This document shows, piece by piece, positions 1-55,161 of a stretch of DNA of 55,161 nt (positions are counted from its first letter, which is position 1; every line of letters starts with the position of its first letter). The stretch lies in assembly GCA_009694365.1 (NCBI GenBank), contig SHVE01000012.1, forward strand, positions 1-55,161. Direction: 5' to 3'. The DNA comes from Thermoleophilia bacterium. Its GTDB lineage: Bacteria; Actinomycetota; Thermoleophilia; Miltoncostaeales; Miltoncostaeaceae. Position numbers and translations under genes: made by a program. The notes beneath the pieces were generated by a model. It was not told the origin of the DNA. It saw only the letters and a program-made list of their open reading frames with translations, and searched no databases.

Positions 1-668
1 GTGCGCCGACACAACCACAGCCTCGACGCGGGGGTCACCTTGGCGTGAGTGTGGAGATTTACCCGGTGCCGTCCTTTGGATTTCAGTCTCATCAACCCTC
101 ACCCGTCAGGATGGCACCGGGTGAATAACGTGCTGGCCCCTCACAGCTACGGAGCGGCCTCTCGTTGGGGCCAGTACGAACCCTCTCTTCCAACCCGAGG
201 GTTCGGTCACGGCGGTATGTCCCTCGCGTTTCGCGTCGGACTGAGTGGTTGCTCAGTCCCCCGTCGTCGAGGCGTCGGGGAATCCTCATCAACTCACTCA
301 TCCCGATCGGCACCGATCAGAGCGAGTCAGCCGCGCGCGCGCGGGACCCGATGGGCCCGCGGGCGCGCGGCACACTGGGCGACGGGATTCCCATTGAGGG
401 GGCAGTTCCGGACCTCCCGGGGTATCCCCGCGCCGCTTGTGGAGGCCCGGAAACGCGTGCGAAGTCGCCCCGGGGCCGTACGAGTACGCGTGGCCATCGG
501 GAGATCGATTGGTCTCGTCGTGCCGACGGCCCGGGGCGGGATACCGAGGTGATCGTCGTTGGCTCGGGGCACCACGCGATACTCGGTAAAGTGTTGGGGG
601 CCGACGTGGTGGCCGAGGTGCACCGGTACTCGGCATTCCCATCGCGATCGTGATCGAGCGGTCCTCCC
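1..668. other. gene-free region upstream of tRNA-Thr
   Basis: I see no convincing protein gene here. Open frames exist on both strands but are Arg/Pro/Gly-rich, overlap one another and match no family I recognise. Bases 1-48 read in frame from the left edge to a TGA at 46-48, so the last 15 codons of a gene entering from the left are possible but unproven. The stretch contains several stem-loops (58-259), a short GATCGG/CCGATC palindrome at 305-318 and a pure alternating CG run at about 332-343. Confidence 0.5.
58..259. other. run of four consecutive stem-loops, possible structured RNA
   Basis: Four inverted repeats follow each other almost without gaps. Arms 58-75 and 108-125 form 18 pairs (two G-U) around a 32-nt loop. 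Arms 129-140 and 167-178 form 12 pairs (one G-U). Arms 178-185 and 197-204 pair perfectly over 8 bp. Arms 238-245 (GGACTGAG) and 252-259 pair perfectly over 8 bp with a 6-nt loop. I looked for signatures of RNase P RNA, tmRNA, SRP RNA, and cobalamin, TPP, FMN and SAM riboswitches and found none. It may be an unrecognised structured RNA, a leader or trailer, or the remains of a repeat element. The strand is not determined. Confidence 0.4.
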
Positions 669-742
669 GCCGGAGTAGCTCAGATGGCCAGAGCAGCCGC
701 CTTGTAAGCGGCAGGTCGTGGGTTCGAATCCCGCCTCCGGCT
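669..742 (+). tRNA. tRNA-Thr (anticodon TGT)
   Basis: A full cloverleaf is visible. The acceptor arm GCCGGAG at 669-675 pairs with CTCCGGC at 735-741, with discriminator T at 742. The anticodon stem GCCGC/GCGGC encloses the loop CTTGTAA, giving anticodon TGT (reads ACA). The T-loop TTCGAATC is normal. CCA is not encoded. Confidence 0.97.
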
Positions 743-956
743 TAGATGGATGACGGGAGGTCCTGCCCTGTGGACGTGGCTGGTCAGAGGGGCGGCACGC
801 AGATGTTCCGCCGCCGCCCATTGTCGCGGTGAGTGCGCCCGCCACGTCGCCTCCCGGTGATCGGGCAGCGCCCGGCGATCCCGATCACCGGGGTGGTCCG
901 GGTGCTCACGACCTCCGACGGCGACCGGGATCCGGACCACCCCGCCGAAACGGTGT

Positions 957-1385
957 CTAGGAGTTGCCCTCGAGGATCGCGCGGAGTCCGGCGAGGGCGT
1001 CGGCTTGGCGGCCGGCCAGTCGCTCCTCCATGTCGATGGACGGATCGTCGTGTACCGCATGGGTGCACCACACCACGGTGCACCCATGCGCATGGGGGGA
1101 CACGGTGAACGACGCCTCGTGTTCGGCAAGGGGCAGGCCGCTGGTCACCGCGTATGAGTACGTCATGGCCACGTCGTCGCGGGAGAGCAGGTCCTCAGTG
1201 ATGACGGCGCCATCGGCGCGCTCAAGGGTGCGCGTGATGCCATCCACCCGGCAGGCGGTGTAGAGCGGATACCACGTCGTGACGCCGCAGGGGTCGCCGA
1301 CAATTGCCCAAGCGACCTCCGGGGATACCGCCACGTCGATCTCGGTCCTGATGTCCGCCCCCATGCCCGCCCCCGTCGTCGTCAC
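957..1385 (-). CDS. SRPBCC (START/polyketide cyclase-like) family protein
   Basis: This 142-aa protein has the SRPBCC/START-like pattern. An N-terminal strand (IRTEIDVAVSPEVAWAIVGD) leads into the small helix carrying a tryptophan-containing DPxGVTTWYP-type turn, then antiparallel strands and a long C-terminal helix (about 118-140). Such proteins bind hydrophobic ligands in a helix-grip fold, and the ligand cannot be predicted here. The first possible start is GTG at 1385. An ATG at 1364 (residue 8) is equally plausible because the strand that opens the fold begins only after it. It lies alone between tRNA-Thr and the MFS gene on the same strand, so it could be read through from the exporter gene, 139 bp upstream. 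Confidence 0.75.
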   Translation of the reverse strand: MTTTGAGMGADIRTEIDVAVSPEVAWAIVGDPCGVTTWYPLYTACRVDGITRTLERADGAVITEDLLSRDDVAMTYSYAVTSGLPLAEHEASFTVSPHAHGCTVVWCTHAVHDDPSIDMEERLAGRQADALAGLRAILEGNS

Positions 1386-1524
1386 CCGGATAATGGGTGA
1401 AGTCTACGTCCGGGTGCCCTGTGGGGCAGTGCGCGGTTGGGGGACTGCCACTCCGACCGGCGGTCCGTCCGTCCAACCCTCCCGCCGACCATCGGCATGG
1501 GGTGGGTACACCCCGCGCGGTTGG

Positions 1525-2757
1525 TTAGCGGGCGGTGATTGCGCGCCCGCGCAGGCGCCGATCGCGCACGCGGGCGAGTGCCGGGCGAGTGGCGAGGGCG
1601 GTGAGGCCGAGGGCCACGGCGATGAGGGCGTAGGCGCCACGGGAACCGACCCAGTCGGCGGCGAGGCCGCCGAGCACGGCTCCGGCGGCCAGCCCGGCCA
1701 TGACGAGGGTACGACCGGCCACGCCGGCGAGCGCCTGCATGGAGCGCGGCACCCGGCGGGCGCGGGCACCCATGAGGGTCGCGGCGCATACCGCGTTGGC
1801 CAGCATGAGCGGGGCGTAGGCCAGTGCGGTTCCGAGCACGCCCGGGACGATGGCCATCGCGATCGCCGGGACGACGTACGCGGCGCAGGCGAGCAGGATC
1901 ATGGTCTCATCCGCGTGGCGACGGTCAAGGCGGGTAATGATGGGCGTGGCCAACATCATGCAGGCGACGCCACTGCCCAGCACTGCGGCGAGCGCGGTAC
2001 CGGTGAGGTTGAGGTCGGTGCGGAAATGCGGCACGGCGAGGCTAATTGCGGCGCCCGAGGCGAGACTCCAGGCGACCGCGGTCATGGTGAGCACGCGGAG
2101 GTCGCGCGAGAGGAAGAGGAACCCGAGGCCTCGCCGCACGGTGGGGCGCGGACCCGTCGCATCGCGCACATCCAGGGCCTTCGAGGCGGTCATCGCAGCG
2201 ATACCCGCGATGGCCAGCGATCCGGCGACGAGTGCCATGGCGACCCCCGCTCCCAGGACCAGAGCGAGTCCGGCAATCGCCGGGCCGCCGAAGTAGCCGA
2301 GGTTGAACGCCTGCGCGAGCATGGCCTGCGCGGGCATTATCTCGTCGCGGTCGGTCACAGTGGCAAGCGCGCCGAACATGGCGGCGTCCACGAATACGCG
2401 GACGGCACCGATCAGGAATGCGGCCAGATAGAGGAGTGCGATTCCCGCAATGCTCGACTCGGTCAGGAGCGCGATTCCCACGGCGATGATCGTTCCGATA
2501 ACAAGTGCGGACACGAGGAGGGGTCGCCGGGCCATGCGGTCTCCGGCGAGCCCGGCGGGGCCGGCGAGCAGCAGGAACGGCACGAAGGTGATCGCAAACC
2601 CGATGGCGGCCTGTGACGCCGACCCACCGTGTTCGAGAACGAGCCACGGAATGATGATCGTGAGCATTCCCTGCGCCAGAGCGTGGGCAGCCTGGACCAC
2701 GAGCAGGGCGCGGCCATCGCGGGAGCGGAGAAGCGGATTTCGGGCGGTCACCGGCAT
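1525..2757 (-). CDS. major facilitator superfamily exporter (MFS_3-like)
   Basis: This 410-aa integral membrane protein has about 12 hydrophobic segments. The MFS motif A between TM2 and TM3 is visible as GDRMARRP (residues 72-79). A second, weaker cytoplasmic loop near residues 210-225 separates the two six-helix halves. The overall pattern, with short loops and a QAAHALAQGML first helix, resembles the MFS_3/enterobactin-exporter-like drug and metabolite efflux group. The substrate is unknown. The ATG start follows a good promoter with only 8 nt between the -10 box and the start codon and no Shine-Dalgarno sequence, so the mRNA is probably leaderless. The C-terminus is Arg-rich and cytoplasmic. 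No partner gene overlaps it. Confidence 0.85.
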   Translation of the reverse strand: MPVTARNPLLRSRDGRALLVVQAAHALAQGMLTIIIPWLVLEHGGSASQAAIGFAITFVPFLLLAGPAGLAGDRMARRPLLVSALVIGTIIAVGIALLTESSIAGIALLYLAAFLIGAVRVFVDAAMFGALATVTDRDEIMPAQAMLAQAFNLGYFGGPAIAGLALVLGAGVAMALVAGSLAIAGIAAMTASKALDVRDATGPRPTVRRGLGFLFLSRDLRVLTMTAVAWSLASGAAISLAVPHFRTDLNLTGTALAAVLGSGVACMMLATPIITRLDRRHADETMILLACAAYVVPAIAMAIVPGVLGTALAYAPLMLANAVCAATLMGARARRVPRSMQALAGVAGRTLVMAGLAAGAVLGGLAADWVGSRGAYALIAVALGLTALATRPALARVRDRRLRGRAITAR

Positions 2758-2765
2758 GCACGACG

Positions 2766-2794
2766 ACCCTAAAGCGATTCGCCGCCTCCGTCAA
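2766..2794 (-). promoter_or_regulatory. sigma70-type promoter of the MFS gene
   Basis: On the minus strand, -35 TTGACG (2789-2794) and -10 TAGGGT (2766-2771) are separated by 17 bp. The -10 box ends 8 nt before the ATG at 2757, which places the expected transcription start at or next to the start codon. Confidence 0.7.
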
Positions 2795-2884
2795 TATGAG
2801 ACGTGACGCACAAAGTCTTGTGTTGGCCAGTGTGCGGGAGGTGGTCATTCGCACCTCGGATCATCACTGTCAGTGGGCATCCGT

Positions 2885-2908
2885 ACTTAGTGCGGTGGGG
2901 CACTAAGT
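2885..2908. repeat. perfect 9-bp inverted repeat, possible operator or terminator
   Basis: ACTTAGTGC (2885-2893) and GCACTAAGT (2900-2908) flank GGTGGG. The repeat lies 127 bp upstream of the MFS start and 44 bp downstream of the permease stop (both minus strand). It could be a regulator site for the exporter or a weak terminator for the permease gene. It has no T-run on the minus side. Confidence 0.5.
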
Positions 2909-2951
2909 GTCATAAAGACTGTTACAAACGATTGTGAAATGACTGTGAGAT

Positions 2952-4913
2952 TTACGCGTCCGGCGGGTTACGACGGGCGCGGTCGGACACTCCGAGGGCA
3001 CTCGTTGCGGCCGCCGGCAGGGTCGTGCGTGACGTTCCACGGGTTATGCCGCGGTCGCTGGAGATGACGACGCGGCAGTCGGCGTGCTTCACCACGTAGT
3101 CCACCGTCCGGCCGAAGATGTGCTCACCCAGCCGGCGTTTGCGGGCCACGCCCATCATCACGACCTCCGCTCCCACCGCTGTCGCCTCCTCCACGATGGT
3201 CCGCCCGGCCTGACGCCCACGCACCACGCGCGTGGTGACCGTGGCGCCGTACTCCTCGGCGATTGCTTTCGCGTGTGCGAGCAGCAACTCGGCCGCGCGG
3301 TCCTCCCGGGGCATCGGTGCGTCGAGCGGGAGATCCATGGGCACCTCAACGACCGTGATGGCCTGGATGCGCACGTCTTGGTCGGCGGCCAACTTGCCCG
3401 CCGTCGCGATCATCTCCTCCGACGACTCGGTGGCGACCACCGGCACGAGGATGTTGGTGTACGCGATATCGACCTCGACCGTGAGCGACTCGCGTTCGAG
3501 AGTGACGGTCTCGCGCCACGGCACGCCGATGTGCCGTCGGTAGAGGATGTACATGGTGAGGCCTACGGCCATCCAGACGATGCCCACCCAACGGGCGTCC
3601 GGACGCAGCACCAGCACGGCGACGAACGCTCCCCCGGTGCCGATCAGACCGAAGATCGCGAACAGCGGGATGCTGCGTCCGCGGAATGGGATGTTCGGAC
3701 GGCCCACGTACGGTCGTCGGGTCTCCGGTTGCTTCCATCTCAACCAAATGATGGCGATGTGCGCAACGCTGAACGAGAGCATCGCGGCGAAGGCGTAGAG
3801 GTTGGAGAGGAAGTCCGCCTTGCCCGGGATCATCACGACCGCCGCGATCGCACAGAAGATGACGATCGCCGTCGCGGGTGTGTTGAATCGCGGATGGAGC
3901 CGCTGCATGGCACGCGGCAACTGGCGATGCATCCCCATCGAGTAAGTGAGGCGGGACACCCCGATGACCCCGGCGTTGGTGGCGATGATCAGGATCGTGG
4001 CCGCCAAGATCCCCACGAACCCGCGTAACAGTTCGAGCGGCGCTCCGGAGATCCCGAACTGATCCACGATTCCGAGGATCGGATCCCCGGCGTAGGTTGT
4101 GCCGAGTTCGGTCTGGTACGAGCCGTCGGGCATGAGCTTCACCGGCAGGGCCGAGAGCGCCACCGCTGGGATGAGCGCGTACATGACCAGCACCGTGAGG
4201 ACGGTGGCGCGGATCGACGCGGGGATCGTCTCCTCCGGCACCTTCGCTTCCTCGGCCATGTTCGACACGGTCTCGATGCCGGTGTAGGCGATCATCGCGA
4301 GCGTGACTCCGATGATCACGTTGCTCCACGTTGGCGCGATGCCCCACACGATGTTGTCCCACAGGGTGGTGGGGGAGAACAAGACGAAGAAGCCGACGAT
4401 TACGAGCAGGATCTGGGTGCCGAGATCGAGCAGTGCGAGGCCGATGTTGAGCTTCGCGGCTTCCTTGATACCCACCGTGTTGAGCACTGCGATCAACGCC
4501 ACCACGCCGATGCCGACGATGATGTCCCAAGGGTTCTCCCGGAGCGGGGGCCAGAACACACCGAGGTAGTGCGGCACGAAGAACGCCGAGATGGCAATCG
4601 TGATGATGTAGTTGAGCATTTGCGCCCAGGCGGCCCCGAAGGCGGTGCCCTCGTTGAAGGCCCGGCGTGCGAACGACGACGATCCACCCGCTTCGGGGAA
4701 GGCCGCCGTCCCCTCGGTGTAGGTGATCGCGGTGGCGGCGAAGATGAGGCCCGCGATGATGAAGACGAGAGGTGTGAGGCCGAGGGCGTACGCCGCCACC
4801 AAGCCCAGCGCGTAGTAGATAGACGATCCGATGTTGCCGTAGGCGGTCGCCCACAGGCCGGGAACACCGACGACGCGTGCAAGGCGTTCCTGTCGCCGAC
4901 GACGGATCGCCAC
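2952..4913 (-). CDS. APC-family amino acid permease with C-terminal UspA domain
   Basis: This 653-aa protein has two parts. Residues about 15-460 form an amino acid-polyamine-organocation permease with roughly 12 membrane segments. TM1 carries the ligand-binding glycine motif (GNIGSSIYYALG), and TM6 has the unwound helix sequence IAYTGIETVSNMAEE. Residues about 480-625 form a universal stress protein domain starting ANILVPVV-like (here TNILVPVVATES) and ending with the nucleotide-loop pattern GVARKRRLGEHIFGRT. Fusions of this type are known in actinobacteria and are thought to link transport to a nucleotide or stress signal. The substrate is unknown. GTG start at 4913 is fixed by a GGAGGT ribosome site 6 nt upstream. 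It is divergent from the VOC gene. Confidence 0.88.
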   Translation of the reverse strand: MAIRRRRQERLARVVGVPGLWATAYGNIGSSIYYALGLVAAYALGLTPLVFIIAGLIFAATAITYTEGTAAFPEAGGSSSFARRAFNEGTAFGAAWAQMLNYIITIAISAFFVPHYLGVFWPPLRENPWDIIVGIGVVALIAVLNTVGIKEAAKLNIGLALLDLGTQILLVIVGFFVLFSPTTLWDNIVWGIAPTWSNVIIGVTLAMIAYTGIETVSNMAEEAKVPEETIPASIRATVLTVLVMYALIPAVALSALPVKLMPDGSYQTELGTTYAGDPILGIVDQFGISGAPLELLRGFVGILAATILIIATNAGVIGVSRLTYSMGMHRQLPRAMQRLHPRFNTPATAIVIFCAIAAVVMIPGKADFLSNLYAFAAMLSFSVAHIAIIWLRWKQPETRRPYVGRPNIPFRGRSIPLFAIFGLIGTGGAFVAVLVLRPDARWVGIVWMAVGLTMYILYRRHIGVPWRETVTLERESLTVEVDIAYTNILVPVVATESSEEMIATAGKLAADQDVRIQAITVVEVPMDLPLDAPMPREDRAAELLLAHAKAIAEEYGATVTTRVVRGRQAGRTIVEEATAVGAEVVMMGVARKRRLGEHIFGRTVDYVVKHADCRVVISSDRGITRGTSRTTLPAAATSALGVSDRARRNPPDA

Positions 4914-4995
4914 GGCCTACCTCCGCCGTCCGGTACGGGTGCCGGGGCTGGCGCTGACAGGGGATCGCCTCATCGGCGCGGGATCGTACTCCCGC

Positions 4996-5010
4996 CGCGA
5001 TAGCATCGCG
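4996..5010. repeat. short palindrome in the permease/VOC divergent promoter region
   Basis: CGCGAT-AGC-ATCGCG is a perfect 6-bp inverted repeat lying between two divergent start codons (4913 and 5057). Position and symmetry fit a repressor site, but no regulator gene is adjacent. Confidence 0.35.
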
Positions 5011-5056
5011 ACGACCTCGCCCCACCGGTGGGCGGCCGACCGGGAATGGGTGAATC

Positions 5057-5407
5057 GTGGGCGTGATCTCTGGCGTGGATGTCGTCTTCTATGGGGTGTG
5101 CAACATGGACCGCGCCGTGGCGTTCTACTGCGATGTGCTCGGCCTCGAGCTCGCTCAGCGCTTCGGTAAAGACTGGGCCCAGTTCACGGTGGGTCAGACC
5201 GATCTGGGGCTGCACGGCGAACTGGCGACAGCGCCGCACCAAGGAGGCGCAACGGTCACGTTCCGCACGGACGACGTGAACGCACTCGAGGCCGTGCTCA
5301 AGGCGGCTGGCGCACCCACGTCCGCAATCGAGGATATGGGCGGCGCGCTGTCGCTCGAGTTCAACGACCCTGACGGCAACAAGCTCGTGGCGGTACAACT
5401 CCCCTAG
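5057..5407 (+). CDS. VOC (glyoxalase/bleomycin resistance) superfamily protein
   Basis: This 116-aa single-domain protein has the two beta-alpha-beta-beta-beta modules of the vicinal oxygen chelate fold. The first is VVFYGVCNMDRAVAFYCDVL; the second contains TFRTDDVNALEAVLKAAG and the typical ending SLEFNDPDGNKLVAVQLP. The likely metal-side Glu is in the last strand (SLEFNDPDGN). Members include glyoxalase I, dioxygenases and resistance proteins, and nothing here fixes the substrate. GTG start at 5057 is the first of three possible GTGs. No Shine-Dalgarno is obvious. Its stop codon overlaps the stop of the convergent gene by 4 bp. Confidence 0.85.
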   Translation: MGVISGVDVVFYGVCNMDRAVAFYCDVLGLELAQRFGKDWAQFTVGQTDLGLHGELATAPHQGGATVTFRTDDVNALEAVLKAAGAPTSAIEDMGGALSLEFNDPDGNKLVAVQLP

Positions 5408-5781
5408 GCCGTGCGGCGGCGGGCGAGGGCCTCGGAGAATCCGTGGCGGTCGTCCACTGCGACAACGACGCGTTGCGTGTTCCACGGGGCCGGTGTGTGC
5501 ACCGTGACCGGTCGATCGAGTTCGATCAGCACGGCCGCGCCCGGCGTGGGAACGAACGCCACGAGGCCCTTGCCGATGCGCACGCCCACTCCGCCATACC
5601 ACGGCCAGCGATAGGGCGAGATGCGGGTGATGCGGGCGATGGGGATTTCCGCATGGCCCACCCATCCCATGCGGATGGCCACCATCTCGTCGGAGATCTC
5701 GGCCGTGAACGGGCCCCGTCGCGTCATCATGAGCGCGCGCGACCACAGGGCGGTGCGAAGGGCGAACGATTGGGACTCCAT
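5404..5781 (-). CDS. conserved hypothetical protein, PH-like beta protein
   Basis: I do not recognise this 125-aa protein with certainty. It is predicted as mostly beta strands: a segment EISDEMVAIRMGWVGHAEIP, a basic-aromatic hairpin RISPYRWPWYGGVGVRIGKG, then VLIELDRPVTVHT and a C-terminal helix. This resembles small bacterial pleckstrin-homology-like domains that sense membranes or act as toxin-immunity-like proteins. ATG 5781 is chosen because upstream residues are low-complexity Arg/Ser/Pro and overlap the next gene. It follows the propeller gene on the same strand by 43 bp, so they may be co-transcribed. Confidence 0.6.
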   Translation of the reverse strand: MESQSFALRTALWSRALMMTRRGPFTAEISDEMVAIRMGWVGHAEIPIARITRISPYRWPWYGGVGVRIGKGLVAFVPTPGAAVLIELDRPVTVHTPAPWNTQRVVVAVDDRHGFSEALARRRTA

Positions 5782-5824
5782 GGTCACAGTGTCCTGGGAT
5801 GTGCCCGGCGGTGCCCGCTGGGCG

Positions 5825-7714
5825 TCAGTTGATGACGAGCGTGCGTGACGAGGTGCCGAGGCCGAGGGCCGACGACATGAGCACGCGTACCTGGTACGTC
5901 CCGGGCCGGACGGTTGCGGGCACCCGGACACGGGCGGTGCTTTGTCCCACTCTGACTCTGCCCGTCGTGCTCGCGAGTATGCGGAAGGCGGCGACCCGGG
6001 TGGCCCCCGGCACCCGGAGGCGCAACTCCACGCGCCAGGTGGCGGGCACCGGGAGGCGGAACCACGCCTGCACCCAAGGGCGTAGAGAGACCACGCGGAG
6101 CCCCGTCGGCCTGGGTACCGCGCCCGGGGTGACGCGGGCCACCGCGGATCCGCTGATGGTCACTGAGGTTCGCCCCCGTACCCCCGCTCCGCTGCGTGCC
6201 TCCACCACCAGCGTCCGCGTACCGGTGCCGGTCGTCATGGTGACGGCATACGCGCCGTCGTCGGCGACCCGCGCCGTGTATCCGGCCACCATGAGGGTGG
6301 CGATGCCCGCGTCGTCGGTGACCCGCCCGCTGATGGTCACCGTGGGACCCGAATAGGTGACGAGCGCCGTCACCTGAGGCGTCGTCGGCGAGAGGGCACC
6401 CATATCGCCGGAGTAGACGTCGGCGCGGGAGTTGGTGTCGCCCAGTACCGGGGACTGCGATCCCGTTCCGTTGTCCACGTACGTGAAGGACACGATGCCC
6501 CCGGTGGCGCTGATGGCGGGTCGCCCGCTCGGCTCACTGGCCGATGTGCCATTGGGGCGGTGGGATACCAGCGTGAGGACGCCGGAGGAGAGCGTGCGCA
6601 CGTACACGTCATGTACCCCGGACCCGTTGGTGTCCACCAGAGGGTCGGGTGCGTCAACGGTGGAGAACGCGACGCGCCCGCGATTGGCGCTGAGCGCCGG
6701 CCGCCCGGTGATGGCCGCTCCGGAGACCCGCTGGGTCGTGTGCGTGCGCAGGTCCCGCACGTAGGCGTCGGTCGTTCCGTCGACGTCGGTGATCACCAGC
6801 GCCGCCGACGACGCGAACGCGACCATCGATCCGTCGCCCGAGAGCGACGGCAGCGAGGCGGCCCCATCGGTCCCCCCGGTCGGCACGCTGGCCACGGTGA
6901 CGGTGCGATCGGCCGGGCGCGCCACATACACGTCGGGGGCTGAGTCGGTGTCGTCGCTCGTGAGGACGGACGCCGCCGCCGTGCCCTCGAACGCCACCGC
7001 CCGCCCGTCGGCGCTGATGGACGGGCGCCGGGTGTCCTCGGGTGACTGCTCCCCGGTGGACGACCGCGACACGAGCGTGATCGTTCCGGTGAGGAGGTCG
7101 GCGAGGTACACGTCGTATGCGGTGGTCGAATCGGATGTCGTGAGCGCGCCTGCGCCGGACGTGAAGGCCACGCGCATGCCGTCGGCCGAGATGGATGGCT
7201 CGCCTCGCACGCCCGCGTCAGGCTGAAGCCCCGCTGAGCCACGCGAGACCACGACGACGCGTCCGGTGCGGGTGTCCTTGCGGAACACGTCGCGCGCCGC
7301 ACCGTTGGTATCGCCGGGCACGAGGTTGCTCGCGACCGACGCGAATGTGACGTAGCGCCCGTCGAGCGACACGCCGTAGGGAACGCCGGATGCCCCGGTG
7401 GTGTCCTCGTCCACGTCGTCGGCCGCGGGTTGACCCGTCGCGTTCGACGACACCAGAGTGATTCGGCCCGATGTGAGGTCACGCATGAACAGTTGGCGGC
7501 GGCCACCGGTGGCAACGCCGGTGAGCGGCCACGGGGACGTAAAGACCAGGTGGGTGCCGTCGGGCGAGATAGCGCCCCCCTCCGCAGCGGCACCGGCTTG
7601 CAGTCCGGCGTAGGTCAGGGTCTGGCGCACCGTGTCGCCCGCCGCACCAATGGCGAATGGCACGGCGACGACGATGACCACCGCAGCGATGGCGATTCGG
7701 GGTGGTCGCAGCAT
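5825..7714 (-). CDS. secreted TolB/WD40-like (PD40) beta-propeller protein with Ig-like domain
   Basis: This 629-aa exported protein begins with a signal peptide (basic start, then a hydrophobic run ending near residue 24). Residues about 45-420 contain seven or more PD40-type repeats, each with an S-x-DG-x-x-V-x-F-x-S signature such as SPDGTHLVFTS, SADGMRVAFTS and SGDGSMVAFAS. These form a beta-propeller like TolB or DPP4-type lids. Residues about 440-510 look like a bacterial Ig-like domain, followed by a further beta-rich C-terminal domain to the end. No catalytic triad is visible. A role in cell-surface or extracellular binding is inferred. ATG 7714 is preferred because the signal peptide starts there and a TAGCCT box lies 8 nt upstream. 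It is divergent from the amidase gene. Confidence 0.75.
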   Translation of the reverse strand: MLRPPRIAIAAVVIVVAVPFAIGAAGDTVRQTLTYAGLQAGAAAEGGAISPDGTHLVFTSPWPLTGVATGGRRQLFMRDLTSGRITLVSSNATGQPAADDVDEDTTGASGVPYGVSLDGRYVTFASVASNLVPGDTNGAARDVFRKDTRTGRVVVVSRGSAGLQPDAGVRGEPSISADGMRVAFTSGAGALTTSDSTTAYDVYLADLLTGTITLVSRSSTGEQSPEDTRRPSISADGRAVAFEGTAAASVLTSDDTDSAPDVYVARPADRTVTVASVPTGGTDGAASLPSLSGDGSMVAFASSAALVITDVDGTTDAYVRDLRTHTTQRVSGAAITGRPALSANRGRVAFSTVDAPDPLVDTNGSGVHDVYVRTLSSGVLTLVSHRPNGTSASEPSGRPAISATGGIVSFTYVDNGTGSQSPVLGDTNSRADVYSGDMGALSPTTPQVTALVTYSGPTVTISGRVTDDAGIATLMVAGYTARVADDGAYAVTMTTGTGTRTLVVEARSGAGVRGRTSVTISGSAVARVTPGAVPRPTGLRVVSLRPWVQAWFRLPVPATWRVELRLRVPGATRVAAFRILASTTGRVRVGQSTARVRVPATVRPGTYQVRVLMSSALGLGTSSRTLVIN

Positions 7715-7722
7715 GGGGAATG

Positions 7723-7728
7723 AGGCTA
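7723..7728 (-). promoter_or_regulatory. -10 box for leaderless propeller gene
   Basis: TAGCCT on the minus strand ends 8 nt before ATG 7714. There is no Shine-Dalgarno sequence and no clear -35 box. Confidence 0.45.
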
Positions 7729-7813
7729 GTGGCCCAGCCGGGCGCGCCCGGTTGCCCGGTTGGGCTGGCACCTGGCCTGCCCAATCGTCCGGGCGAGCGG
7801 CTTAGATGCTCGC

Positions 7814-8857
7814 ATGCGTATCCCCCAGACCCTCCGCGTTGCGACGATCGCAACGATCGCGACGATCGCCGCCGCCGGGGGCGCGGTGGCCCTGCCCGTG
7901 GTGGCGATCGACCCCGGCCACGGCGGCGGCGACTCCGGTGCCGTGGGCGTGCTGCCGCCGGGGACGCTCACGGGCCTCACTCCGCGCCTCAGCGCGCAAT
8001 TCCTGCCCGTCCTCCTTGAGAAGGATGTCAACCTCGACGTTGCGCAGCGCGTCGATGCGTGGCTCGTGGCCCGGGGCTTTCCCACCGTTCTCACGCGCAC
8101 TCAGGATCTGGCCGGTGGTGACCTCCCGTTTACCACGGTGAGGGACGATCTCGCGGCACGGGTAGATCTCGCCAACCTGCGCCCGGCGGAGATCTTCGTG
8201 GCGATCCATCAGAACTCCACCACTGTGGACACGGCGACGGCCACTGGTACTGAGACCTACGTCCGGCGCGGGGCCCCCACTCCCACGCGCCTGCTCGCCA
8301 CCACCATCCAGCAGCGCCTCGTCGCCTGCCTGGGCCTCGCCGATCGCGGGGTGCGGGAGGCGGACTTCACGGTGATCAAGGACACCACGATGCCGGCGGT
8401 GCTCGTGGAGGGCGCGTTCCTGTCGTCCGCCACCGACGTGCTGATGCTGGCCGATCCGGCGTTTCGCCAGAAGATGGCCGAGGCCATCGGGGCCGGGGTT
8501 TTCCAGTACGCCGGGCTCGGCGACCCGGGTCCCGTGTGCGACGGCGCTCCCGTCCCTCAAGTTCCCGCGGCCATCACCCTTGCCCGTGCCGGCCGGGCAC
8601 TCACCGTGCGCGCCAAAATCGATCCGACCCGCGGCGACCTGTGGATCGCGACGGTGCGTGATCAGGCAGGCGTCGTGATCTCCGGCGTGCCCCTGCGCGC
8701 GCGCCTGCCCAACGGGAAGGGCGTCGTCATCAACACACGCCCCGATGGCAAGGCCCTGTTCGCGGTGCCCCGCCGCCGTGGCAACTTCACAGTGGCCGTC
8801 GCCGTGCCGGACGTGAAGTTGGCGGTGACGAAGTCTGTGCCCGAACGGGTGCGGTAG
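7814..8857 (+). CDS. secreted N-acetylmuramoyl-L-alanine amidase (Amidase_3)
   Basis: This 347-aa zinc amidase cuts the lactoyl-L-alanine bond of peptidoglycan. A signal peptide spans about residues 1-27 and contains three tandem ATI tripeptides from a 9-bp DNA repeat. The catalytic domain has the expected zinc ligands H36 (DPGHGGGD), E69 (EKDVNLD) and H132 (VAIHQN), plus catalytic E199 (AVLVEGAF). Residues about 245-347 form an extra beta-rich domain (AITLARAGRALTVRAKI onward), perhaps wall-binding. The protein is therefore exported and intact. ATG 7814 starts the signal peptide. An upstream in-frame start at 7760 would add 18 unlikely residues. Divergent from the propeller gene with a 99-bp shared upstream region. 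Confidence 0.92.
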   Translation: MRIPQTLRVATIATIATIAAAGGAVALPVVAIDPGHGGGDSGAVGVLPPGTLTGLTPRLSAQFLPVLLEKDVNLDVAQRVDAWLVARGFPTVLTRTQDLAGGDLPFTTVRDDLAARVDLANLRPAEIFVAIHQNSTTVDTATATGTETYVRRGAPTPTRLLATTIQQRLVACLGLADRGVREADFTVIKDTTMPAVLVEGAFLSSATDVLMLADPAFRQKMAEAIGAGVFQYAGLGDPGPVCDGAPVPQVPAAITLARAGRALTVRAKIDPTRGDLWIATVRDQAGVVISGVPLRARLPNGKGVVINTRPDGKALFAVPRRRGNFTVAVAVPDVKLAVTKSVPERVR

Positions 8858-9203
8858 GCCCGGTCGTCACCGAGGTTGTGAACGCGGCCTCGGGGCTGGC
8901 GAGGATCGGGCTGGCGTTATTTCGGAGTCGTTTCAAGCACCGACGACGCATGCTCGCGAGGTGAGCGGGGGTGCTGCTGCGAACATGCGGCGACCGCCGT
9001 GGTGAGGTGGGCAGGGTTTTCAGGGGCATCCACCGAGCAGGGAATGCGGCCTGCGACTCGTGACCCAGAGTGCGAACCACGACGGCGTGGGTGGGGAACC
9101 CCGTGCCGCGGTCCCGATGGCGTCCATCGCGTGTCGGGGTCGCGTCGGCATGGGCGGCGACCGAGCACGAGCGCGTCGGAGGGTATCCATACGATTCCGC
9201 GCG
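8858..9203 (+). other. intergenic, one short possible frame
   Basis: No convincing gene. A 28-codon frame GTG 8878 to TGA 8964 encodes a hydrophobic helix followed by a basic tail (FRSRFKHRRRMLAR). It could be a very small peptide or chance. The large minus-strand frame through this region is a shadow of the exonuclease and mutY genes. A -10-like TACGAT lies at 9190-9195. Confidence 0.4.
9190..9195 (+). promoter_or_regulatory. -10 box for leaderless exonuclease gene
   Basis: TACGAT ends 8 nt before ATG 9204. No Shine-Dalgarno sequence lies at the usual distance. Confidence 0.45.
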
Positions 9204-10109
9204 ATGGGAGATCACGAGCCGCCTCCGACGCCGCTGATCCCATTCGTGCTGCCCACTCCCGGATCCGAGGGGGCTCACACCGCGGGTGATCGTGTGGGGG
9301 CCCTTATCGCCGTCGAGGGGCGACCGGTGAGCGTGGCCGAGGTAGCCACCCGCGTGCTCGGTATCGTGGGATGCCCGGACACCGTCGCCGCTCGTCTGGC
9401 GAGCGACATCGTCGCTGCCGACGCCCGCCTCGTCTGGGACGGCGACCTCATCGCATCGGATACCGCGGTACGGGTCCGGTCGCCCCTTGCCGGCACGTCG
9501 TTCTGCGTCGTGGATCTCGAGACCACCGGGGGCGCGCCGGGTGTGTCGGGCATCACGGAGATCGGGGCCGTGCGCGTGGAGGGGCTCGTTATCACCGACC
9601 GGTTCTCTACGCTCGTGGATCCAGAGCGGCCCATCCCGCCGTACATCGTGGGCATCACGGGTATCGACGATGGAATGGTGCGGGGTGCACCGATCATCGA
9701 CGACGTCCTGCCCGGGTTCATCGCGTTCGCGCGCGACGACGTGTTGGTGGCGCACAACGCCCCGTTCGACCTGCGGTTCCTCAACTATGAGCGCCTGCGT
9801 CTTCGCGACGGGTACTTCACCCAGCCCTGGCTCGACACTCTGGTACTGGCGCGACACTTGGTCGGCGCTGCGGTCCCGCGGCACGATCTGGGCACACTCG
9901 CCCGCTGGGTCGGTGCCCCCGTACCCCCATCGCATCGCGCTCTCGCCGACGCCGAGGCCACGGCGTGGGTACTCGTGCATCTCATCGCGCTCATGGCAGA
10001 CGGTGTCGAGACGACCCTCCACGACGCGATGGAAATCGGGCAACCGGGCTCCGTGCGCCGCCGCGCTCGTGCGGTCGCTGTTTCGGGGGAGTCTGCGGCC
10101 GCGGCCTGA
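9204..10109 (+). CDS. DnaQ-like 3'-5' exonuclease (DEDDh family)
   Basis: This 301-aa protein has a C-terminal DEDDh exonuclease domain from about residue 98. Exo I is VVDLETTGG (D104, E106), exo II includes VAHNAPFDLRFL, and exo III is HRALADAEAT with its His and Asp. This is the proofreading-type fold of DNA polymerase III epsilon. Residues 25-95 form a separate small helical domain (VSVAEVATRVLGIVG), perhaps a winged helix, as in stand-alone actinobacterial exonucleases. It lacks the UvrC-like GIY-YIG half found in some relatives. The upstream codons to 9060 are low-complexity and unlikely to be translated. mutY and mutT follow within 20 bp, so a DNA-repair role is likely. Confidence 0.88.
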   Translation: MGDHEPPPTPLIPFVLPTPGSEGAHTAGDRVGALIAVEGRPVSVAEVATRVLGIVGCPDTVAARLASDIVAADARLVWDGDLIASDTAVRVRSPLAGTSFCVVDLETTGGAPGVSGITEIGAVRVEGLVITDRFSTLVDPERPIPPYIVGITGIDDGMVRGAPIIDDVLPGFIAFARDDVLVAHNAPFDLRFLNYERLRLRDGYFTQPWLDTLVLARHLVGAAVPRHDLGTLARWVGAPVPPSHRALADAEATAWVLVHLIALMADGVETTLHDAMEIGQPGSVRRRARAVAVSGESAAAA

Positions 10110-10128
10110 GGCGTGGGACACTGAGCGT

Positions 10129-10926
10129 GTGACCATCGCCCCCGACGATCTCGCCGTGCGGCGCCTCATTCGCTGGTTTGAGCGCGAGGCCCCCGACTTC
10201 CCGTGGCGTCGTACCCGTGACCGGTGGGCGGTGTTGGTGTCGGAGGTCATGTTGCAGTCCACACCCGTCGCCCGGGTCATCCCGTACTTCGAGGCGTGGA
10301 TCGAACGCTGGCCCCGGCCCGCCGATTTGGCCGCCGCACCGCTCGGGGATGCGGTCACCGCGTGGCAGGGCCTCGGGTACCCACGGCGGGCACGCCACCT
10401 CCACGCCGCCGCCCGTGTCATCACGACGTCGGGGTGGCCGGAGCGGCTCACCGACCTCCCCGGGGTGGGGGCCTACACATCGCAGGCGATCCAGTGTTTC
10501 GCTGATGGCGCCTCCGTGCTGCCCGAGGACGTCAATGTGCGCCGCGTGGTGGCCCGTCGGTTCCCCGGTGGGTGGCCCGGCACGCCGCGTGGTCGCGGGT
10601 GGCACGCCGGGCAGGCGATGATGGATCTGGGGCGTGAGGTGTGTCGCGCCCGCGCGCCCCGTTGCGATACGGGATGCCCCCTGCGCGACGGATGCCCGGC
10701 CGCCGATTCCGGGCGGGTGGACGAGGTGACTCGACGGGGTCGTCGGCAGGCCCGGTATGAGGGGTCGATGCGTCAGCGTCGGGGGGTCCTCCTGCGGGCG
10801 GTCGCCGTGGAGGGGCGCGTCTCGGTGGCGGACGATCCCGATGCGGCCGCGAGCCTGCTGGGAGACGGCCTCGTGGAGCGCCGCGGTCGTGTGCTCATTC
10901 CGGTCGGCGGCAGGATGTCCGTGTGA
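10129..10926 (+). CDS. mutY: A/G-specific adenine DNA glycosylase MutY
   Basis: This 265-aa enzyme removes adenine mispaired with 8-oxoguanine. Catalytic Glu is E39 in SEVMLQSTPV, the helix-hairpin-helix is LPGVGAY (110-116), and the essential Asp is D134 in PEDVNVRRV. A [4Fe-4S] site is present as C172, C179, C183 and C189. The spacing is C-x6-C-x3-C-x5-C, with one residue more between the second and third Cys than the usual x2. The C-terminal NUDIX-like 8-oxoG recognition domain of full-length MutY (about 350 aa) is missing or reduced to about 70 residues. GTG 10129 is the only sensible start. It overlaps mutT by 4 bp (GTGA), linking the two GO-system enzymes. Confidence 0.9.
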   Translation: MTIAPDDLAVRRLIRWFEREAPDFPWRRTRDRWAVLVSEVMLQSTPVARVIPYFEAWIERWPRPADLAAAPLGDAVTAWQGLGYPRRARHLHAAARVITTSGWPERLTDLPGVGAYTSQAIQCFADGASVLPEDVNVRRVVARRFPGGWPGTPRGRGWHAGQAMMDLGREVCRARAPRCDTGCPLRDGCPAADSGRVDEVTRRGRRQARYEGSMRQRRGVLLRAVAVEGRVSVADDPDAAASLLGDGLVERRGRVLIPVGGRMSV

Positions 10927-11363
10927 CCCCGCGGCGCGCGTCCGTCATCGTGGTGGCCGCCGTCATCCAGTGGGGCCCGTGGGTGCTCATCACGCAGCGG
11001 GCCGAGGGCTCCGGTCACGCCGGGCGGTGGGAGTTCCCCGGCGGCAAGCGTGAACCCGGCGAACGTGATGTCACCGCCCTGCGGCGCGAACTGCGTGAGG
11101 AGCTCGGTATCGAGGTCGCCGACCCCCGACTGATGTGGCGCGAGGATGCCGGTCCGTTGCACCTGCGCTTCTACGCTTGCACGTACCCTCCGGGCCAACG
11201 CCCGCGGCCGCGCGTGAGCCCGCAGATGCGGTGGGTGCGGCGTGAGGACCTTCCCACCTACGAGTTCCCACCCGCCGACGATCGCCTAGTGGCGGCACTC
11301 ACGAACGGTTCTACGGGCCGAGGCCGCCGCCGCTGTCGGCGCCGGTTACAATCCGCCGTGTAA
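10923..11363 (+). CDS. mutT: MutT-like NUDIX hydrolase (8-oxo-dGTP diphosphatase)
   Basis: This 146-aa protein has a complete NUDIX box: G41-x5-E47-x7-R55-E56-L-x-E59-E60-L-G-I. The N-terminal strand VIVVAAVIQWGPWVLITQRA and the WEFPGGK stretch match MutT proteins that clean 8-oxo-dGTP from the nucleotide pool. Position strengthens this: the GTG start overlaps the mutY stop (GTGA), so the two enzymes of oxidised-guanine defence are translated together. The last about 20 residues are Arg-rich and disordered. Other NUDIX substrates cannot be excluded from sequence alone. Confidence 0.85.
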   Translation: MTPRRASVIVVAAVIQWGPWVLITQRAEGSGHAGRWEFPGGKREPGERDVTALRRELREELGIEVADPRLMWREDAGPLHLRFYACTYPPGQRPRPRVSPQMRWVRREDLPTYEFPPADDRLVAALTNGSTGRGRRRCRRRLQSAV

Positions 11364-11377
11364 CGAGGGAGGTTGGT

Positions 11378-11557
11378 GTGGCCAAGGCCAAGCGGGCGCG
11401 CCGGAGCAGTTTCCGGACCATGCAAAGCGGGGACGACGTCCTGACACGGCTCGACGCCATCGAGGCGCTCGAGGCGGCGGAGGAGAAGAAGGCCCAGGTC
11501 GACGTGCTCCCTGAGGTCGATCCGGCCGAGATCGAGGACTCCCCGGTAGCGCAGTAG
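11378..11557 (+). CDS. small hypothetical protein, 59 aa, charged
   Basis: A short frame with a strong ribosome site (GAGGGAGG, 5 nt before GTG 11378) lies 14 bp after mutT. The peptide has a basic N-terminus (AKAKRARRSS), a predicted helix/coiled coil (VLTRLDAIEALEAAEEKK) and an acidic end (EVDPAEIEDSP). I do not recognise a family. The good ribosome site, operon position and clean polarity of charge argue that it is real. It may be a nucleic-acid-associated or regulatory small protein of the repair operon, but nothing proves this. Confidence 0.65.
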   Translation: MAKAKRARRSSFRTMQSGDDVLTRLDAIEALEAAEEKKAQVDVLPEVDPAEIEDSPVAQ

Positions 11558-11583
11558 TGGTCGGGATGGATCGCCCGAGGGGC

Positions 11584-11589
11584 TAGCCT
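11584..11589 (+). promoter_or_regulatory. -10 box for leaderless membrane-protein gene
   Basis: TAGCCT ends 8 nt before GTG 11598, with no Shine-Dalgarno sequence. It may give the 11.6-14.5 kb run its own promoter. Confidence 0.45.
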
Positions 11590-11597
11590 CCGGGTAC

Positions 11598-12389
11598 GTG
11601 AGCACGCTCAAGACAGCCCCGGACGGTGTGACGTCCCTGCGCCGTGGATGGGCACTCGCCATCGCCTTTCTCGCCCAGCCCCGCTACTTCATCCCGTTTC
11701 TCGTGGTGATCACGGGTACCGGGCTCGGGCTCGACGCACTGGACGGCATCGAGTGGCAGATCGCGCTCTCGGCAGTGGCGTGGGTGATACTTGTGGTCGC
11801 GTGTGTTCCGCTCCGTCCGATCGAGCGCGCGCGGGTCGGTGTGGTGGTCGTCGTGGCGACCACGGCGGAGATCGTGTTCTCTACCGTCCTCGGCGTCTAC
11901 GACTACCGCCTTGGCAACCTCCCCCTGTTCGTCCCTGCGGGGCACGGGCTCGTTTACCTCGCCGGCTACCGGTTCTCTCAGACGCGCCTCGCGCGCGTGT
12001 TCCCCCGCATCGTCGTGGGAGTCGCCATCGTGGGGGCTCTGGGGTGGGGACTGCTTGGCCTCTCGAACATACTGGGTCGCGTTGATGTGGCGGGTGCCCT
12101 CGCCGTGGCATTCCTCGCGGTGTTCCTCATTATCGGTCGCGCTCCGGCCCTGTACGCCGGGGTGTTCTTTTTCGTCGCCTTCCTAGAGATCTGGGGGACA
12201 TGGGTAGGGACCTGGACGTGGCATGAATACATCCCGGGGACCCTCCTCATGAACGGCAACCCACCGAGCGGGGCCGCCGCCGGGTACGTGCTGTTCGACA
12301 TCGCCGCGCTCGCCCTAGCGCCGTCGGTTCTCGTGGCCTGGCGGTGGCTCATCCGCCGTCGTCGCACCGCGGTCGGGACAAACGGGTGA
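11598..12389 (+). CDS. multi-pass membrane protein of unknown function
   Basis: This 263-aa protein has about seven hydrophobic segments. Notable polar motifs are GVYDYRLGNLPLFVPAGHGLVY in the first half and EIWGTWVGTWTWHEYIPG near residue 205, both rich in aromatic residues and a conserved-looking His. This layout recalls small integral membrane enzymes or pigment-pathway-like membrane proteins, but I cannot assign it. The C-terminus is cytoplasmic and Arg-rich (RWLIRRRRT). GTG start at 11598 has a -10 box 8 nt upstream. Its stop overlaps the start of the Cys-repeat protein (GTGA). Confidence 0.65.
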   Translation: MSTLKTAPDGVTSLRRGWALAIAFLAQPRYFIPFLVVITGTGLGLDALDGIEWQIALSAVAWVILVVACVPLRPIERARVGVVVVVATTAEIVFSTVLGVYDYRLGNLPLFVPAGHGLVYLAGYRFSQTRLARVFPRIVVGVAIVGALGWGLLGLSNILGRVDVAGALAVAFLAVFLIIGRAPALYAGVFFFVAFLEIWGTWVGTWTWHEYIPGTLLMNGNPPSGAAAGYVLFDIAALALAPSVLVAWRWLIRRRRTAVGTNG

Positions 12390-12964
12390 GCACCGGCGAG
12401 GCCACCGGCTACCGACCGGCCGGAAACCCACTGTTCTCAGGCGATGTCGACATTCCGCCCGCCCCACCCTCCGACGGAGGCGTGCTTGCCGGGTTGCTCG
12501 GTCGCGCCACGCGCATCGCGGAGGAGGGGTCGGCGTCGCACGCGGTCGTGGACCTCGCGGTGCATGCGTGGATGGAGGGGCACGTGGAGGGGGAGGACCG
12601 CTGCGGTGGTTGCGGGGGTCGGTGTGGATTCGACCGTGGGGCGTCTCGGGCCGAGGAGATCGCGCATGCGTGCCCGGGTACGGGGGCCGGGCCGGTACCC
12701 GGCCTGGTGCCGCCGGGCCCGGTGCCACCTTTTCCGGACGCCGCCGACCCGATCCTCGTGGCCATCGTCATTGGGGCCCTCGCGCTGCTCGGCGAGGGAC
12801 GTCCCGCCGATCGGGTTCTTCCCATGGTGGCCGCCCGTGCCTGGGCCGAGGGCCACATCGAGGGCGAGGAGCGATGCCCGGGGTGTGACTGGCGTGGGTC
12901 CCTCGCTCCGGGTGACGACCGGGAATCGGTCGCGCGTGGGCACGGGAGCGGGGTCGAATCATGA
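12386..12964 (+). CDS. hypothetical protein with two copies of an EGHxEGExRCxGC motif
   Basis: I do not recognise this 192-aa protein. It contains an internal duplication. Residues about 53-80 read AVVDLAVHAWMEGHVEGEDR followed by C73-x2-C76-x3-C80. Residues about 147-167 read MVAARAWAEGHIEGEER followed by C164-x2-C167. Each copy is a helix ending in a His/Glu-rich turn and a CxxC pair, which could bind zinc or another metal, possibly jointly. A Pro/Gly-rich linker separates them. GTG 12386 overlaps the upstream membrane-protein stop, and its own stop overlaps the next ATG, so it sits inside a translationally coupled operon. Confidence 0.6.
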   Translation: MSTGEATGYRPAGNPLFSGDVDIPPAPPSDGGVLAGLLGRATRIAEEGSASHAVVDLAVHAWMEGHVEGEDRCGGCGGRCGFDRGASRAEEIAHACPGTGAGPVPGLVPPGPVPPFPDAADPILVAIVIGALALLGEGRPADRVLPMVAARAWAEGHIEGEERCPGCDWRGSLAPGDDRESVARGHGSGVES

Positions 12965-13806
12965 TCGTCGGCGTCGTGGGAGCGGGCCTCATGGGCACGG
13001 GGATGATCCGGCAGCTCGCGGCCGCCGGGTTCGATGTGCGGGTGTTCGCGCGTACCCCGGCCCGCGCGGAGGGCCTTCCCGCCACCATGCAGCCGGACGT
13101 CGCCACCGCCGCCGACGGGGCCGATGTTGTCCTTCTCTCGGTCACCGACTCAGATGATGTACTGGACGTCGTCGCGGCCATTATGAGTGCGCCGACGCCC
13201 CCCCCGCTGATCATCGACACCTCCACCATCGCGCCCGCCGCCGCTGAGGTCGCCGCTGCCATCGCCCGTGCCGGGGGCTCGGAGTACCTCGACTGCCCGG
13301 TGAGCGGTGGGCCGACCGGCGCGGCGGCGGGCACGCTCGCGGTGATGTGCGGTGGCACGGATGCCGGCGTGGCCGCCGCCGCCCCGGTACTCGACTGCAT
13401 CGGCGATCCGGCGAAGCGGGTTTACTGCGGGCCGGTGGGGTCGGGCCTCGTGGCCAAACTCGTGAACAACCTTCTGGTGGCCGTCATCACCGCCGGTACG
13501 GCGGAGGCCTTCGGCGTCGGCCAGCGCGCGGGCGTGAGTCCCGACGTCCTTGCCCGCGCGGTCATGGCTTCCTCGGGCGACTCGTGGCAACTCCGCAACC
13601 TCTTTCCCCGCGTCCTCGCGGGGGATCACCGGCCGGGGTTCCGGGTACGCGACCTGGTCAAGGACCTAGGCCATGCGCGGATGCTGGCCGGGGTCCCGCT
13701 CACCGTCGGTGACGCCGCCGCCGCCCTCTTTGGCGATCTCGACGGATCTCTGGACTACGGGGCCGTTGCACGCCTGCTCATGGACCTCCCGGACCCCGTC
13801 GCATGA
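12961..13806 (+). CDS. NAD(P)-dependent beta-hydroxyacid dehydrogenase (HIBADH family)
   Basis: This 281-aa protein has the Rossmann motif GVVGAGLMGTGM at residues 4-15, the substrate-binding stretch DCPVSGGPTGA (111-121) and the catalytic lysine K166 in LVAKLVNNLL. These are the hallmarks of 3-hydroxyisobutyrate, tartronate-semialdehyde and related glyoxylate/succinic-semialdehyde reductases. The actual substrate is not determined. The length is close to the usual 290 aa. ATG start overlaps the previous stop, and a GST gene follows with an ATGA overlap. Confidence 0.88.
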   Translation: MIVGVVGAGLMGTGMIRQLAAAGFDVRVFARTPARAEGLPATMQPDVATAADGADVVLLSVTDSDDVLDVVAAIMSAPTPPPLIIDTSTIAPAAAEVAAAIARAGGSEYLDCPVSGGPTGAAAGTLAVMCGGTDAGVAAAAPVLDCIGDPAKRVYCGPVGSGLVAKLVNNLLVAVITAGTAEAFGVGQRAGVSPDVLARAVMASSGDSWQLRNLFPRVLAGDHRPGFRVRDLVKDLGHARMLAGVPLTVGDAAAALFGDLDGSLDYGAVARLLMDLPDPVA

Positions 13807-14471
13807 TCACGCTGTTCCAGATCACCGGGTCGTCGTCGTTCGCCGCGCGCTGCGCGCTCGAGTGCGCCGGCGCGGAGTATGCGGTGGTGGACGTCCCCCC
13901 GCGGGCGCGCGACGACGCCCCGGGGTTCGCTGACGTCAATCCCCTCAAGCGCGTCCCCGCCATTACGGAGGACGGCGTGCGGATCGCGGAGACGGGCGCC
14001 ATCATGTTGTGGGTGCCCGAGCGCTTCCCCGACGCCGGACTCGCACCGCCCGTCGGCACGCCCGACCGTGCCGACCACCTGCGGTGGATCACGTGGCTCG
14101 CGAACACGATGCACCCCGGGTGGTGGCCGCTCATGGCGCCGTTTGCCCTCACTCCGGACGAATCGGCGTGGCCGTCCCTTGAGGTGCGCGGACGTCAGGC
14201 GATGAGCGATCACGGGGCGCACCTCGAGTCGTGGCTCACGGGGCACGAGTGGCTGGCCGGCGGTTCGCCGGGAACGTCGGACATCTACCTCTACATGCTC
14301 GTGGGCTGGGGTGCGTACTACGACGACCTCCCCCTCGGGGGTCCCCGCCTCGCCGATCACTTCGCCCGTGTGGGGTCGCTCCCCGGGGTGGCGAGTGCCC
14401 GTGACCTCGACGACCTCGATGAGCGCCTCATGAGGCACCACCCGGAACTGCGGGGCGGCAAGCCCATGTAG
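13803..14471 (+). CDS. glutathione S-transferase family protein
   Basis: This 222-aa protein has an N-terminal thioredoxin-fold domain (MITLFQITGSSSFAARCALECAG-type start; the NPLKRVPAI cis-proline loop near residues 42-50; the ETGAIM motif near 59-64 that binds the gamma-glutamyl group). An all-helical C-terminal domain containing EWLAGGSPGTSDIYLY follows. The likely catalytic Ser is in the SSSF stretch. Most actinobacteria use mycothiol rather than glutathione, so the thiol used here is open. It ends the overlapping run of genes from 11598. Confidence 0.82.
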   Translation: MITLFQITGSSSFAARCALECAGAEYAVVDVPPRARDDAPGFADVNPLKRVPAITEDGVRIAETGAIMLWVPERFPDAGLAPPVGTPDRADHLRWITWLANTMHPGWWPLMAPFALTPDESAWPSLEVRGRQAMSDHGAHLESWLTGHEWLAGGSPGTSDIYLYMLVGWGAYYDDLPLGGPRLADHFARVGSLPGVASARDLDDLDERLMRHHPELRGGKPM

Positions 14472-14680
14472 TAGGACGCGCGCGTCGGTGGCGACACCAT
14501 GCGCGCCCGTCACCGCCACGGACCCCAGGGCCGACCCCCCTGCGGGTACCGACCCGCCGGTACCTAGTCGGACCGGTGGTGGCTCTCCGCCCGCGATCGG
14601 TGGGAGCGTGGCCCAGACCGGTTGCTCGATGCCGATGATTCCCACGACTCCCGGCGGCCTCGGTGATCACCCCCCGCTGG

Positions 14681-14686
14681 TACTGT
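14681..14686 (+). promoter_or_regulatory. -10 box for leaderless dacA
   Basis: TACTGT ends 7 nt before GTG 14694. There is no ribosome site and no good -35 box. Confidence 0.45.
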
Positions 14687-14693
14687 CGGGAAC

Positions 14694-15833
14694 GTGAGGA
14701 CCGTTCTCAGGTCAGCGCTTGTCGCCCTCGTGGTCGCCCTCCCCGCGGCGGCCTTCGGAGCGGGTCAGCCGCCTACCCCCGCGGGCACCGCGTGGATCCT
14801 CGTGGACGGCGACACCGGTGAGGTACTCGCCGAGCACGACGCGGACACCCCCCGGCCTAACGCGAGTACCACCAAGATGATGACGGCCCTCATCGCGCTG
14901 GAAAGCGGCGACCCGGACCGACTTATCACCGTCGTACCGGCGGCCGTGGCGGTGGGTGAGTCGAGCGCGGGACTTGTGGTGGGCGAGCGGATCTCGGTGC
15001 GCAATCTGCTGAAGGCACTGCTGGTGGGGAGTGGCAACGACGCGGCCATCGCCCTCGCCTACGGTGTGGCGGGGTCGGAGGCGAAGTTCGTGACGCGTAT
15101 GAACGACCGCGCACGGGCGCTTCGCATCACGGGTATCTCATTCGCCAACTCCCACGGCCTCGACGAGGCGGGGCACACGGCATCACCCCGGGCGCTCGCG
15201 CGATTGGGAGCCCTACTCATGGGGAAGCCGATCCTCAAAGAGATCGTGGCGCGCCGGTCGATCACGGTCCCCGGTCCGGGGGGTGAGGGCACGCGTCTCC
15301 TCACCTCCGAGAACGACCTGCTGGGGGTCATGCCGGAGGCCGACGGCGTGAAGACGGGCCACACCAACGGTGGTGGGTATATCGAAGTGGCGCACGCGAC
15401 CTCGGGTCGTCTCGACAAGCGTCTCTACGCGGTACTCATGGGTGAGCCCGACCCGGCCACTCGTCGGACCGATTCCGTGGCGCTCCTCACCTGGGGATTC
15501 GCCCAGTTCGCACGACCCGTGATCCTCCCGACGGGCCGCGCGGTGGTCGCCATCCCAGTACAGGGCCGTCCGGGTACGCAGGTCGTCCTCACGGTGGCGT
15601 CGCCCGTGGTCGCCACCATCCGGGTGGACCGGCCCGCGCGCCTGCGCGTGATCGCCCCGTCTCTGGCCGTGGCACCGCTCGCCGCGGGTGCTGCGGTGGG
15701 TCGCGTCGAGGTGGTGCAAGACGGCGACGTGGTGGGCCGGGCAGACCTGATTACGCGGGTCGCCGTACCGGCGCCCGGTTTCATAGACGCCATCAGGTGG
15801 GCATTTCATGGCCTAGGCTCGGTGTTCACATGA
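14694..15833 (+). CDS. dacA: D-alanyl-D-alanine carboxypeptidase (S11, DacA-like)
   Basis: This 379-aa low-molecular-weight penicillin-binding protein trims the terminal D-Ala from peptidoglycan stem peptides. A signal peptide covers about residues 1-23. All three S11 active-site motifs are present: S58-T-T-K61, S113-G-N115 and K220-T-G222. The catalytic domain is followed by a beta-rich PBP5-C-like region (about 275-360) and a short amphipathic tail that may touch the membrane. It therefore acts outside the cytoplasmic membrane. The GTG start gives the signal peptide directly. The stop overlaps the pfkB start (ATGA). Confidence 0.93.
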   Translation: MRTVLRSALVALVVALPAAAFGAGQPPTPAGTAWILVDGDTGEVLAEHDADTPRPNASTTKMMTALIALESGDPDRLITVVPAAVAVGESSAGLVVGERISVRNLLKALLVGSGNDAAIALAYGVAGSEAKFVTRMNDRARALRITGISFANSHGLDEAGHTASPRALARLGALLMGKPILKEIVARRSITVPGPGGEGTRLLTSENDLLGVMPEADGVKTGHTNGGGYIEVAHATSGRLDKRLYAVLMGEPDPATRRTDSVALLTWGFAQFARPVILPTGRAVVAIPVQGRPGTQVVLTVASPVVATIRVDRPARLRVIAPSLAVAPLAAGAAVGRVEVVQDGDVVGRADLITRVAVPAPGFIDAIRWAFHGLGSVFT

Positions 15834-16789
15834 TCCTCACCGTCACCCTCAACGCCGCCCTCGACCGCACCGTCAGCGTGCCCAACTTCGAGGTCGGGCG
15901 GCGTCACCGCGCCAGTGGATCGCTCGCCCTCCCGGGCGGCAAGGGTGTGAACGTGGCCCGCGCCCTCCGGAACCTCGGGCAGCCGGTCATCGCCACGGGT
16001 CTCGCGGGGGGGCGAACCGGCACCGCGATCATCGAGCGGTTGACGGGGGAGGGGATCCTCAACGACTTCGTGCGTATCGCTGGTGAGTCGCGTACCTCAA
16101 CCGCCGTCGTGGACCCCACCTCGATGCACCAGACCGAGATCAACGAGTACGGCCCGTCGGTGTCGGAGGCCGAACTCGCCCTCCTCGTTGAGAAGCTGTC
16201 GTATCTGTCACGCGGGGCCGACATCCTGGTGTTAGCCGGATCGCTGCCGCGTGACGTACCGACGGACTTCTACGGGGCCGTCGTCCGCCAACTCATGCGC
16301 CCCGATCTCCGCATCGTGGTGGACGCCGCCGGTCCCGCACTCCGTGGTGCGCTGTCGGCGGAGCCATGGCTGGCGAGTCCGAACGTGCGCGAAGCCGAGG
16401 ACGTTGCCGGCAACGAGTTTGGGGACGACGACGACGCGGCGCGGGGCGCGGAGGTGCTCTGCACCTTGGGGGCCCAGTCGGCCCTGATCCACGACGAGCG
16501 TGGCTGCGTGGCTCGTATCTCATCTGGCGAGGCCGGGCGGCGTGAGACGTTCCGTGCCCGGCTCGACGTGCGAACCAACGTGGTGAGCACCGTGGGATCG
16601 GGTGACGCGTTCCTCGCGGGGTACCTCGCGGGCACGTACTCGGGTCTGGACGTCGAGGGCGCGTTGCGGTTTGCGGTGGCGGCCGGATCCGCCAGCACGC
16701 AACTGCTCGGGGCCGGCGTCGTCGATCCCGCCGATGTCGACGCGCTCGCACGGCAGGTGACCGTGACGAGGGTCTCCGAGGGGAAGTGA
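15830..16789 (+). CDS. PfkB-family sugar kinase, probable 1-phosphofructokinase
   Basis: This 319-aa protein opens with ILTVTLNAALDRTVSV, the exact type of start seen in FruK/LacC. It has the PfkB signature 1 GGKGVNVARALRNLG and signature 2 with the catalytic Asp in GSGDAFLAGYLAG near residue 255. It would phosphorylate fructose-1-phosphate or tagatose-6-phosphate at the expense of ATP. No fructose PTS genes are adjacent, so the role may be general sugar-phosphate metabolism. ATG 15830 overlaps the dacA stop. The longer frame from 15797 would invade dacA. Confidence 0.85.
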   Translation: MILTVTLNAALDRTVSVPNFEVGRRHRASGSLALPGGKGVNVARALRNLGQPVIATGLAGGRTGTAIIERLTGEGILNDFVRIAGESRTSTAVVDPTSMHQTEINEYGPSVSEAELALLVEKLSYLSRGADILVLAGSLPRDVPTDFYGAVVRQLMRPDLRIVVDAAGPALRGALSAEPWLASPNVREAEDVAGNEFGDDDDAARGAEVLCTLGAQSALIHDERGCVARISSGEAGRRETFRARLDVRTNVVSTVGSGDAFLAGYLAGTYSGLDVEGALRFAVAAGSASTQLLGAGVVDPADVDALARQVTVTRVSEGK

Positions 16790-16985
16790 GGGCCCCCCGG
16801 GATCACGCCATCGCCCGTCGGGATATCCGGAGGGGGCTGATAGGGTGGACGTAGATTGAAGACGGCGGAGAAGACGTTCGTTGTGACAGCGCCCAGGCTC
16901 GTGACGAGCGGCCTGGGCGCCCGCGTATGCGGGGCGTCACCGGACATCGTCCCGCATCCGTGCGACTGACGAAGCGGGGGCACCG

Positions 16986-18146
16986 GTGGAGATCGAGATC
17001 GGCCGAGGGAAGCGCGGACGGAGGGCCTACGGGCTCGACGAGATAGCGATCGTCCCCAGCCGCCGCACACGCGACCCCCAAGATGTGGATCTGACCTGGC
17101 AACTCGCGTCCCACACGCTTCAGATGCCGCTCCTCGCGTCCGCCATGGACGGCGTGGTGAATCCGGCCACGGCCATCGAGATCGGTCGGCTCGGCGGGCT
17201 CGCGGTGCTCAACCTCGAGGGCATCCAGTCGCGCTACGAAGACCCGGACGCCAAGTTGCGTGAGATCGCCGCGATGCCCTCGGACAAGGCCACACGCGGC
17301 CTCCAGGACATCTACCGATCACGTGACGTCAGCGTCGACCTCATGGTGCAGCGCATCGCCGAGATCAAGGCCTCCGGAGTGCTCACCGCCGGGTCGCTCA
17401 CCCCACAGCGGGTGGAGCAGTTCATCGGCCCGGCCTTGGACGCCGGGCTCGACATCCTGGTCATCCAGGGAACGGTGGTGTCCGCGGAGCACGTCAGCTC
17501 GTTGGTGGAGCCGCTCAACCTCAAGCAGTTCATCGCCGATCTCCCGGTGCCGGTCATCGTGGGCGGCTGCGCGTCGTACTCCACGGCCCTGCACCTCATG
17601 CGCACCGGTGCGGTGGGTGTTTTGGTGGGTGTGGGTCCGGGCGCCGCGTGCACCACGCGTCAGGTCATCGGCGTGGGCGTTCCCCAGGCCACGGCCATCG
17701 CCGACGCGGCGGGTGCGCGTATGCAGCACCTGCTCGAGACGGGTAAGTACGTCAACGTCATCGCCGACGGCGGCATGGCCTACGGCGGCGATCTGGCCAA
17801 AGCCATCGCATGTGGCGCCGACGCCTGCATGGTGGGCTCCCCGTTGGCCAAGGCGTCCGAGGCCCCCGGCCACGGCAGCCACTGGGGGATGGCCACGTTC
17901 CACCCCGAGTTGCCGCGCGGCACTCGCGTCCGTACGGACACCATCGGCACTCTGAAGGAAATCCTCCTCGGACCGGCGCACGAGAACGACGGGTCACTCA
18001 ACCTCATCGGCGGCTTGCGCAACGCGCTCGCCACCTGTGGGTACGAGACGATCCAAAGCTTCCAGAAGTGCGAGGTCATGGTGGCACCGGCGCTCAAGAC
18101 CGAGGGGAAGAAACTGCAGCACGCGCAATCGGTCGGCATGGGCTGA
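16986..18146 (+). CDS. guaB3: GuaB3-type IMP dehydrogenase-related protein
   Basis: This 386-aa TIM-barrel protein belongs to the IMPDH/GMPR family. The active-site Cys is C222 in [15 protein letters not shown], and the phosphate-binding glycine stretch is [23 protein letters not shown]. It lacks the CBS domain pair inserted in classical GuaB (about 490 aa), so it is the short GuaB3 form found in Actinomycetota and cyanobacteria. The reaction is probably IMP to XMP with NAD. guaA lies 2 bp downstream, so both steps of GMP synthesis sit in one operon. GTG start at 16986. The 196 bp upstream contain a TAGGGT (16841) that may be a -10 box with a leader of about 135 nt. Confidence 0.9.
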
Positions 18147-18148
18147 CG

Positions 18149-19714
18149 GTGGCCTCCCGTCTCGCCCCCGAGATCGAGGCGCAGGTTGCGGGAGGCGTCT
18201 TGGTCGTCGACTTCGGCGCCCAGTACAGCCAACTCATCGCACGGCGCGTGCGTGAGTGCCGGGTGTTCTCCGCGATCGTCCCCCACGACATCGACCCCGC
18301 GGAGATCGTTCGGATCGCACCCGGCGGACTCATCCTCTCGGGCGGGCCGGCCTCGGTGTACGACGATGGCGCTCCGGATCTCGACCGTCGCCTTCTCGAC
18401 CTCGGAATCCCCGTACTCGGGATCTGTTACGGCATGCAGGCGATGGCACGGGCACTGGGCGGGGTGGTCACCAACAGCGGAACCGGCGAGTTCGGCCGTA
18501 CCGACATCCGCGTGCACTCACGCGACGGGCTGTTCCGGAACCTCTCCGCCGACACGTGCTGGATGAGCCACCGCGACGCGGTCACCACGGCCCCCGACGG
18601 ATTCGAGGTCACGGCCGAGACTCCCGGGGCGGCCATCGCCGCCATGGAGGACCGCGGGAACCGGCGCTTCGGCGTGCAGTTCCACCCCGAGGTAGTGCAC
18701 ACACCCTTCGGAACCGACCTTCTGAAGGCGTTCCTCTTCGACGCGTGTGATCTCGCGCCCACGTGGACGCCAGCCAACGTCATTGACGACCAGGTCGCGC
18801 GCATCCGCGAGCAGGTGGGCGACGCCCACGCCATCTGCGGGCTCTCCGGTGGGGTGGACAGCGCGGTGGCCGCTCTGCTCGTGCACCGCGCCATCGGTGA
18901 CCGCCTCACCTGCGTGTTCGTCGACCACGGGATGCTGCGTACCAACGAGGGCGAACAGGTGGTGGAGGCGTTCGGCACGTACTTCCAGGTGCCGCTCATC
19001 CACGTGCGGGCGGAGGACGCCTTCATCTCCGGGCTCGCGGGGATCACCGACCCCGAGGCGAAGCGCAAGTTCATCGGCGGCGAGTTCATCCGTACGTTCG
19101 ATCGCGAGGCGGCCAAGTTGGGGAACGCGACGTTCCTCGTGCAGGGCACCCTCTACAGCGACGTCATCGAATCCGGTGGAGGGGCCAACGCCGCCACCAT
19201 CAAAAGCCACCACAACGTCGGCGGCCTGCCCGACGACATGGCGATGTCGCTCGTCGAGCCGCTCCGGCAGATGTTCAAGGACGAAGTACGCCTCGTCGGC
19301 GAGGAGCTCGGGCTCCCGGAGCGGATGGTGCGGCGCCAGCCGTTCCCGGGTCCGGGCCTCGCCATTCGTATCATCGGCGAGGTCACGGCCGAGCGCCTCG
19401 AGATCCTCCGGAGGGCGGACTCCGTGCTGCAGGAGGAGATCCGCCTCGCCGGGCTCTACCGCGACCTCTGGCAGTCGTTCGCGGTGCTACCCGCGGTGCG
19501 ATCGGTGGGGGTGCAGGGCGACAGCCGAACGTACGCGTACCCCATCGTCATCCGCGCGGTCACCTCCGAGGACGCCATGACCGCGGACTGGGCCCGTCTG
19601 CCCTACGACCTGCTCGAACGCATCTCGAGTCGGATCATCAACGAGGTCCAGGGCGTCAATCGCGTGGTGCTCGACATTACGAGCAAGCCCCCCGGCACCA
19701 TCGAGTGGGAGTAG
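18149..19714 (+). CDS. guaA: GMP synthase (glutamine-hydrolysing)
   Basis: This 521-aa enzyme converts XMP to GMP with glutamine and ATP. The N-terminal class I amidotransferase domain has the nucleophile C93 in GICYGMQ and the His-Glu pair in VQFHPEV. The ATP pyrophosphatase domain begins with the PP-loop [14 protein letters not shown], and the C-terminal dimerisation domain ends with the family-typical PPGTIEWE. Length is normal. GTG 18149 is 2 bp after the guaB3 stop. The long upstream open frame inside guaB3 is a shadow. Confidence 0.96.
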
Positions 19715-19772
19715 CCCGTGCGCGAGGTGCGTGGGTGGCGGGTCATCGGTCCCCGGACGGGTTCCGCCTACC

Positions 19773-19880
19773 CGTCGGTGCCAGTTTCCGCGTCTAGCTG
19801 TTGTGCCGAGATCGCGGCGTGCCGAGGTCGCTCGCTCACGAGCACCGTCGGTGACAGTTCCCGCGTCTAGCTGTTGTGCC
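19773..19880. repeat. pair of 35-bp direct repeats
   Basis: The segments 19773-19807 and 19846-19880 are identical at 33 of 35 positions (shared core CGCGTCTAGCTGTTGTGCC), with start-to-start distance 73 bp. The second copy ends exactly at the stop codon of the minus-strand Cys/His gene. The repeats sit between guaA and that gene on convergent strands. Confidence 0.8.
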
Positions 19881-20155
19881 TACAGAGGTTCGATGTGAAT
19901 GGCGAGGTCGCGACCGGCGTCGAGGGACTCCGCGATCTGTGTCATCTGCTCGTCGGTCAGGAGACGGACGATGCGCTCGGCAGTCACCTTCGACCGTTCA
20001 TCGCCACGCAGGGAGTCCCGCCGCAGCTCGTCGCGGCTCGCTCGGGCCGTGTGGTGCCAGCAGAAGGGGCTGGTGATGTAGGGCGTCTGCATGCACCGCC
20101 GGCCATGGGCCGCGACGGCCTTGCAGCGTGTGATGGTGGGGTGTCCCGCGCGCAT
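19880..20155 (-). CDS. small Cys/His protein, DUF5763-like zinc-binding motif
   Basis: This 91-aa protein has an N-terminal motif RCKAVAAHGRRCMQTPYITS followed by FCWHH. Cysteines 11, 21 and 32 with His 34 and 35 are spaced like the small DUF5763-type zinc modules (CxA...G..C......CWxH). The rest is a charged helical tail (ERIVRLLTDEQMTQIAESLD). Function unknown; DNA or protein binding is possible. It is isolated between guaA and the rplM promoter. The ATG start has no clear ribosome site. The local 35-bp repeats at its 3' end suggest that this small region may be an insertion relative to neighbours. Confidence 0.65.
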   Translation of the reverse strand: MRAGHPTITRCKAVAAHGRRCMQTPYITSPFCWHHTARASRDELRRDSLRGDERSKVTAERIVRLLTDEQMTQIAESLDAGRDLAIHIEPL

Positions 20156-20314
20156 TTCGTCCTTGCCGTGCGGTTCCGTCGAACGCGCACTCGGTTGTCA
20201 CGTGCCCACCATCGCACATCCCTCGCGCGCGCGACACCCAATCGGCGCGCAGGGGTCGGATCGGCCCCGGAATGGTGTCGTTCGTCCCGATGACGCGTTG
20301 TCGTCCGACGTCGG

Positions 20315-20343
20315 TTGCGGGTTGGCCGAGCCTTCCCTAGCAT
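20315..20343 (+). promoter_or_regulatory. promoter of the rplM-rpsI-glmM-glmS cluster
   Basis: -35 TTGCGG (20315-20320), a 17-bp spacer and -10 TAGCAT (20338-20343). The start site would fall near 20350, giving a leader of about 45 nt before GTG 20396. The same -10 hexamer and spacing occur at korA. Confidence 0.7.
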
Positions 20344-20357
20344 CCCCCGTCGTTCCC

Positions 20358-20375
20358 GGCGGCCTCGCTGCCGCC
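20358..20375 (+). promoter_or_regulatory. hairpin in the rplM leader
   Basis: GGCGGC-CTCGCT-GCCGCC is a perfect 6-bp stem 20 nt before the rplM start. Ribosomal protein L13 is known to autoregulate its mRNA in other bacteria, so this may be a leader element. That role is inferred. Confidence 0.4.
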
Positions 20376-20395
20376 TGCTCATGCATCGGAGAACC

Positions 20396-20863
20396 GTGCC
20401 AACCGCTCACCTCACCCATTCGACGAAGAGTGCCAAGACCGGCGATGTCGATCGTCGCTGGTACATCGTCGATGCCGAGGGCAAGAACCTCGGTCGTCTC
20501 GCGGCCACCATCGCTGAGACGCTCCGCGGTAAGCGGTCGCCGTTCTACACGCCGCACGCCGACTGCGGCGACTTCGTCGTGGTCATCAACGCCGAGAAGA
20601 TTGCTGTGACGGGAACCAAGATGGACACCAAGCTCTACTGGCGTCACTCTGGCTACCCGGGCGGAATCCGCAAGCGCACGCTTGCGGAGCAGTTGGCCCG
20701 TCGCCCCGAGGAGGTCATCCGCATGGCCGTTCGCGGAATGCTCCCCAAGAACTCGCTCGGTCGTAAGCAGTTGCTCAAGATGAAGGTTCACGCCGGCCCC
20801 AATCACCCCCACGAGGCGCAGTCACCCGAGCCGCTCCGGCTCGAGAGGAAAGTCACCGTATGA
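20396..20863 (+). CDS. rplM: 50S ribosomal protein L13
   Basis: This 155-aa protein matches L13 along its length: DRRWYIVDAEGKNLGRLA near the N-terminus, the central GDFVVVINAEKIAVTG, and the C-terminal RMAVRGMLPKNSLGRKQ. The N-terminal extension of about 10 residues is normal for Actinomycetota. GTG 20396 is chosen because CGGAG lies 5-8 nt upstream. ATG 20381 would overlap that ribosome site. The stop overlaps rpsI (ATGA). Confidence 0.97.
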   Translation: MPTAHLTHSTKSAKTGDVDRRWYIVDAEGKNLGRLAATIAETLRGKRSPFYTPHADCGDFVVVINAEKIAVTGTKMDTKLYWRHSGYPGGIRKRTLAEQLARRPEEVIRMAVRGMLPKNSLGRKQLLKMKVHAGPNHPHEAQSPEPLRLERKVTV

Positions 20864-21258
20864 GCACCGCCCCGATTCGCATCCAGGCCACCGGCAAGCG
20901 CAAGACCTCGGTCGCCCGCATCATCCTTGTGCCCGGTGACGGCACCATTACGTGCAACGGTCGCCCCATCGACGACTTCTTCGGTCGCAAGGTCCTCGTG
21001 ACCGCCGCCAAGTCGCCGCTCGTTTCCGTCGGCGTCGCCGGCCAGTTCTCCATCACCGCCCGTCTCGACGGTGGTGGCATCTCCGGTCAGGCCGGTGCCC
21101 TGCGCCACGCCGTCGCCCGCGCCTTGGTGGCGATGGATGAGAACCTCCGTCCGGAGCTCAAGCGCGAAGGCTTCCTCACGCGTGACGCTCGCGAGAAGGA
21201 GCGCAAGAAGGCGGGCCTCAAGGGCGCCCGTAAGCGCCCACAGTTCTCGAAGCGCTGA
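20860..21258 (+). CDS. rpsI: 30S ribosomal protein S9
   Basis: This 132-aa protein shows S9 signatures: the N-terminal ATGKRKTSVARIIL stretch, GGGISGQAGALRHAVARAL in the middle, and the basic tail GLKGARKRPQFSKR whose last residues reach the P-site tRNA. It is translationally coupled to rplM by a 4-bp overlap. Its TGA overlaps the probable CTG start of glmM. Confidence 0.98.
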   Translation: MSTAPIRIQATGKRKTSVARIILVPGDGTITCNGRPIDDFFGRKVLVTAAKSPLVSVGVAGQFSITARLDGGGISGQAGALRHAVARALVAMDENLRPELKREGFLTRDAREKERKKAGLKGARKRPQFSKR

Positions 21259-22622
21259 GCGGGACGACGCCCCCGTCCCGAAGCCTCTTCGGGACGGACG
21301 GCGTACGCGGGGTCGCGAACGCCGACCTCACGCCGGAAGTTGCGATGTCGGTCGGGGCGGCACTCGGCCGGTTCATCGGCGACGCGGGTGCGGTGCTGGT
21401 GGGCCGCGACACTCGCCGCAGCAGTTCCATGCTCGAGGCCGCGCTCGCGGCGGGGATCGCGTCGGCCGGCGTCAACGTGCTGCTGGGCGGGGTGCTTCCC
21501 ACGCCGGCGGTGTCCGACATCGTGGCGGGAGACGACGCGTTCGGGGCCGGTGTGGTCATCAGCGCGTCGCACAACCCGTTTCCGGACAACGGAATCAAGG
21601 TGTTCGGTGCCGACGGCTTCAAGCTCTCCGATAACGACGAGGCCGCGCTCGAATCGTTGATCCACACGTCGATTGGTTCCCGGCCCACGGCCGGTGACGT
21701 GGGGGAGATCCTGCGGCTCGACGATGCGGTCGTGCGCTACCGGGACGCACTGATCGCTCGCACGCCGGTGCGCCTCGACGGGCTCCGCATCGTTGTCGAT
21801 TGCGCCCATGGGGCCACTGCGGTCACCGCCCCGGCCGTGCTTGCGGCGTTGGGTGCCGACGTCATCGCCATCGGGGTGGATCCCGACGGGATCAACATCA
21901 ACGACGGCTGCGGGTCCACCGCGATGGGTGCACTGCAGGCAGCGGTCGTCGCGAGCGGGGCATTCCTCGGTCTGGCGTTCGACGGCGACGGCGATCGCGC
22001 ACTCGCCGTGGACGGCGCGGGGACGGTGGTGGACGGCGACCAGATCTTGGCCGCGTTGGCCATCTGGATGAAGGAGCGCGGCGAGTTGCGGGGTTCCGCC
22101 GTGGTGACCACGAGCATGACGAACCCGGGGTTCCGTCTCGCCATGGCCGAGCACGGCATCGACGTGCGTCTCACCGATGTGGGCGACCGGTACGTCGTGG
22201 CCGAGATGCGTGAGCACGGGTTGGTGCTGGGCGGCGAACCGAGCGGTCACCTCATTCATCTGGGGAGCGGTCCCACCGGCGACGGCCTAGGTGGCGCCCT
22301 CCTCTTGCTGGCCGCGCTCATCGAGCGCGGTACCACCCTCACGGAGGCGGCTGCGGTGATGACGCACATGCCGCAGCGCCTTCTGAGCATCCGCGTGGAG
22401 CGCCCTGATGCCCTCGGCGGTGCCACCGATCTCTGGGCCATGGTGCGGGCCGAGTCGGCGGCGCTCGGCGCCAACGGGCGCATCGTCCTGCGGGCATCGG
22501 GCACCGAGCCCCTGATACGTGTGCTGGTTGAGGCCCCGACGTCCGAGGAGTGCGAGAGGATCGCCAACCAGATTGCGGATGCCGCCGGGCGTGCGCTCGG
22601 GTTCGTCGAGGGAGGCCACTGA
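21255..22622 (+). CDS. glmM: phosphoglucosamine mutase, probable CTG start
   Basis: This enzyme converts glucosamine-6-phosphate to glucosamine-1-phosphate for peptidoglycan synthesis. The conserved N-terminus SLFGTDGVRGVANADLTPE is encoded upstream of the first ATG (21345), so that ATG cannot be the start. Between the in-frame TAA at 21231 and this motif there is no ATG, GTG or TTG. The only usable codon is CTG 21255, which overlaps the rpsI stop as CTGA, just like the ATGA/GTGA junctions around it. From CTG the protein is 455 aa, normal for GlmM. The phosphoserine is S105 in SASHNP, and the metal loop is FDGDGDRAL. The C-terminal phosphate-binding RASGTEPLIRVLVEA is intact. Confidence 0.93.
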   Translation: MSGTTPPSRSLFGTDGVRGVANADLTPEVAMSVGAALGRFIGDAGAVLVGRDTRRSSSMLEAALAAGIASAGVNVLLGGVLPTPAVSDIVAGDDAFGAGVVISASHNPFPDNGIKVFGADGFKLSDNDEAALESLIHTSIGSRPTAGDVGEILRLDDAVVRYRDALIARTPVRLDGLRIVVDCAHGATAVTAPAVLAALGADVIAIGVDPDGININDGCGSTAMGALQAAVVASGAFLGLAFDGDGDRALAVDGAGTVVDGDQILAALAIWMKERGELRGSAVVTTSMTNPGFRLAMAEHGIDVRLTDVGDRYVVAEMREHGLVLGGEPSGHLIHLGSGPTGDGLGGALLLLAALIERGTTLTEAAAVMTHMPQRLLSIRVERPDALGGATDLWAMVRAESAALGANGRIVLRASGTEPLIRVLVEAPTSEECERIANQIADAAGRALGFVEGGH

Positions 22623-22623
22623 C

Positions 22624-24453
22624 ATGTGCGGGATCATCGGGTACGTGGGAGGGCGCCCCTGCGAGGAGTTGATCCTCGCGGGTCTGGAGCGTTTGGAATA
22701 CCGCGGCTACGACTCCGCCGGCATCGTGGTACTCGAGGACGGCGGGTTCCGCACGGTCCGTGCGGTGGGCAATCTGGCGGAGCTCCGCAACGCGGCGGGC
22801 GACATCACCTCCCGCGCCACCTTGGGGATGGGACACACCCGTTGGGCCACCCACGGGCGGGTGACGATCGACAACGCCCACCCGCATGCCGACGCCACGG
22901 GCCGTATCACGGTGGTGATGAACGGCATCGTCGAAAACTACGTACGCCTGCGCGGGGTACTGCAGGACGAGGGCGTCGTCTTCACGAGCGATACCGATGC
23001 GGAGGTCATCCCGCACCTCATCGGCCGCGCCTACGACGGGGACCTCGTGGCGGCGGTGCGTGAGGTCGTTGGCATGCTCGACGGGCACTTCGCCTTCGTC
23101 GCTGCCTGTGCCGACGAGCCCGACCGGTTGGTGGCGGCGCGGCGGGAGTGTCCGATGGTGGTCGGCGTGGGTCCTGGCGAGCGGTTCATCGCGTCGGCCA
23201 TTCCGGCCTTTCTTCACGAAACCCGCGACACGCTTCTCATTGAGTCGGGCGAGATCGTGGTGGTGGAAGCCGACGCCGTCACGATTTATGACGGCGATCA
23301 CGTGGTCACCCGCGACGTCACCCGCGTGGACTGGGACGACGACGCCGCCGAGAAGGGTGGCTACGACACCTTTATGCTCAAGGAGATCCACGAGCAGCCG
23401 GGCGCGTTGCACGACACCATCGGAGATCGCCTGCTGCCGGGAGGGGGAGTCAACCTGCCCGGGCTCGGTATGGACGACACCGAACTCGCACGCGTGGAGC
23501 GCGTGCACATCGTGGCCTGCGGAACCTCGTACCACGCGGGGCTCGTGGGGCGGTACCTCATCGAGGACTGGGCACGGATCCCCGTGCACGTGGAGGTTGC
23601 CAGCGAGTACCGGTACCGCACGTGCCTCGCCGGACCCGGCGACCTCGTGGTGGGAGTCACCCAGAGCGGGGAGACTGCCGACACCCTCGCGGCCATGCGC
23701 GTGGCCCGGGAGCGTGGCGCCCACGTGGTGGCCCTCACAAACGTGATGGGATCCCAGGCGGTGCGCGATTCGGACGGCGTTCTCTACACACGCGCCGGCC
23801 TCGAGATCGGCGTGGCCGCCACCAAAACCCACACGGCCCAGATCATGGCCCTCTCGCTGCTGGCCCTCAAACTCGGGGGGCTCCGCCACACCATTAGCGG
23901 TGCCGGGGCCGCCGACCTCGGGGACGACCTGCGCCGTGTTCCCGACCTCATCGCGGCGTACCTCGACTCCCCGGCCGCCGAGCACGCCCTCGAGGTGGGT
24001 CGCAAGTATGCCGACCGTTCGTTCTTCCTCTATCTGGGTCGGCACGTGGGCATGCCCGTGGCCTTCGAGGGCGCACTGAAGCTCAAGGAGATCTCGTACG
24101 TCCCCACCGAGGCCTACGCCGCCGGTGAGATGAAGCACGGGCCCATCGCATTGCTCGACGACGGATTACCGGTGGTGGTCGTGGCCACCGACGGTCACGT
24201 GTTCGACAAGGTCGTGTCGAACATCCAGGAGGTACGCGCCCGCGGCGCACTGGTCATCGCCGTCGCAACCGAGGGCAACGAGGAGATCGCCCAGCACGCC
24301 GATGAGGTGCTGTACGTGCCGCGTACTCCGCCGCTACTCTCCTCCATCCCGGCCGTTATTCCGCTCCAACTGTTCTCCTATGCGGTCGCCCAGGCCCGTG
24401 GGCTCAATGTTGACCAGCCGCGCAACCTGGCCAAGACCGTCACGGTCGAGTAG
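22624..24453 (+). CDS. glmS: glutamine-fructose-6-phosphate aminotransferase (isomerising)
   Basis: This 609-aa enzyme makes glucosamine-6-phosphate from fructose-6-phosphate and glutamine. ATG 22624 is fixed because the next residue is the N-terminal nucleophile Cys2 (MCGIIGYVGGRP). The class II glutaminase domain spans about residues 2-230. Two SIS sugar-isomerase domains follow (ACGTSYHAGLVGRY and the SGETADTLAAMR loop; then the second from about 450). The C-terminus LARGLNVDQPRNLAKTVTVE type is exact. It starts 1 bp after glmM. No glmS ribozyme is present or expected, because the gene lies inside an operon. Confidence 0.97.
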   Translation: MCGIIGYVGGRPCEELILAGLERLEYRGYDSAGIVVLEDGGFRTVRAVGNLAELRNAAGDITSRATLGMGHTRWATHGRVTIDNAHPHADATGRITVVMNGIVENYVRLRGVLQDEGVVFTSDTDAEVIPHLIGRAYDGDLVAAVREVVGMLDGHFAFVAACADEPDRLVAARRECPMVVGVGPGERFIASAIPAFLHETRDTLLIESGEIVVVEADAVTIYDGDHVVTRDVTRVDWDDDAAEKGGYDTFMLKEIHEQPGALHDTIGDRLLPGGGVNLPGLGMDDTELARVERVHIVACGTSYHAGLVGRYLIEDWARIPVHVEVASEYRYRTCLAGPGDLVVGVTQSGETADTLAAMRVARERGAHVVALTNVMGSQAVRDSDGVLYTRAGLEIGVAATKTHTAQIMALSLLALKLGGLRHTISGAGAADLGDDLRRVPDLIAAYLDSPAAEHALEVGRKYADRSFFLYLGRHVGMPVAFEGALKLKEISYVPTEAYAAGEMKHGPIALLDDGLPVVVVATDGHVFDKVVSNIQEVRARGALVIAVATEGNEEIAQHADEVLYVPRTPPLLSSIPAVIPLQLFSYAVAQARGLNVDQPRNLAKTVTVE

Positions 24454-24457
24454 CGGG

Positions 24458-24829
24458 ATGTCTGAGGTCCTCGGGATTGGCATCGATCTGATCGAGATCG
24501 ATCGCGTCGAGGCCGCGCTGGCGCGTCACCCGAGGTTCGCATCACGGTGCTTTACGCCCGCCGAACGGGTGTACTGCGAGTCGTGCCGGTACCCGCCCCA
24601 GCATTTCGCGGCGCGGTTCGCGGCGAAGGAGGCGGTGGGCAAGGCGTTGGGAATCGGAATGACCCGCTGGCACGAGGTCGAGGTGGCGCGCGAGCGTGGT
24701 GCACCCACGGCGATCCTCGCCGGGCGGTGCCGCGCACGCGCCGATGAGATGGGCGTGGTGGAGGTGCTCGTGTCGCTCACTCACTCGCGCGGTATGGCCG
24801 CGGCCGTAGCGATCTTGCAGGGGCGGTAG
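24458..24829 (+). CDS. acpS: holo-[acyl-carrier-protein] synthase
   Basis: This 123-aa protein transfers 4'-phosphopantetheine from CoA to acyl carrier protein. Mg-binding D10 (GIGIDLIEIDRV) and E58 (FAAKEAVGKALG) are present in the normal spacing, and VSLTHSRGMAAAVAIL forms the typical last strand. Length matches AcpS-type trimeric enzymes. The ATG is 4 bp after glmS and preceded by a weak GCGGG. It is part of the actinobacterial glmS-acpS-nnr-alr order. Confidence 0.94.
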   Translation: MSEVLGIGIDLIEIDRVEAALARHPRFASRCFTPAERVYCESCRYPPQHFAARFAAKEAVGKALGIGMTRWHEVEVARERGAPTAILAGRCRARADEMGVVEVLVSLTHSRGMAAAVAILQGR

Positions 24830-24839
24830 GCCGCGTCAT

Positions 24840-24845
24840 TAGGAT
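24840..24845 (+). promoter_or_regulatory. -10 box for leaderless nnr
   Basis: TAGGAT ends 6 nt before GTG 24852. A TTGCAG at 24815 is a possible -35 but at a long 19-bp spacing. Confidence 0.4.
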
Positions 24846-24851
24846 GTAGGG

Positions 24852-26384
24852 GTGCCGATCGTCCGTACCTCTGACGCGCCTCCAATGCCGGGTGTTTCGC
24901 CGCTCTTCGACGCGGCGGCCAGTCGCGACGCCGACGCGCGAGCAATCGCCGGTGGGATGGCGGGGGAGCGCCTCATGGAGATTGCCGGGCGCCTCGCCGC
25001 GCGCGAGATTCTGGCGGCGTATCCACCGGGGTCGGCGGCCACTGTGCTCGTGGGTCCGGGCAACAACGGCGGTGACGGACTGGTGGTCGCGCGGCTGCTT
25101 GCGGATGCGGGGTGGGAGGTGCGCGTCATGGCCCCGGGCGCGCGCGCGCCGGAGTCTGCGGACGGTGCACTCATGACCGCGCGCGCCGCTGCGGTCGGCG
25201 TTGTGGTGGAGGCGGTGACGGGTTCCGTGCTGGCTGATGGAACGCGGGTGGTCATTGACGCCCTGCTCGGCACTGGTGCTCACGGAGCGCTGGGTGATGA
25301 CATTGCCGGACTCGTGGACGCCGTCACAGCATCTGGTGCTCCGGTTGTGGCCCTGGATGTTCCCACGGGGGTGGACTCCGACACGGGTGTCGTGGCGGTC
25401 CGCGCCCTCCACGCGGACCTCACGGTCACGTTCGCGAGCGACAAGGTGGGCCTTCGGGTGGCCCCCGGCCGGTCACACGTGGGCCGTGTGGTGGTGGCCG
25501 ACATCGGTATCCCCCGCGGCATCACCGTTCCCGCCGCCGCGTGGCTCGCCGGGGATGGGGTGATCCATGCGATCCCGCCCCGGTCGGCGGATGACGACAA
25601 GTACGGGGTTGGGGGCGTGCTCGTGGTGGCCGGCACCAGCGGAATGAGCGGTGCCGCGCGCTTGTCGAGTCGTGCGGCGATGCGGGCAGGGGCCGGGATC
25701 GTGGTCGCCTGCGTTCCCGCCGACATCCGGGCCGAGGTCGCCGTTACCACGCCGGAGGTCATGGTCGTCGGGATTGCCGGTGCCGCCGGGCTCGATATCG
25801 ACGCGCTTGAGGAGATCATGCATCAGGCCATGCGCGTGAACGCCGTGGTCGTCGGCCCCGGCCTTGGGCGCGCCGCCGGTACGGCGCCTCTCGTGCGCGC
25901 GGTGCTCACGGGGGTGGATCTGCCGCTGCTGCTCGACGCAGACGGCCTCTGGCACCTCGGTGACGACCTCGGGGCGCTCATGGCCCGTTCCGCACCCACC
26001 GTCATCACCCCCCATGCCGGCGAGGCCGCTCGCCTTCTCGGGGTCACGCGCGACCACGCCGAGGCGGGTCGGCTGGCGGCCGCGGATCGTCTGGCGCACG
26101 AATCGGGGTGCGTCGTGCTGTTGAAGGGGCCGGGGACGATTGTCGCGGCTCCCGGTGAGCCACCGATCGTGCTTGCGGGTGGCACGTCGGCCCTTGCGAC
26201 GGCGGGGTCGGGCGACGTGCTCGCAGGGGTCATCGGGGCGCTCATGGCCCGCGGCATGGGGCCGCGCGACGCCGCCGTGGCCGGTGCGGCCCTCCATGCC
26301 CGCGCTGGGGTACTCGCGGCCCGTGGTGACGGGACGCTGGCCAGCGACATCATTGAGGCTCTTCCGCACGCGGTCGGCGCCTGA
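24852..26384 (+). CDS. nnr: bifunctional NAD(P)H-hydrate repair enzyme
   Basis: This 510-aa fusion repairs damaged NAD(P)H hydrates. Residues about 12-215 are the epimerase (YjeF_N) domain with the GPGNNGGDGLVVARLL motif and DALLGTG loop. Residues about 235-505 are the ADP-dependent dehydratase (ribokinase-like) domain, recognised by VGPGLGRA, TPHAGEAARLLG and the catalytic GSGDVLAGVIGALMARG. Both halves look intact. GTG start at 24852 lies after a -10 box. A later ATG (24886) is possible but would shorten the start. alr follows 5 bp downstream. Confidence 0.92.
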   Translation: MPIVRTSDAPPMPGVSPLFDAAASRDADARAIAGGMAGERLMEIAGRLAAREILAAYPPGSAATVLVGPGNNGGDGLVVARLLADAGWEVRVMAPGARAPESADGALMTARAAAVGVVVEAVTGSVLADGTRVVIDALLGTGAHGALGDDIAGLVDAVTASGAPVVALDVPTGVDSDTGVVAVRALHADLTVTFASDKVGLRVAPGRSHVGRVVVADIGIPRGITVPAAAWLAGDGVIHAIPPRSADDDKYGVGGVLVVAGTSGMSGAARLSSRAAMRAGAGIVVACVPADIRAEVAVTTPEVMVVGIAGAAGLDIDALEEIMHQAMRVNAVVVGPGLGRAAGTAPLVRAVLTGVDLPLLLDADGLWHLGDDLGALMARSAPTVITPHAGEAARLLGVTRDHAEAGRLAAADRLAHESGCVVLLKGPGTIVAAPGEPPIVLAGGTSALATAGSGDVLAGVIGALMARGMGPRDAAVAGAALHARAGVLAARGDGTLASDIIEALPHAVGA

Positions 26385-26389
26385 TCGAC

Positions 26390-27496
26390 GTGCGCTCTAC
26401 CGCTCACATCGACCTCGGGGCTATTCGCCACAACGCCGCGCGTCTGCTCCGCGCCGCCGGGGGGGCGGAACTCATGGCCGTGGTCAAGGCCAATGCGTAC
26501 GGCCACGGTGCCGTGGCGTCGGCCCGCGCCGCACTGGCAGGCGGGGCGGCCAGCCTTGCGGTGGCGAGTGTGGAGGAGGCCGAGGAACTTCGCGGTGCGG
26601 GTATCACCGAACGCATCCTCATTATGAGCCCGCTGTCGAGCGAGGGCGCGGTGCGGGCTCTGCGTGCGGGCGGCGACGTGGTGACGGGTGACCGGCAGTC
26701 CATCGACGACCTCCTCGCGGCGTCGCACGACACCGGACCCGTGCGGCTGCACCTGGAGGTGGACACCGGGATGGGCCGGTTGGGCGTGCTGCCGGCGGCG
26801 GCCCTCGACCTCGCGGAGCACGCGGCCGCCGGTGGGGCGCACGTGGTGGGTCTCATGACCCACTTCGCCACTGCGGACGAGACCCTCGGCCCCGAGGCGG
26901 GGTTCATGCGGGAACAACTCGTGCGCTTCCGGCAGTTGCTGCCGGCGTTTCGCACGCGGTTTCCGGGGATCACCGTGCACGCCGCCAACAGCGCCGCGAC
27001 CCTGCGCGATCCGACCGCCGCCTTCGACATGGTGCGCTGTGGCATCGCCCTGTATGGATGCTCGCCGTTCGGGGATGATCCCGGGGCGCACGATCTGATC
27101 CCCGCCATGACGTGGCGGTCACGGTTGTCGTTGGTCAAGCGGTTTACGTCGCGCGAGAGCGTCGGCTACGGGCGCACATGGCGTGCCGCCCGCGGCACGT
27201 GGGTCGGAATCGTTCCCGTGGGATACGCCGACGGCGTCGCCCGTGACCTGTCGAACACCGCCGAGGTGCTGGTGGGTGGGCGTCGCGTGCCGGTGGTGGG
27301 AACGGTGTCCATGGATCTCATCGCCGTGGACCTCGGGACGCAGGCCTCGGAGCGGGGCGGTGAGGAAGTCGTGCTGATCGGGCGTCAGGGCGACGAGCGC
27401 ATCACGGCCGAGGACGTCGCCCGGTGGCGCGGCTCGATCTCGTACGAGGTCATGTGCGGCGTGAGCCCCCGGGTGCTGCGGATCTACGAGGGGTGA
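26390..27496 (+). CDS. alr: alanine racemase
   Basis: This 368-aa PLP enzyme makes D-alanine for the cell wall. The PLP lysine is K33 in VVKANAYGHG. The second catalytic residue, Tyr, lies in ESVGYGRTW near residue 263. The C-terminal beta domain with VPVVGTVSMDLIAVDLG is complete. Length is standard. GTG start at 26390. Its stop overlaps the next gene (GTGA). In most actinobacteria tsaE follows alr; here a CCA-adding enzyme does. Confidence 0.96.
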   Translation: MRSTAHIDLGAIRHNAARLLRAAGGAELMAVVKANAYGHGAVASARAALAGGAASLAVASVEEAEELRGAGITERILIMSPLSSEGAVRALRAGGDVVTGDRQSIDDLLAASHDTGPVRLHLEVDTGMGRLGVLPAAALDLAEHAAAGGAHVVGLMTHFATADETLGPEAGFMREQLVRFRQLLPAFRTRFPGITVHAANSAATLRDPTAAFDMVRCGIALYGCSPFGDDPGAHDLIPAMTWRSRLSLVKRFTSRESVGYGRTWRAARGTWVGIVPVGYADGVARDLSNTAEVLVGGRRVPVVGTVSMDLIAVDLGTQASERGGEEVVLIGRQGDERITAEDVARWRGSISYEVMCGVSPRVLRIYEG

Positions 27497-28917
27497 CTCC
27501 CGACATCGACGTCCGGGCGCTCACCGCGCCGCTGTCACCGCTCACCGCTCCGGCATGGGTGGTGGGGGGGTGTCTGCGCGATTTGGCGCTGGGGAGGCCC
27601 GTGGCGGATGTGGACATCATCACGGCGGGTGATTCGGAGGCTCAGGCCCGGGCTCTCGCCACCGCGCACGGCGCGAGCCGCTTCCGCCTGTCCCGTGGTT
27701 TCGGGGCGTGGCGGCTGACCGGTGGCCGTCTTCCGTGGCAGGTGGACATCATGCCGGTGGCGGGTGACGGACTGGACGACGACCTGTCGCGGCGGGACTT
27801 CACCATCAACGCACTGGCACTCCCCGTGGCGGGGGACCAGAGCGTGATCGATCACCACGGTGGGCTCGCCGACCTCGCGGCCGGGCGCATGGTGCTCGTG
27901 TCGCCGCGGGCGCTGATTGATGACCCGGTACGGGTGTTGCGTCTCGCCCGCACCGCGCAGGCCCTCGGGTTCACCATCGATCCGACTGCGCGCGACGCCG
28001 CCCGCCGGGCCGCCGCCGGTATCGTCGCGTCTCCCGGCGAGCGCGTGATGGAGGAGTTCGCCCGCATCATCCGCGCGGACGAGCCCGGCGCGGCCCTGCG
28101 TGTGCTCGACGATGTGGGCGGCCTCGGTGGTCTCGTCCCGGAACTGGACGACTGCCGCGGGGTGGAGCAGAGCGAGTACCACCACACCGACGTTCTGGGC
28201 CACACCCTCGAGGTCGTAGACAACGTGGTGGCCATCGAGCGCGACCCCGAGGCGGTGTTCCGGGGAAACGCGGGTGTGGTCGCCGCCTCGCTTGCGACGC
28301 CCCTCGCCGACAACCTCACGCGCGGTGAGGCGTTACGGATCACCGCGCTGCTGCACGACATGGCCAAGGCCGCGACCCGCGATCGTGTTCCCGGGGGCCG
28401 GGTCACCTTCGTCGGGCACGACGCACTGGGCGCCGACATGGCCGAGGACTGGGCACGCCGCATGTGCACCTCCAATCGGCTGCGCGAGTTCGTGACCCGC
28501 GGCGTGCGGCACCACCTCGCCCTCGGGTTCATGGTGCATCGCCAGCCCCTCACCCTCGCCCAGATGGATCGGTACCTCCGGCGTGTGTCCCCGGACCCGG
28601 TGGAGGCGGCCGTGCTCTCGGTGGCCGACCGGCAGGCCACGGACGGCCCGCGAACCACCCCGATACAGATCACGCGTCACCTCACCCTCGCCCGCGACCT
28701 TCTGGCGGCGCACGTACGTATCGCCGCGCTCGAGCCGATCCGCCCCCCGATGGACGCTGCCGACATCGGCCCCATGCTGGGTCGTGCCCCCGGGCCGTGG
28801 CTTACTGAGCTCCTCATCGCGATGCGCGAGGAGCAGGTGATGGGGCGCGTGCACGATGCGCGGACGGCCGAGCGATTTGCGCGCGGGTGGGCCGCCGCCG
28901 ATCATGCCAACTCCTAG
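27493..28917 (+). CDS. CCA tRNA nucleotidyltransferase / poly(A) polymerase family with HD domain
   Basis: This 474-aa protein has a class II nucleotidyltransferase head: GGCLRD at 25-30, the metal pair D39-V-D41, then RRDFTINALALP and DDPVRVLRLARTAQALGF of the neck. A C-terminal HD phosphohydrolase domain carries ITALLHDMAKAAT near residue 290. This is the architecture of the actinobacterial PcnA-like enzyme that adds or repairs the 3' CCA of tRNAs. The four tRNA genes in this window lack an encoded CCA, so the cell needs such an enzyme. GTG 27493 overlaps the alr stop. Confidence 0.9.
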   Translation: MTPDIDVRALTAPLSPLTAPAWVVGGCLRDLALGRPVADVDIITAGDSEAQARALATAHGASRFRLSRGFGAWRLTGGRLPWQVDIMPVAGDGLDDDLSRRDFTINALALPVAGDQSVIDHHGGLADLAAGRMVLVSPRALIDDPVRVLRLARTAQALGFTIDPTARDAARRAAAGIVASPGERVMEEFARIIRADEPGAALRVLDDVGGLGGLVPELDDCRGVEQSEYHHTDVLGHTLEVVDNVVAIERDPEAVFRGNAGVVAASLATPLADNLTRGEALRITALLHDMAKAATRDRVPGGRVTFVGHDALGADMAEDWARRMCTSNRLREFVTRGVRHHLALGFMVHRQPLTLAQMDRYLRRVSPDPVEAAVLSVADRQATDGPRTTPIQITRHLTLARDLLAAHVRIAALEPIRPPMDAADIGPMLGRAPGPWLTELLIAMREEQVMGRVHDARTAERFARGWAAADHANS

Positions 28918-28944
28918 CGGCCGGGTGCCGACCGTGACGCGGTC

Positions 28945-28950
28945 TATCGT
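28945..28950 (+). promoter_or_regulatory. -10 box for leaderless adenosyltransferase gene
   Basis: TATCGT ends 6 nt before GTG 28957. There is no Shine-Dalgarno sequence and no B12 riboswitch in the 39-bp gap. Confidence 0.45.
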
Positions 28951-28956
28951 GGGTCC

Positions 28957-29553
28957 GTGGGAATCCATCTGACCAAGATCTACACGCGGCAGGGTGACCA
29001 CGGCGACACACGCCTCGGTGACATGACCCTCGTGCGCAAGGATCACCTGCGGGTGACCGCTTACGGTGACGTGGACGAGGTCAACGCACTGGTGGGTCTC
29101 GTGAGGTGTCAGGACCTCCCGGGGGATTGGGATGAGCGCCTGCGGCAGGTGCAGAACGACCTGTTCGACGTGGGCGCCGATCTCGCGGTTCCCGTTGACG
29201 CAAGCGCGGAGGGGTCGCGGCTCCGCATCGCCCCGGCACGTGTAACTTGGATCGAGGAGTGGTGCGACGCGGTCAATGACGGACTGGGGTCTCTCACCAG
29301 TTTCGTGTTACCGGGTGGTTCGGCTGCTGCCGCGCACCTCCACGTGGCACGCACGGTATGTCGTCGGGCGGAGCGCGCGGTCGTGACGCTGGCGGATCGT
29401 GAGCCGACGGGTGCGGTGGGCGAAAATGTCATCGCGTACCTCAACCGCTTGTCGGACCTGTTCTTCATCCTCGCCCGCGGTGCGAACCGGGCCGCCGGAC
29501 AGCCGGACGTTCTCTGGGTCCCGGGCGGCGGCCCTGGTGGCGGGGCGACCTAG
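28957..29553 (+). CDS. cob(I)alamin adenosyltransferase, PduO type
   Basis: This 198-aa protein forms coenzyme B12 from cob(I)alamin and ATP. The PduO N-terminal ATP site is clear: KIYTRQGDHGDTRLGDMTLVRK, followed by the YGDVDEVNALVG stretch and the C-terminal RAERAVVTL and YLNRLSDLFFILARGANR helices that close the trimer active site. Length is standard. No other cobalamin genes are in the window, so it may serve salvage for a B12-dependent enzyme elsewhere. Its stop codon shares CTAG with the convergent lgt stop. Confidence 0.94.
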   Translation: MGIHLTKIYTRQGDHGDTRLGDMTLVRKDHLRVTAYGDVDEVNALVGLVRCQDLPGDWDERLRQVQNDLFDVGADLAVPVDASAEGSRLRIAPARVTWIEEWCDAVNDGLGSLTSFVLPGGSAAAAHLHVARTVCRRAERAVVTLADREPTGAVGENVIAYLNRLSDLFFILARGANRAAGQPDVLWVPGGGPGGGAT

Positions 29554-30314
29554 GCCGTCGAGGCGTCGGCGACGCGCGCCGGATCGTGGCGACCCCGCTG
29601 GATCCACAGCACGACGGCTCCACCGATAATGAGGACGATGGAGAGCGTCTGCGCCATCGACATCCCGAGGATGACCTTCGGGTTAGCCGACACGAACTCC
29701 GCGAGGAAACGCTCGAGCCCGGCGAGTAGGAGGTACAGGCCGAACAGGGCCCACGGCGCCGCGAGGCGGCCGCGCATGCGCCAGAGGACCCAGAACACCA
29801 CCAGCATGGCGGCGGCTTCGTAGAGGGAGGTGGGGTGGACGACGAGGTCGGTGGGCGCGGTCCCGTCGGGGTACGACATCCCCCAGGGGAGGTCGGTCGG
29901 AGGTCCGTAGTCCCCGTCGCCGGCGAGTTGGCACCCGATGCGCCCGAGCGCGTAGGCGAGGGCGAGGGGGGCGGCGATCAGGTTGGCGGTGAGGCCGATC
30001 GGCATGCGTCGCCACGCCGAGACGAGCGTCACGCCCACCGCTCCGCCCGCGAGGCCGCCGTACCAGGCGAGGCCGGAACCCGAGATGATCGTCTCCCCGG
30101 GTTCACCCCAGTGCTCCACCACGTAGTAGAGGCGGCCCCCGATGAACCCGCCGAAGACGGCGGCGACGACGATCTCGAGCGCGCCGCCGGGATCGAGGCC
30201 CCGCTGGCGCATGTCCACGGCGATGACGACTCCCGCCATGATGATGGCGATCGCCGCAAGCAGGCCGAACGAGTAAAAGGTGAAGGGTCCCACCGACCCG
30301 AGTGTGGGCAGCAC
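29550..30314 (-). CDS. lgt: prolipoprotein diacylglyceryl transferase
   Basis: This protein of about 254 aa attaches diacylglycerol to lipobox cysteines at the membrane. Seven hydrophobic segments are visible. The family motifs are GGRLYYVVEHW, GLAWYGGLAGGAVGV (containing the essential YGG-type turn), the Lgt signature region GRIGCQLAGDGDYGPPTD, and HPTSLYEA. The signature reads GCQLAGDGDYG where most Lgts have GNFxNxExxG, a variant I associate with some other phyla. GTG 30314 is the best start because residues upstream are Arg/His-rich and not hydrophobic. No ribosome site is seen. Likely substrate here: the LppX-like lipoprotein at 46.6-47.4 kb. Confidence 0.9.
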   Translation of the reverse strand: MLPTLGSVGPFTFYSFGLLAAIAIIMAGVVIAVDMRQRGLDPGGALEIVVAAVFGGFIGGRLYYVVEHWGEPGETIISGSGLAWYGGLAGGAVGVTLVSAWRRMPIGLTANLIAAPLALAYALGRIGCQLAGDGDYGPPTDLPWGMSYPDGTAPTDLVVHPTSLYEAAAMLVVFWVLWRMRGRLAAPWALFGLYLLLAGLERFLAEFVSANPKVILGMSMAQTLSIVLIIGGAVVLWIQRGRHDPARVADASTA

Positions 30315-30642
30315 CGCTAGTGCGACATGCGCCGCACGCGCACGGGAATCATGGGTGTGCCGACCGGAGGTGTGGACCGCGCGCGGGCGGTCGTGGCAGG
30401 GCCAACGACGTGATCTCCCCACTCGTCCGTGAACGACGCACTGTCGGGCGCATGGGCAGTGGGGTTCCCGGGAGGACGGTCATGAACGCGGGAATGCTTG
30501 TGCAGCAGTGGCCATGGGACCCTCCGGGGTTCGCACATCGAGTGTACGCATGGCCCGGAGCGATTCCGGGACCTCCGGTGATGCGAGGTCCGACCGTCGC
30601 CATGGTGGGAATGGCGATCAGTCGCTCGTGTCGGCAGGTCAC

Positions 30643-30658
30643 CCACATGATCATGTGG
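30643..30658. repeat. 16-bp perfect palindrome
   Basis: CCACATGATCATGTGG is fully self-complementary with no spacer. The symmetry fits a dimeric regulator site. It lies between lgt and the NlpC/P60 gene. Confidence 0.6.
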
Positions 30659-30692
30659 CCCCCGCCGGATACCACGACACCGTGCGGAGTTA

Positions 30693-30731
30693 CCATTGCC
30701 GACCTCGCGGGGTGGCGCCGTTCGGCAATGG
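30693..30731. repeat. 10-bp perfect inverted repeat containing the GGCAATG heptamer
   Basis: CCATTGCCGA (30693-30702) and TCGGCAATGG (30722-30731) are separated by 19 nt. Each arm carries one copy of the heptamer GGCAATG that recurs further on. Confidence 0.6.
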
Positions 30732-30838
30732 ACAACGCCACATTGCCACCCGGCCCATTCCCTGACCCTCGGGCGCCGCGTCCATGGCCTAGGGTGGCCA
30801 CAACGGGGCCGGGGACGCAGACAACGGCGAGTGACACC

Positions 30839-30948
30839 GCGGCAATGCCACCGAGGAACGAGATCCGACATCGGAGATCCCCTCGACACACTCGTCGCAC
30901 GGGTAGCGGTGCGGCAATGCCATCGAAGAACGATGTCCGGCGTCGGAG
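30839..30948. repeat. two imperfect 38-bp direct repeats, 72-bp period
   Basis: Copies at 30839-30876 and 30911-30948 match at 32 of 38 positions. Both begin GCGGCAATGCCA and end TCGGAG. The sequence between them is not conserved. Confidence 0.65.
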
Positions 30949-31043
30949 CACGATATGGCTTGGGGTGATCCGGCCAGACGGGATCACAGCGCAATGCAGG
31001 GAGTGTTACGTGCAACCCGAATTTCCCTGCTCACGGCAGTTCC

Positions 31044-32120
31044 ATGACAGGGTTGGGGTTCGTGCGGCTGATTACCCAACAGAACACGCGGCGCGCCGTT
31101 GCCACCCTCTTGGCCGGTGTGACCCTCGGATTCGCTAGCGGTGCTCCGCCGACGGGCTCCGGCGTACCCGGGAGCGTCAGCGCCAAGAAGGCCGAGGTCA
31201 AGCGCCTGCAGGCGAAGCTCGACGCTGTGGGCGAGCGCGCCGAGGACGCCGCCGAGCGCTACAACGGCGCCCGCTGGCGTCTGGATGTCATCCGAGAGCG
31301 CCTCGTGAAGAACCAGAAGGTGCTGGAGAAGGCCATTGCCGACCTCCACATCTCCCAACGCATCCTCGGGGAGCGCGTCGCCGCTCTCTATCGCCGTCCG
31401 GACCCCTCGCTCGTGGAGGTGCTCGTGTCGAGCGGCAGCCTTACGGCGGCGGTCAGCGATATTGACGCCATCGAGCGCGCCGGAGCGGAGGACGCCCGTG
31501 TCGTCGGGAATATGCGCACGTTCCGCAACCGAACCGTCCGTCTGCGCCGCGAACTGTCCACCGACCGTGAGACCACGAAGGTCGAACTGCGCAAGGCGGC
31601 CGCCGAGAGACGCCGCGTCGAAGCGATTCTCGCGGAGCGCACGGAGATATTGAACAGTGCCCGCTCGGATCTTCGCCAGGCCATCGCCGCCGAAGCGGCC
31701 GCGACTCGGACTGCTGCCCGATCTGCCGCAGGCGCGGGGTACGTCCCCTTTGATGGTCCGCTACCGGACGGAGCCGGGAATGCCGAGGCCACCCGGATTG
31801 CGCTCTCGTTCCAAGGCGTCCCCTACGTGTGGGGCGGCGAGTCGCCCTCGGGCTTCGACTGCTCCGGCCTTGCCACGTACGCATACCGGCAGATCGGCAA
31901 GAGCGTTCCCCACTACACCTATGCCATCTGGGGGGCGTTCCCACAGGTGCCCGTCGATCAACTCCAAGCGGGGGATCTCGTGTTTTTCCGCGGCCTCGGG
32001 CACATGGGTATCTACATCGGCGACGGTAACATGGTGCATGCACCGCGGACGGGAGACGTCGTTCGCGTCGTGTCCATCGCGAGCCGCGCCGACAGTTACG
32101 TGGGGGCTGTCCGCCCGTAG
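31044..32120 (+). CDS. secreted NlpC/P60 peptidoglycan endopeptidase with coiled coil
   Basis: This 358-aa protein resembles RipA/RipC-type hydrolases that cut the D-Glu to meso-DAP bond. Residues about 15-35 are an export signal or anchor. Residues 45-225 form a long charged coiled coil (AKKAEVKRLQAKLDAVGERA onward), probably for regulation by an FtsEX-like partner or autoinhibition. The catalytic domain (about 243-358) has C273 (GFDCSGLATYAY), H320 (LGHMGIYIGDG) and H332 (MVHAPRTGD). ATG 31044 gives the signal directly. No ribosome site is obvious. The upstream 730-bp repeat region is its likely control region. Confidence 0.9.
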   Translation: MTGLGFVRLITQQNTRRAVATLLAGVTLGFASGAPPTGSGVPGSVSAKKAEVKRLQAKLDAVGERAEDAAERYNGARWRLDVIRERLVKNQKVLEKAIADLHISQRILGERVAALYRRPDPSLVEVLVSSGSLTAAVSDIDAIERAGAEDARVVGNMRTFRNRTVRLRRELSTDRETTKVELRKAAAERRRVEAILAERTEILNSARSDLRQAIAAEAAATRTAARSAAGAGYVPFDGPLPDGAGNAEATRIALSFQGVPYVWGGESPSGFDCSGLATYAYRQIGKSVPHYTYAIWGAFPQVPVDQLQAGDLVFFRGLGHMGIYIGDGNMVHAPRTGDVVRVVSIASRADSYVGAVRP

Positions 32121-32656
32121 GTGCGGCAGGTGGCGTAGTCGGGATCACCAGCTCGGCACCCGCGATCCCACCGGCTGTCACGGGACCCCGAACTCTGGCC
32201 GCACTGGGAGCCGACGGGATCGACGACCGTCCGGCGGTCGGGCCGTCGCATGGCATGGCCATCCCCGTTGCCGGACGGTTCCCCTCCTACTCCTCGTCAA
32301 CCCGTGAGCGTACCCGTGGGGGCTCACGGACCGGCGGCGGCCGCTCCGGTGATCGATCACCAACTGCTGCCGTGCGTGCGCTACGTGCGACTCTCACCCG
32401 AGGGGTGGACACGGCCTGTGCGGTCATTCCCGTCCCTGCGGTGGTGGTCAGCGACCACGGCTCGAGGAGGCCGCGGTAATGAGTGGTCCGCCCGGACGGG
32501 CGACGGCATTGCTGATGAGGGGTGTGCGCAGCACATGGGGGATGGAACGGGGGCGACTCTCGTCGAGCGCCGGACGTGCCCCGCCACCGTCACCAGCGGT
32601 CATCCGGTCGTACGAGGTGGTGGTGTTGCGTCTCGTACGGGTGGGGCGGGCTGAGG
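32121..32656. other. intergenic region between convergent genes
   Basis: No gene is supported. It separates the stops of the NlpC/P60 gene (plus) and iscA (minus). A hairpin with 8-bp perfect arms (CCGTGAGC 32302-32309, GCTCACGG 32322-32329, 12-nt loop) may end transcription, though it lacks a T-run and lies 180 bp from the nearest stop. Nothing else stands out in the remaining sequence. Confidence 0.5.
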
Positions 32657-33097
32657 TTAGACCCCGAAGGAGTCACCGCAGGAGCAACTGGTGGTGGCGT
32701 TGGGGTTCTTGATGACGAATCCACTCCGCATGAGCGAGGCGGTGTAGTCGACGACCGATCCGCTTACATAGATCGCGCTTTTCAGGTCGAGCAGAACGCG
32801 AACGCCGTTGGTCTGGATTTCGCGCTCGTCGGGGTCCGGTGGGGTGCCGGTGGGCACGAGGTCGATCGAGTACTCAAGCCCTGAGCATCCGCCGGCGTGG
32901 ATCCGTAGGCGCACCGCGTGGTCCATCCCCTCGCGGTCGGCACACTCGGTGATGTAGGCGGTGGCCGCGTCGGTGACCATGAGCCCGGCGCCCGCGCCCT
33001 GCTGCGGTGATTCGCGTGCCACCCGGGCGCGCTCGCGTGCCTGTGCCTTCTTCTCGTCGAGGGTCAGCGGTCGGTCGGGCGCGGCGGGATCAGCCAT
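32657..33097 (-). CDS. A-type iron-sulfur carrier (IscA/ErpA/SufA family)
   Basis: This 146-aa protein has the three conserved cysteines of HesB/IscA proteins: C71 (HAGGCSGLEY) and C138-x-C140 (TTSCSCGDSF). These carry a [2Fe-2S] or [4Fe-4S] cluster to target enzymes. The first about 38 residues are a charged, helical extension (DEKKAQARERARVARES) not present in E. coli IscA. It is the last gene of the SUF operon. Its ATG overlaps the sufT stop by 8 bp. It probably receives clusters from SufBCD. Confidence 0.92.
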   Translation of the reverse strand: MADPAAPDRPLTLDEKKAQARERARVARESPQQGAGAGLMVTDAATAYITECADREGMDHAVRLRIHAGGCSGLEYSIDLVPTGTPPDPDEREIQTNGVRVLLDLKSAIYVSGSVVDYTASLMRSGFVIKNPNATTSCSCGDSFGV

Positions 33098-33404
33098 AGC
33101 CCATGACCTTCATCATTAGGCGGCCGTCGTCGGTCATCTTGTCGGGGCCCCAGGGAGGGTCCCACACCCACGTGATGTCCACGCTTGTCACGCCGTCGAG
33201 TGGCTCCACGAACTTCCGCACGTCGGCGATGATCTGCTCGGTCAGGGGGCATCCCATGGACGTGAGCGTCATGTTCAAACGCACCGCACCGGTGACGTCG
33301 TCCACGCTCACCTCGTACAGCAGCCCGAGATCCACCACGTTGATGCCGAGCTCGGGGTCGTCCACTTGCTTCATCGCCTCGCGTACGGCGTCCTGATCGA
33401 CCAT
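33090..33404 (-). CDS. sufT: SufT / MIP18 family Fe-S maturation protein
   Basis: This 104-aa MIP18 (DUF59) domain protein has INVVDLGLLYEVSVDD, the conserved Cys in TSMGCPLTEQI, and VWDPPWGPDKMTDDGR. SufT-type proteins help to load Fe-S clusters and are typically encoded in actinobacterial suf operons. ATG 33404 is used because the 25 codons before it overlap sufU and are low-complexity. It follows sufU by one base. The Mrp protein at 43.2 kb carries the same kind of domain at its N-terminus. Confidence 0.9.
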   Translation of the reverse strand: MVDQDAVREAMKQVDDPELGINVVDLGLLYEVSVDDVTGAVRLNMTLTSMGCPLTEQIIADVRKFVEPLDGVTSVDITWVWDPPWGPDKMTDDGRLMMKVMGYG

Positions 33405-33405
33405 C

Positions 33406-33855
33406 TCAGCCTCCCTGGGCAGTCGTTTCACGGTACCCGGCGATGGCGTCGCGCAGTGCGATCCACGACAGTAGGGCACATTTTATGCGGACGGGGTACT
33501 TGGCCACGCCCTCGAGCGCGATGGCGTCCCCGAGCACGTCCTCATCGGGCGTTACGTCACCGTGCATCATGAGCCGGAAGTGCTCCACCAAGTCGAGGGC
33601 GTCGTCGAGACCCCGACCGCGGGCCGCGTCGGTGAGCATCGACGCCGCGGCCTGGGAGATGGAGCAGCCATCGCCGTCCGACCGAATATCGACGATGACG
33701 TCGTCCTGCACGAGGATGTCGAGGTAGCACTCGTCGCCGCACACCGGGTTGTGCTCGTGCACCGACGCGGATGGGTTCTCGATCCGGCCCCGTCCACGTC
33801 GGTTGCGGTAGTGATCGAGGATGAGCTGCTGGTAGAGGTTGTCGAGTTCCCCCAT
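33406..33855 (-). CDS. sufU: SufU sulfur-transfer scaffold-like protein
   Basis: This 149-aa protein resembles IscU but has the SufU zinc ligands C39 and D41 (NPVCGDEC), C64 (GDGCSIS) and C126 (RIKCALLSW), with the 18-residue-type insertion that distinguishes SufU. SufU takes persulfide from SufS and passes it to SufBCD. ATG 33855 overlaps the sufS stop (ATGA). The N-terminal LDNLYQQLILDHYRNRRGRG is the standard family start. Confidence 0.95.
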   Translation of the reverse strand: MGELDNLYQQLILDHYRNRRGRGRIENPSASVHEHNPVCGDECYLDILVQDDVIVDIRSDGDGCSISQAAASMLTDAARGRGLDDALDLVEHFRLMMHGDVTPDEDVLGDAIALEGVAKYPVRIKCALLSWIALRDAIAGYRETTAQGG

Positions 33856-35108
33856 CAGGCCCGCCCAAACCAGGTGCGGCACTCGATGAGGGCGTCGCGG
33901 AGTGCGAGTACGTCATCGTCGGTGGTGTAGAGGTAGGCGCTGGCTCGCGTGGTGCTCTGGGTCCCAAGCGCCCGCATCAGCGGTTTGGCGCAGTGGTGGC
34001 CGGCCCGCACGCAGATACCCTTGCTGTCGAGGAACTGGGCGACGTCGTGCGGGTGTACGCCATCGAGGATGAAGCTCACGGGCGCTCCGCGGCGGTCAGG
34101 GACGGTGGGACCGAGAATGGTGAGGCCGGGCACCTCGCCGAGGGCCGCGAGCATGAGGTCGACGGTAGCGCGCTCGTGGTCGCGGATCCAATCCATTCCC
34201 ACCGACTCCAGGAACTCCACGGCGGCGCCGAGGCCCACCGACTCGGCAATGGGGGGCGTGCCGGCCTCGAACCGGAGCGGGATCTCCGCCCACGTGGATC
34301 CCTCCGTGGTGACATTCGAGATCATCTCGCCACCGCCGAGAAAGGGCTCCATCGCCCCCAGCACGGACGGCGCGCCCGCAAGGCACCCGATGCCCGTGGG
34401 GCCGCACATCTTGTGCCCGGTAAACACGAGGAAGTCGCTCCCGATCGCCGCCGCGTCCACCGGCATGTGGGGCACGCTCTGGGTGGCGTCCACCATGGTC
34501 AGCGCCCCGGCCTCGTGCGCCATCGCCACGATTTCCTCAACCGGGTTGATGGTGCCGAGCACGTTCGACACGTGCACCACGCCCACCATGCGGGTGCGCC
34601 CGCCGATGAGGCCGCGCAGGGCGTCCATGTCGATCTCGCCGCCCGGAGTGACGGGTACGAACCGCACGCACGCGCCGGTGAGGGTGGCAACGATCTGCCA
34701 GGGCACGATGTTGGAGTGGTGTTCCATTTCGGTGATGACGATTTCGTCACCCTCCACGAGGGTGCGCACTCCCCAGGCCCACGCCACGAGGTTGATGGCC
34801 TCGGTGGCGTTTTTTGTGAGCACCAGGCCCTCACGGGGGTGGTTGACCAAGCGGGCCGCCGCCGTGCGTCCGGCCTCGAACCGACGCGTGGCCTCGGCCG
34901 CCATCTCGTACACGCCCCGGTGCACGTTGGCGTTCGTTTCCCGGTAGTAGGCGTCCATGGCATCAAGGACGCACTGCGGTTTTTGCGACGTGGCCGCGGA
35001 ATCGAGGTAGTGCACCCGGCGGCCGTTGGGCCGATCGGTGGCGAGGAGGGGGAACTCCGCGCGAAGCGCGGCGGCGTCGAGCGCCATGGCGGAGTTCCCC
35101 GTGCCCAT
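33855..35108 (-). CDS. sufS: cysteine desulfurase SufS
   Basis: This 417-aa PLP enzyme releases sulfur from cysteine. The PLP lysine is K233 (FTGHKMCGPTG). The persulfide-forming cysteine is C373 in the group II loop RAGHHCAKPLMR. The N-terminus RRVHYLDSAATSQKP is typical. Two starts are possible: ATG 35108, 2 bp after the sufC stop, and ATG 35087 (residue 8), which has GGGGAA before it. The difference is only seven residues. It works with SufU next door. Confidence 0.96.
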   Translation of the reverse strand: MGTGNSAMALDAAALRAEFPLLATDRPNGRRVHYLDSAATSQKPQCVLDAMDAYYRETNANVHRGVYEMAAEATRRFEAGRTAAARLVNHPREGLVLTKNATEAINLVAWAWGVRTLVEGDEIVITEMEHHSNIVPWQIVATLTGACVRFVPVTPGGEIDMDALRGLIGGRTRMVGVVHVSNVLGTINPVEEIVAMAHEAGALTMVDATQSVPHMPVDAAAIGSDFLVFTGHKMCGPTGIGCLAGAPSVLGAMEPFLGGGEMISNVTTEGSTWAEIPLRFEAGTPPIAESVGLGAAVEFLESVGMDWIRDHERATVDLMLAALGEVPGLTILGPTVPDRRGAPVSFILDGVHPHDVAQFLDSKGICVRAGHHCAKPLMRALGTQSTTRASAYLYTTDDDVLALRDALIECRTWFGRA

Positions 35109-35110
35109 CG

Positions 35111-35875
35111 CTATTTGGGGGCTGCGGCTTGCTCGTGCGACCCGAACTCCACGTAACCCTTCTCCTCGAGGTGCTCCGCCAACTCCGGGCCACCGGTCTG
35201 GGCGATCTCGCCGGCGAACATCACGTGAACGACGTCCGGCTGGATGTAGCGCAGGATGCGGGTGTAGTGCGTGATGATGAGCACGCCGAGGTCGGGTCCG
35301 CGCTGGGCGTTGACGCCCTCGGACACGATGCGGAGCGCGTCCACATCGAGTCCGGAGTCGGTCTCATCGAGGATCGCGAAGCGGGGCTCGAGGAGCGCCA
35401 TCTGCAGGATCTCGTGGCGCTTTTTCTCGCCGCCGGAGAAGCCCGTGTTGAGGTACCGATCGGCGAACGAGGGGTCGAACTGCAGGAGTTCACTCTTCTC
35501 CCGGAACAGTTTGGCGAACTCGCGTACAGGCATGTCCACCCCGCGCGCCGCGTTGACGGCTGTGCGCAGGAAGTTCATCACCGAGACCCCGGGCACCTCG
35601 ACCGGGTACTGCATGGCGAGGAACAGTCCCTTCTTGGCGCGCTCGTCGGCATCCATCGCGGCAAGGTCCTCGCCGTCGAAGATCACGGAGCCGCCGGTGA
35701 TCTCGTAGCGCGGGTGTCCGGCCAAGGCGTAGGCGAGCGTGCTCTTGCCCGAGCCGTTGGGTCCCATCAGCGCGTGCACCTCGCCCTGCGGGATCTCGAG
35801 GTTGACACCCTTGAGGATGGGCGTGTCGTCAACGGCGACCTCGAGGCCGCGAATCTGGAGGATAGGGTCAGCCAA
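35111..35875 (-). CDS. sufC: SUF ATPase SufC
   Basis: This 254-aa ABC-type ATPase of the SufBCD scaffold has Walker A GPNGSGKST (38-46), a signature FSGGEKKRHEILQM near 150 and Walker B FAILDETDSGLDVD. These are the SufC-specific forms. The start is TTG 35875, with AAGGAG 10 nt upstream. The first residues ADPILQIRGLEV fit other SufCs. The Rieske gene lies 24 bp upstream on the same strand. Confidence 0.96.
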   Translation of the reverse strand: MADPILQIRGLEVAVDDTPILKGVNLEIPQGEVHALMGPNGSGKSTLAYALAGHPRYEITGGSVIFDGEDLAAMDADERAKKGLFLAMQYPVEVPGVSVMNFLRTAVNAARGVDMPVREFAKLFREKSELLQFDPSFADRYLNTGFSGGEKKRHEILQMALLEPRFAILDETDSGLDVDALRIVSEGVNAQRGPDLGVLIITHYTRILRYIQPDVVHVMFAGEIAQTGGPELAEHLEEKGYVEFGSHEQAAAPK

Positions 35876-35899
35876 TGGGGTGAGTCTCCTTGGGAGTGG

Positions 35900-36244
35900 T
35901 TATGGGGTGTCGAATGGGCGGGGCAGGGTGGGCACCGGGTCGATGAAGACGCGGCCGTCGCGCACGGTCACCGGGAAAACCGGCAGCGACGCAGTGGCGG
36001 GCGGGGTGAGCGCAGCGCCGTCGGACAGGCGGAAGTAGGCGCCGTGGCGCGGACACTCCACCCGGTTCATCTCCGGATCGAGCCAACCGGCGCTGAGCGA
36101 CGCCATGCCGTGCGTGCAGGTGTCGTGCACGGCGTGGAGCGTGCCGTTGACGTTGGCGAGGCAGATGGGGTGGCCCGCAACGTCCACCCGGGTTATCGTG
36201 CCCGGGGGAACGTCGCTCAGCGACATGACGTCGATCACGCTCAT
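35900..36244 (-). CDS. Rieske [2Fe-2S] ferredoxin-like protein in the SUF operon
   Basis: This 114-aa protein has the Rieske ligands C43-x-H45 (CTHG) and C64-x2-H67 (CPRHGAYF), and looks like the NirD/BphF type with no membrane anchor. It is inserted between sufD and sufC, a position common in actinobacterial suf operons, and may deliver electrons during cluster assembly. That role is inferred. ATG 36244 overlaps the sufD stop (ATGA). Confidence 0.93.
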   Translation of the reverse strand: MSVIDVMSLSDVPPGTITRVDVAGHPICLANVNGTLHAVHDTCTHGMASLSAGWLDPEMNRVECPRHGAYFRLSDGAALTPPATASLPVFPVTVRDGRVFIDPVPTLPRPFDTP

Positions 36245-37464
36245 CGCACCTTGGCGCGGACGGCGGCCTCGAGTTCCTCACGCAACTCCTCGAACGAGAT
36301 CTGGTCGAGGACCTCTTGGAAGAAGCCGTACACGATGAGGTGCTTCGCCTCGAGTTCGGGGACGCCGCGGCTCATGAGGTAAAAGACCTGCTCGTCATCT
36401 ACGCGACCGATGGCCCCGGCGTGCGAGCACTTGACCTCGGCCGTCTCGATCTCGAGGAACGGGATGGTGTCGGCACGGGCACCGTCGCTGAGGATCAGAT
36501 TGCGGTTGGTCTGGTACGCGTCGGTACCCGGTGCGCCGGGGGGCACCACGAGGTTGCCGAAGAACACGGTGTGTGCCGTGTCTTGAATGGCACCCTTGTA
36601 GAGCAGGTTGGAGTACGTCTGCGGCGCCTCGTGGCGGGAGATCACACGGTGCTCAAAGTGCTGGTCACCCGTGGCGAAGTACATGCCGAGAGCACGGGCA
36701 TCCGAGCCGGTGCCCCGGCAGTACATGGTGGGCTCCACGCGCACCACATCGCCGCCGAGGGTCACGACCACCGATCGCACCCGAGCGTCCTTGCCGGCCG
36801 CGGCACGGATCGTGGCGTGGTGGCGCAGTCCCGAACCCCAGCCGATGTACGACACGTGTTCGAGTTCACCGCCGTCCGCCACGAACAGCTCAACGACCGA
36901 CGAGGCCTGGACCGGTGCGTCCATGTCGGGAGAGGCGTAGCGGTCGATGACCGTTGCCTTCGCGCCCTCCGCCACCATCACCAGGGTGCGGCCGAACACA
37001 CGTCCGGTAGTCCCGGTTGCAGTGAAGACCGCCTCGACGGGCAACTCCACCTCCACGCCCCGGGGGACGTACACGAAGGTACCCGCGTCCCAACGGGCCG
37101 CGTTGAGAGCACAGGGGCGATCATCGAAGCCAGCGAGGGAGTACAGGTAGTCACGTACGAGGTCCTCGTGGTCCACGAGGGCCTGGCCCAACTCGGCGAC
37201 GATCACGCCATCCGGAAGGTCGTGGATGTCCGCCGGTGCCGGTGCACCGTCGACGAAGGCCAAGCGCGCAGCCCGTCCCCCGGTCGGCGGCAGGTCGACC
37301 GTCCCGGTCGCACTGGCGCCGACCGGATCGGGACCCGCCATCGCAAGATCCACCGGAGGGGTGAATCGCCACTCCTCTTCGGTACCGTCCAGTTCGGCCA
37401 TGGCACCCAAGCGAGCGGCGGCCTCGGACCTAGCGTCCGTAGCCCACGCGGGGGCGTCAGCCAA
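36241..37464 (-). CDS. sufD: SUF scaffold protein SufD
   Basis: This 407-aa protein has the right-handed parallel beta-helix core of SufB/SufD (for instance [20 protein letters not shown] and [24 protein letters not shown]) and a C-terminal helical domain with the metal-side His in [23 protein letters not shown]. It pairs with SufB around SufC dimers. TTG 37464 overlaps the sufB stop by 8 bp. No better start lies nearby, though ATG 37401 is possible. Confidence 0.94.
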
Positions 37465-38863
37465 TGGAACCCTCCATCTGCAACTCGATCAGGCGGTTCA
37501 GTTCGACTGCGTACTCCATTGGCAACTCTTTGGCGATGGGCTCGATGAACCCGCGGACGATCATGGCCATGGCCTCCTGCTCGCTGAGCCCACGGCTCAT
37601 GAGGTAGAAGATCTGGTCGTCGGCCACTTTGCTGACGGTGGCCTCATGGCCGATGGAGGTGTCCTCCGCTTGGATGTCCATGTACGGGTAGGTGTCGGAG
37701 CGGCTGTCATCGTCGAGGAGCAGCGCATCGCACACGACTGACGCTTTGACGCGTTTCGCGCCCGGCTCCACCTTGACGAGGCCGCGGTAGCTCGTGCGGC
37801 CTCCGCCCTGAGAGATGGACTTGCTGATGATCGTCGACGACGTGTCCGAGGCGACATGCACCATCTTGGCGCCGGCGTCTTGATGCATCCCCGGGCCCGC
37901 CATCGCTACCGACAGCACCTCGCCGCGGGCACGCGGCCCGACCATCCACACGGCCGGATACTTCATGGTGAGTTTGGAACCCAGATTGCCGTCGATCCAC
38001 TCCATGACGGCATCCTCGTGCGCAACGGCCCGCTTGGTAACGAGGTTGTAGACGTTGTTCGACCAGTTCTGGATGGTCGAATACCGACACCGAGCCCCCT
38101 TCTTCACGATGATCTCGACGACCGCCGAGTGGAGCGAGTTGGCCGAGTACGTGGGGGCGGTGCAGCCCTCGACGTAGTGCACGTACGAGCCGGGCTCGCA
38201 GATGATGAGTGTGCGCTCGAACTGGCCCATGCTCTCCGCGTTGATGCGGAAGTAGGCCTGGAGAGGAATTTCGATCTCCACACCCGGCGGTACCCAGATG
38301 AACGACCCCCCCGACCATACGGCCGAGTTGAGAGCGGAAAACGTGTTGTCACCCGGGGGGATGACCGTCGCCCAATACTCGCGGAAGAGATCCTCGTGCT
38401 CACGCAGGGCGGTGTCGGTGTCGCAGAAGATGACGCCCTTCTCCGTGAGGTCGTCGCGGATCGAGTGGTAGACGACTTCCGACTCGTACTGCGCTGACAC
38501 ACCGGCGAGGAACTTCTGCTCGGCCTCCGGGATGCCGAGGCGGTCGAAGGTCTGACGGATGTCGTCGGGAACATCGTCCCAGGAGCGGCCCTGATGGTCC
38601 GTCGCCCGGATGTAGTAGTAGATGTCCTGAAAGTCGAGACCACTCAGATCGCCGCCCCAGTCCGGGATCTCACGACTCTCGAAGATCTCCAAGGAGCGCA
38701 GGCGGAACTTCGTCATCCACTCGGGCTCGTTCTTGATGGCGGAGATTTCACGGACGATGTCGGCGTTCAGGCCTTTCTTGGGCTCAAACACGTAGTTCGC
38801 CGGGTCGTGCCAGCCGAACTTGTAGGTGGTGTCGACGTCGATCTCGGGCTTGGTGGTCGACAT
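37457..38863 (-). CDS. sufB: SUF scaffold protein SufB
   Basis: This 468-aa protein is the main cluster-building scaffold. It contains [20 protein letters not shown], the [20 protein letters not shown] stretch with the conserved cysteine thought to accept sulfur, and [22 protein letters not shown] near the C-terminus. ATG 38863 has AAGGAG 7 nt upstream. It is the first gene of an eight-gene operon and faces sufR across 151 bp. Confidence 0.97.
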
Positions 38864-39014
38864 GGCCGGTCTCCTTCGGGGTGGCTCGCGATTGCTCTAT
38901 AGGTTACGTGCATTGCCAGAATAATCAACCGTGAGCGGGCGGGAATGTCGTCCGGTCGCCCGTATCGGCGAACGAGGGTATCCTTATATCCGTGAACATC
39001 ATCCAGAGGGCGGT
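38864..39014. promoter_or_regulatory. divergent sufB / sufR control region
   Basis: On the minus strand a TTGATT (38923-38928) and TAACCT (38901-38906) with a 16-bp spacer could drive sufB. A TATAGA at 38896-38901 is an alternative -10. On the plus strand TATCCT (38979-38984) is the best -10 for sufR. SufR is expected to bind here, but I see no perfect palindrome. Confidence 0.5.
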
Positions 39015-39785
39015 ATGACCACCGATCCGGCCACCGTCTCCGTCGAGGAGCAGGAGATTCAGCGGTTGGTTACCGCTCTCGGCGACGGCACGCGTCGGCG
39101 TGTCTTCTTCACCGTTCGCGAGTCGGGTCGACTTCTCGGCAAGGACGACGTCGCCGCCGCCGTGGGTATCACACGCCGTCTTGCCGGGTTCCATCTCGAC
39201 AAGTTGGTGGAGCAGGGGTTCCTGCGCGCGGAGTTCCGGCGGCGCACCGGTAAAAGCGGCCCGGGGGCGGGTCGGCCCGCCAAGTTCTACGCGCTGGACC
39301 AGGCGGAGGAAGAATCCCGCCTCGAGGTGAAGCACTACGACCTGCTCGCCGAGTTGCTTCTGCGGGCCATGAGCGACCGCTCCGGTGAGGACCCGCAGGA
39401 CGTGCTCGAACGCGTGGGCTACGAATTCGGTCGGGAGTTGGGAGACGCCGAGCGCGAGGCGGGGCGTAGCCCCTCGTACTCATCCACCACGGACGCCGTA
39501 ATGGGCGTAGTGGGCGTTCTGACGCGGTTCGGATTCGGTGCCACCGCCGCCGAGGACGGGCGGATCACCGCACGCACGTGTCCCTTCGAGGAGATGGCCA
39601 AGGTCGACCCGAGACGCGTCTGCGGCCTGGACCGGTCTATCTGGCGCGGCGTGCTCTCGGCGTTCAACCCCGACGCCACGTTGTCCGCCACCACCGCTCG
39701 CGCCGAGGGCGACGCCGCCTGCGCGGCGCTGGTGGTGGAAACCGGGGGGCGTCTACCGGCCGACAACGCGGACCGCTCGGACTAA
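39015..39785 (+). CDS. sufR: SufR-type Fe-S-sensing transcriptional repressor
   Basis: This 256-aa regulator has an N-terminal winged helix (about 15-95: TRRRVFFTVRESGRLLGKDD, then AVGITRRLAGFHLDKLVEQG) of the ArsR/SufR type and a C-terminal cluster-binding region with C189 (ARTCPFE), C203 (RRVCGLD) and C236 (DAACAAL). SufR proteins hold a labile cluster and repress suf genes when it is present. Divergent placement opposite sufB supports this. ATG 39015 is used; the earlier frame start adds residues inside the promoter. Confidence 0.93.
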   Translation: MTTDPATVSVEEQEIQRLVTALGDGTRRRVFFTVRESGRLLGKDDVAAAVGITRRLAGFHLDKLVEQGFLRAEFRRRTGKSGPGAGRPAKFYALDQAEEESRLEVKHYDLLAELLLRAMSDRSGEDPQDVLERVGYEFGRELGDAEREAGRSPSYSSTTDAVMGVVGVLTRFGFGATAAEDGRITARTCPFEEMAKVDPRRVCGLDRSIWRGVLSAFNPDATLSATTARAEGDAACAALVVETGGRLPADNADRSD

Positions 39786-39840
39786 CGAGGGCCGCCAGCG
39801 GGGACCGTCTCGGCGGTCATACCCGCCCTCCGGGGGACCT

Positions 39841-39898
39841 CCGGTGTCTGACACTTAACAATTCGCGGGACGCCAGCGGTCTGTCCCCGGTGTCTGAC
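39841..39898. repeat. two exact CCGGTGTCTGAC repeats
   Basis: Copies at 39841-39852 and 39887-39898. The first extends to the odd palindrome GTGTCTGACAC (39844-39854). A CGCCAGCGG also occurs before each copy (about 39793 and 39870). They lie in the 244-bp gap between sufR and the convergent membrane-protein gene. Confidence 0.55.
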
Positions 39899-40029
39899 GG
39901 TGGACCATCTCTCGGCCGCCGGACGGGCCCCGCTCGGCGGACTGCGGTGGCCGTCTCGGATGCATGTGCCCTCCCGCCGTACACCAGCACGGTGGGGCAG
40001 ACCGATCCGGATCCATCTCGGTCGGAGTG

Positions 40030-40314
40030 CTAGATGTCCTTCAGGCGGCTGGTTGCGAAGAGCCAGAACATCCAGCCGAAGAGGGCGGTCATCAGCACCG
40101 CGCCGACGGTATCCACCCACAGGCCGTCGGCAACCTGGAAGAAGATCTCAGCGAACATGGCGACAGTGAGGATGCCGAACATGATCCATCCGGTCCACAT
40201 GATCCACCCATAGGGGAAGTACTTGCGGGTGCCGACCGTATGAGCGAGCGGCGCGTAGTTCGCACGACGCCCACCGGCACGCTTGGCCTGTTTCTTCTTC
40301 TTAACGGGTGCCAT
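40030..40314 (-). CDS. small membrane protein, 94 aa, unknown function
   Basis: The N-terminus is strongly basic (PVKKKKQAKRAGGRR), followed by an aromatic stretch YFPYGWIMWTGW and two membrane segments (about 40-60 and 68-88), ending SRLKDI. No family is recognised. It overlaps the end of the YgjV-like gene by 14 bp, so the two are likely in one transcript. Confidence 0.6.
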   Translation of the reverse strand: MAPVKKKKQAKRAGGRRANYAPLAHTVGTRKYFPYGWIMWTGWIMFGILTVAMFAEIFFQVADGLWVDTVGAVLMTALFGWMFWLFATSRLKDI

Positions 40315-40861
40315 CGGCAGGCAGGATACCCGGATCCTCCGCTGCCGTTCCCGAGGTCGGCGTGTCCCGAGCGATTCGCACGATGCTCACGCCCATCGCA
40401 ACGAAGTAGATGGCGCTGAAGATGACCTGCGAAATCGACCCGTGCACCACGCCGAAGATGCCCCACGGGATGCAGCCGATCATCCCCAGCGTGCGCAGGC
40501 GCAGCTGGCTCGAGGATGCGCGTGATGCAATGGCGAACAGGAGCCCCGCCCCGGCGAGCAGGTCCGATGGCCCCTTCCAGAACACCGCCACGAGGATGAT
40601 CGAAACTGGCATCGCCATGGCGAGGGCGACGCGCCCGCGACGCGACCGCGGGTCGAAGCCCGCGATGTCCACTGCGGAGTACAGCGCGTTCATGGTGACA
40701 CCGGCGACGGCACCGAGCAGGGCCCAGTGCAGGACGAGGACTCCGCCCCCCACGGCGTCGATCGTGAGCAACCGGAGGCGACGTCGTGCCAGCGTCGCCG
40801 CGAGCAGAAGGCCGTAGCCCGCGAATCCGATCAACTGGACGACAACCGTAGAAATGCTCAC
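40301..40861 (-). CDS. YgjV-like inner membrane protein
   Basis: This 186-aa protein has about six membrane segments. Features such as LIGFAGYGLLLAAT at the start, ALLGAVAGVTMNALYSA in the middle and CIPWGIFGVVHGSISQVIFSAIYF near the end match the YgjV (Imp-YgjV) family, whose function is unknown. GTG 40861 is chosen because the frame before it is polar and its codons lack hydrophobic character. No good ribosome site. Divergent from the truncated SDR fragment. Confidence 0.65.
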   Translation of the reverse strand: MSISTVVVQLIGFAGYGLLLAATLARRRLRLLTIDAVGGGVLVLHWALLGAVAGVTMNALYSAVDIAGFDPRSRRGRVALAMAMPVSIILVAVFWKGPSDLLAGAGLLFAIASRASSSQLRLRTLGMIGCIPWGIFGVVHGSISQVIFSAIYFVAMGVSIVRIARDTPTSGTAAEDPGILPADGTR

Positions 40862-40954
40862 CGGGCAATCCTGACGACCGGCCCGGTGACTGCGCCCGGT
40901 TGACATGGAACCCCTACGGGGGTTGAGTGGACATCTGACGACCGGGAGGGCGGC

Positions 40955-41137
40955 GTGGATCTGGGAATCGACGGGCGCGTCGCACTCGTCACCGGTGGAA
41001 GACGGGGAATCGGCCGTTCCGTGGTCGGGATCCCTGCGCGCGATCCGGTGGGGGTGGACGAGTCCCCCCGCCCGTGGTCATGGCAGCGTTCCCGGAATCC
41101 GCGCCGACCGTACTTACCATCGGAGTGTCGTCCATGA
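40955..41137 (+). pseudogene. truncated start of a short-chain dehydrogenase/reductase
   Basis: A GTG at 40955, with a ribosome site (GGGAGGG) still present upstream, opens a frame whose first about 24 codons read as a classical SDR start: GIDGRVALVTGGRRGIGRSVV, with the TGGxxGIGR cofactor motif. After about 41026 the similarity ends, and the frame runs through unrelated Arg/Pro-rich codons to a stop at 41137. The remaining about 220 residues of an SDR are absent. It is therefore the surviving 5' end of a deleted gene. The intact thioesterase begins 19 bp later. Confidence 0.7.
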
Positions 41138-41155
41138 CCCAGGGAGGGGAGCGCC

Positions 41156-41596
41156 GTGTCATCGGTTGACCATGACCATCCGCGGTTTCGGTTCAGCACG
41201 CGCATGCGCGTGGATTTCGCCGATACCGATGCCTTCGGGCACGTGTATTTCGGGCGGTACAGCCGATACCTCGAACGCGCGGTCATCGAATACCGACGCG
41301 CCGTGGGGATTGCGCTGCTCGGTGAGCCCGGACACCTGTTCGTCGTTCGATCGCTGAGCATCGACTACCACGCGGCGGCACGGTTCGACGACGACCTCGA
41401 GGTGTTCGTGCGGACGCTGCGCATCGGCACCACGAGCCACACGCACGATCTGCGTATCGAGCGCATCGATACTGACGGTGCGCTGCACCTGGCCGATGCC
41501 CGTGTCGTGATCGTAGGGGTGGGGTCTGAGGGCGACGGTCCACCCACGCCGATGCCGGGCGGGATACGCGCGGCCATCGAAGCGTTCGAGGCCTGA
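41156..41596 (+). CDS. acyl-CoA thioesterase, YbgC/4HBT hot-dog family
   Basis: This 146-aa single hot-dog domain protein has the active-site stretch VDFADTDAFGHVYFGRYSRYLE, in which D23/D25 correspond to the catalytic Asp of YbgC and 4-hydroxybenzoyl-CoA thioesterase. It would hydrolyse acyl-CoA thioesters. Chain preference is unknown. GTG 41156 is preceded by GGGAGGGGAG, a very strong ribosome site. The amidohydrolase starts 2 bp after it, so the two are coupled. Confidence 0.87.
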   Translation: MSSVDHDHPRFRFSTRMRVDFADTDAFGHVYFGRYSRYLERAVIEYRRAVGIALLGEPGHLFVVRSLSIDYHAAARFDDDLEVFVRTLRIGTTSHTHDLRIERIDTDGALHLADARVVIVGVGSEGDGPPTPMPGGIRAAIEAFEA

Positions 41597-41598
41597 CC

Positions 41599-42444
41599 AT
41601 GCGCCTCCTCGGGCAGGACCGCGCAGTACTCGTCGCTGCCGGTGTCGACGTTGGCCTGCTCACCGAGATCGAGGGCTGGGCCTGTCGGTCCGTGGCCATT
41701 CCTCTAGGCGCGGTCGTCATCGACGCGCATGTCCATCTCGGCACGGATGCGGATGGGCACGCCCTCACCGCCCCTGACCTCGTCGCCGATCTCGATGCCT
41801 GCGGAATCGGTGCGGCGGTTGTCTTCCCCGCCGACACACCCGGTGACGCCGGCGATTTTGCCGAGGCCAACGCGATGGTGGCGCGCGCGGCCGTGGACCA
41901 TCCGGGGCGCATCATCCCGTTCTGCCGGCTCAATCCGTCGGCTCCGTTCGCGGCGGCACTCGACGCGGCAACGTCCGGTGGGGCCCGCGGTCTGAAGTTG
42001 CACCCCGTGGCCCAGAGGTTCCATCCGGAGTCGGCGGAGTGCGTCGCGTGTGTCCGGGAGGCCACCGATCGGGGCTGGCCCGTGCTGTTCCATGCGGGTT
42101 TCGGCGCCCGGGCGCTCGGGCCGGCCTTCGCGGCGCTCATCGAGGCCGTACCCGATTGCCGTCTCATCTTCGCCCATGGAGGACGCGGAGACCATCGGGC
42201 CCTCGCTGCTGCTACCGCAGGACATCAGGGTGTGCTGTTCGACACGTCACTTGCCGCGCTCCCCGATCTGGTGGGCCTAGCGCCCGAGCGCATCACCTTC
42301 GGGTCGGACCGTCCCTATGGCGACCATGCGCAGGCCCTCCACTTGGTGGGGACGGCCGCTCGGCTCGCGGGCTGGGACGACATGGCCGTGCGAGGGATCC
42401 TCGGCGGCAACCTGTTGCGTTGGATCGGTCCGGTGACGCCGTGA
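41599..42444 (+). CDS. amidohydrolase-2 family metal-dependent hydrolase
   Basis: This 281-aa TIM-barrel protein has H44-x-H46 (IDAHVHLG), a strand LKLHPVAQRF, His in VLFHAGFG and IFAHGGRGDH, and the final Asp in FGSDRPYGD. These fit a one- or two-metal amidohydrolase-2 enzyme such as decarboxylases and lactonases. Residues 1-35 form an N-terminal extension of unknown role. Substrate unknown. Its stop overlaps the next small gene (GTGA). Confidence 0.82.
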   Translation: MRLLGQDRAVLVAAGVDVGLLTEIEGWACRSVAIPLGAVVIDAHVHLGTDADGHALTAPDLVADLDACGIGAAVVFPADTPGDAGDFAEANAMVARAAVDHPGRIIPFCRLNPSAPFAAALDAATSGGARGLKLHPVAQRFHPESAECVACVREATDRGWPVLFHAGFGARALGPAFAALIEAVPDCRLIFAHGGRGDHRALAAATAGHQGVLFDTSLAALPDLVGLAPERITFGSDRPYGDHAQALHLVGTAARLAGWDDMAVRGILGGNLLRWIGPVTP

Positions 42445-42704
42445 GGACCGCGGATGCTCTTCGCGTTGTCGCCCTCGCGTCCCAGGCGGAGATGGCGCTG
42501 GTACGCCACGACGCCGTGGCCCCGCCCCTGCTCGCGCAGGCCGCGCGCGCCGCCGAGGGCACACCAGCCGCCGGTCCGCTGATGGCCGCCGCCACAGCGA
42601 TGAGGGTGGCACCCGCGTTGGAGCCGGTTCGCCGCGTCGCGCTCTCGCTTTGTCGCATGGGCGTGCATGAGGCCGAGGCGGAGGTGCTCGGACCCCGCCG
42701 GTGA
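42441..42704 (+). CDS. hypothetical protein, 87 aa, helical
   Basis: The frame starts at GTG 42441, overlapping the amidohydrolase stop by 4 bp as in many junctions here. The product is Ala-rich and helical (DALRVVALASQAEMALVRHD; ATAMRVAPALEPVRRVALSL) without known motifs. It is probably a small cytoplasmic protein of the same operon. The coupling supports it more than the sequence does. A strong hairpin follows 83 bp downstream. Confidence 0.5.
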   Translation: MRTADALRVVALASQAEMALVRHDAVAPPLLAQAARAAEGTPAAGPLMAAATAMRVAPALEPVRRVALSLCRMGVHEAEAEVLGPRR

Positions 42705-42786
42705 CCTTGGACGGTCCGCCCGCCTGAGCCGGGTCCCGGGTTGGTCGCCCCCGGTCCGCAGGTTTCGCAGTCGGCCGGCACAACGA

Positions 42787-42813
42787 CAACGGGCGCCCTA
42801 TGGGCGCCCGTTG
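42787..42813. terminator. bidirectional terminator hairpin between convergent genes
   Basis: Arms CAACGGGCGCCC and GGGCGCCCGTTG (12 perfect pairs) with a 3-nt loop lie between the stops at 42704 (plus) and 42838 (minus). There is no T-run, as is common in high-GC actinobacteria. Confidence 0.75.
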
Positions 42814-42837
42814 CGTAGAACCTATGAGACGGCGGAT

Positions 42838-43149
42838 CTAGCCGCGAGCGGCGAGGAACTCCTGAACCATCTTCTCGCCGGCCTCGTGGCCCTGCTCGAA
42901 GTAGACGCGGTTGATCTCCGTGAACACCGTCCACTGGGATGGGATGTCGTCCTCGGCCAGGGTGGCGTCAACCGGGCAGGCCTCCACGCAGGCGTCGCAG
43001 TCGATGCATTCGGCCGGGTCGATGTAAAGCATCGTGGCCGTGTCGGCGTGCTCCTCACCGGGGGCGGGGTGGATGCAATCGACGGGGCACACGTCCGCGC
43101 AGGACGTGTCCTTGGTGCCGATGCAGGGCTCGGTGATGACGTATGCCAA
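42838..43149 (-). CDS. 7Fe ferredoxin ([3Fe-4S][4Fe-4S])
   Basis: This 103-aa FdxA-type ferredoxin has C9-x7-C17-x3-C21-P and C48-x2-C51-x2-C54-x3-C58-P. By homology C9, C17 and C58 hold a [3Fe-4S] cluster and C21, C48, C51 and C54 a [4Fe-4S] cluster. The C-terminal tail (WTVFTEINRVYFEQGHEAGE) is typical. TTG 43149 is the start, with AAGGAG 6 nt upstream. It is a likely electron acceptor for KorAB. Confidence 0.94.
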   Translation of the reverse strand: MAYVITEPCIGTKDTSCADVCPVDCIHPAPGEEHADTATMLYIDPAECIDCDACVEACPVDATLAEDDIPSQWTVFTEINRVYFEQGHEAGEKMVQEFLAARG

Positions 43150-43209
43150 CAGAGGCTCCTTGGGCGCTCGGTGTCGGGGACGCAGACGCGTCCCTGTACG
43201 AGGGGGAGT

Positions 43210-44319
43210 CTAACCGGTTACGCGGGTGAGCGGGTCCGTTATCGGGGCGAGTCCCACGGAGTCCGCGACGCGTGCTGCGATCTCGCGGAGTGCAACGGCC
43301 GCTGGGCTCTTCGGACGCGCCAGCACCACCGGCAGGCCGTCATCCCCGGCCCGCGCAACGTCCGACTCGAGGGGCACCTGCCCGATCAGGGGAACGCCGA
43401 GGTCAGTGGCCAGGGCCGACCCGCCGTCGCCTGAGAACACTTCGTAGCGCTCACCGGTGTCGGGGGCCACGAACCACGACATGTTCTCCACCACTCCGAT
43501 CACCGGCAGGTTCACCCGATCGGCCATCGCGGCTGCCCGGCGCGCCACTCGCTGGGCGGTGAGTTGCGGGGTGGTCACCACCAGCACGTGTGCGGTGGGC
43601 AAGAGCCCCGCGAGGGACAGCGACACGTCGCCGGTTCCCGGGGGCAGGTCCACCAAAAGCACATCGGGATCGTCCCAGAAGACCTCGGTGACGAACGACG
43701 TGAGGGCCTTGTGCAGCATGGGTCCACGCCAGATGACGGGGTTGTCGTCGGCGGTCATGAACCCGATGGACATGAGGCGCACGCCGTGACTCTCTACCGG
43801 AATGATGAGGTCGTCCATCATCACGGGCTGACGATCCACGCCCATCATCCGGGGGATCGAATAGCCGTAGACATCGGCGTCGAGTAGCCCGACGGAATGC
43901 CCCTCCGCCGCGAGGGCAACGGCCAGATTGCACGTGACGCTCGACTTGCCCACCCCGCCCTTGCCCGATGCCACCAGGATCACTTTGGTCCGCGAGCCGT
44001 CGCCGAACGCACTCTCCTTCCGGGACCCGCCGATGATGTTCTCGCGCACTCCGCCGCGCTCCTCGTCGGTCATCGTGTCGAGCCCCACCTGAACGCCGTC
44101 CACGCCCGGGATCGCAGCCACGGCCGCGCTCACCCGGCGTTGGATCTCCGCCTTTAGCGGGCAGCCGGCCACCGTGAGCTTGATGGTGATGGTGACCCGC
44201 CCACCGTCCACGTCCACCGACCCCACCATCCCCAGCGCGACGATGCTGCGGTGCAGCTCGGGATCGAGCACCTGGCCGAGGGCCGCGATGACGTGGTCCC
44301 GTGTCGGTGCCCCGGTCAC
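43210..44319 (-). CDS. mrp: Mrp/ApbC (NBP35-like) Fe-S carrier ATPase
   Basis: This 369-aa protein has an N-terminal MIP18 domain (about 5-80, with the conserved Cys in AGCPLKAEI) and a MinD-like ATPase with deviant Walker A GKGGVGKSS (119-127) and DLPPGTGD switch. In many ApbC proteins a CxxC pair near VENMS binds the cluster; here that position reads VENMSWFVAPDTGERYEVF with no cysteine. Actinobacterial Mrps often lack it too. GTG 44319 overlaps the preceding hydrolase stop. It probably aids Fe-S delivery. Confidence 0.9.
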   Translation of the reverse strand: MTGAPTRDHVIAALGQVLDPELHRSIVALGMVGSVDVDGGRVTITIKLTVAGCPLKAEIQRRVSAAVAAIPGVDGVQVGLDTMTDEERGGVRENIIGGSRKESAFGDGSRTKVILVASGKGGVGKSSVTCNLAVALAAEGHSVGLLDADVYGYSIPRMMGVDRQPVMMDDLIIPVESHGVRLMSIGFMTADDNPVIWRGPMLHKALTSFVTEVFWDDPDVLLVDLPPGTGDVSLSLAGLLPTAHVLVVTTPQLTAQRVARRAAAMADRVNLPVIGVVENMSWFVAPDTGERYEVFSGDGGSALATDLGVPLIGQVPLESDVARAGDDGLPVVLARPKSPAAVALREIAARVADSVGLAPITDPLTRVTG

Positions 44320-44981
44320 ATGAACATCCTCGCGTAGGGCTCCGCCTGCGCAAGGGTGACGCCCCACCGGTCGTGGCCCGGATAGATGATGGTGTCACCG
44401 GGCAACTCGTCGAAGATGCGCGTGAGGGAGCGCACCATGTCGTCGTGACTCGATCCCGGGAAGTCGGTACGGCCGATGCCCATTGCGAAGATCAGGTCAC
44501 CCACTATCGCCTGGCCGGCCTCCGCGTTGTAGGCCACTTGCAAACCGGGTGAGTGGCCCGGCGTCGCGATCATTTCGAACATGAGGTCACCGCACGTGAT
44601 GGTGTCGCCGTCTTCGAGAATGGCCGCGGGGGTGACGCCCGGCGTCGGCGGCGGGTTTCCGAACAGCGCGGGGTTGAACGGCGCCGGCGCCGCGAGCCAG
44701 CCCTCGTCGCCGCGGCCCACCCAGACGGGGATCCCCTGTGCATCCCACACGTGATTCTCCACCACGTGGTCCCAATGGCCGTGCGTGTCGAGAACCGCTA
44801 CCGGGGTTACGTCGAGGTCGGCGATGGTACCCGCCACCCACGCGCTGCTTCCCGCTGCCGGGTCCACGATGAGGGCACTCCCACCCACCCGATCGGCCAC
44901 CACATAGGTGTTGGTGGCCACCGGCCCGAATGTCCCGCCGCGAACGATCATGAGCGGCAAGTTAGGCCATTCCGGTGCCAT
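44316..44981 (-). CDS. metallo-beta-lactamase-fold hydrolase, glyoxalase II-like
   Basis: This 221-aa protein has the MBL metal motif THGHWDH (H67, H69, D71, H72), further ligands in ATPGHSPG and GDLIFAMGIGRTDFPGS, and PGHDRWG near the end. This is the glyoxalase II/persulfide-dioxygenase-like subgroup acting on thioesters. ATG 44981 is listed; ATG 44951 (residue 11, MIVRGGTFGP) may be the true start because the fold begins there. It is coupled to mrp by a GTGA overlap. Confidence 0.87.
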   Translation of the reverse strand: MAPEWPNLPLMIVRGGTFGPVATNTYVVADRVGGSALIVDPAAGSSAWVAGTIADLDVTPVAVLDTHGHWDHVVENHVWDAQGIPVWVGRGDEGWLAAPAPFNPALFGNPPPTPGVTPAAILEDGDTITCGDLMFEMIATPGHSPGLQVAYNAEAGQAIVGDLIFAMGIGRTDFPGSSHDDMVRSLTRIFDELPGDTIIYPGHDRWGVTLAQAEPYARMFM

Positions 44982-45016
44982 GCTGTCGGGACACCAGATG
45001 TTCCCCGGGAGGACAG

Positions 45017-45454
45017 ATGAGGGTCACCGTCGGATCCGACATGAGCCAGCCGGTCACCGATGCGGTGATCGCTTGGTTGGGCGCGCAGAGCCACGACGTC
45101 AGTCTCGTGGGTCCGCTGGCCGAGGGCGACGGGCGGGAGTGGGCGGACGTCGGTGTCGCCACCGCGCGGTCGGTGACGGAGGGAGCCGCCGATGTCGGGG
45201 TGCTCTTCTGCTGGTCTGGCACGGGTGTCTGCATCGCGGCCAACAAGGTCCCCGGCGCCCGGGCCGCACTGTGTGGTGATGCCGAGACCGCCCGCCTCGC
45301 ACGCCGGTACAACCATGCCAACGTCTTGGTCATGTCCATGCGCGCCACATCCCCCGCGGTGGCCGTCGAGATTACGCAGGCGTTTCTCGACGAGCCGTGG
45401 GGCGAGGACGACTACGACATCCGCAACGTGCGCGTGGTGGACGCGCTCGACTGA
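45017..45454 (+). CDS. RpiB/LacA/LacB-like sugar-phosphate isomerase family protein
   Basis: This 145-aa protein has the RpiB-type fold, with the Cys loop GVLFCWSGTGVCIAANKVPG and the phosphate-site RRYNHANVLVMSMR. Two details differ from true RpiB. The start reads GSDMSQP rather than GSDHAG, and two residues (WS) are inserted between the active Cys and GTG. It therefore belongs to a side branch whose substrate is uncertain. ATG 45017 has GGGAGGA 4 nt upstream. It is divergent from the MBL gene. Confidence 0.82.
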   Translation: MRVTVGSDMSQPVTDAVIAWLGAQSHDVSLVGPLAEGDGREWADVGVATARSVTEGAADVGVLFCWSGTGVCIAANKVPGARAALCGDAETARLARRYNHANVLVMSMRATSPAVAVEITQAFLDEPWGEDDYDIRNVRVVDALD

Positions 45455-45466
45455 TTGCGGCGGGCG

Positions 45467-46594
45467 CTATCGGTCGTGATGCTTCACGCGTGCGGCCTCC
45501 ACTCCGGCGACGCGCTGCTCGTGCAGCCCGGTCGCCAGACCTCGGGCGACGATGCCCGAGGCGTCGAGCCCCGCCAGTGCCCCCTGCTTCATGGGCATCA
45601 CGTGGCGCGCCAGGAGATCGTATGAGCGCAGCGTGGCCTCGGGTCCGGCCCACTCGGTGCCCCACACGAGGAACGTGCCAAACCCGCCTGTGTGCTCCTC
45701 GAGTTCGTCGATGAAGGTCAGAAGGTCGTCGGGCGTTCCCACCACCCACGACCCCGCTTCCACCATCTGGTCCACGGCCTTCTCGGGGGGGCCGGGAATG
45801 GGCGCGGGACGCCCGGTGAGCGCCTGGACGTAGTCGAACATCCACCGCCCACTGCCCTCGCGTACCTCCTCGATTGCCTGCGCGCGCGTCTCGGCTAGGT
45901 GCACCGGGACCACCACTCGCCAGTCGGCGCGTGACGCCGTGCGCCCCGCCGCGTCCGCTGCCTCCTCGGTGATCGCCCACTGTGCGGCGAGGTCGGCCGC
46001 GCCGAAGTACAGAGAGAGCGGCGCGGCGCCAATCCGACCGGCGAGGGCCATTCCGAAGGGCGATTCGAGGGAGGGGATGGCCAGCGGGGGGTGGGGGCGC
46101 TGATAGGGCCGCAGTTGCAGTACGGCGTCGTGCATCTCCCACCCGGGGCCCGTCGCGGTGAGGGGTTCGGTGCTGGTGAGAAGGTGCACCAGCGCCCCGA
46201 GTGCGACCTCCATTCGCTCACGGATCTCCGCCGGCGGAACGCCGAACATGGCCGCGTCGGTGAGGTGGCCCCCCGGGCCGAGGCCCAGATTGATTCGCCC
46301 GCGCGTGAGGTGGTCGAGCAATACGATGCGATCGGCCACCATGAACGGGTGGTGGTAAGTGAGCGAGATGGCGCCGGTTCCCAACCGGATGTGACGGGTG
46401 CGCTCGGCCGCCACTGCCAAAAAGATCTCGGGCGACGCGACGTACTCCCACCCGGTGGAGTGGTGCTCGCCCACCCACACCTCGTCAAACCCGAGGCGAT
46501 CCAACGCGACGATCAGGTCGAGATCGCGCTCTAAGGAGAGTGTGGGGTTCTCGCGTGGATCGTGGAAGGGTGCGAGGAAGGCGCCGAAGCGCAC
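45467..46594 (-). CDS. LLM-class flavin-dependent oxidoreductase
   Basis: This 375-aa protein is a luciferase-like (beta/alpha)8 barrel. It shows RFGAFLAPFHD at the start, GFDEVWVGEHHSTGWEYVASPEIFLAVAA, then RIRLGTGAISL-type and HPFMVADRIVLLDHLTRGR, all typical of alkanal monooxygenase-like enzymes using FMN or F420. Substrate unknown. GTG 46594 is preferred over an earlier in-frame start because the barrel begins there. It follows the lipoprotein gene by 4 bp. Confidence 0.87.
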   Translation of the reverse strand: MRFGAFLAPFHDPRENPTLSLERDLDLIVALDRLGFDEVWVGEHHSTGWEYVASPEIFLAVAAERTRHIRLGTGAISLTYHHPFMVADRIVLLDHLTRGRINLGLGPGGHLTDAAMFGVPPAEIRERMEVALGALVHLLTSTEPLTATGPGWEMHDAVLQLRPYQRPHPPLAIPSLESPFGMALAGRIGAAPLSLYFGAADLAAQWAITEEAADAAGRTASRADWRVVVPVHLAETRAQAIEEVREGSGRWMFDYVQALTGRPAPIPGPPEKAVDQMVEAGSWVVGTPDDLLTFIDELEEHTGGFGTFLVWGTEWAGPEATLRSYDLLARHVMPMKQGALAGLDASGIVARGLATGLHEQRVAGVEAARVKHHDR

Positions 46595-46598
46595 CGCG

Positions 46599-47450
46599 TC
46601 AGCCGCCCACCAGACCAGCGATGGCATTGAGATCGAGCGTGCGTGCGCCGGTGGGGGCGGTGATGTCCACGGGCTCGTCGAACCCGGAGAGCGTGGCCGA
46701 CACCGTAAGCGTAAGGGCCGTAAGTTGCGGGACCGCGTCGACCACGCCCGAGAGCATCACGTCGGCGGTCACCCGGTGGATGAGCAGGTCGGACGCCCCC
46801 ACCCAGACGTCGATCACTCCCCGCTTCAGCGCACTCTTCGCCTGCGCCGCGGTGCCGGGTGCGGTGGGGCCACCCGCGCCGAAGCCACCGATTAGCGACC
46901 CGACGTTGTCGGTCAGCGACGTGATGTCGACCTCCCCCCGGATGTGGATGACCGCGACGCCGTCGATCTCCTCGGTACCCACGATCTGGGGGTTGGCGAT
47001 CCACCCCGCGATCGTGGGCGCGATCTCGGTGGCATCCACGTCCTGCACGGCTCCGGCGGGCAGGTCGATCTTGATGGCCTGTCCCAGCACCGATGCGTAC
47101 AGACCACCGCCCACCTTGGTGATGTTGATCTGGACGGGTGAGCCCGCGATGTCGAACGTGAGGTCGAACGTGAGGTCCCCGGGCTCCGCGACGGCGCCTT
47201 CGCCGTCCACCACCAAGGAGTCCCCCAACAGGGTTCCGAGGATGCCCGCATCAGATCCGGATGCGAGGTCGGCGTCCACTGCGGCGGTGAGTGCGAAGCG
47301 GTACGAACGGAGTGCGCGGGTGTTGACGGCGCTCTCGGTGAGCAACTGCTCGGCCGACTTGCCGGCAGCGGCGTCGGAGCCCCCGCCGCATCCGGAGAGT
47401 GCGATCAGGGCCACGAACGCGACCGCAACGATGGCGAAAAGACGTCCCAC
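46599..47450 (-). CDS. LppX/LprAFG-type lipoprotein
   Basis: This 283-aa exported lipoprotein has a signal peptide ending in the lipobox L18-S-G-C21. A long half-barrel beta domain follows, as in LprG/LppX, which carry lipids between membrane and cell surface. A 12-bp tandem duplication (47151-47174) gives a repeated LTFD. Lgt at 29.5 kb would modify C21. GTG 47450 is the start; only 14 bp separate it from the divergent ATG 47465. Confidence 0.85.
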   Translation of the reverse strand: MGRLFAIVAVAFVALIALSGCGGGSDAAAGKSAEQLLTESAVNTRALRSYRFALTAAVDADLASGSDAGILGTLLGDSLVVDGEGAVAEPGDLTFDLTFDIAGSPVQINITKVGGGLYASVLGQAIKIDLPAGAVQDVDATEIAPTIAGWIANPQIVGTEEIDGVAVIHIRGEVDITSLTDNVGSLIGGFGAGGPTAPGTAAQAKSALKRGVIDVWVGASDLLIHRVTADVMLSGVVDAVPQLTALTLTVSATLSGFDEPVDITAPTGARTLDLNAIAGLVGG

Positions 47451-47464
47451 AGGGGCGGTATACC

Positions 47465-48220
47465 ATGCTCCGCGTGCCCGCGCTGGAGTTGATCCCCATT
47501 GGTGCCGGAGCCGCGTTCGGCCTGCCCGGTCAATCCCAGAGCAGTTACCTGGTTCGCGGTGGCCGGTCTGCGGTCTGTTTCGACCTCGGGTCGGGCACCT
47601 TCAACCACATTTTGGGCACTCTGGACCCCACCACGCTCGACGCCATCGTCATCAGCCACCTGCACCCCGACCACTTCGCCGATCTGCTCGCACTTCGGGT
47701 GTACATGGCCCATGGACCCGGCCTCGGGTACCCCCTCAACGTGTACTCCCCGCCGGGTCTGCTCGCGCGTCTCGACGTGGTTGCCGACGGGGAGTCGTGG
47801 GCGGGAATCCGCTTCCACGACCTCGCTGCGGGGGAGGGGCGCATCGACGCCGGGGAGCTCTGCATCCGGCACGCGGAGGTGCCTCACCTTCCCCCAACGC
47901 ATGCCAGCCGCGTGGAGTTTGGCGGCCGGTCCATCACCTACGGCGCCGATTGCGCTCCCGGTGACGCCCTGCCCACCCTCGCCGAGGGCACCGACGTGCT
48001 GGTGCTTGAGTGCACCTTTGGCACGGGACCGATCCCCGAGGGCGTACCCCACCTCAACGCTTGCACGGCTGGCGAGATCGCCCGACGCGCCGGTGCCGGC
48101 CGCCTGCTACTGGTCCACGGATACCCGGGCATTGACCGGGAGGCATCGGTGGCGGAGGCCGCCGACATCTTCGGCGGTCCTGTCGAGTGGGCCCGCGATG
48201 GGGTCGCTGTTACCGCGTGA
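47465..48220 (+). CDS. metallo-beta-lactamase-fold hydrolase, ribonuclease Z-like
   Basis: This 251-aa protein has the motif SHLHPDH (H65, H67, D69, H70), then CAPGDALPTL and the later ligand stretch LVLECTFGTGPIP and LVHGYPG. The pattern is close to RNase Z/ElaC-like or arylsulfatase-like MBL proteins, though too short on the exosite for a definite tRNase Z. ATG 47465 lies directly after a GGTATACC palindrome. GTG 47474 is an alternative start. The stop overlaps the next gene (GTGA). Confidence 0.82.
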   Translation: MLRVPALELIPIGAGAAFGLPGQSQSSYLVRGGRSAVCFDLGSGTFNHILGTLDPTTLDAIVISHLHPDHFADLLALRVYMAHGPGLGYPLNVYSPPGLLARLDVVADGESWAGIRFHDLAAGEGRIDAGELCIRHAEVPHLPPTHASRVEFGGRSITYGADCAPGDALPTLAEGTDVLVLECTFGTGPIPEGVPHLNACTAGEIARRAGAGRLLLVHGYPGIDREASVAEAADIFGGPVEWARDGVAVTA

Positions 48221-48507
48221 ACGGCCGCCGTCCCCGAATCCCCATTCGCCGCCCGGGTGGCCGCTCCGTGGTCGTCGCCATCGTCCTCAGCCTCATCATT
48301 CCGGGGCTCGGCCACGTGTACATCGGGCGTCTCGGCCGCGCGCTCATCTGGTTCGCGGGTGCCCTTGCCATCGGGGTCATCCTCGACAGTCAGTCCCCGA
48401 TCAACGTCGGATCGCTCGTCCTTCTCACCGTGCTCGGGGTGCTCGCCGCGGTTGACGCGCTGGTGTTCATCCGGTTTTTCGCGCCAACGAGGGCTCCCCG
48501 CAACTAA
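48217..48507 (+). CDS. small membrane protein, TM2-like
   Basis: This 96-aa protein has a basic N-terminus (NGRRPRIPIRRPGGRS) and three hydrophobic segments. The first carries LSLIIPGLGHVYIGRLGRAL, a pattern shared with TM2-domain and related small membrane proteins. Function unknown. GTG 48217 overlaps the upstream stop by 4 bp. Confidence 0.7.
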   Translation: MNGRRPRIPIRRPGGRSVVVAIVLSLIIPGLGHVYIGRLGRALIWFAGALAIGVILDSQSPINVGSLVLLTVLGVLAAVDALVFIRFFAPTRAPRN

Positions 48508-48528
48508 CGCCGCGGCCTTCCCGGCGGG

Positions 48529-48534
48529 TACCCT
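48529..48534 (+). promoter_or_regulatory. -10 box for leaderless nif3-like gene
   Basis: TACCCT ends 7 nt before GTG 48542. There is no ribosome site. Confidence 0.45.
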
Positions 48535-48541
48535 TGGTGGC

Positions 48542-49333
48542 GTGCTCACCGCCGATCTCCTCCTCGTGCTCGACGGCCTCGCTCCGGCGGGGCTCGCCGA
48601 GGAGTGGGACAACGTGGGCCTCATGGTGGGCCGTCGCGATCGGGAGATCACACGGGTGCTCGTGGCGCTCGATCTCCGCACAGGCGTGTTGGACGAGGCC
48701 CTCGCCACCGGATCGGATGCGATCCTCCTCCACCACCCGCCCATCTTCCCCGCGCTTCCCGCGGTGAGTGATGCCACCGTGATGGGGTCGTTGGTGCTGC
48801 GAGCGGCCGAGGTGGGGGTCACCGTCATTGCCGCGCACACCAATTTGGATTCGGCCCGTGGGGGCCTCAACGACCTCGTGGCGCAGATCCTCGGCATCCA
48901 CCACCCGGTGCCGATCGTCCCCAGTGCGTCCGATTGCACCGTGGGCCTCGGCCGGGTGGGGGAGGTCGAACCGCAGTCGCTCGGAGACCTCACGGCGCGG
49001 GCGGCGGAGGCCTTCTTGCCACGTCGTACCCCGGTGACCGTCGCGGGGGATCCGGATGCGCCGATCCATCGCGTTGCCGTGTGCACGGGGTCCGGCGGAT
49101 CGCTCATCGCCGCGGCGCGTGCCGCCGGTGCCGACGCCTACGTGACCGGCGATCTCACGTACCACGACTTCGATACGGCCGAGGGGATGGGGCTCGTCAA
49201 CGTGCCCCACGGAGCTGTGGAACGGCACGCCCTCAGCGCTTGGATACCCGTCCTCGCGGCGGTCATCGCGCCGTCGGGGGTCACCGTGGGCTTCGCCGCG
49301 GTGGACACGGACCCATGGTATGCGGCCTGCTAA
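48542..49333 (+). CDS. Nif3-like dinuclear metal centre protein
   Basis: This 263-aa protein of the NIF3/YbgI/YqfO family has metal ligands in ILLHHPPIF, AAHTNLDSARGGLND and the C-terminal GDLTYHDFDTAEG and VPHGAVERHAL. It lacks the PII-like insertion present in YqfO. These proteins form hexameric rings with two metal ions per subunit, and their function is unsettled (GTP cyclohydrolase I type 2 has been suggested). GTG 48542. It ends 14 bp before tRNA-Gly. Confidence 0.88.
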   Translation: MLTADLLLVLDGLAPAGLAEEWDNVGLMVGRRDREITRVLVALDLRTGVLDEALATGSDAILLHHPPIFPALPAVSDATVMGSLVLRAAEVGVTVIAAHTNLDSARGGLNDLVAQILGIHHPVPIVPSASDCTVGLGRVGEVEPQSLGDLTARAAEAFLPRRTPVTVAGDPDAPIHRVAVCTGSGGSLIAAARAAGADAYVTGDLTYHDFDTAEGMGLVNVPHGAVERHALSAWIPVLAAVIAPSGVTVGFAAVDTDPWYAAC

Positions 49334-49347
49334 TCTGGCCGGGCTTT

Positions 49348-49421
49348 GCGGGTGTAGCTCAGTTGGCTAGAGCGTCTGCTTGCCATGCAGAAGGTCGAGG
49401 GTTCGAGTCCCTTCACCCGCT
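49348..49421 (+). tRNA. tRNA-Gly (anticodon GCC)
   Basis: Acceptor arms GCGGGTG (49348-49354) and CACCCGC (49414-49420), discriminator T. The anticodon loop TTGCCAT gives GCC. The T-arm GAGGGTTCGAGTCCC is normal. CCA is not encoded. The gene lies close behind nif3 and before a hairpin. Confidence 0.97.
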
Positions 49422-49427
49422 CTTCCC

Positions 49428-49451
49428 GAGGCCCCGCTCCGGCGGGGCCTC
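49428..49451 (+). terminator. hairpin terminator after tRNA-Gly
   Basis: GAGGCCCCGC-TCCG-GCGGGGCCTC forms a perfect 10-bp stem 6 nt after the tRNA. No T-run follows. The 260 bp up to tRNA-Cys show no gene or other feature I can support. Confidence 0.75.
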
Positions 49452-49711
49452 GTCGTGGGGGGCCATCTCGGGGCCGCCCACGACCTCGTGACACCGGACC
49501 TCGGTCGGCGACCGGTGGTGCCCGTCGGATGGACCGCACTCCGGATCAGCCCCGGTCACGGTCGTCACGTCGTCGGGCGGGTGTGGACTCGCCACGGTGT
49601 CGGTCGTTGCCACGGGGGTGTTGCACCTGGGTCCCCACCCGACGGTCACGGCGCTGTCCGTCGCGTGGGGTGGCGTCGCGGGCGCTGAGGTGGCTAACCT
49701 GCGAGCGCGCT

Positions 49712-49783
49712 GGCGACCTGGCGAACTGGGAACGCATCGGTCTGCAAAACCGACATGAGTGGGTTCGACTCCCACGGTCGCCT
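49712..49783 (+). tRNA. tRNA-Cys (anticodon GCA)
   Basis: Acceptor GGCGACC (49712-49718) pairs with GGTCGCC (49776-49782), discriminator T at 49783. The anticodon stem TCGGT/ACCGA encloses CTGCAAA, giving GCA. The 72-nt length is usual for tRNA-Cys. CCA is not encoded. Confidence 0.97.
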
Positions 49784-50172
49784 CTTCGATTCGTCGCGTG
49801 ACGCCGGGTGATCGCTCCCGGTTCCGAACTCGCACCGCGCGGGTTACAAGCGTGGTCACGCCGGGGCGTACTCATCCGGGGGTGCTGTCGGTTCGGTGGT
49901 TCCGTCGCGTACCGGGACGACTCCGTGGTCCATGCGGGTGGAAATGCGACTCATCGAGGCATGGTCACCGGGATCGATCCCGTCGGTGTGCCACGGGCCG
50001 TTCGTTCCCGTCACGCATCGCACGTATTGCCGCCTCCGTCAATGACGACTAGCATCCGCGCGGCAATCGGCTGGGGACGCCTCACGGGGTTCCCGAGTCC
50101 CCTCCGGGACTTCTTCGGTCGGCGAGTCGGGCCGCACGCGTCTCGATTTGCATCCATCCGCTTGGAGGTACG
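49784..50172 (+). other. intergenic region with the korAB promoter and leader
   Basis: No gene is supported. It contains the promoter at 50027-50055 and, in the leader, a hairpin AGTCCC-CTCC-GGGACT (50096-50111). The ribosome site GGAGG at 50164-50168 serves korA. The first half (49784-50020) shows nothing recognisable. Confidence 0.6.
50027..50055 (+). promoter_or_regulatory. promoter of korAB
   Basis: -35 TTGCCG (50027-50032), a 17-bp spacer and -10 TAGCAT (50050-50055). The -10 and spacing equal those at rplM. The leader would be about 110 nt. Confidence 0.68.
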
Positions 50173-51894
50173 TTGGCAGCACGACACTCTGTGGTGATCC
50201 GCCTCGCCGGTGAGTCCGGTGAAGGGGTCATCTCCTCTGGCGACATCCTGACGCAGGCTGCGGCCCGCTGCGGGTACTACACGCAGACCTTCCGCACGTT
50301 CCCCGCCGAGATCAAGGGCGGGCCGTGCATGTACCAGTTCCGCCTGAGCGACGAGCCGATCTGGAGCCACGGCAGGGATGTGGACCTCCTTGTCTGCTTC
50401 AACCAAGAGGCCTGGGACCTGAACTGGGACTCACTCGGCCCGGACGGCGTGATCCTCTACGACGTCTCCGAGGTCGTGATCCCCGACGACTACCTGGCCC
50501 GTGCCCGCCCCGTGCGCATGGAGGAGTTGGCCAAGGCGATCGGTGGCTCGCTGCGCGCGAAGAACATGGTTGCCGTGGGCGCCGTCACCGGCGTCATCAG
50601 TTTCGACACGTCGCCCATCGAGGAACTGGTGCTCCGTCGCTACGCCCACAAGGAGGGTGTCGCCGACGCCAACATCGCCGCCCTGCACGCGGGAGCGGAT
50701 GAGGCCGCGGATCTGAAGGGTCGCTACCCGCTGGTGCCCCCGGTCGAGACCGAAGAGGACCGGATGCTCATCTCGGGCAACCAGGCCATCGCAGTCGGCG
50801 CCATCGCGGCCGGCGTCAAGTACTTCGCTGGTTACCCGATCACCCCGGCCTCGGACATTCTCGAGTGGCTCTCGGTGCGCCTGCCGCAGGTCGGCGGCCT
50901 CACCATCCAGTGCGAGGACGAGATCGCATCGTTGGCGTCGGTCCTCGGCGCGTCGTACGCCGGTGTTAAGGCGATGACGGCGACCTCGGGTCCCGGCCTG
51001 TCGCTGATGGGCGAGCTCATCGGCTACGCCGGCGCCGCGGAGATCCCGGTCGTCATCGTCGACGCGCAGCGCGGTGGTCCTTCCACCGGCCTGCCCACCA
51101 AGACCGAGCAGAGCGATCTCAACCAGGCCCTCTACGGCAGCCACGGCGACGCACCGCGCATCGTCATGGCGCCAGTGTCGGTGGAGGACTGCTTCTTCGC
51201 CACGATCGACGCCTTCAACTACGCCGAGCAGTTCCAGGTCCCGGTCATCCTGCTCACCGATCAGGGGCTCGCGACGCGCCTCGAGGTCATTCACCGCCCC
51301 GACACGGACGGAATCGAACTCACGCCGCGCAAGACCTCCAAGGGTATCGCCCGCGAGGACTACAAGCGCTACGAGTACACGCCCGATAATGTGTCGCCCA
51401 TGGGAATTCCGGGTGAGCCCAACGGTATGTACGTGGCCACCGGCATCGCACACGACGAGTACGGGCACCCGGGCTACACGCCGGAGATCCATCTCGGCAT
51501 GCAGCACAAGCGCTGGGACAAACTCGCGCCGCTCAAGAACGGCCTCGCCCGTCACGCCGCCCACGGCGAGGAGCACCCGACGGACGTCGCGTTCATCGGT
51601 TTCGGCTCCACGTTCGGTCCGGTACGCGAAGCCATTGACCGCCTTCGGGAGCAGGGCCTCTCGGTGGGATCGTTCTACCCCCGCGTGATCAGTCCGTTCC
51701 CGGCTGATCTGGTAACCGCCTTCGTGGCCGACGCGACGCGCGTCATCGTCCCCGAGGTCAACTTCACCGGGCAACTCGCCCGACTCATCAGGGCCGAAAC
51801 CGGCATCGAACTCGAGAGCGTCGCCAAGTGCGACGGCCTTCCGTTCACCGCCGAGGCCATCATGGACCTCGTCACCCAGGAGGTGGCCGTATGA
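50173..51894 (+). CDS. korA: 2-oxoacid:ferredoxin oxidoreductase alpha subunit (gamma-alpha fusion)
   Basis: This 573-aa protein fuses the gamma domain (about 1-185; RLAGESGEGVISSGDILTQA) to the alpha domain (about 195-573; FAGYPITPASDILEWL, GPGLSLMGELIGYA and DAQRGGPSTGLPTKTEQSD). This is the two-subunit Kor layout of actinobacteria, which oxidises 2-oxoglutarate (or a related 2-oxoacid) to the CoA thioester and reduces ferredoxin. Specificity for 2-oxoglutarate is by family. TTG 50173 has GGAGG 4 nt upstream. korB overlaps its stop (ATGA). Confidence 0.94.
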   Translation: MAARHSVVIRLAGESGEGVISSGDILTQAAARCGYYTQTFRTFPAEIKGGPCMYQFRLSDEPIWSHGRDVDLLVCFNQEAWDLNWDSLGPDGVILYDVSEVVIPDDYLARARPVRMEELAKAIGGSLRAKNMVAVGAVTGVISFDTSPIEELVLRRYAHKEGVADANIAALHAGADEAADLKGRYPLVPPVETEEDRMLISGNQAIAVGAIAAGVKYFAGYPITPASDILEWLSVRLPQVGGLTIQCEDEIASLASVLGASYAGVKAMTATSGPGLSLMGELIGYAGAAEIPVVIVDAQRGGPSTGLPTKTEQSDLNQALYGSHGDAPRIVMAPVSVEDCFFATIDAFNYAEQFQVPVILLTDQGLATRLEVIHRPDTDGIELTPRKTSKGIAREDYKRYEYTPDNVSPMGIPGEPNGMYVATGIAHDEYGHPGYTPEIHLGMQHKRWDKLAPLKNGLARHAAHGEEHPTDVAFIGFGSTFGPVREAIDRLREQGLSVGSFYPRVISPFPADLVTAFVADATRVIVPEVNFTGQLARLIRAETGIELESVAKCDGLPFTAEAIMDLVTQEVAV

Positions 51895-52754
51895 GCACGC
51901 GTTCCCCGAACGACTTCAAGTCGGAGCTCAAGCCCATCTGGTGTCCGGGGTGCGGCGACTTCGGTGTGCTCGCCTCGCTCTATCGCTCGATGGCCGACCT
52001 CGACCTCGACCCGGCGAAGACGGTCGTCGTGTCGGGCATCGGTTGCTCCAGCCGTCTGCCGCACTTCGTCTCGACCTACGGTATCCACACGCTCCACGGG
52101 CGACCGTTGCCGGTGGCCATGGGTGTCAAGTTGGCCAACCCCGAGCTCACGGTCATCGCCGTGGGCGGTGACGGGGACGGGTTCGCGATCGGTGCGGGGC
52201 ACTTCCCGCACGCTGCACGCCGCAACGTGGACATCACCTACTTGGTGATGGACAACGAGATCTACGGTTTGACCAAGGGCCAGGCGTCACCGACCTCGAT
52301 GTTCGATCACAAGGCCCCCTCCACGCCGTTCGGCAACCCGGAGGACCCACTCAACCCGCTCGCCTTCGCCATCTCGGCCGGCGCGTCGTTCGTGGCCCGT
52401 GGGGCCTCGTTCAACACGAAGGCACTCACCGAGCTCATCACGCAGGCCATCGAGCACAAGGGCTTCTCGTACATCGACGCGATGTCGCCCTGCACCACGT
52501 TCCACAACACGCAGGACTCGTGGAAGGAGTCGGTCACCGAGGTGGCCCCCGATCACGACGTGACCGATCGCGTGCAGGCGTTCGATCTTGCGCTGCGTGG
52601 TGGCTTCGCTCTGGGGATTCTGTACCGCCAGGAGCGCACGTCCCAGACCGAGCGCTACCGGGCCATCCTCGATAAGGCCAAGCCGAGCGACGTCGAGATC
52701 ATGCTCGACAGCTTCAATGCCCGCAGGGGTGCCGCTATCGGCAAGCCCACCTGA
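51891..52754 (+). CDS. korB: 2-oxoacid:ferredoxin oxidoreductase beta subunit
   Basis: This 287-aa TPP-binding subunit has WCPGCGDFGVLASL and IGCSSRLPHF near the N-terminus (with cysteines of the single [4Fe-4S] cluster) and the TPP/Mg motif GGDGDGFAIGAGHFPHAARR...NEIYGLTKGQASPTS. It partners KorA. ATG 51891 overlaps the korA stop. A strong terminator hairpin follows 25 bp after its stop. Confidence 0.95.
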   Translation: MSTRSPNDFKSELKPIWCPGCGDFGVLASLYRSMADLDLDPAKTVVVSGIGCSSRLPHFVSTYGIHTLHGRPLPVAMGVKLANPELTVIAVGGDGDGFAIGAGHFPHAARRNVDITYLVMDNEIYGLTKGQASPTSMFDHKAPSTPFGNPEDPLNPLAFAISAGASFVARGASFNTKALTELITQAIEHKGFSYIDAMSPCTTFHNTQDSWKESVTEVAPDHDVTDRVQAFDLALRGGFALGILYRQERTSQTERYRAILDKAKPSDVEIMLDSFNARRGAAIGKPT

Positions 52755-52778
52755 CGGCAGTCGCCAGCGACCGTGGTA

Positions 52779-52806
52779 CCTCGGGCCCGCTTCGGCGGGC
52801 CCGAGG
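52779..52806 (+). terminator. terminator after korB
   Basis: CCTCGGGCCCGC-TTCG-GCGGGCCCGAGG is a perfect 12-bp stem with a stable TTCG tetraloop, 25 nt after the korB stop, followed by CGTTTCC. Confidence 0.82.
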
Positions 52807-53222
52807 CGTTTCCGGGCCCACTGCACCTCAGCACCGGTGACGATGCCAAGGCGCCGTCGGTGACGGACGGCGGTGCTCGTGAGGTCATGGGGTGACGCCG
52901 TCCCGCGCCCGGTGGTCGGCGTCCGCGAGGCCCCGTGTCCGTCGGTGGCCTCGCTGCTCACCCCGTCGCCGTTGCGTATCGGCGTCCGATTTACCGGGAA
53001 CCCGCCGAGCGCTCCTGGGGTGAAGGGGTCGGCACGATGATGGTGATCCGGGGCGACCATTGCCGATGACGCGCTCTGCACGGACAAGATCGGTGAGGGG
53101 ACAGCCCACGGCCGAGGATGTGACCCCGGACGGATGTCGGCGAGTTTTCGAACTCCCAACGTGACCCCGATGAGCACACACGGATCAGCTGAGCGGCACC
53201 CGCGTGGCGACCGCCTAGGGCC
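52807..53222. other. intergenic region between convergent korB and purE
   Basis: I see no gene, tRNA or clear repeat. Frames on both strands are Arg/Pro-rich and short. It presumably holds the end of the purK-purE transcript, but no second hairpin was noted. Confidence 0.5.
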
Positions 53223-53723
53223 TTACGACTGCTCGGCCTCCGTGCGCACGCGCGCGTCGGCGTCGAGCACGGTCTGCTTCATCTCGGCGGTGCGCAGCGC
53301 AACGCGCGTGGCCAACTCCGGATCGGAGAGCGCCAGAATGCGTGCCGCCAGAAGCCCGGCGTTGGTGGCGTTGTCGACCGCCACCGTTGCTACGGGTACC
53401 CCACGCGGCATCTGCACGATGGAGAGCAGGCTGTCCATTCCCGAGAGTGCACTGGTGCGCACGGGAACACCGATGACCGGCAGCACGGTGACCGACGCCA
53501 GCATTCCGGGAAGGTGTGCCGCACCACCGGCACCGGCGATGATCACCTGGATTCCCCGACCCGCGGCCTGCGTGCCGTACTGGATCATTTCCTCCGGCGT
53601 TCGGTGGGCGCTGGTGACCCGCACCTCGTGCCCGATGCCGAGTTCGTTCAGCACGTCCACGGCCGCCTGCATCACGGGCAGGTCGGAGTCGGACCCCATC
53701 ACCACTCCGACGAGCGTGCTCAC
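53223..53723 (-). CDS. purE: N5-carboxyaminoimidazole ribonucleotide mutase
   Basis: This 166-aa enzyme moves the carboxylate of N5-CAIR to C4 in purine synthesis. The class I PurE motifs are [17 protein letters not shown] (H40) and [10 protein letters not shown] (H70), with the C-terminal [12 protein letters not shown] helix. ATG 53723 overlaps the purK stop by 4 bp, so PurK and PurE are made together, matching their consecutive reactions. Confidence 0.97.
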
Positions 53724-54862
53724 AGGCGCACCAGTGAGGCCGCGAGGCGCGCGGTCTGCAGGGCGTCGTCGGGGTCTGTTCCAAGAGCGGTCACGTGGCC
53801 CATCTTACGGCGCACGCGCACGTCGGCCTTGCCGTAGAGGTGAATGTGGGCGCCCTCGATACCCGCGGCGTCCACGATGTCGGGGTTGCTCGGACCGTCG
53901 TGCCCCCCGAGCAGGTTGACCAGCGCCGCACCGGGGGCGATGAGGGCGGTGGATCCGAGCGGTAGGCCCAGAACCCCCCGTAGGTGGTTCTCGAACTGCG
54001 ACGTCACACACGCCTCGATGGTGTGGTGCCCCGAGTTGTGCGGCCGGGGCGCGAGTTCGTTGATCAGGACCCCGCCGTCCGCTGTGTGGAACATCTCCAC
54101 GCCGGTCACGCCCGCTCCGCCGCAGGCCTCGGCGGCGGCACGGGCCACGCGTTTCGCCTCGTTCGCCACGCCGGGGTCGATCGGGGCGGGGCAGAGCAGT
54201 TCCCGGAGCACATGGTCGTGCTGGCGAGTCTCAACCACCGGATACACGGCGTCGCCGCCCCCGTGCCGCCGGGCCACCATCACGGCAAGTTCGCGTTCGA
54301 ATGTGACCACGGCTTCTACCAGTACGCCGCCGCCCCGCTCCGCGAGTGCCGGATAGGCAGCGAGCGCCCCGGTGATGTCCGCGCACAGGGCGTTGCCGTA
54401 GCCGTCATATCCGAGGGTGCGTGACTTAAGCATGAGGGGCCAGCCGAGAGTGCGACCGGCGGCCTCCAGATCGCCCGGGCCGTCGGGCACCACGAACGCC
54501 GGAACCGGGAGCCCAGCGTCACGCAGCGCCAGCTTCTGAAGCGCCTTGTCCTGCACGATGGCCATACGCGCCGGATCGGGCCGCACCGGCGTACCGGCGT
54601 CGGCGACCGCAGCGAGATGGGATGCGTCGACGAACTCGTTCTCGAGGGTGAGTACCCCCACCTCGTGGCCGATGCGCAGAAGGGCACCCGCATCTCTCCA
54701 GTCGCCCTCGATCAGCCCGGCGGCGGCACCCACGGCGGGGTCAGTCGGCTGGCCCAGCACGGCCACACGGATTCCGAGCGGCCACGCGGCGAGTGCGGTC
54801 ATCTGCGCGAGTTGCCCGGCACCGGCGATGCCGACCTCGAATGCTGGGCGCGTGGGGCTCAC
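53720..54862 (-). CDS. purK: 5-(carboxyamino)imidazole ribonucleotide synthase
   Basis: This 380-aa ATP-grasp enzyme makes N5-CAIR from AIR, bicarbonate and ATP. It has [16 protein letters not shown] near the N-terminus, the ATP-grasp [12 protein letters not shown] loop, [17 protein letters not shown] and the metal-binding [27 protein letters not shown] 54862 has a -10 box 8 nt upstream. It is the first gene of the purK-purE operon. Confidence 0.96.
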
Positions 54863-54870
54863 GGGGCGTG

Positions 54871-54876
54871 ACGCTA
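54871..54876 (-). promoter_or_regulatory. -10 box for leaderless purK
   Basis: TAGCGT on the minus strand ends 8 nt before GTG 54862. There is no ribosome site. Confidence 0.45.
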
Positions 54877-54924
54877 CCAGTGACGATGGGGGAGACGGGA
54901 CCCTTGCTATCCTCCACCGTCCGA

Positions 54925-54997
54925 GGGCGTTTAGCTCAGTTGGGAGAGCACCAGCTCGACAAGCTGGGGGTCACTGGTTCGAGCCCAGTAACGCCCA
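54925..54997 (+). tRNA. tRNA-Val (anticodon GAC) with C33
   Basis: Acceptor GGGCGTT (54925-54931) pairs with AACGCCC (54990-54996), discriminator A. The anticodon stem CCAGC/GCTGG encloses TCGACAA. Alignment puts anticodon GAC at 54958-54960 and C at position 33 (54957), where U is almost universal. D- and T-arms are normal. CCA is not encoded. Its 3' end faces a recombinase gene 42 bp away. Confidence 0.93.
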
Positions 54998-55006
54998 CTC
55001 TCGGTA

Positions 55007-55032
55007 GAAAGGTCTGCTTATGCAGGCCTTTC
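55007..55032. terminator. hairpin between tRNA-Val and the recombinase end
   Basis: GAAAGGTCTGC-TTAT-GCAGGCCTTTC pairs over 11 bp with one G-U. Convergent position suggests that it ends both the tRNA transcript and the recombinase mRNA. Confidence 0.75.
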
Positions 55033-55038
55033 GTCGTT

Positions 55039-55161
55039 CTAGACGGCCACCGGGCTGGTTGCAGCCATCACCGGGCCATCACGTAACACGCGCTTTATGC
55101 CATCGAGCAGCCACTCCGGCTCGTCCCGGAGCACGTGCGCGTACACCTCTCGTGTCGCCGC
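55039..55161 (-). CDS. C-terminal end of a tyrosine recombinase/integrase (cut by window edge)
   Basis: Forty codons are open from the right edge to TAG at 55039. The start reads AATREVYAHVLRDEPEWLL. The pattern T-x-x-Y-x-H-V is the catalytic-tyrosine motif of phage-type integrases and Xer recombinases (as in STTxxYxHV), here T3-R-E-V-Y7-A-H-V. A helix WLLDGIKRVLRDG and a short tail follow. The reading direction brings the gene end up to the tRNA-Val 3' end, the usual layout for an integrase beside its attachment site. Only about a tenth of the protein is in view, so family and intactness cannot be judged. Confidence 0.62.
   Translation of the reverse strand, partial: AATREVYAHVLRDEPEWLLDGIKRVLRDGPVMAATSPVAV

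Follow-up and report, generated by a model that had tools for sequence, protein, structure and literature searches.

What begins at the right edge of this stretch of DNA, where a tRNA-Val gene is followed by the end of a minus-strand reading frame, and why does the contig stop inside that frame? The window analysed here is the entire contig C12 (55,161 bp), one of the 19 contigs of a MAG of 1,496,510 bp from a genus within the Miltoncostaeales. The answer that we regard as very probable is that an integrase-bearing mobile element has inserted at the 3′ end of tRNA-Val. Direct support comes from both ends of the element, the 24-nt duplication with an intact proximal tRNA, an integrase C-terminus lying toward the tRNA, paired subterminal repeats and a second copy; a related third left end, in recJ, adds to it.

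The tRNA-Val border and the integrase fragment

The tRNA-Val(gac) gene (54925–54998, plus strand, ARAGORN), the presumed insertion target, is intact. Its chromosomal flank outside the element is purK (53720–54862, minus strand), in an order kept in relatives; the gene is presumably purK, a name based on its sequence and on the usual pairing of purE with purK. The attachment repeat GAGCCCAGTAACGCCCACTCTCGG (54981–55004, plus strand) comprises the 3′ end of the tRNA and the next 6 bp, and it meets the right end of the element (55004–55161), which runs on past the contig and recurs at C14:1–158 with one mismatch, the last 149 bases being identical. A hairpin with an 11-bp stem (55007–55040, plus strand; −19.4 kcal/mol) lies next to the repeat, as one also does beside the copy on C14, and to judge from its sequence it is likely to terminate the tRNA transcript. 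The opposite end of the contig is a repeat as well: window positions 1–149 are common to the ends of C4 and C14.

The minus-strand frame (55161–55039) is open at the contig end and translates to AATREVYAHVLRDEPEWLLDGIKRVLRDGPVMAATSPVAV, 40 residues followed by a stop codon, and contains the motif TREVYAHV. Its stop codon lies 40 bp from tRNA-Val, which places the integrase gene at the tRNA-side border; the first-pass annotation had recognised this adjacency, but the spacing is 40 bp and not the 42 bp it gave. It had also read the motif as resembling the catalytic tyrosine region of an integrase, and in alignments with homologues the Tyr does fall in the same column as the tyrosine of the full-length PF00589 integrases that G030 and phage contig L088 carry. 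In a longer integrase remnant beside tRNA-Ala in G007 (JAURGT010000031), a member of the same genus, 25 of 36 residues match the fragment (69%), and this remnant contains HDFRHR and matches PHROG integrase families. Homologues in relatives show HDxRHR, the window fragment representing the final 40 codons alone. Taken by themselves, the 40 residues gave nothing against Pfam or PHROGs, a query of this length being too short to score, and a tblastn search with them in phages returned chance hits only. An integrase scan of the viral contig collection found L088 alone, and the same scan of the genome contig collection found remnants in relatives only; integrase genes adjoining tRNAs in this genus are mostly broken. 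On the evidence of these alignments the fragment is the C-terminus of a tyrosine integrase, known here from 40 residues alone.

Subterminal repeats, the far border and the insertion hotspot

Both ends of the element carry a 33-bp direct repeat that holds two GTGATGGC units 11 bp apart. At the right end the repeat occupies 55057–55089, falls within the integrase frame, has its two units (GCCATCAC) at 55064–55082 and is 97% identical to its counterpart at the left end. Pairs with an 11-bp period occur at comparable distances from the attachment repeat in G003, G007, G013, G018 and G030, and in phage L088 they follow the integrase gene and stand on both sides of a sequence resembling a tRNA 3′ end; across the window, such pairs occur at a background rate of 2.2% per 150 bp. 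The G017 left, G011, G005 and G018 tRNA-Val ends yielded none, and an exact scan of the viral contig collection for the subterminal repeat returned nothing. Integrases of the lambda and L5 types hold the two ends through arm-type sites, and our analysis suggests that the paired repeats are probably sites of this kind.

The first-pass annotation had predicted that the tRNA-Val 3′ end would recur, and it does so in the same genome: GAGCCCAGTAACGCCCACTCTCGG at 54981–55004 is matched over 24 nt, with one mismatch, by GAACCCAGTAACGCCCACTCTCGG at the right end of C17, read in reverse. A second kind of element end, which reads GTAAATCCGCGCC..., closes contigs C17, C7 and C9. Reversed, C17 runs through GGATTTAC and GAACCCAGTAACGCCCACTCTCGG into a GC-rich hairpin, and since it carries the tRNA-Val 3′ end the order is C12, element, reversed C17. 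At the edge of C17 sits a GDSL-hydrolase gene that four relatives (G003, G006, G012 and G018) have on one contig with tRNA-Val, at a variable distance of 1.9 to 13 kb. In G003 and G018 more repeat copies stand between tRNA-Val and the GDSL gene; G013 and G017 have them upstream of that gene. The purK/tRNA-Val site is thus an insertion hotspot with variable inserts across the genus. Together with the integrase C-terminus, the duplicated tRNA end and the paired end repeats, this fits the earlier suggestion that an integrated element starts here and extends to the right.

The inserts at such sites differ in content. Secreted pentapeptide-repeat genes recur as inserts next to tRNA genes across the genus (L035:136–774 in G003, L158 in G017, L157 in G013, and L051 and L030 near tRNA-Ala), many of them ending in CPNGTVTNTGC or near variants; they form an array in G013, and in G003 one stands alone between two attachment repeats. 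The 10-kb insert at tRNA-Val in G018 (L154:5964–10363, G018:C8) encodes consecutively an ATP-grasp protein, a TauD dioxygenase, an O-methyltransferase and a dehydroquinate-synthase-like cyclase, which we take to be the set expected for synthesis of a mycosporine-like sunscreen.

One of these inserts bears on whether the element moves itself. The visible integrase could be no more than a dead 3′ remnant, with the unit that is repeated being a short non-autonomous element, composed of ends and cargo, which another integrase moves in trans; a short contig would then explain why the interior of the unit is missing from the bin. Relatives that retain only integrase 3′ ends beside tRNA-Ala and tRNA-Val are consistent with this, as is the 1.06-kb insert of G003, which lies between two perfect repeat copies and holds a single pentapeptide-repeat gene without an integrase. 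Against it, both copies (C12 and C14) show the same 40 codons, uninterrupted, and a search of the bin, which is without the element interior, revealed no other phage-type integrase. We consider a non-autonomous unit rather unlikely, and favour an element that bears its own integrase, which may be a prophage or a genomic island.

Copies, cores and contig ends

The element is present beyond tRNA-Val. At copy 2, contigs C14 and C7 carry an identical 21-nt sequence, CGCACCTGAATCGCACATCCA, adjoining the element ends. The flanking genes are adjacent in nine relatives (G001, G005, G007, G010, G011, G012, G014, G015 and G018), in which this non-tRNA site is empty. A dispersed palindromic repeat, CCCCGACACCGGGGGGAATGTTAAGTGCCTGACACCGGGGG, flanks copy 2 on both sides (C14 and C7 edges; L009 and L012); it also lies behind most of 31 matches in G014 and is found on many G014 contigs. 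Copy 3 is known from its left end alone, which C9 carries in the 3′ end of recJ and which has 6 mismatches in 145 positions (96% identical). In relatives relA directly follows recJ; here the two are separated, with relA on C15, preceded by the apparent last codons of recJ and the start of a gene for a secreted protein. A repeat matching the C9 junction in recJ was sought at the start of C15, and none of at least 12 bases was found there. The recJ gene is seemingly split across L069:1–345 (C15) and L011:8900–9216 (C9) by an insert in which a gene encoding a secreted repeat protein accompanies the left element end.

Copies 1 and 2 share their terminal bases (GGATTTAC and GTAGAAAG) around different repeats, GARCCCAGTAACGCCCACTCTCGG and CGCACCTGAATCGCACATCCA, and copy 3 adjoins a third, different sequence. 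The copy-2 and tRNA sites are alike at 15 of 29 positions; as much similarity is seen at 0.4% of background positions. On each side, the repeat at copy 2 is distinct from the tRNA core, local sequence flanking both ends. Classical secondary-site integration would leave a tRNA-like core on one side, so a local core on both sides counts against simple integration of that kind. Either a variant of the element carries the copy-2 core, or the core was replaced on insertion. In G014 a near-match of the copy-2 core occurs within a protease gene; we attribute it to chance.

Under replacement, the element would enter loosely related sites, and the 21–24-nt sequence of the new site would come to flank both sides in place of the core carried in. 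The shared terminal bases around different enclosed repeats, the third sequence at copy 3 and the resemblance of the copy-2 site to the tRNA site point in this direction. Known tyrosine recombinases, however, exchange strands over 6–8 bp; a variant element whose own core matched the copy-2 site would give an identical picture; and only one complete non-tRNA site has been seen. We therefore hold core replacement to be improbable, and give the same low credence to its wider form, in which the element would multiply in a reduced genome by passing from its tRNA site to unrelated sites and gaining the 21–24-nt sequence of each on both of its sides, in the manner of a transposon with a long target duplication.

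The copies also account for the end of the contig. The last 149 bases are exactly common to C12 and C14, and likewise to C17 and C7; other contig ends in the same assembly overlap by this length too. C12 stops where it does because the element is multi-copy, the assembly having halted once two copies could no longer be told apart; the break falls within the element, whose interior is absent from the bin. Chimeric joining could in principle have produced the shared ends and repeats, given that the genome is a MAG whose contigs break at this point, but such an artefact is very improbable: the shared ends match the assembly overlap length exactly, as at ordinary repeats elsewhere in the bin, the flanks of copy 2 are contiguous in relatives, and both flanking repeats lie outside the shared 149 bases. 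Contigs cross the junctions unbroken, and therefore each of the two insertions is probably widespread in the population sampled; they would presumably share one cell. The first-pass annotation was right about the boundary and its cause, and the multi-copy nature of the element and the reason for the contig end go beyond what it foresaw.

That the gene is a chromosomal XerC/XerD, with the tRNA a coincidental neighbour, has in its favour a short motif without a Pfam or PHROGs score by itself, but is scarcely credible and was dropped: a separate, adjacent pair of complete Xer-type recombinases on C1 shows no match to the fragment, relatives have homologous integrase ends at tRNAs, the fragment is repeated on C14 and the tRNA end is duplicated. 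XerC/XerD with conserved chromosomal neighbours and without a duplicate of the tRNA end had been named by the first-pass annotation as an outcome that would count against its own reading; the fragment is not XerC/XerD, and the duplicate exists.

Proposed mechanism and comparison with known systems

In the model that we favour, a circular form of the element would recombine with the 3′ end of tRNA-Val, and its tyrosine integrase would join circle and tRNA at a short core in the T-arm/acceptor sequence while holding the two element ends through arm-type sites in the lambda/L5 manner. The tRNA would be kept whole, with the observed element-borne hairpin as its new terminator, and the old tRNA 3′ end and its hairpin, both observed at the junction on C17, would have been pushed to the far border. 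Spread to at least one secondary site would have followed, and recently, because the two copies have 149 identical bases at each end.

A reduced actinomycete genome of 1.5 Mb is thus host to an integrase element that appears to have been recently active. Its near-identical ends at two kinds of site offer a concrete test of integrase site relaxation, and the locus is a clear case of contigs that end exactly where two element copies become indistinguishable. For this family or order, the literature yielded nothing on mobile elements.

Tycheposons are cargo-carrying transposons of 4–200 kb with a tRNA border and a tyrosine recombinase (PMC10872708). Likened by features, and here from the element ends alone, the present element resembles tycheposons and the flexible genomic islands of aquatic bacteria in its tRNA border, its tyrosine recombinase, its small-genome aquatic host and the combination of a fixed site with a variable insert (PMC10872708). 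Temperate phage contig L088 (IMGVR_UViG_3300044738_000031) has a related integrase of 385 aa followed by two 11-bp-period pairs, and its sequence suggests that the tRNA-3′-end-like stretch between them is probably attP; it differs in being a phage genome and in a shared C-terminus that is just 46% identical over 24 residues. The tandem tRNA-Ala element of G030, from the same family and a complete genome, is a 12.1-kb unit with a related integrase, 11-bp-period pairs at both ends and a 24-nt repeat (GATCCCGGTATCCTCCACTGACGA) at the same part of the tRNA. It differs in using tRNA-Ala rather than tRNA-Val and in having an intact, full-length integrase of 390 aa, and the next attachment site lies 12.1 kb away, with a second integrase gene beyond it.

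With tRNA-targeted islands and prophages of the lambda/L5 type (PF00589), the element shares a duplicated tRNA 3′ end, an intact tRNA, an integrase at the tRNA end and paired arm-like repeats flanking the core on either side. Unlike them, it occurs at least twice, in near-identical form, in a single small genome, and one of these copies occupies a non-tRNA site with a different repeat. An integrase element inserted at a tRNA is of a known kind; it is the multi-copy state and the differing cores that merit following.
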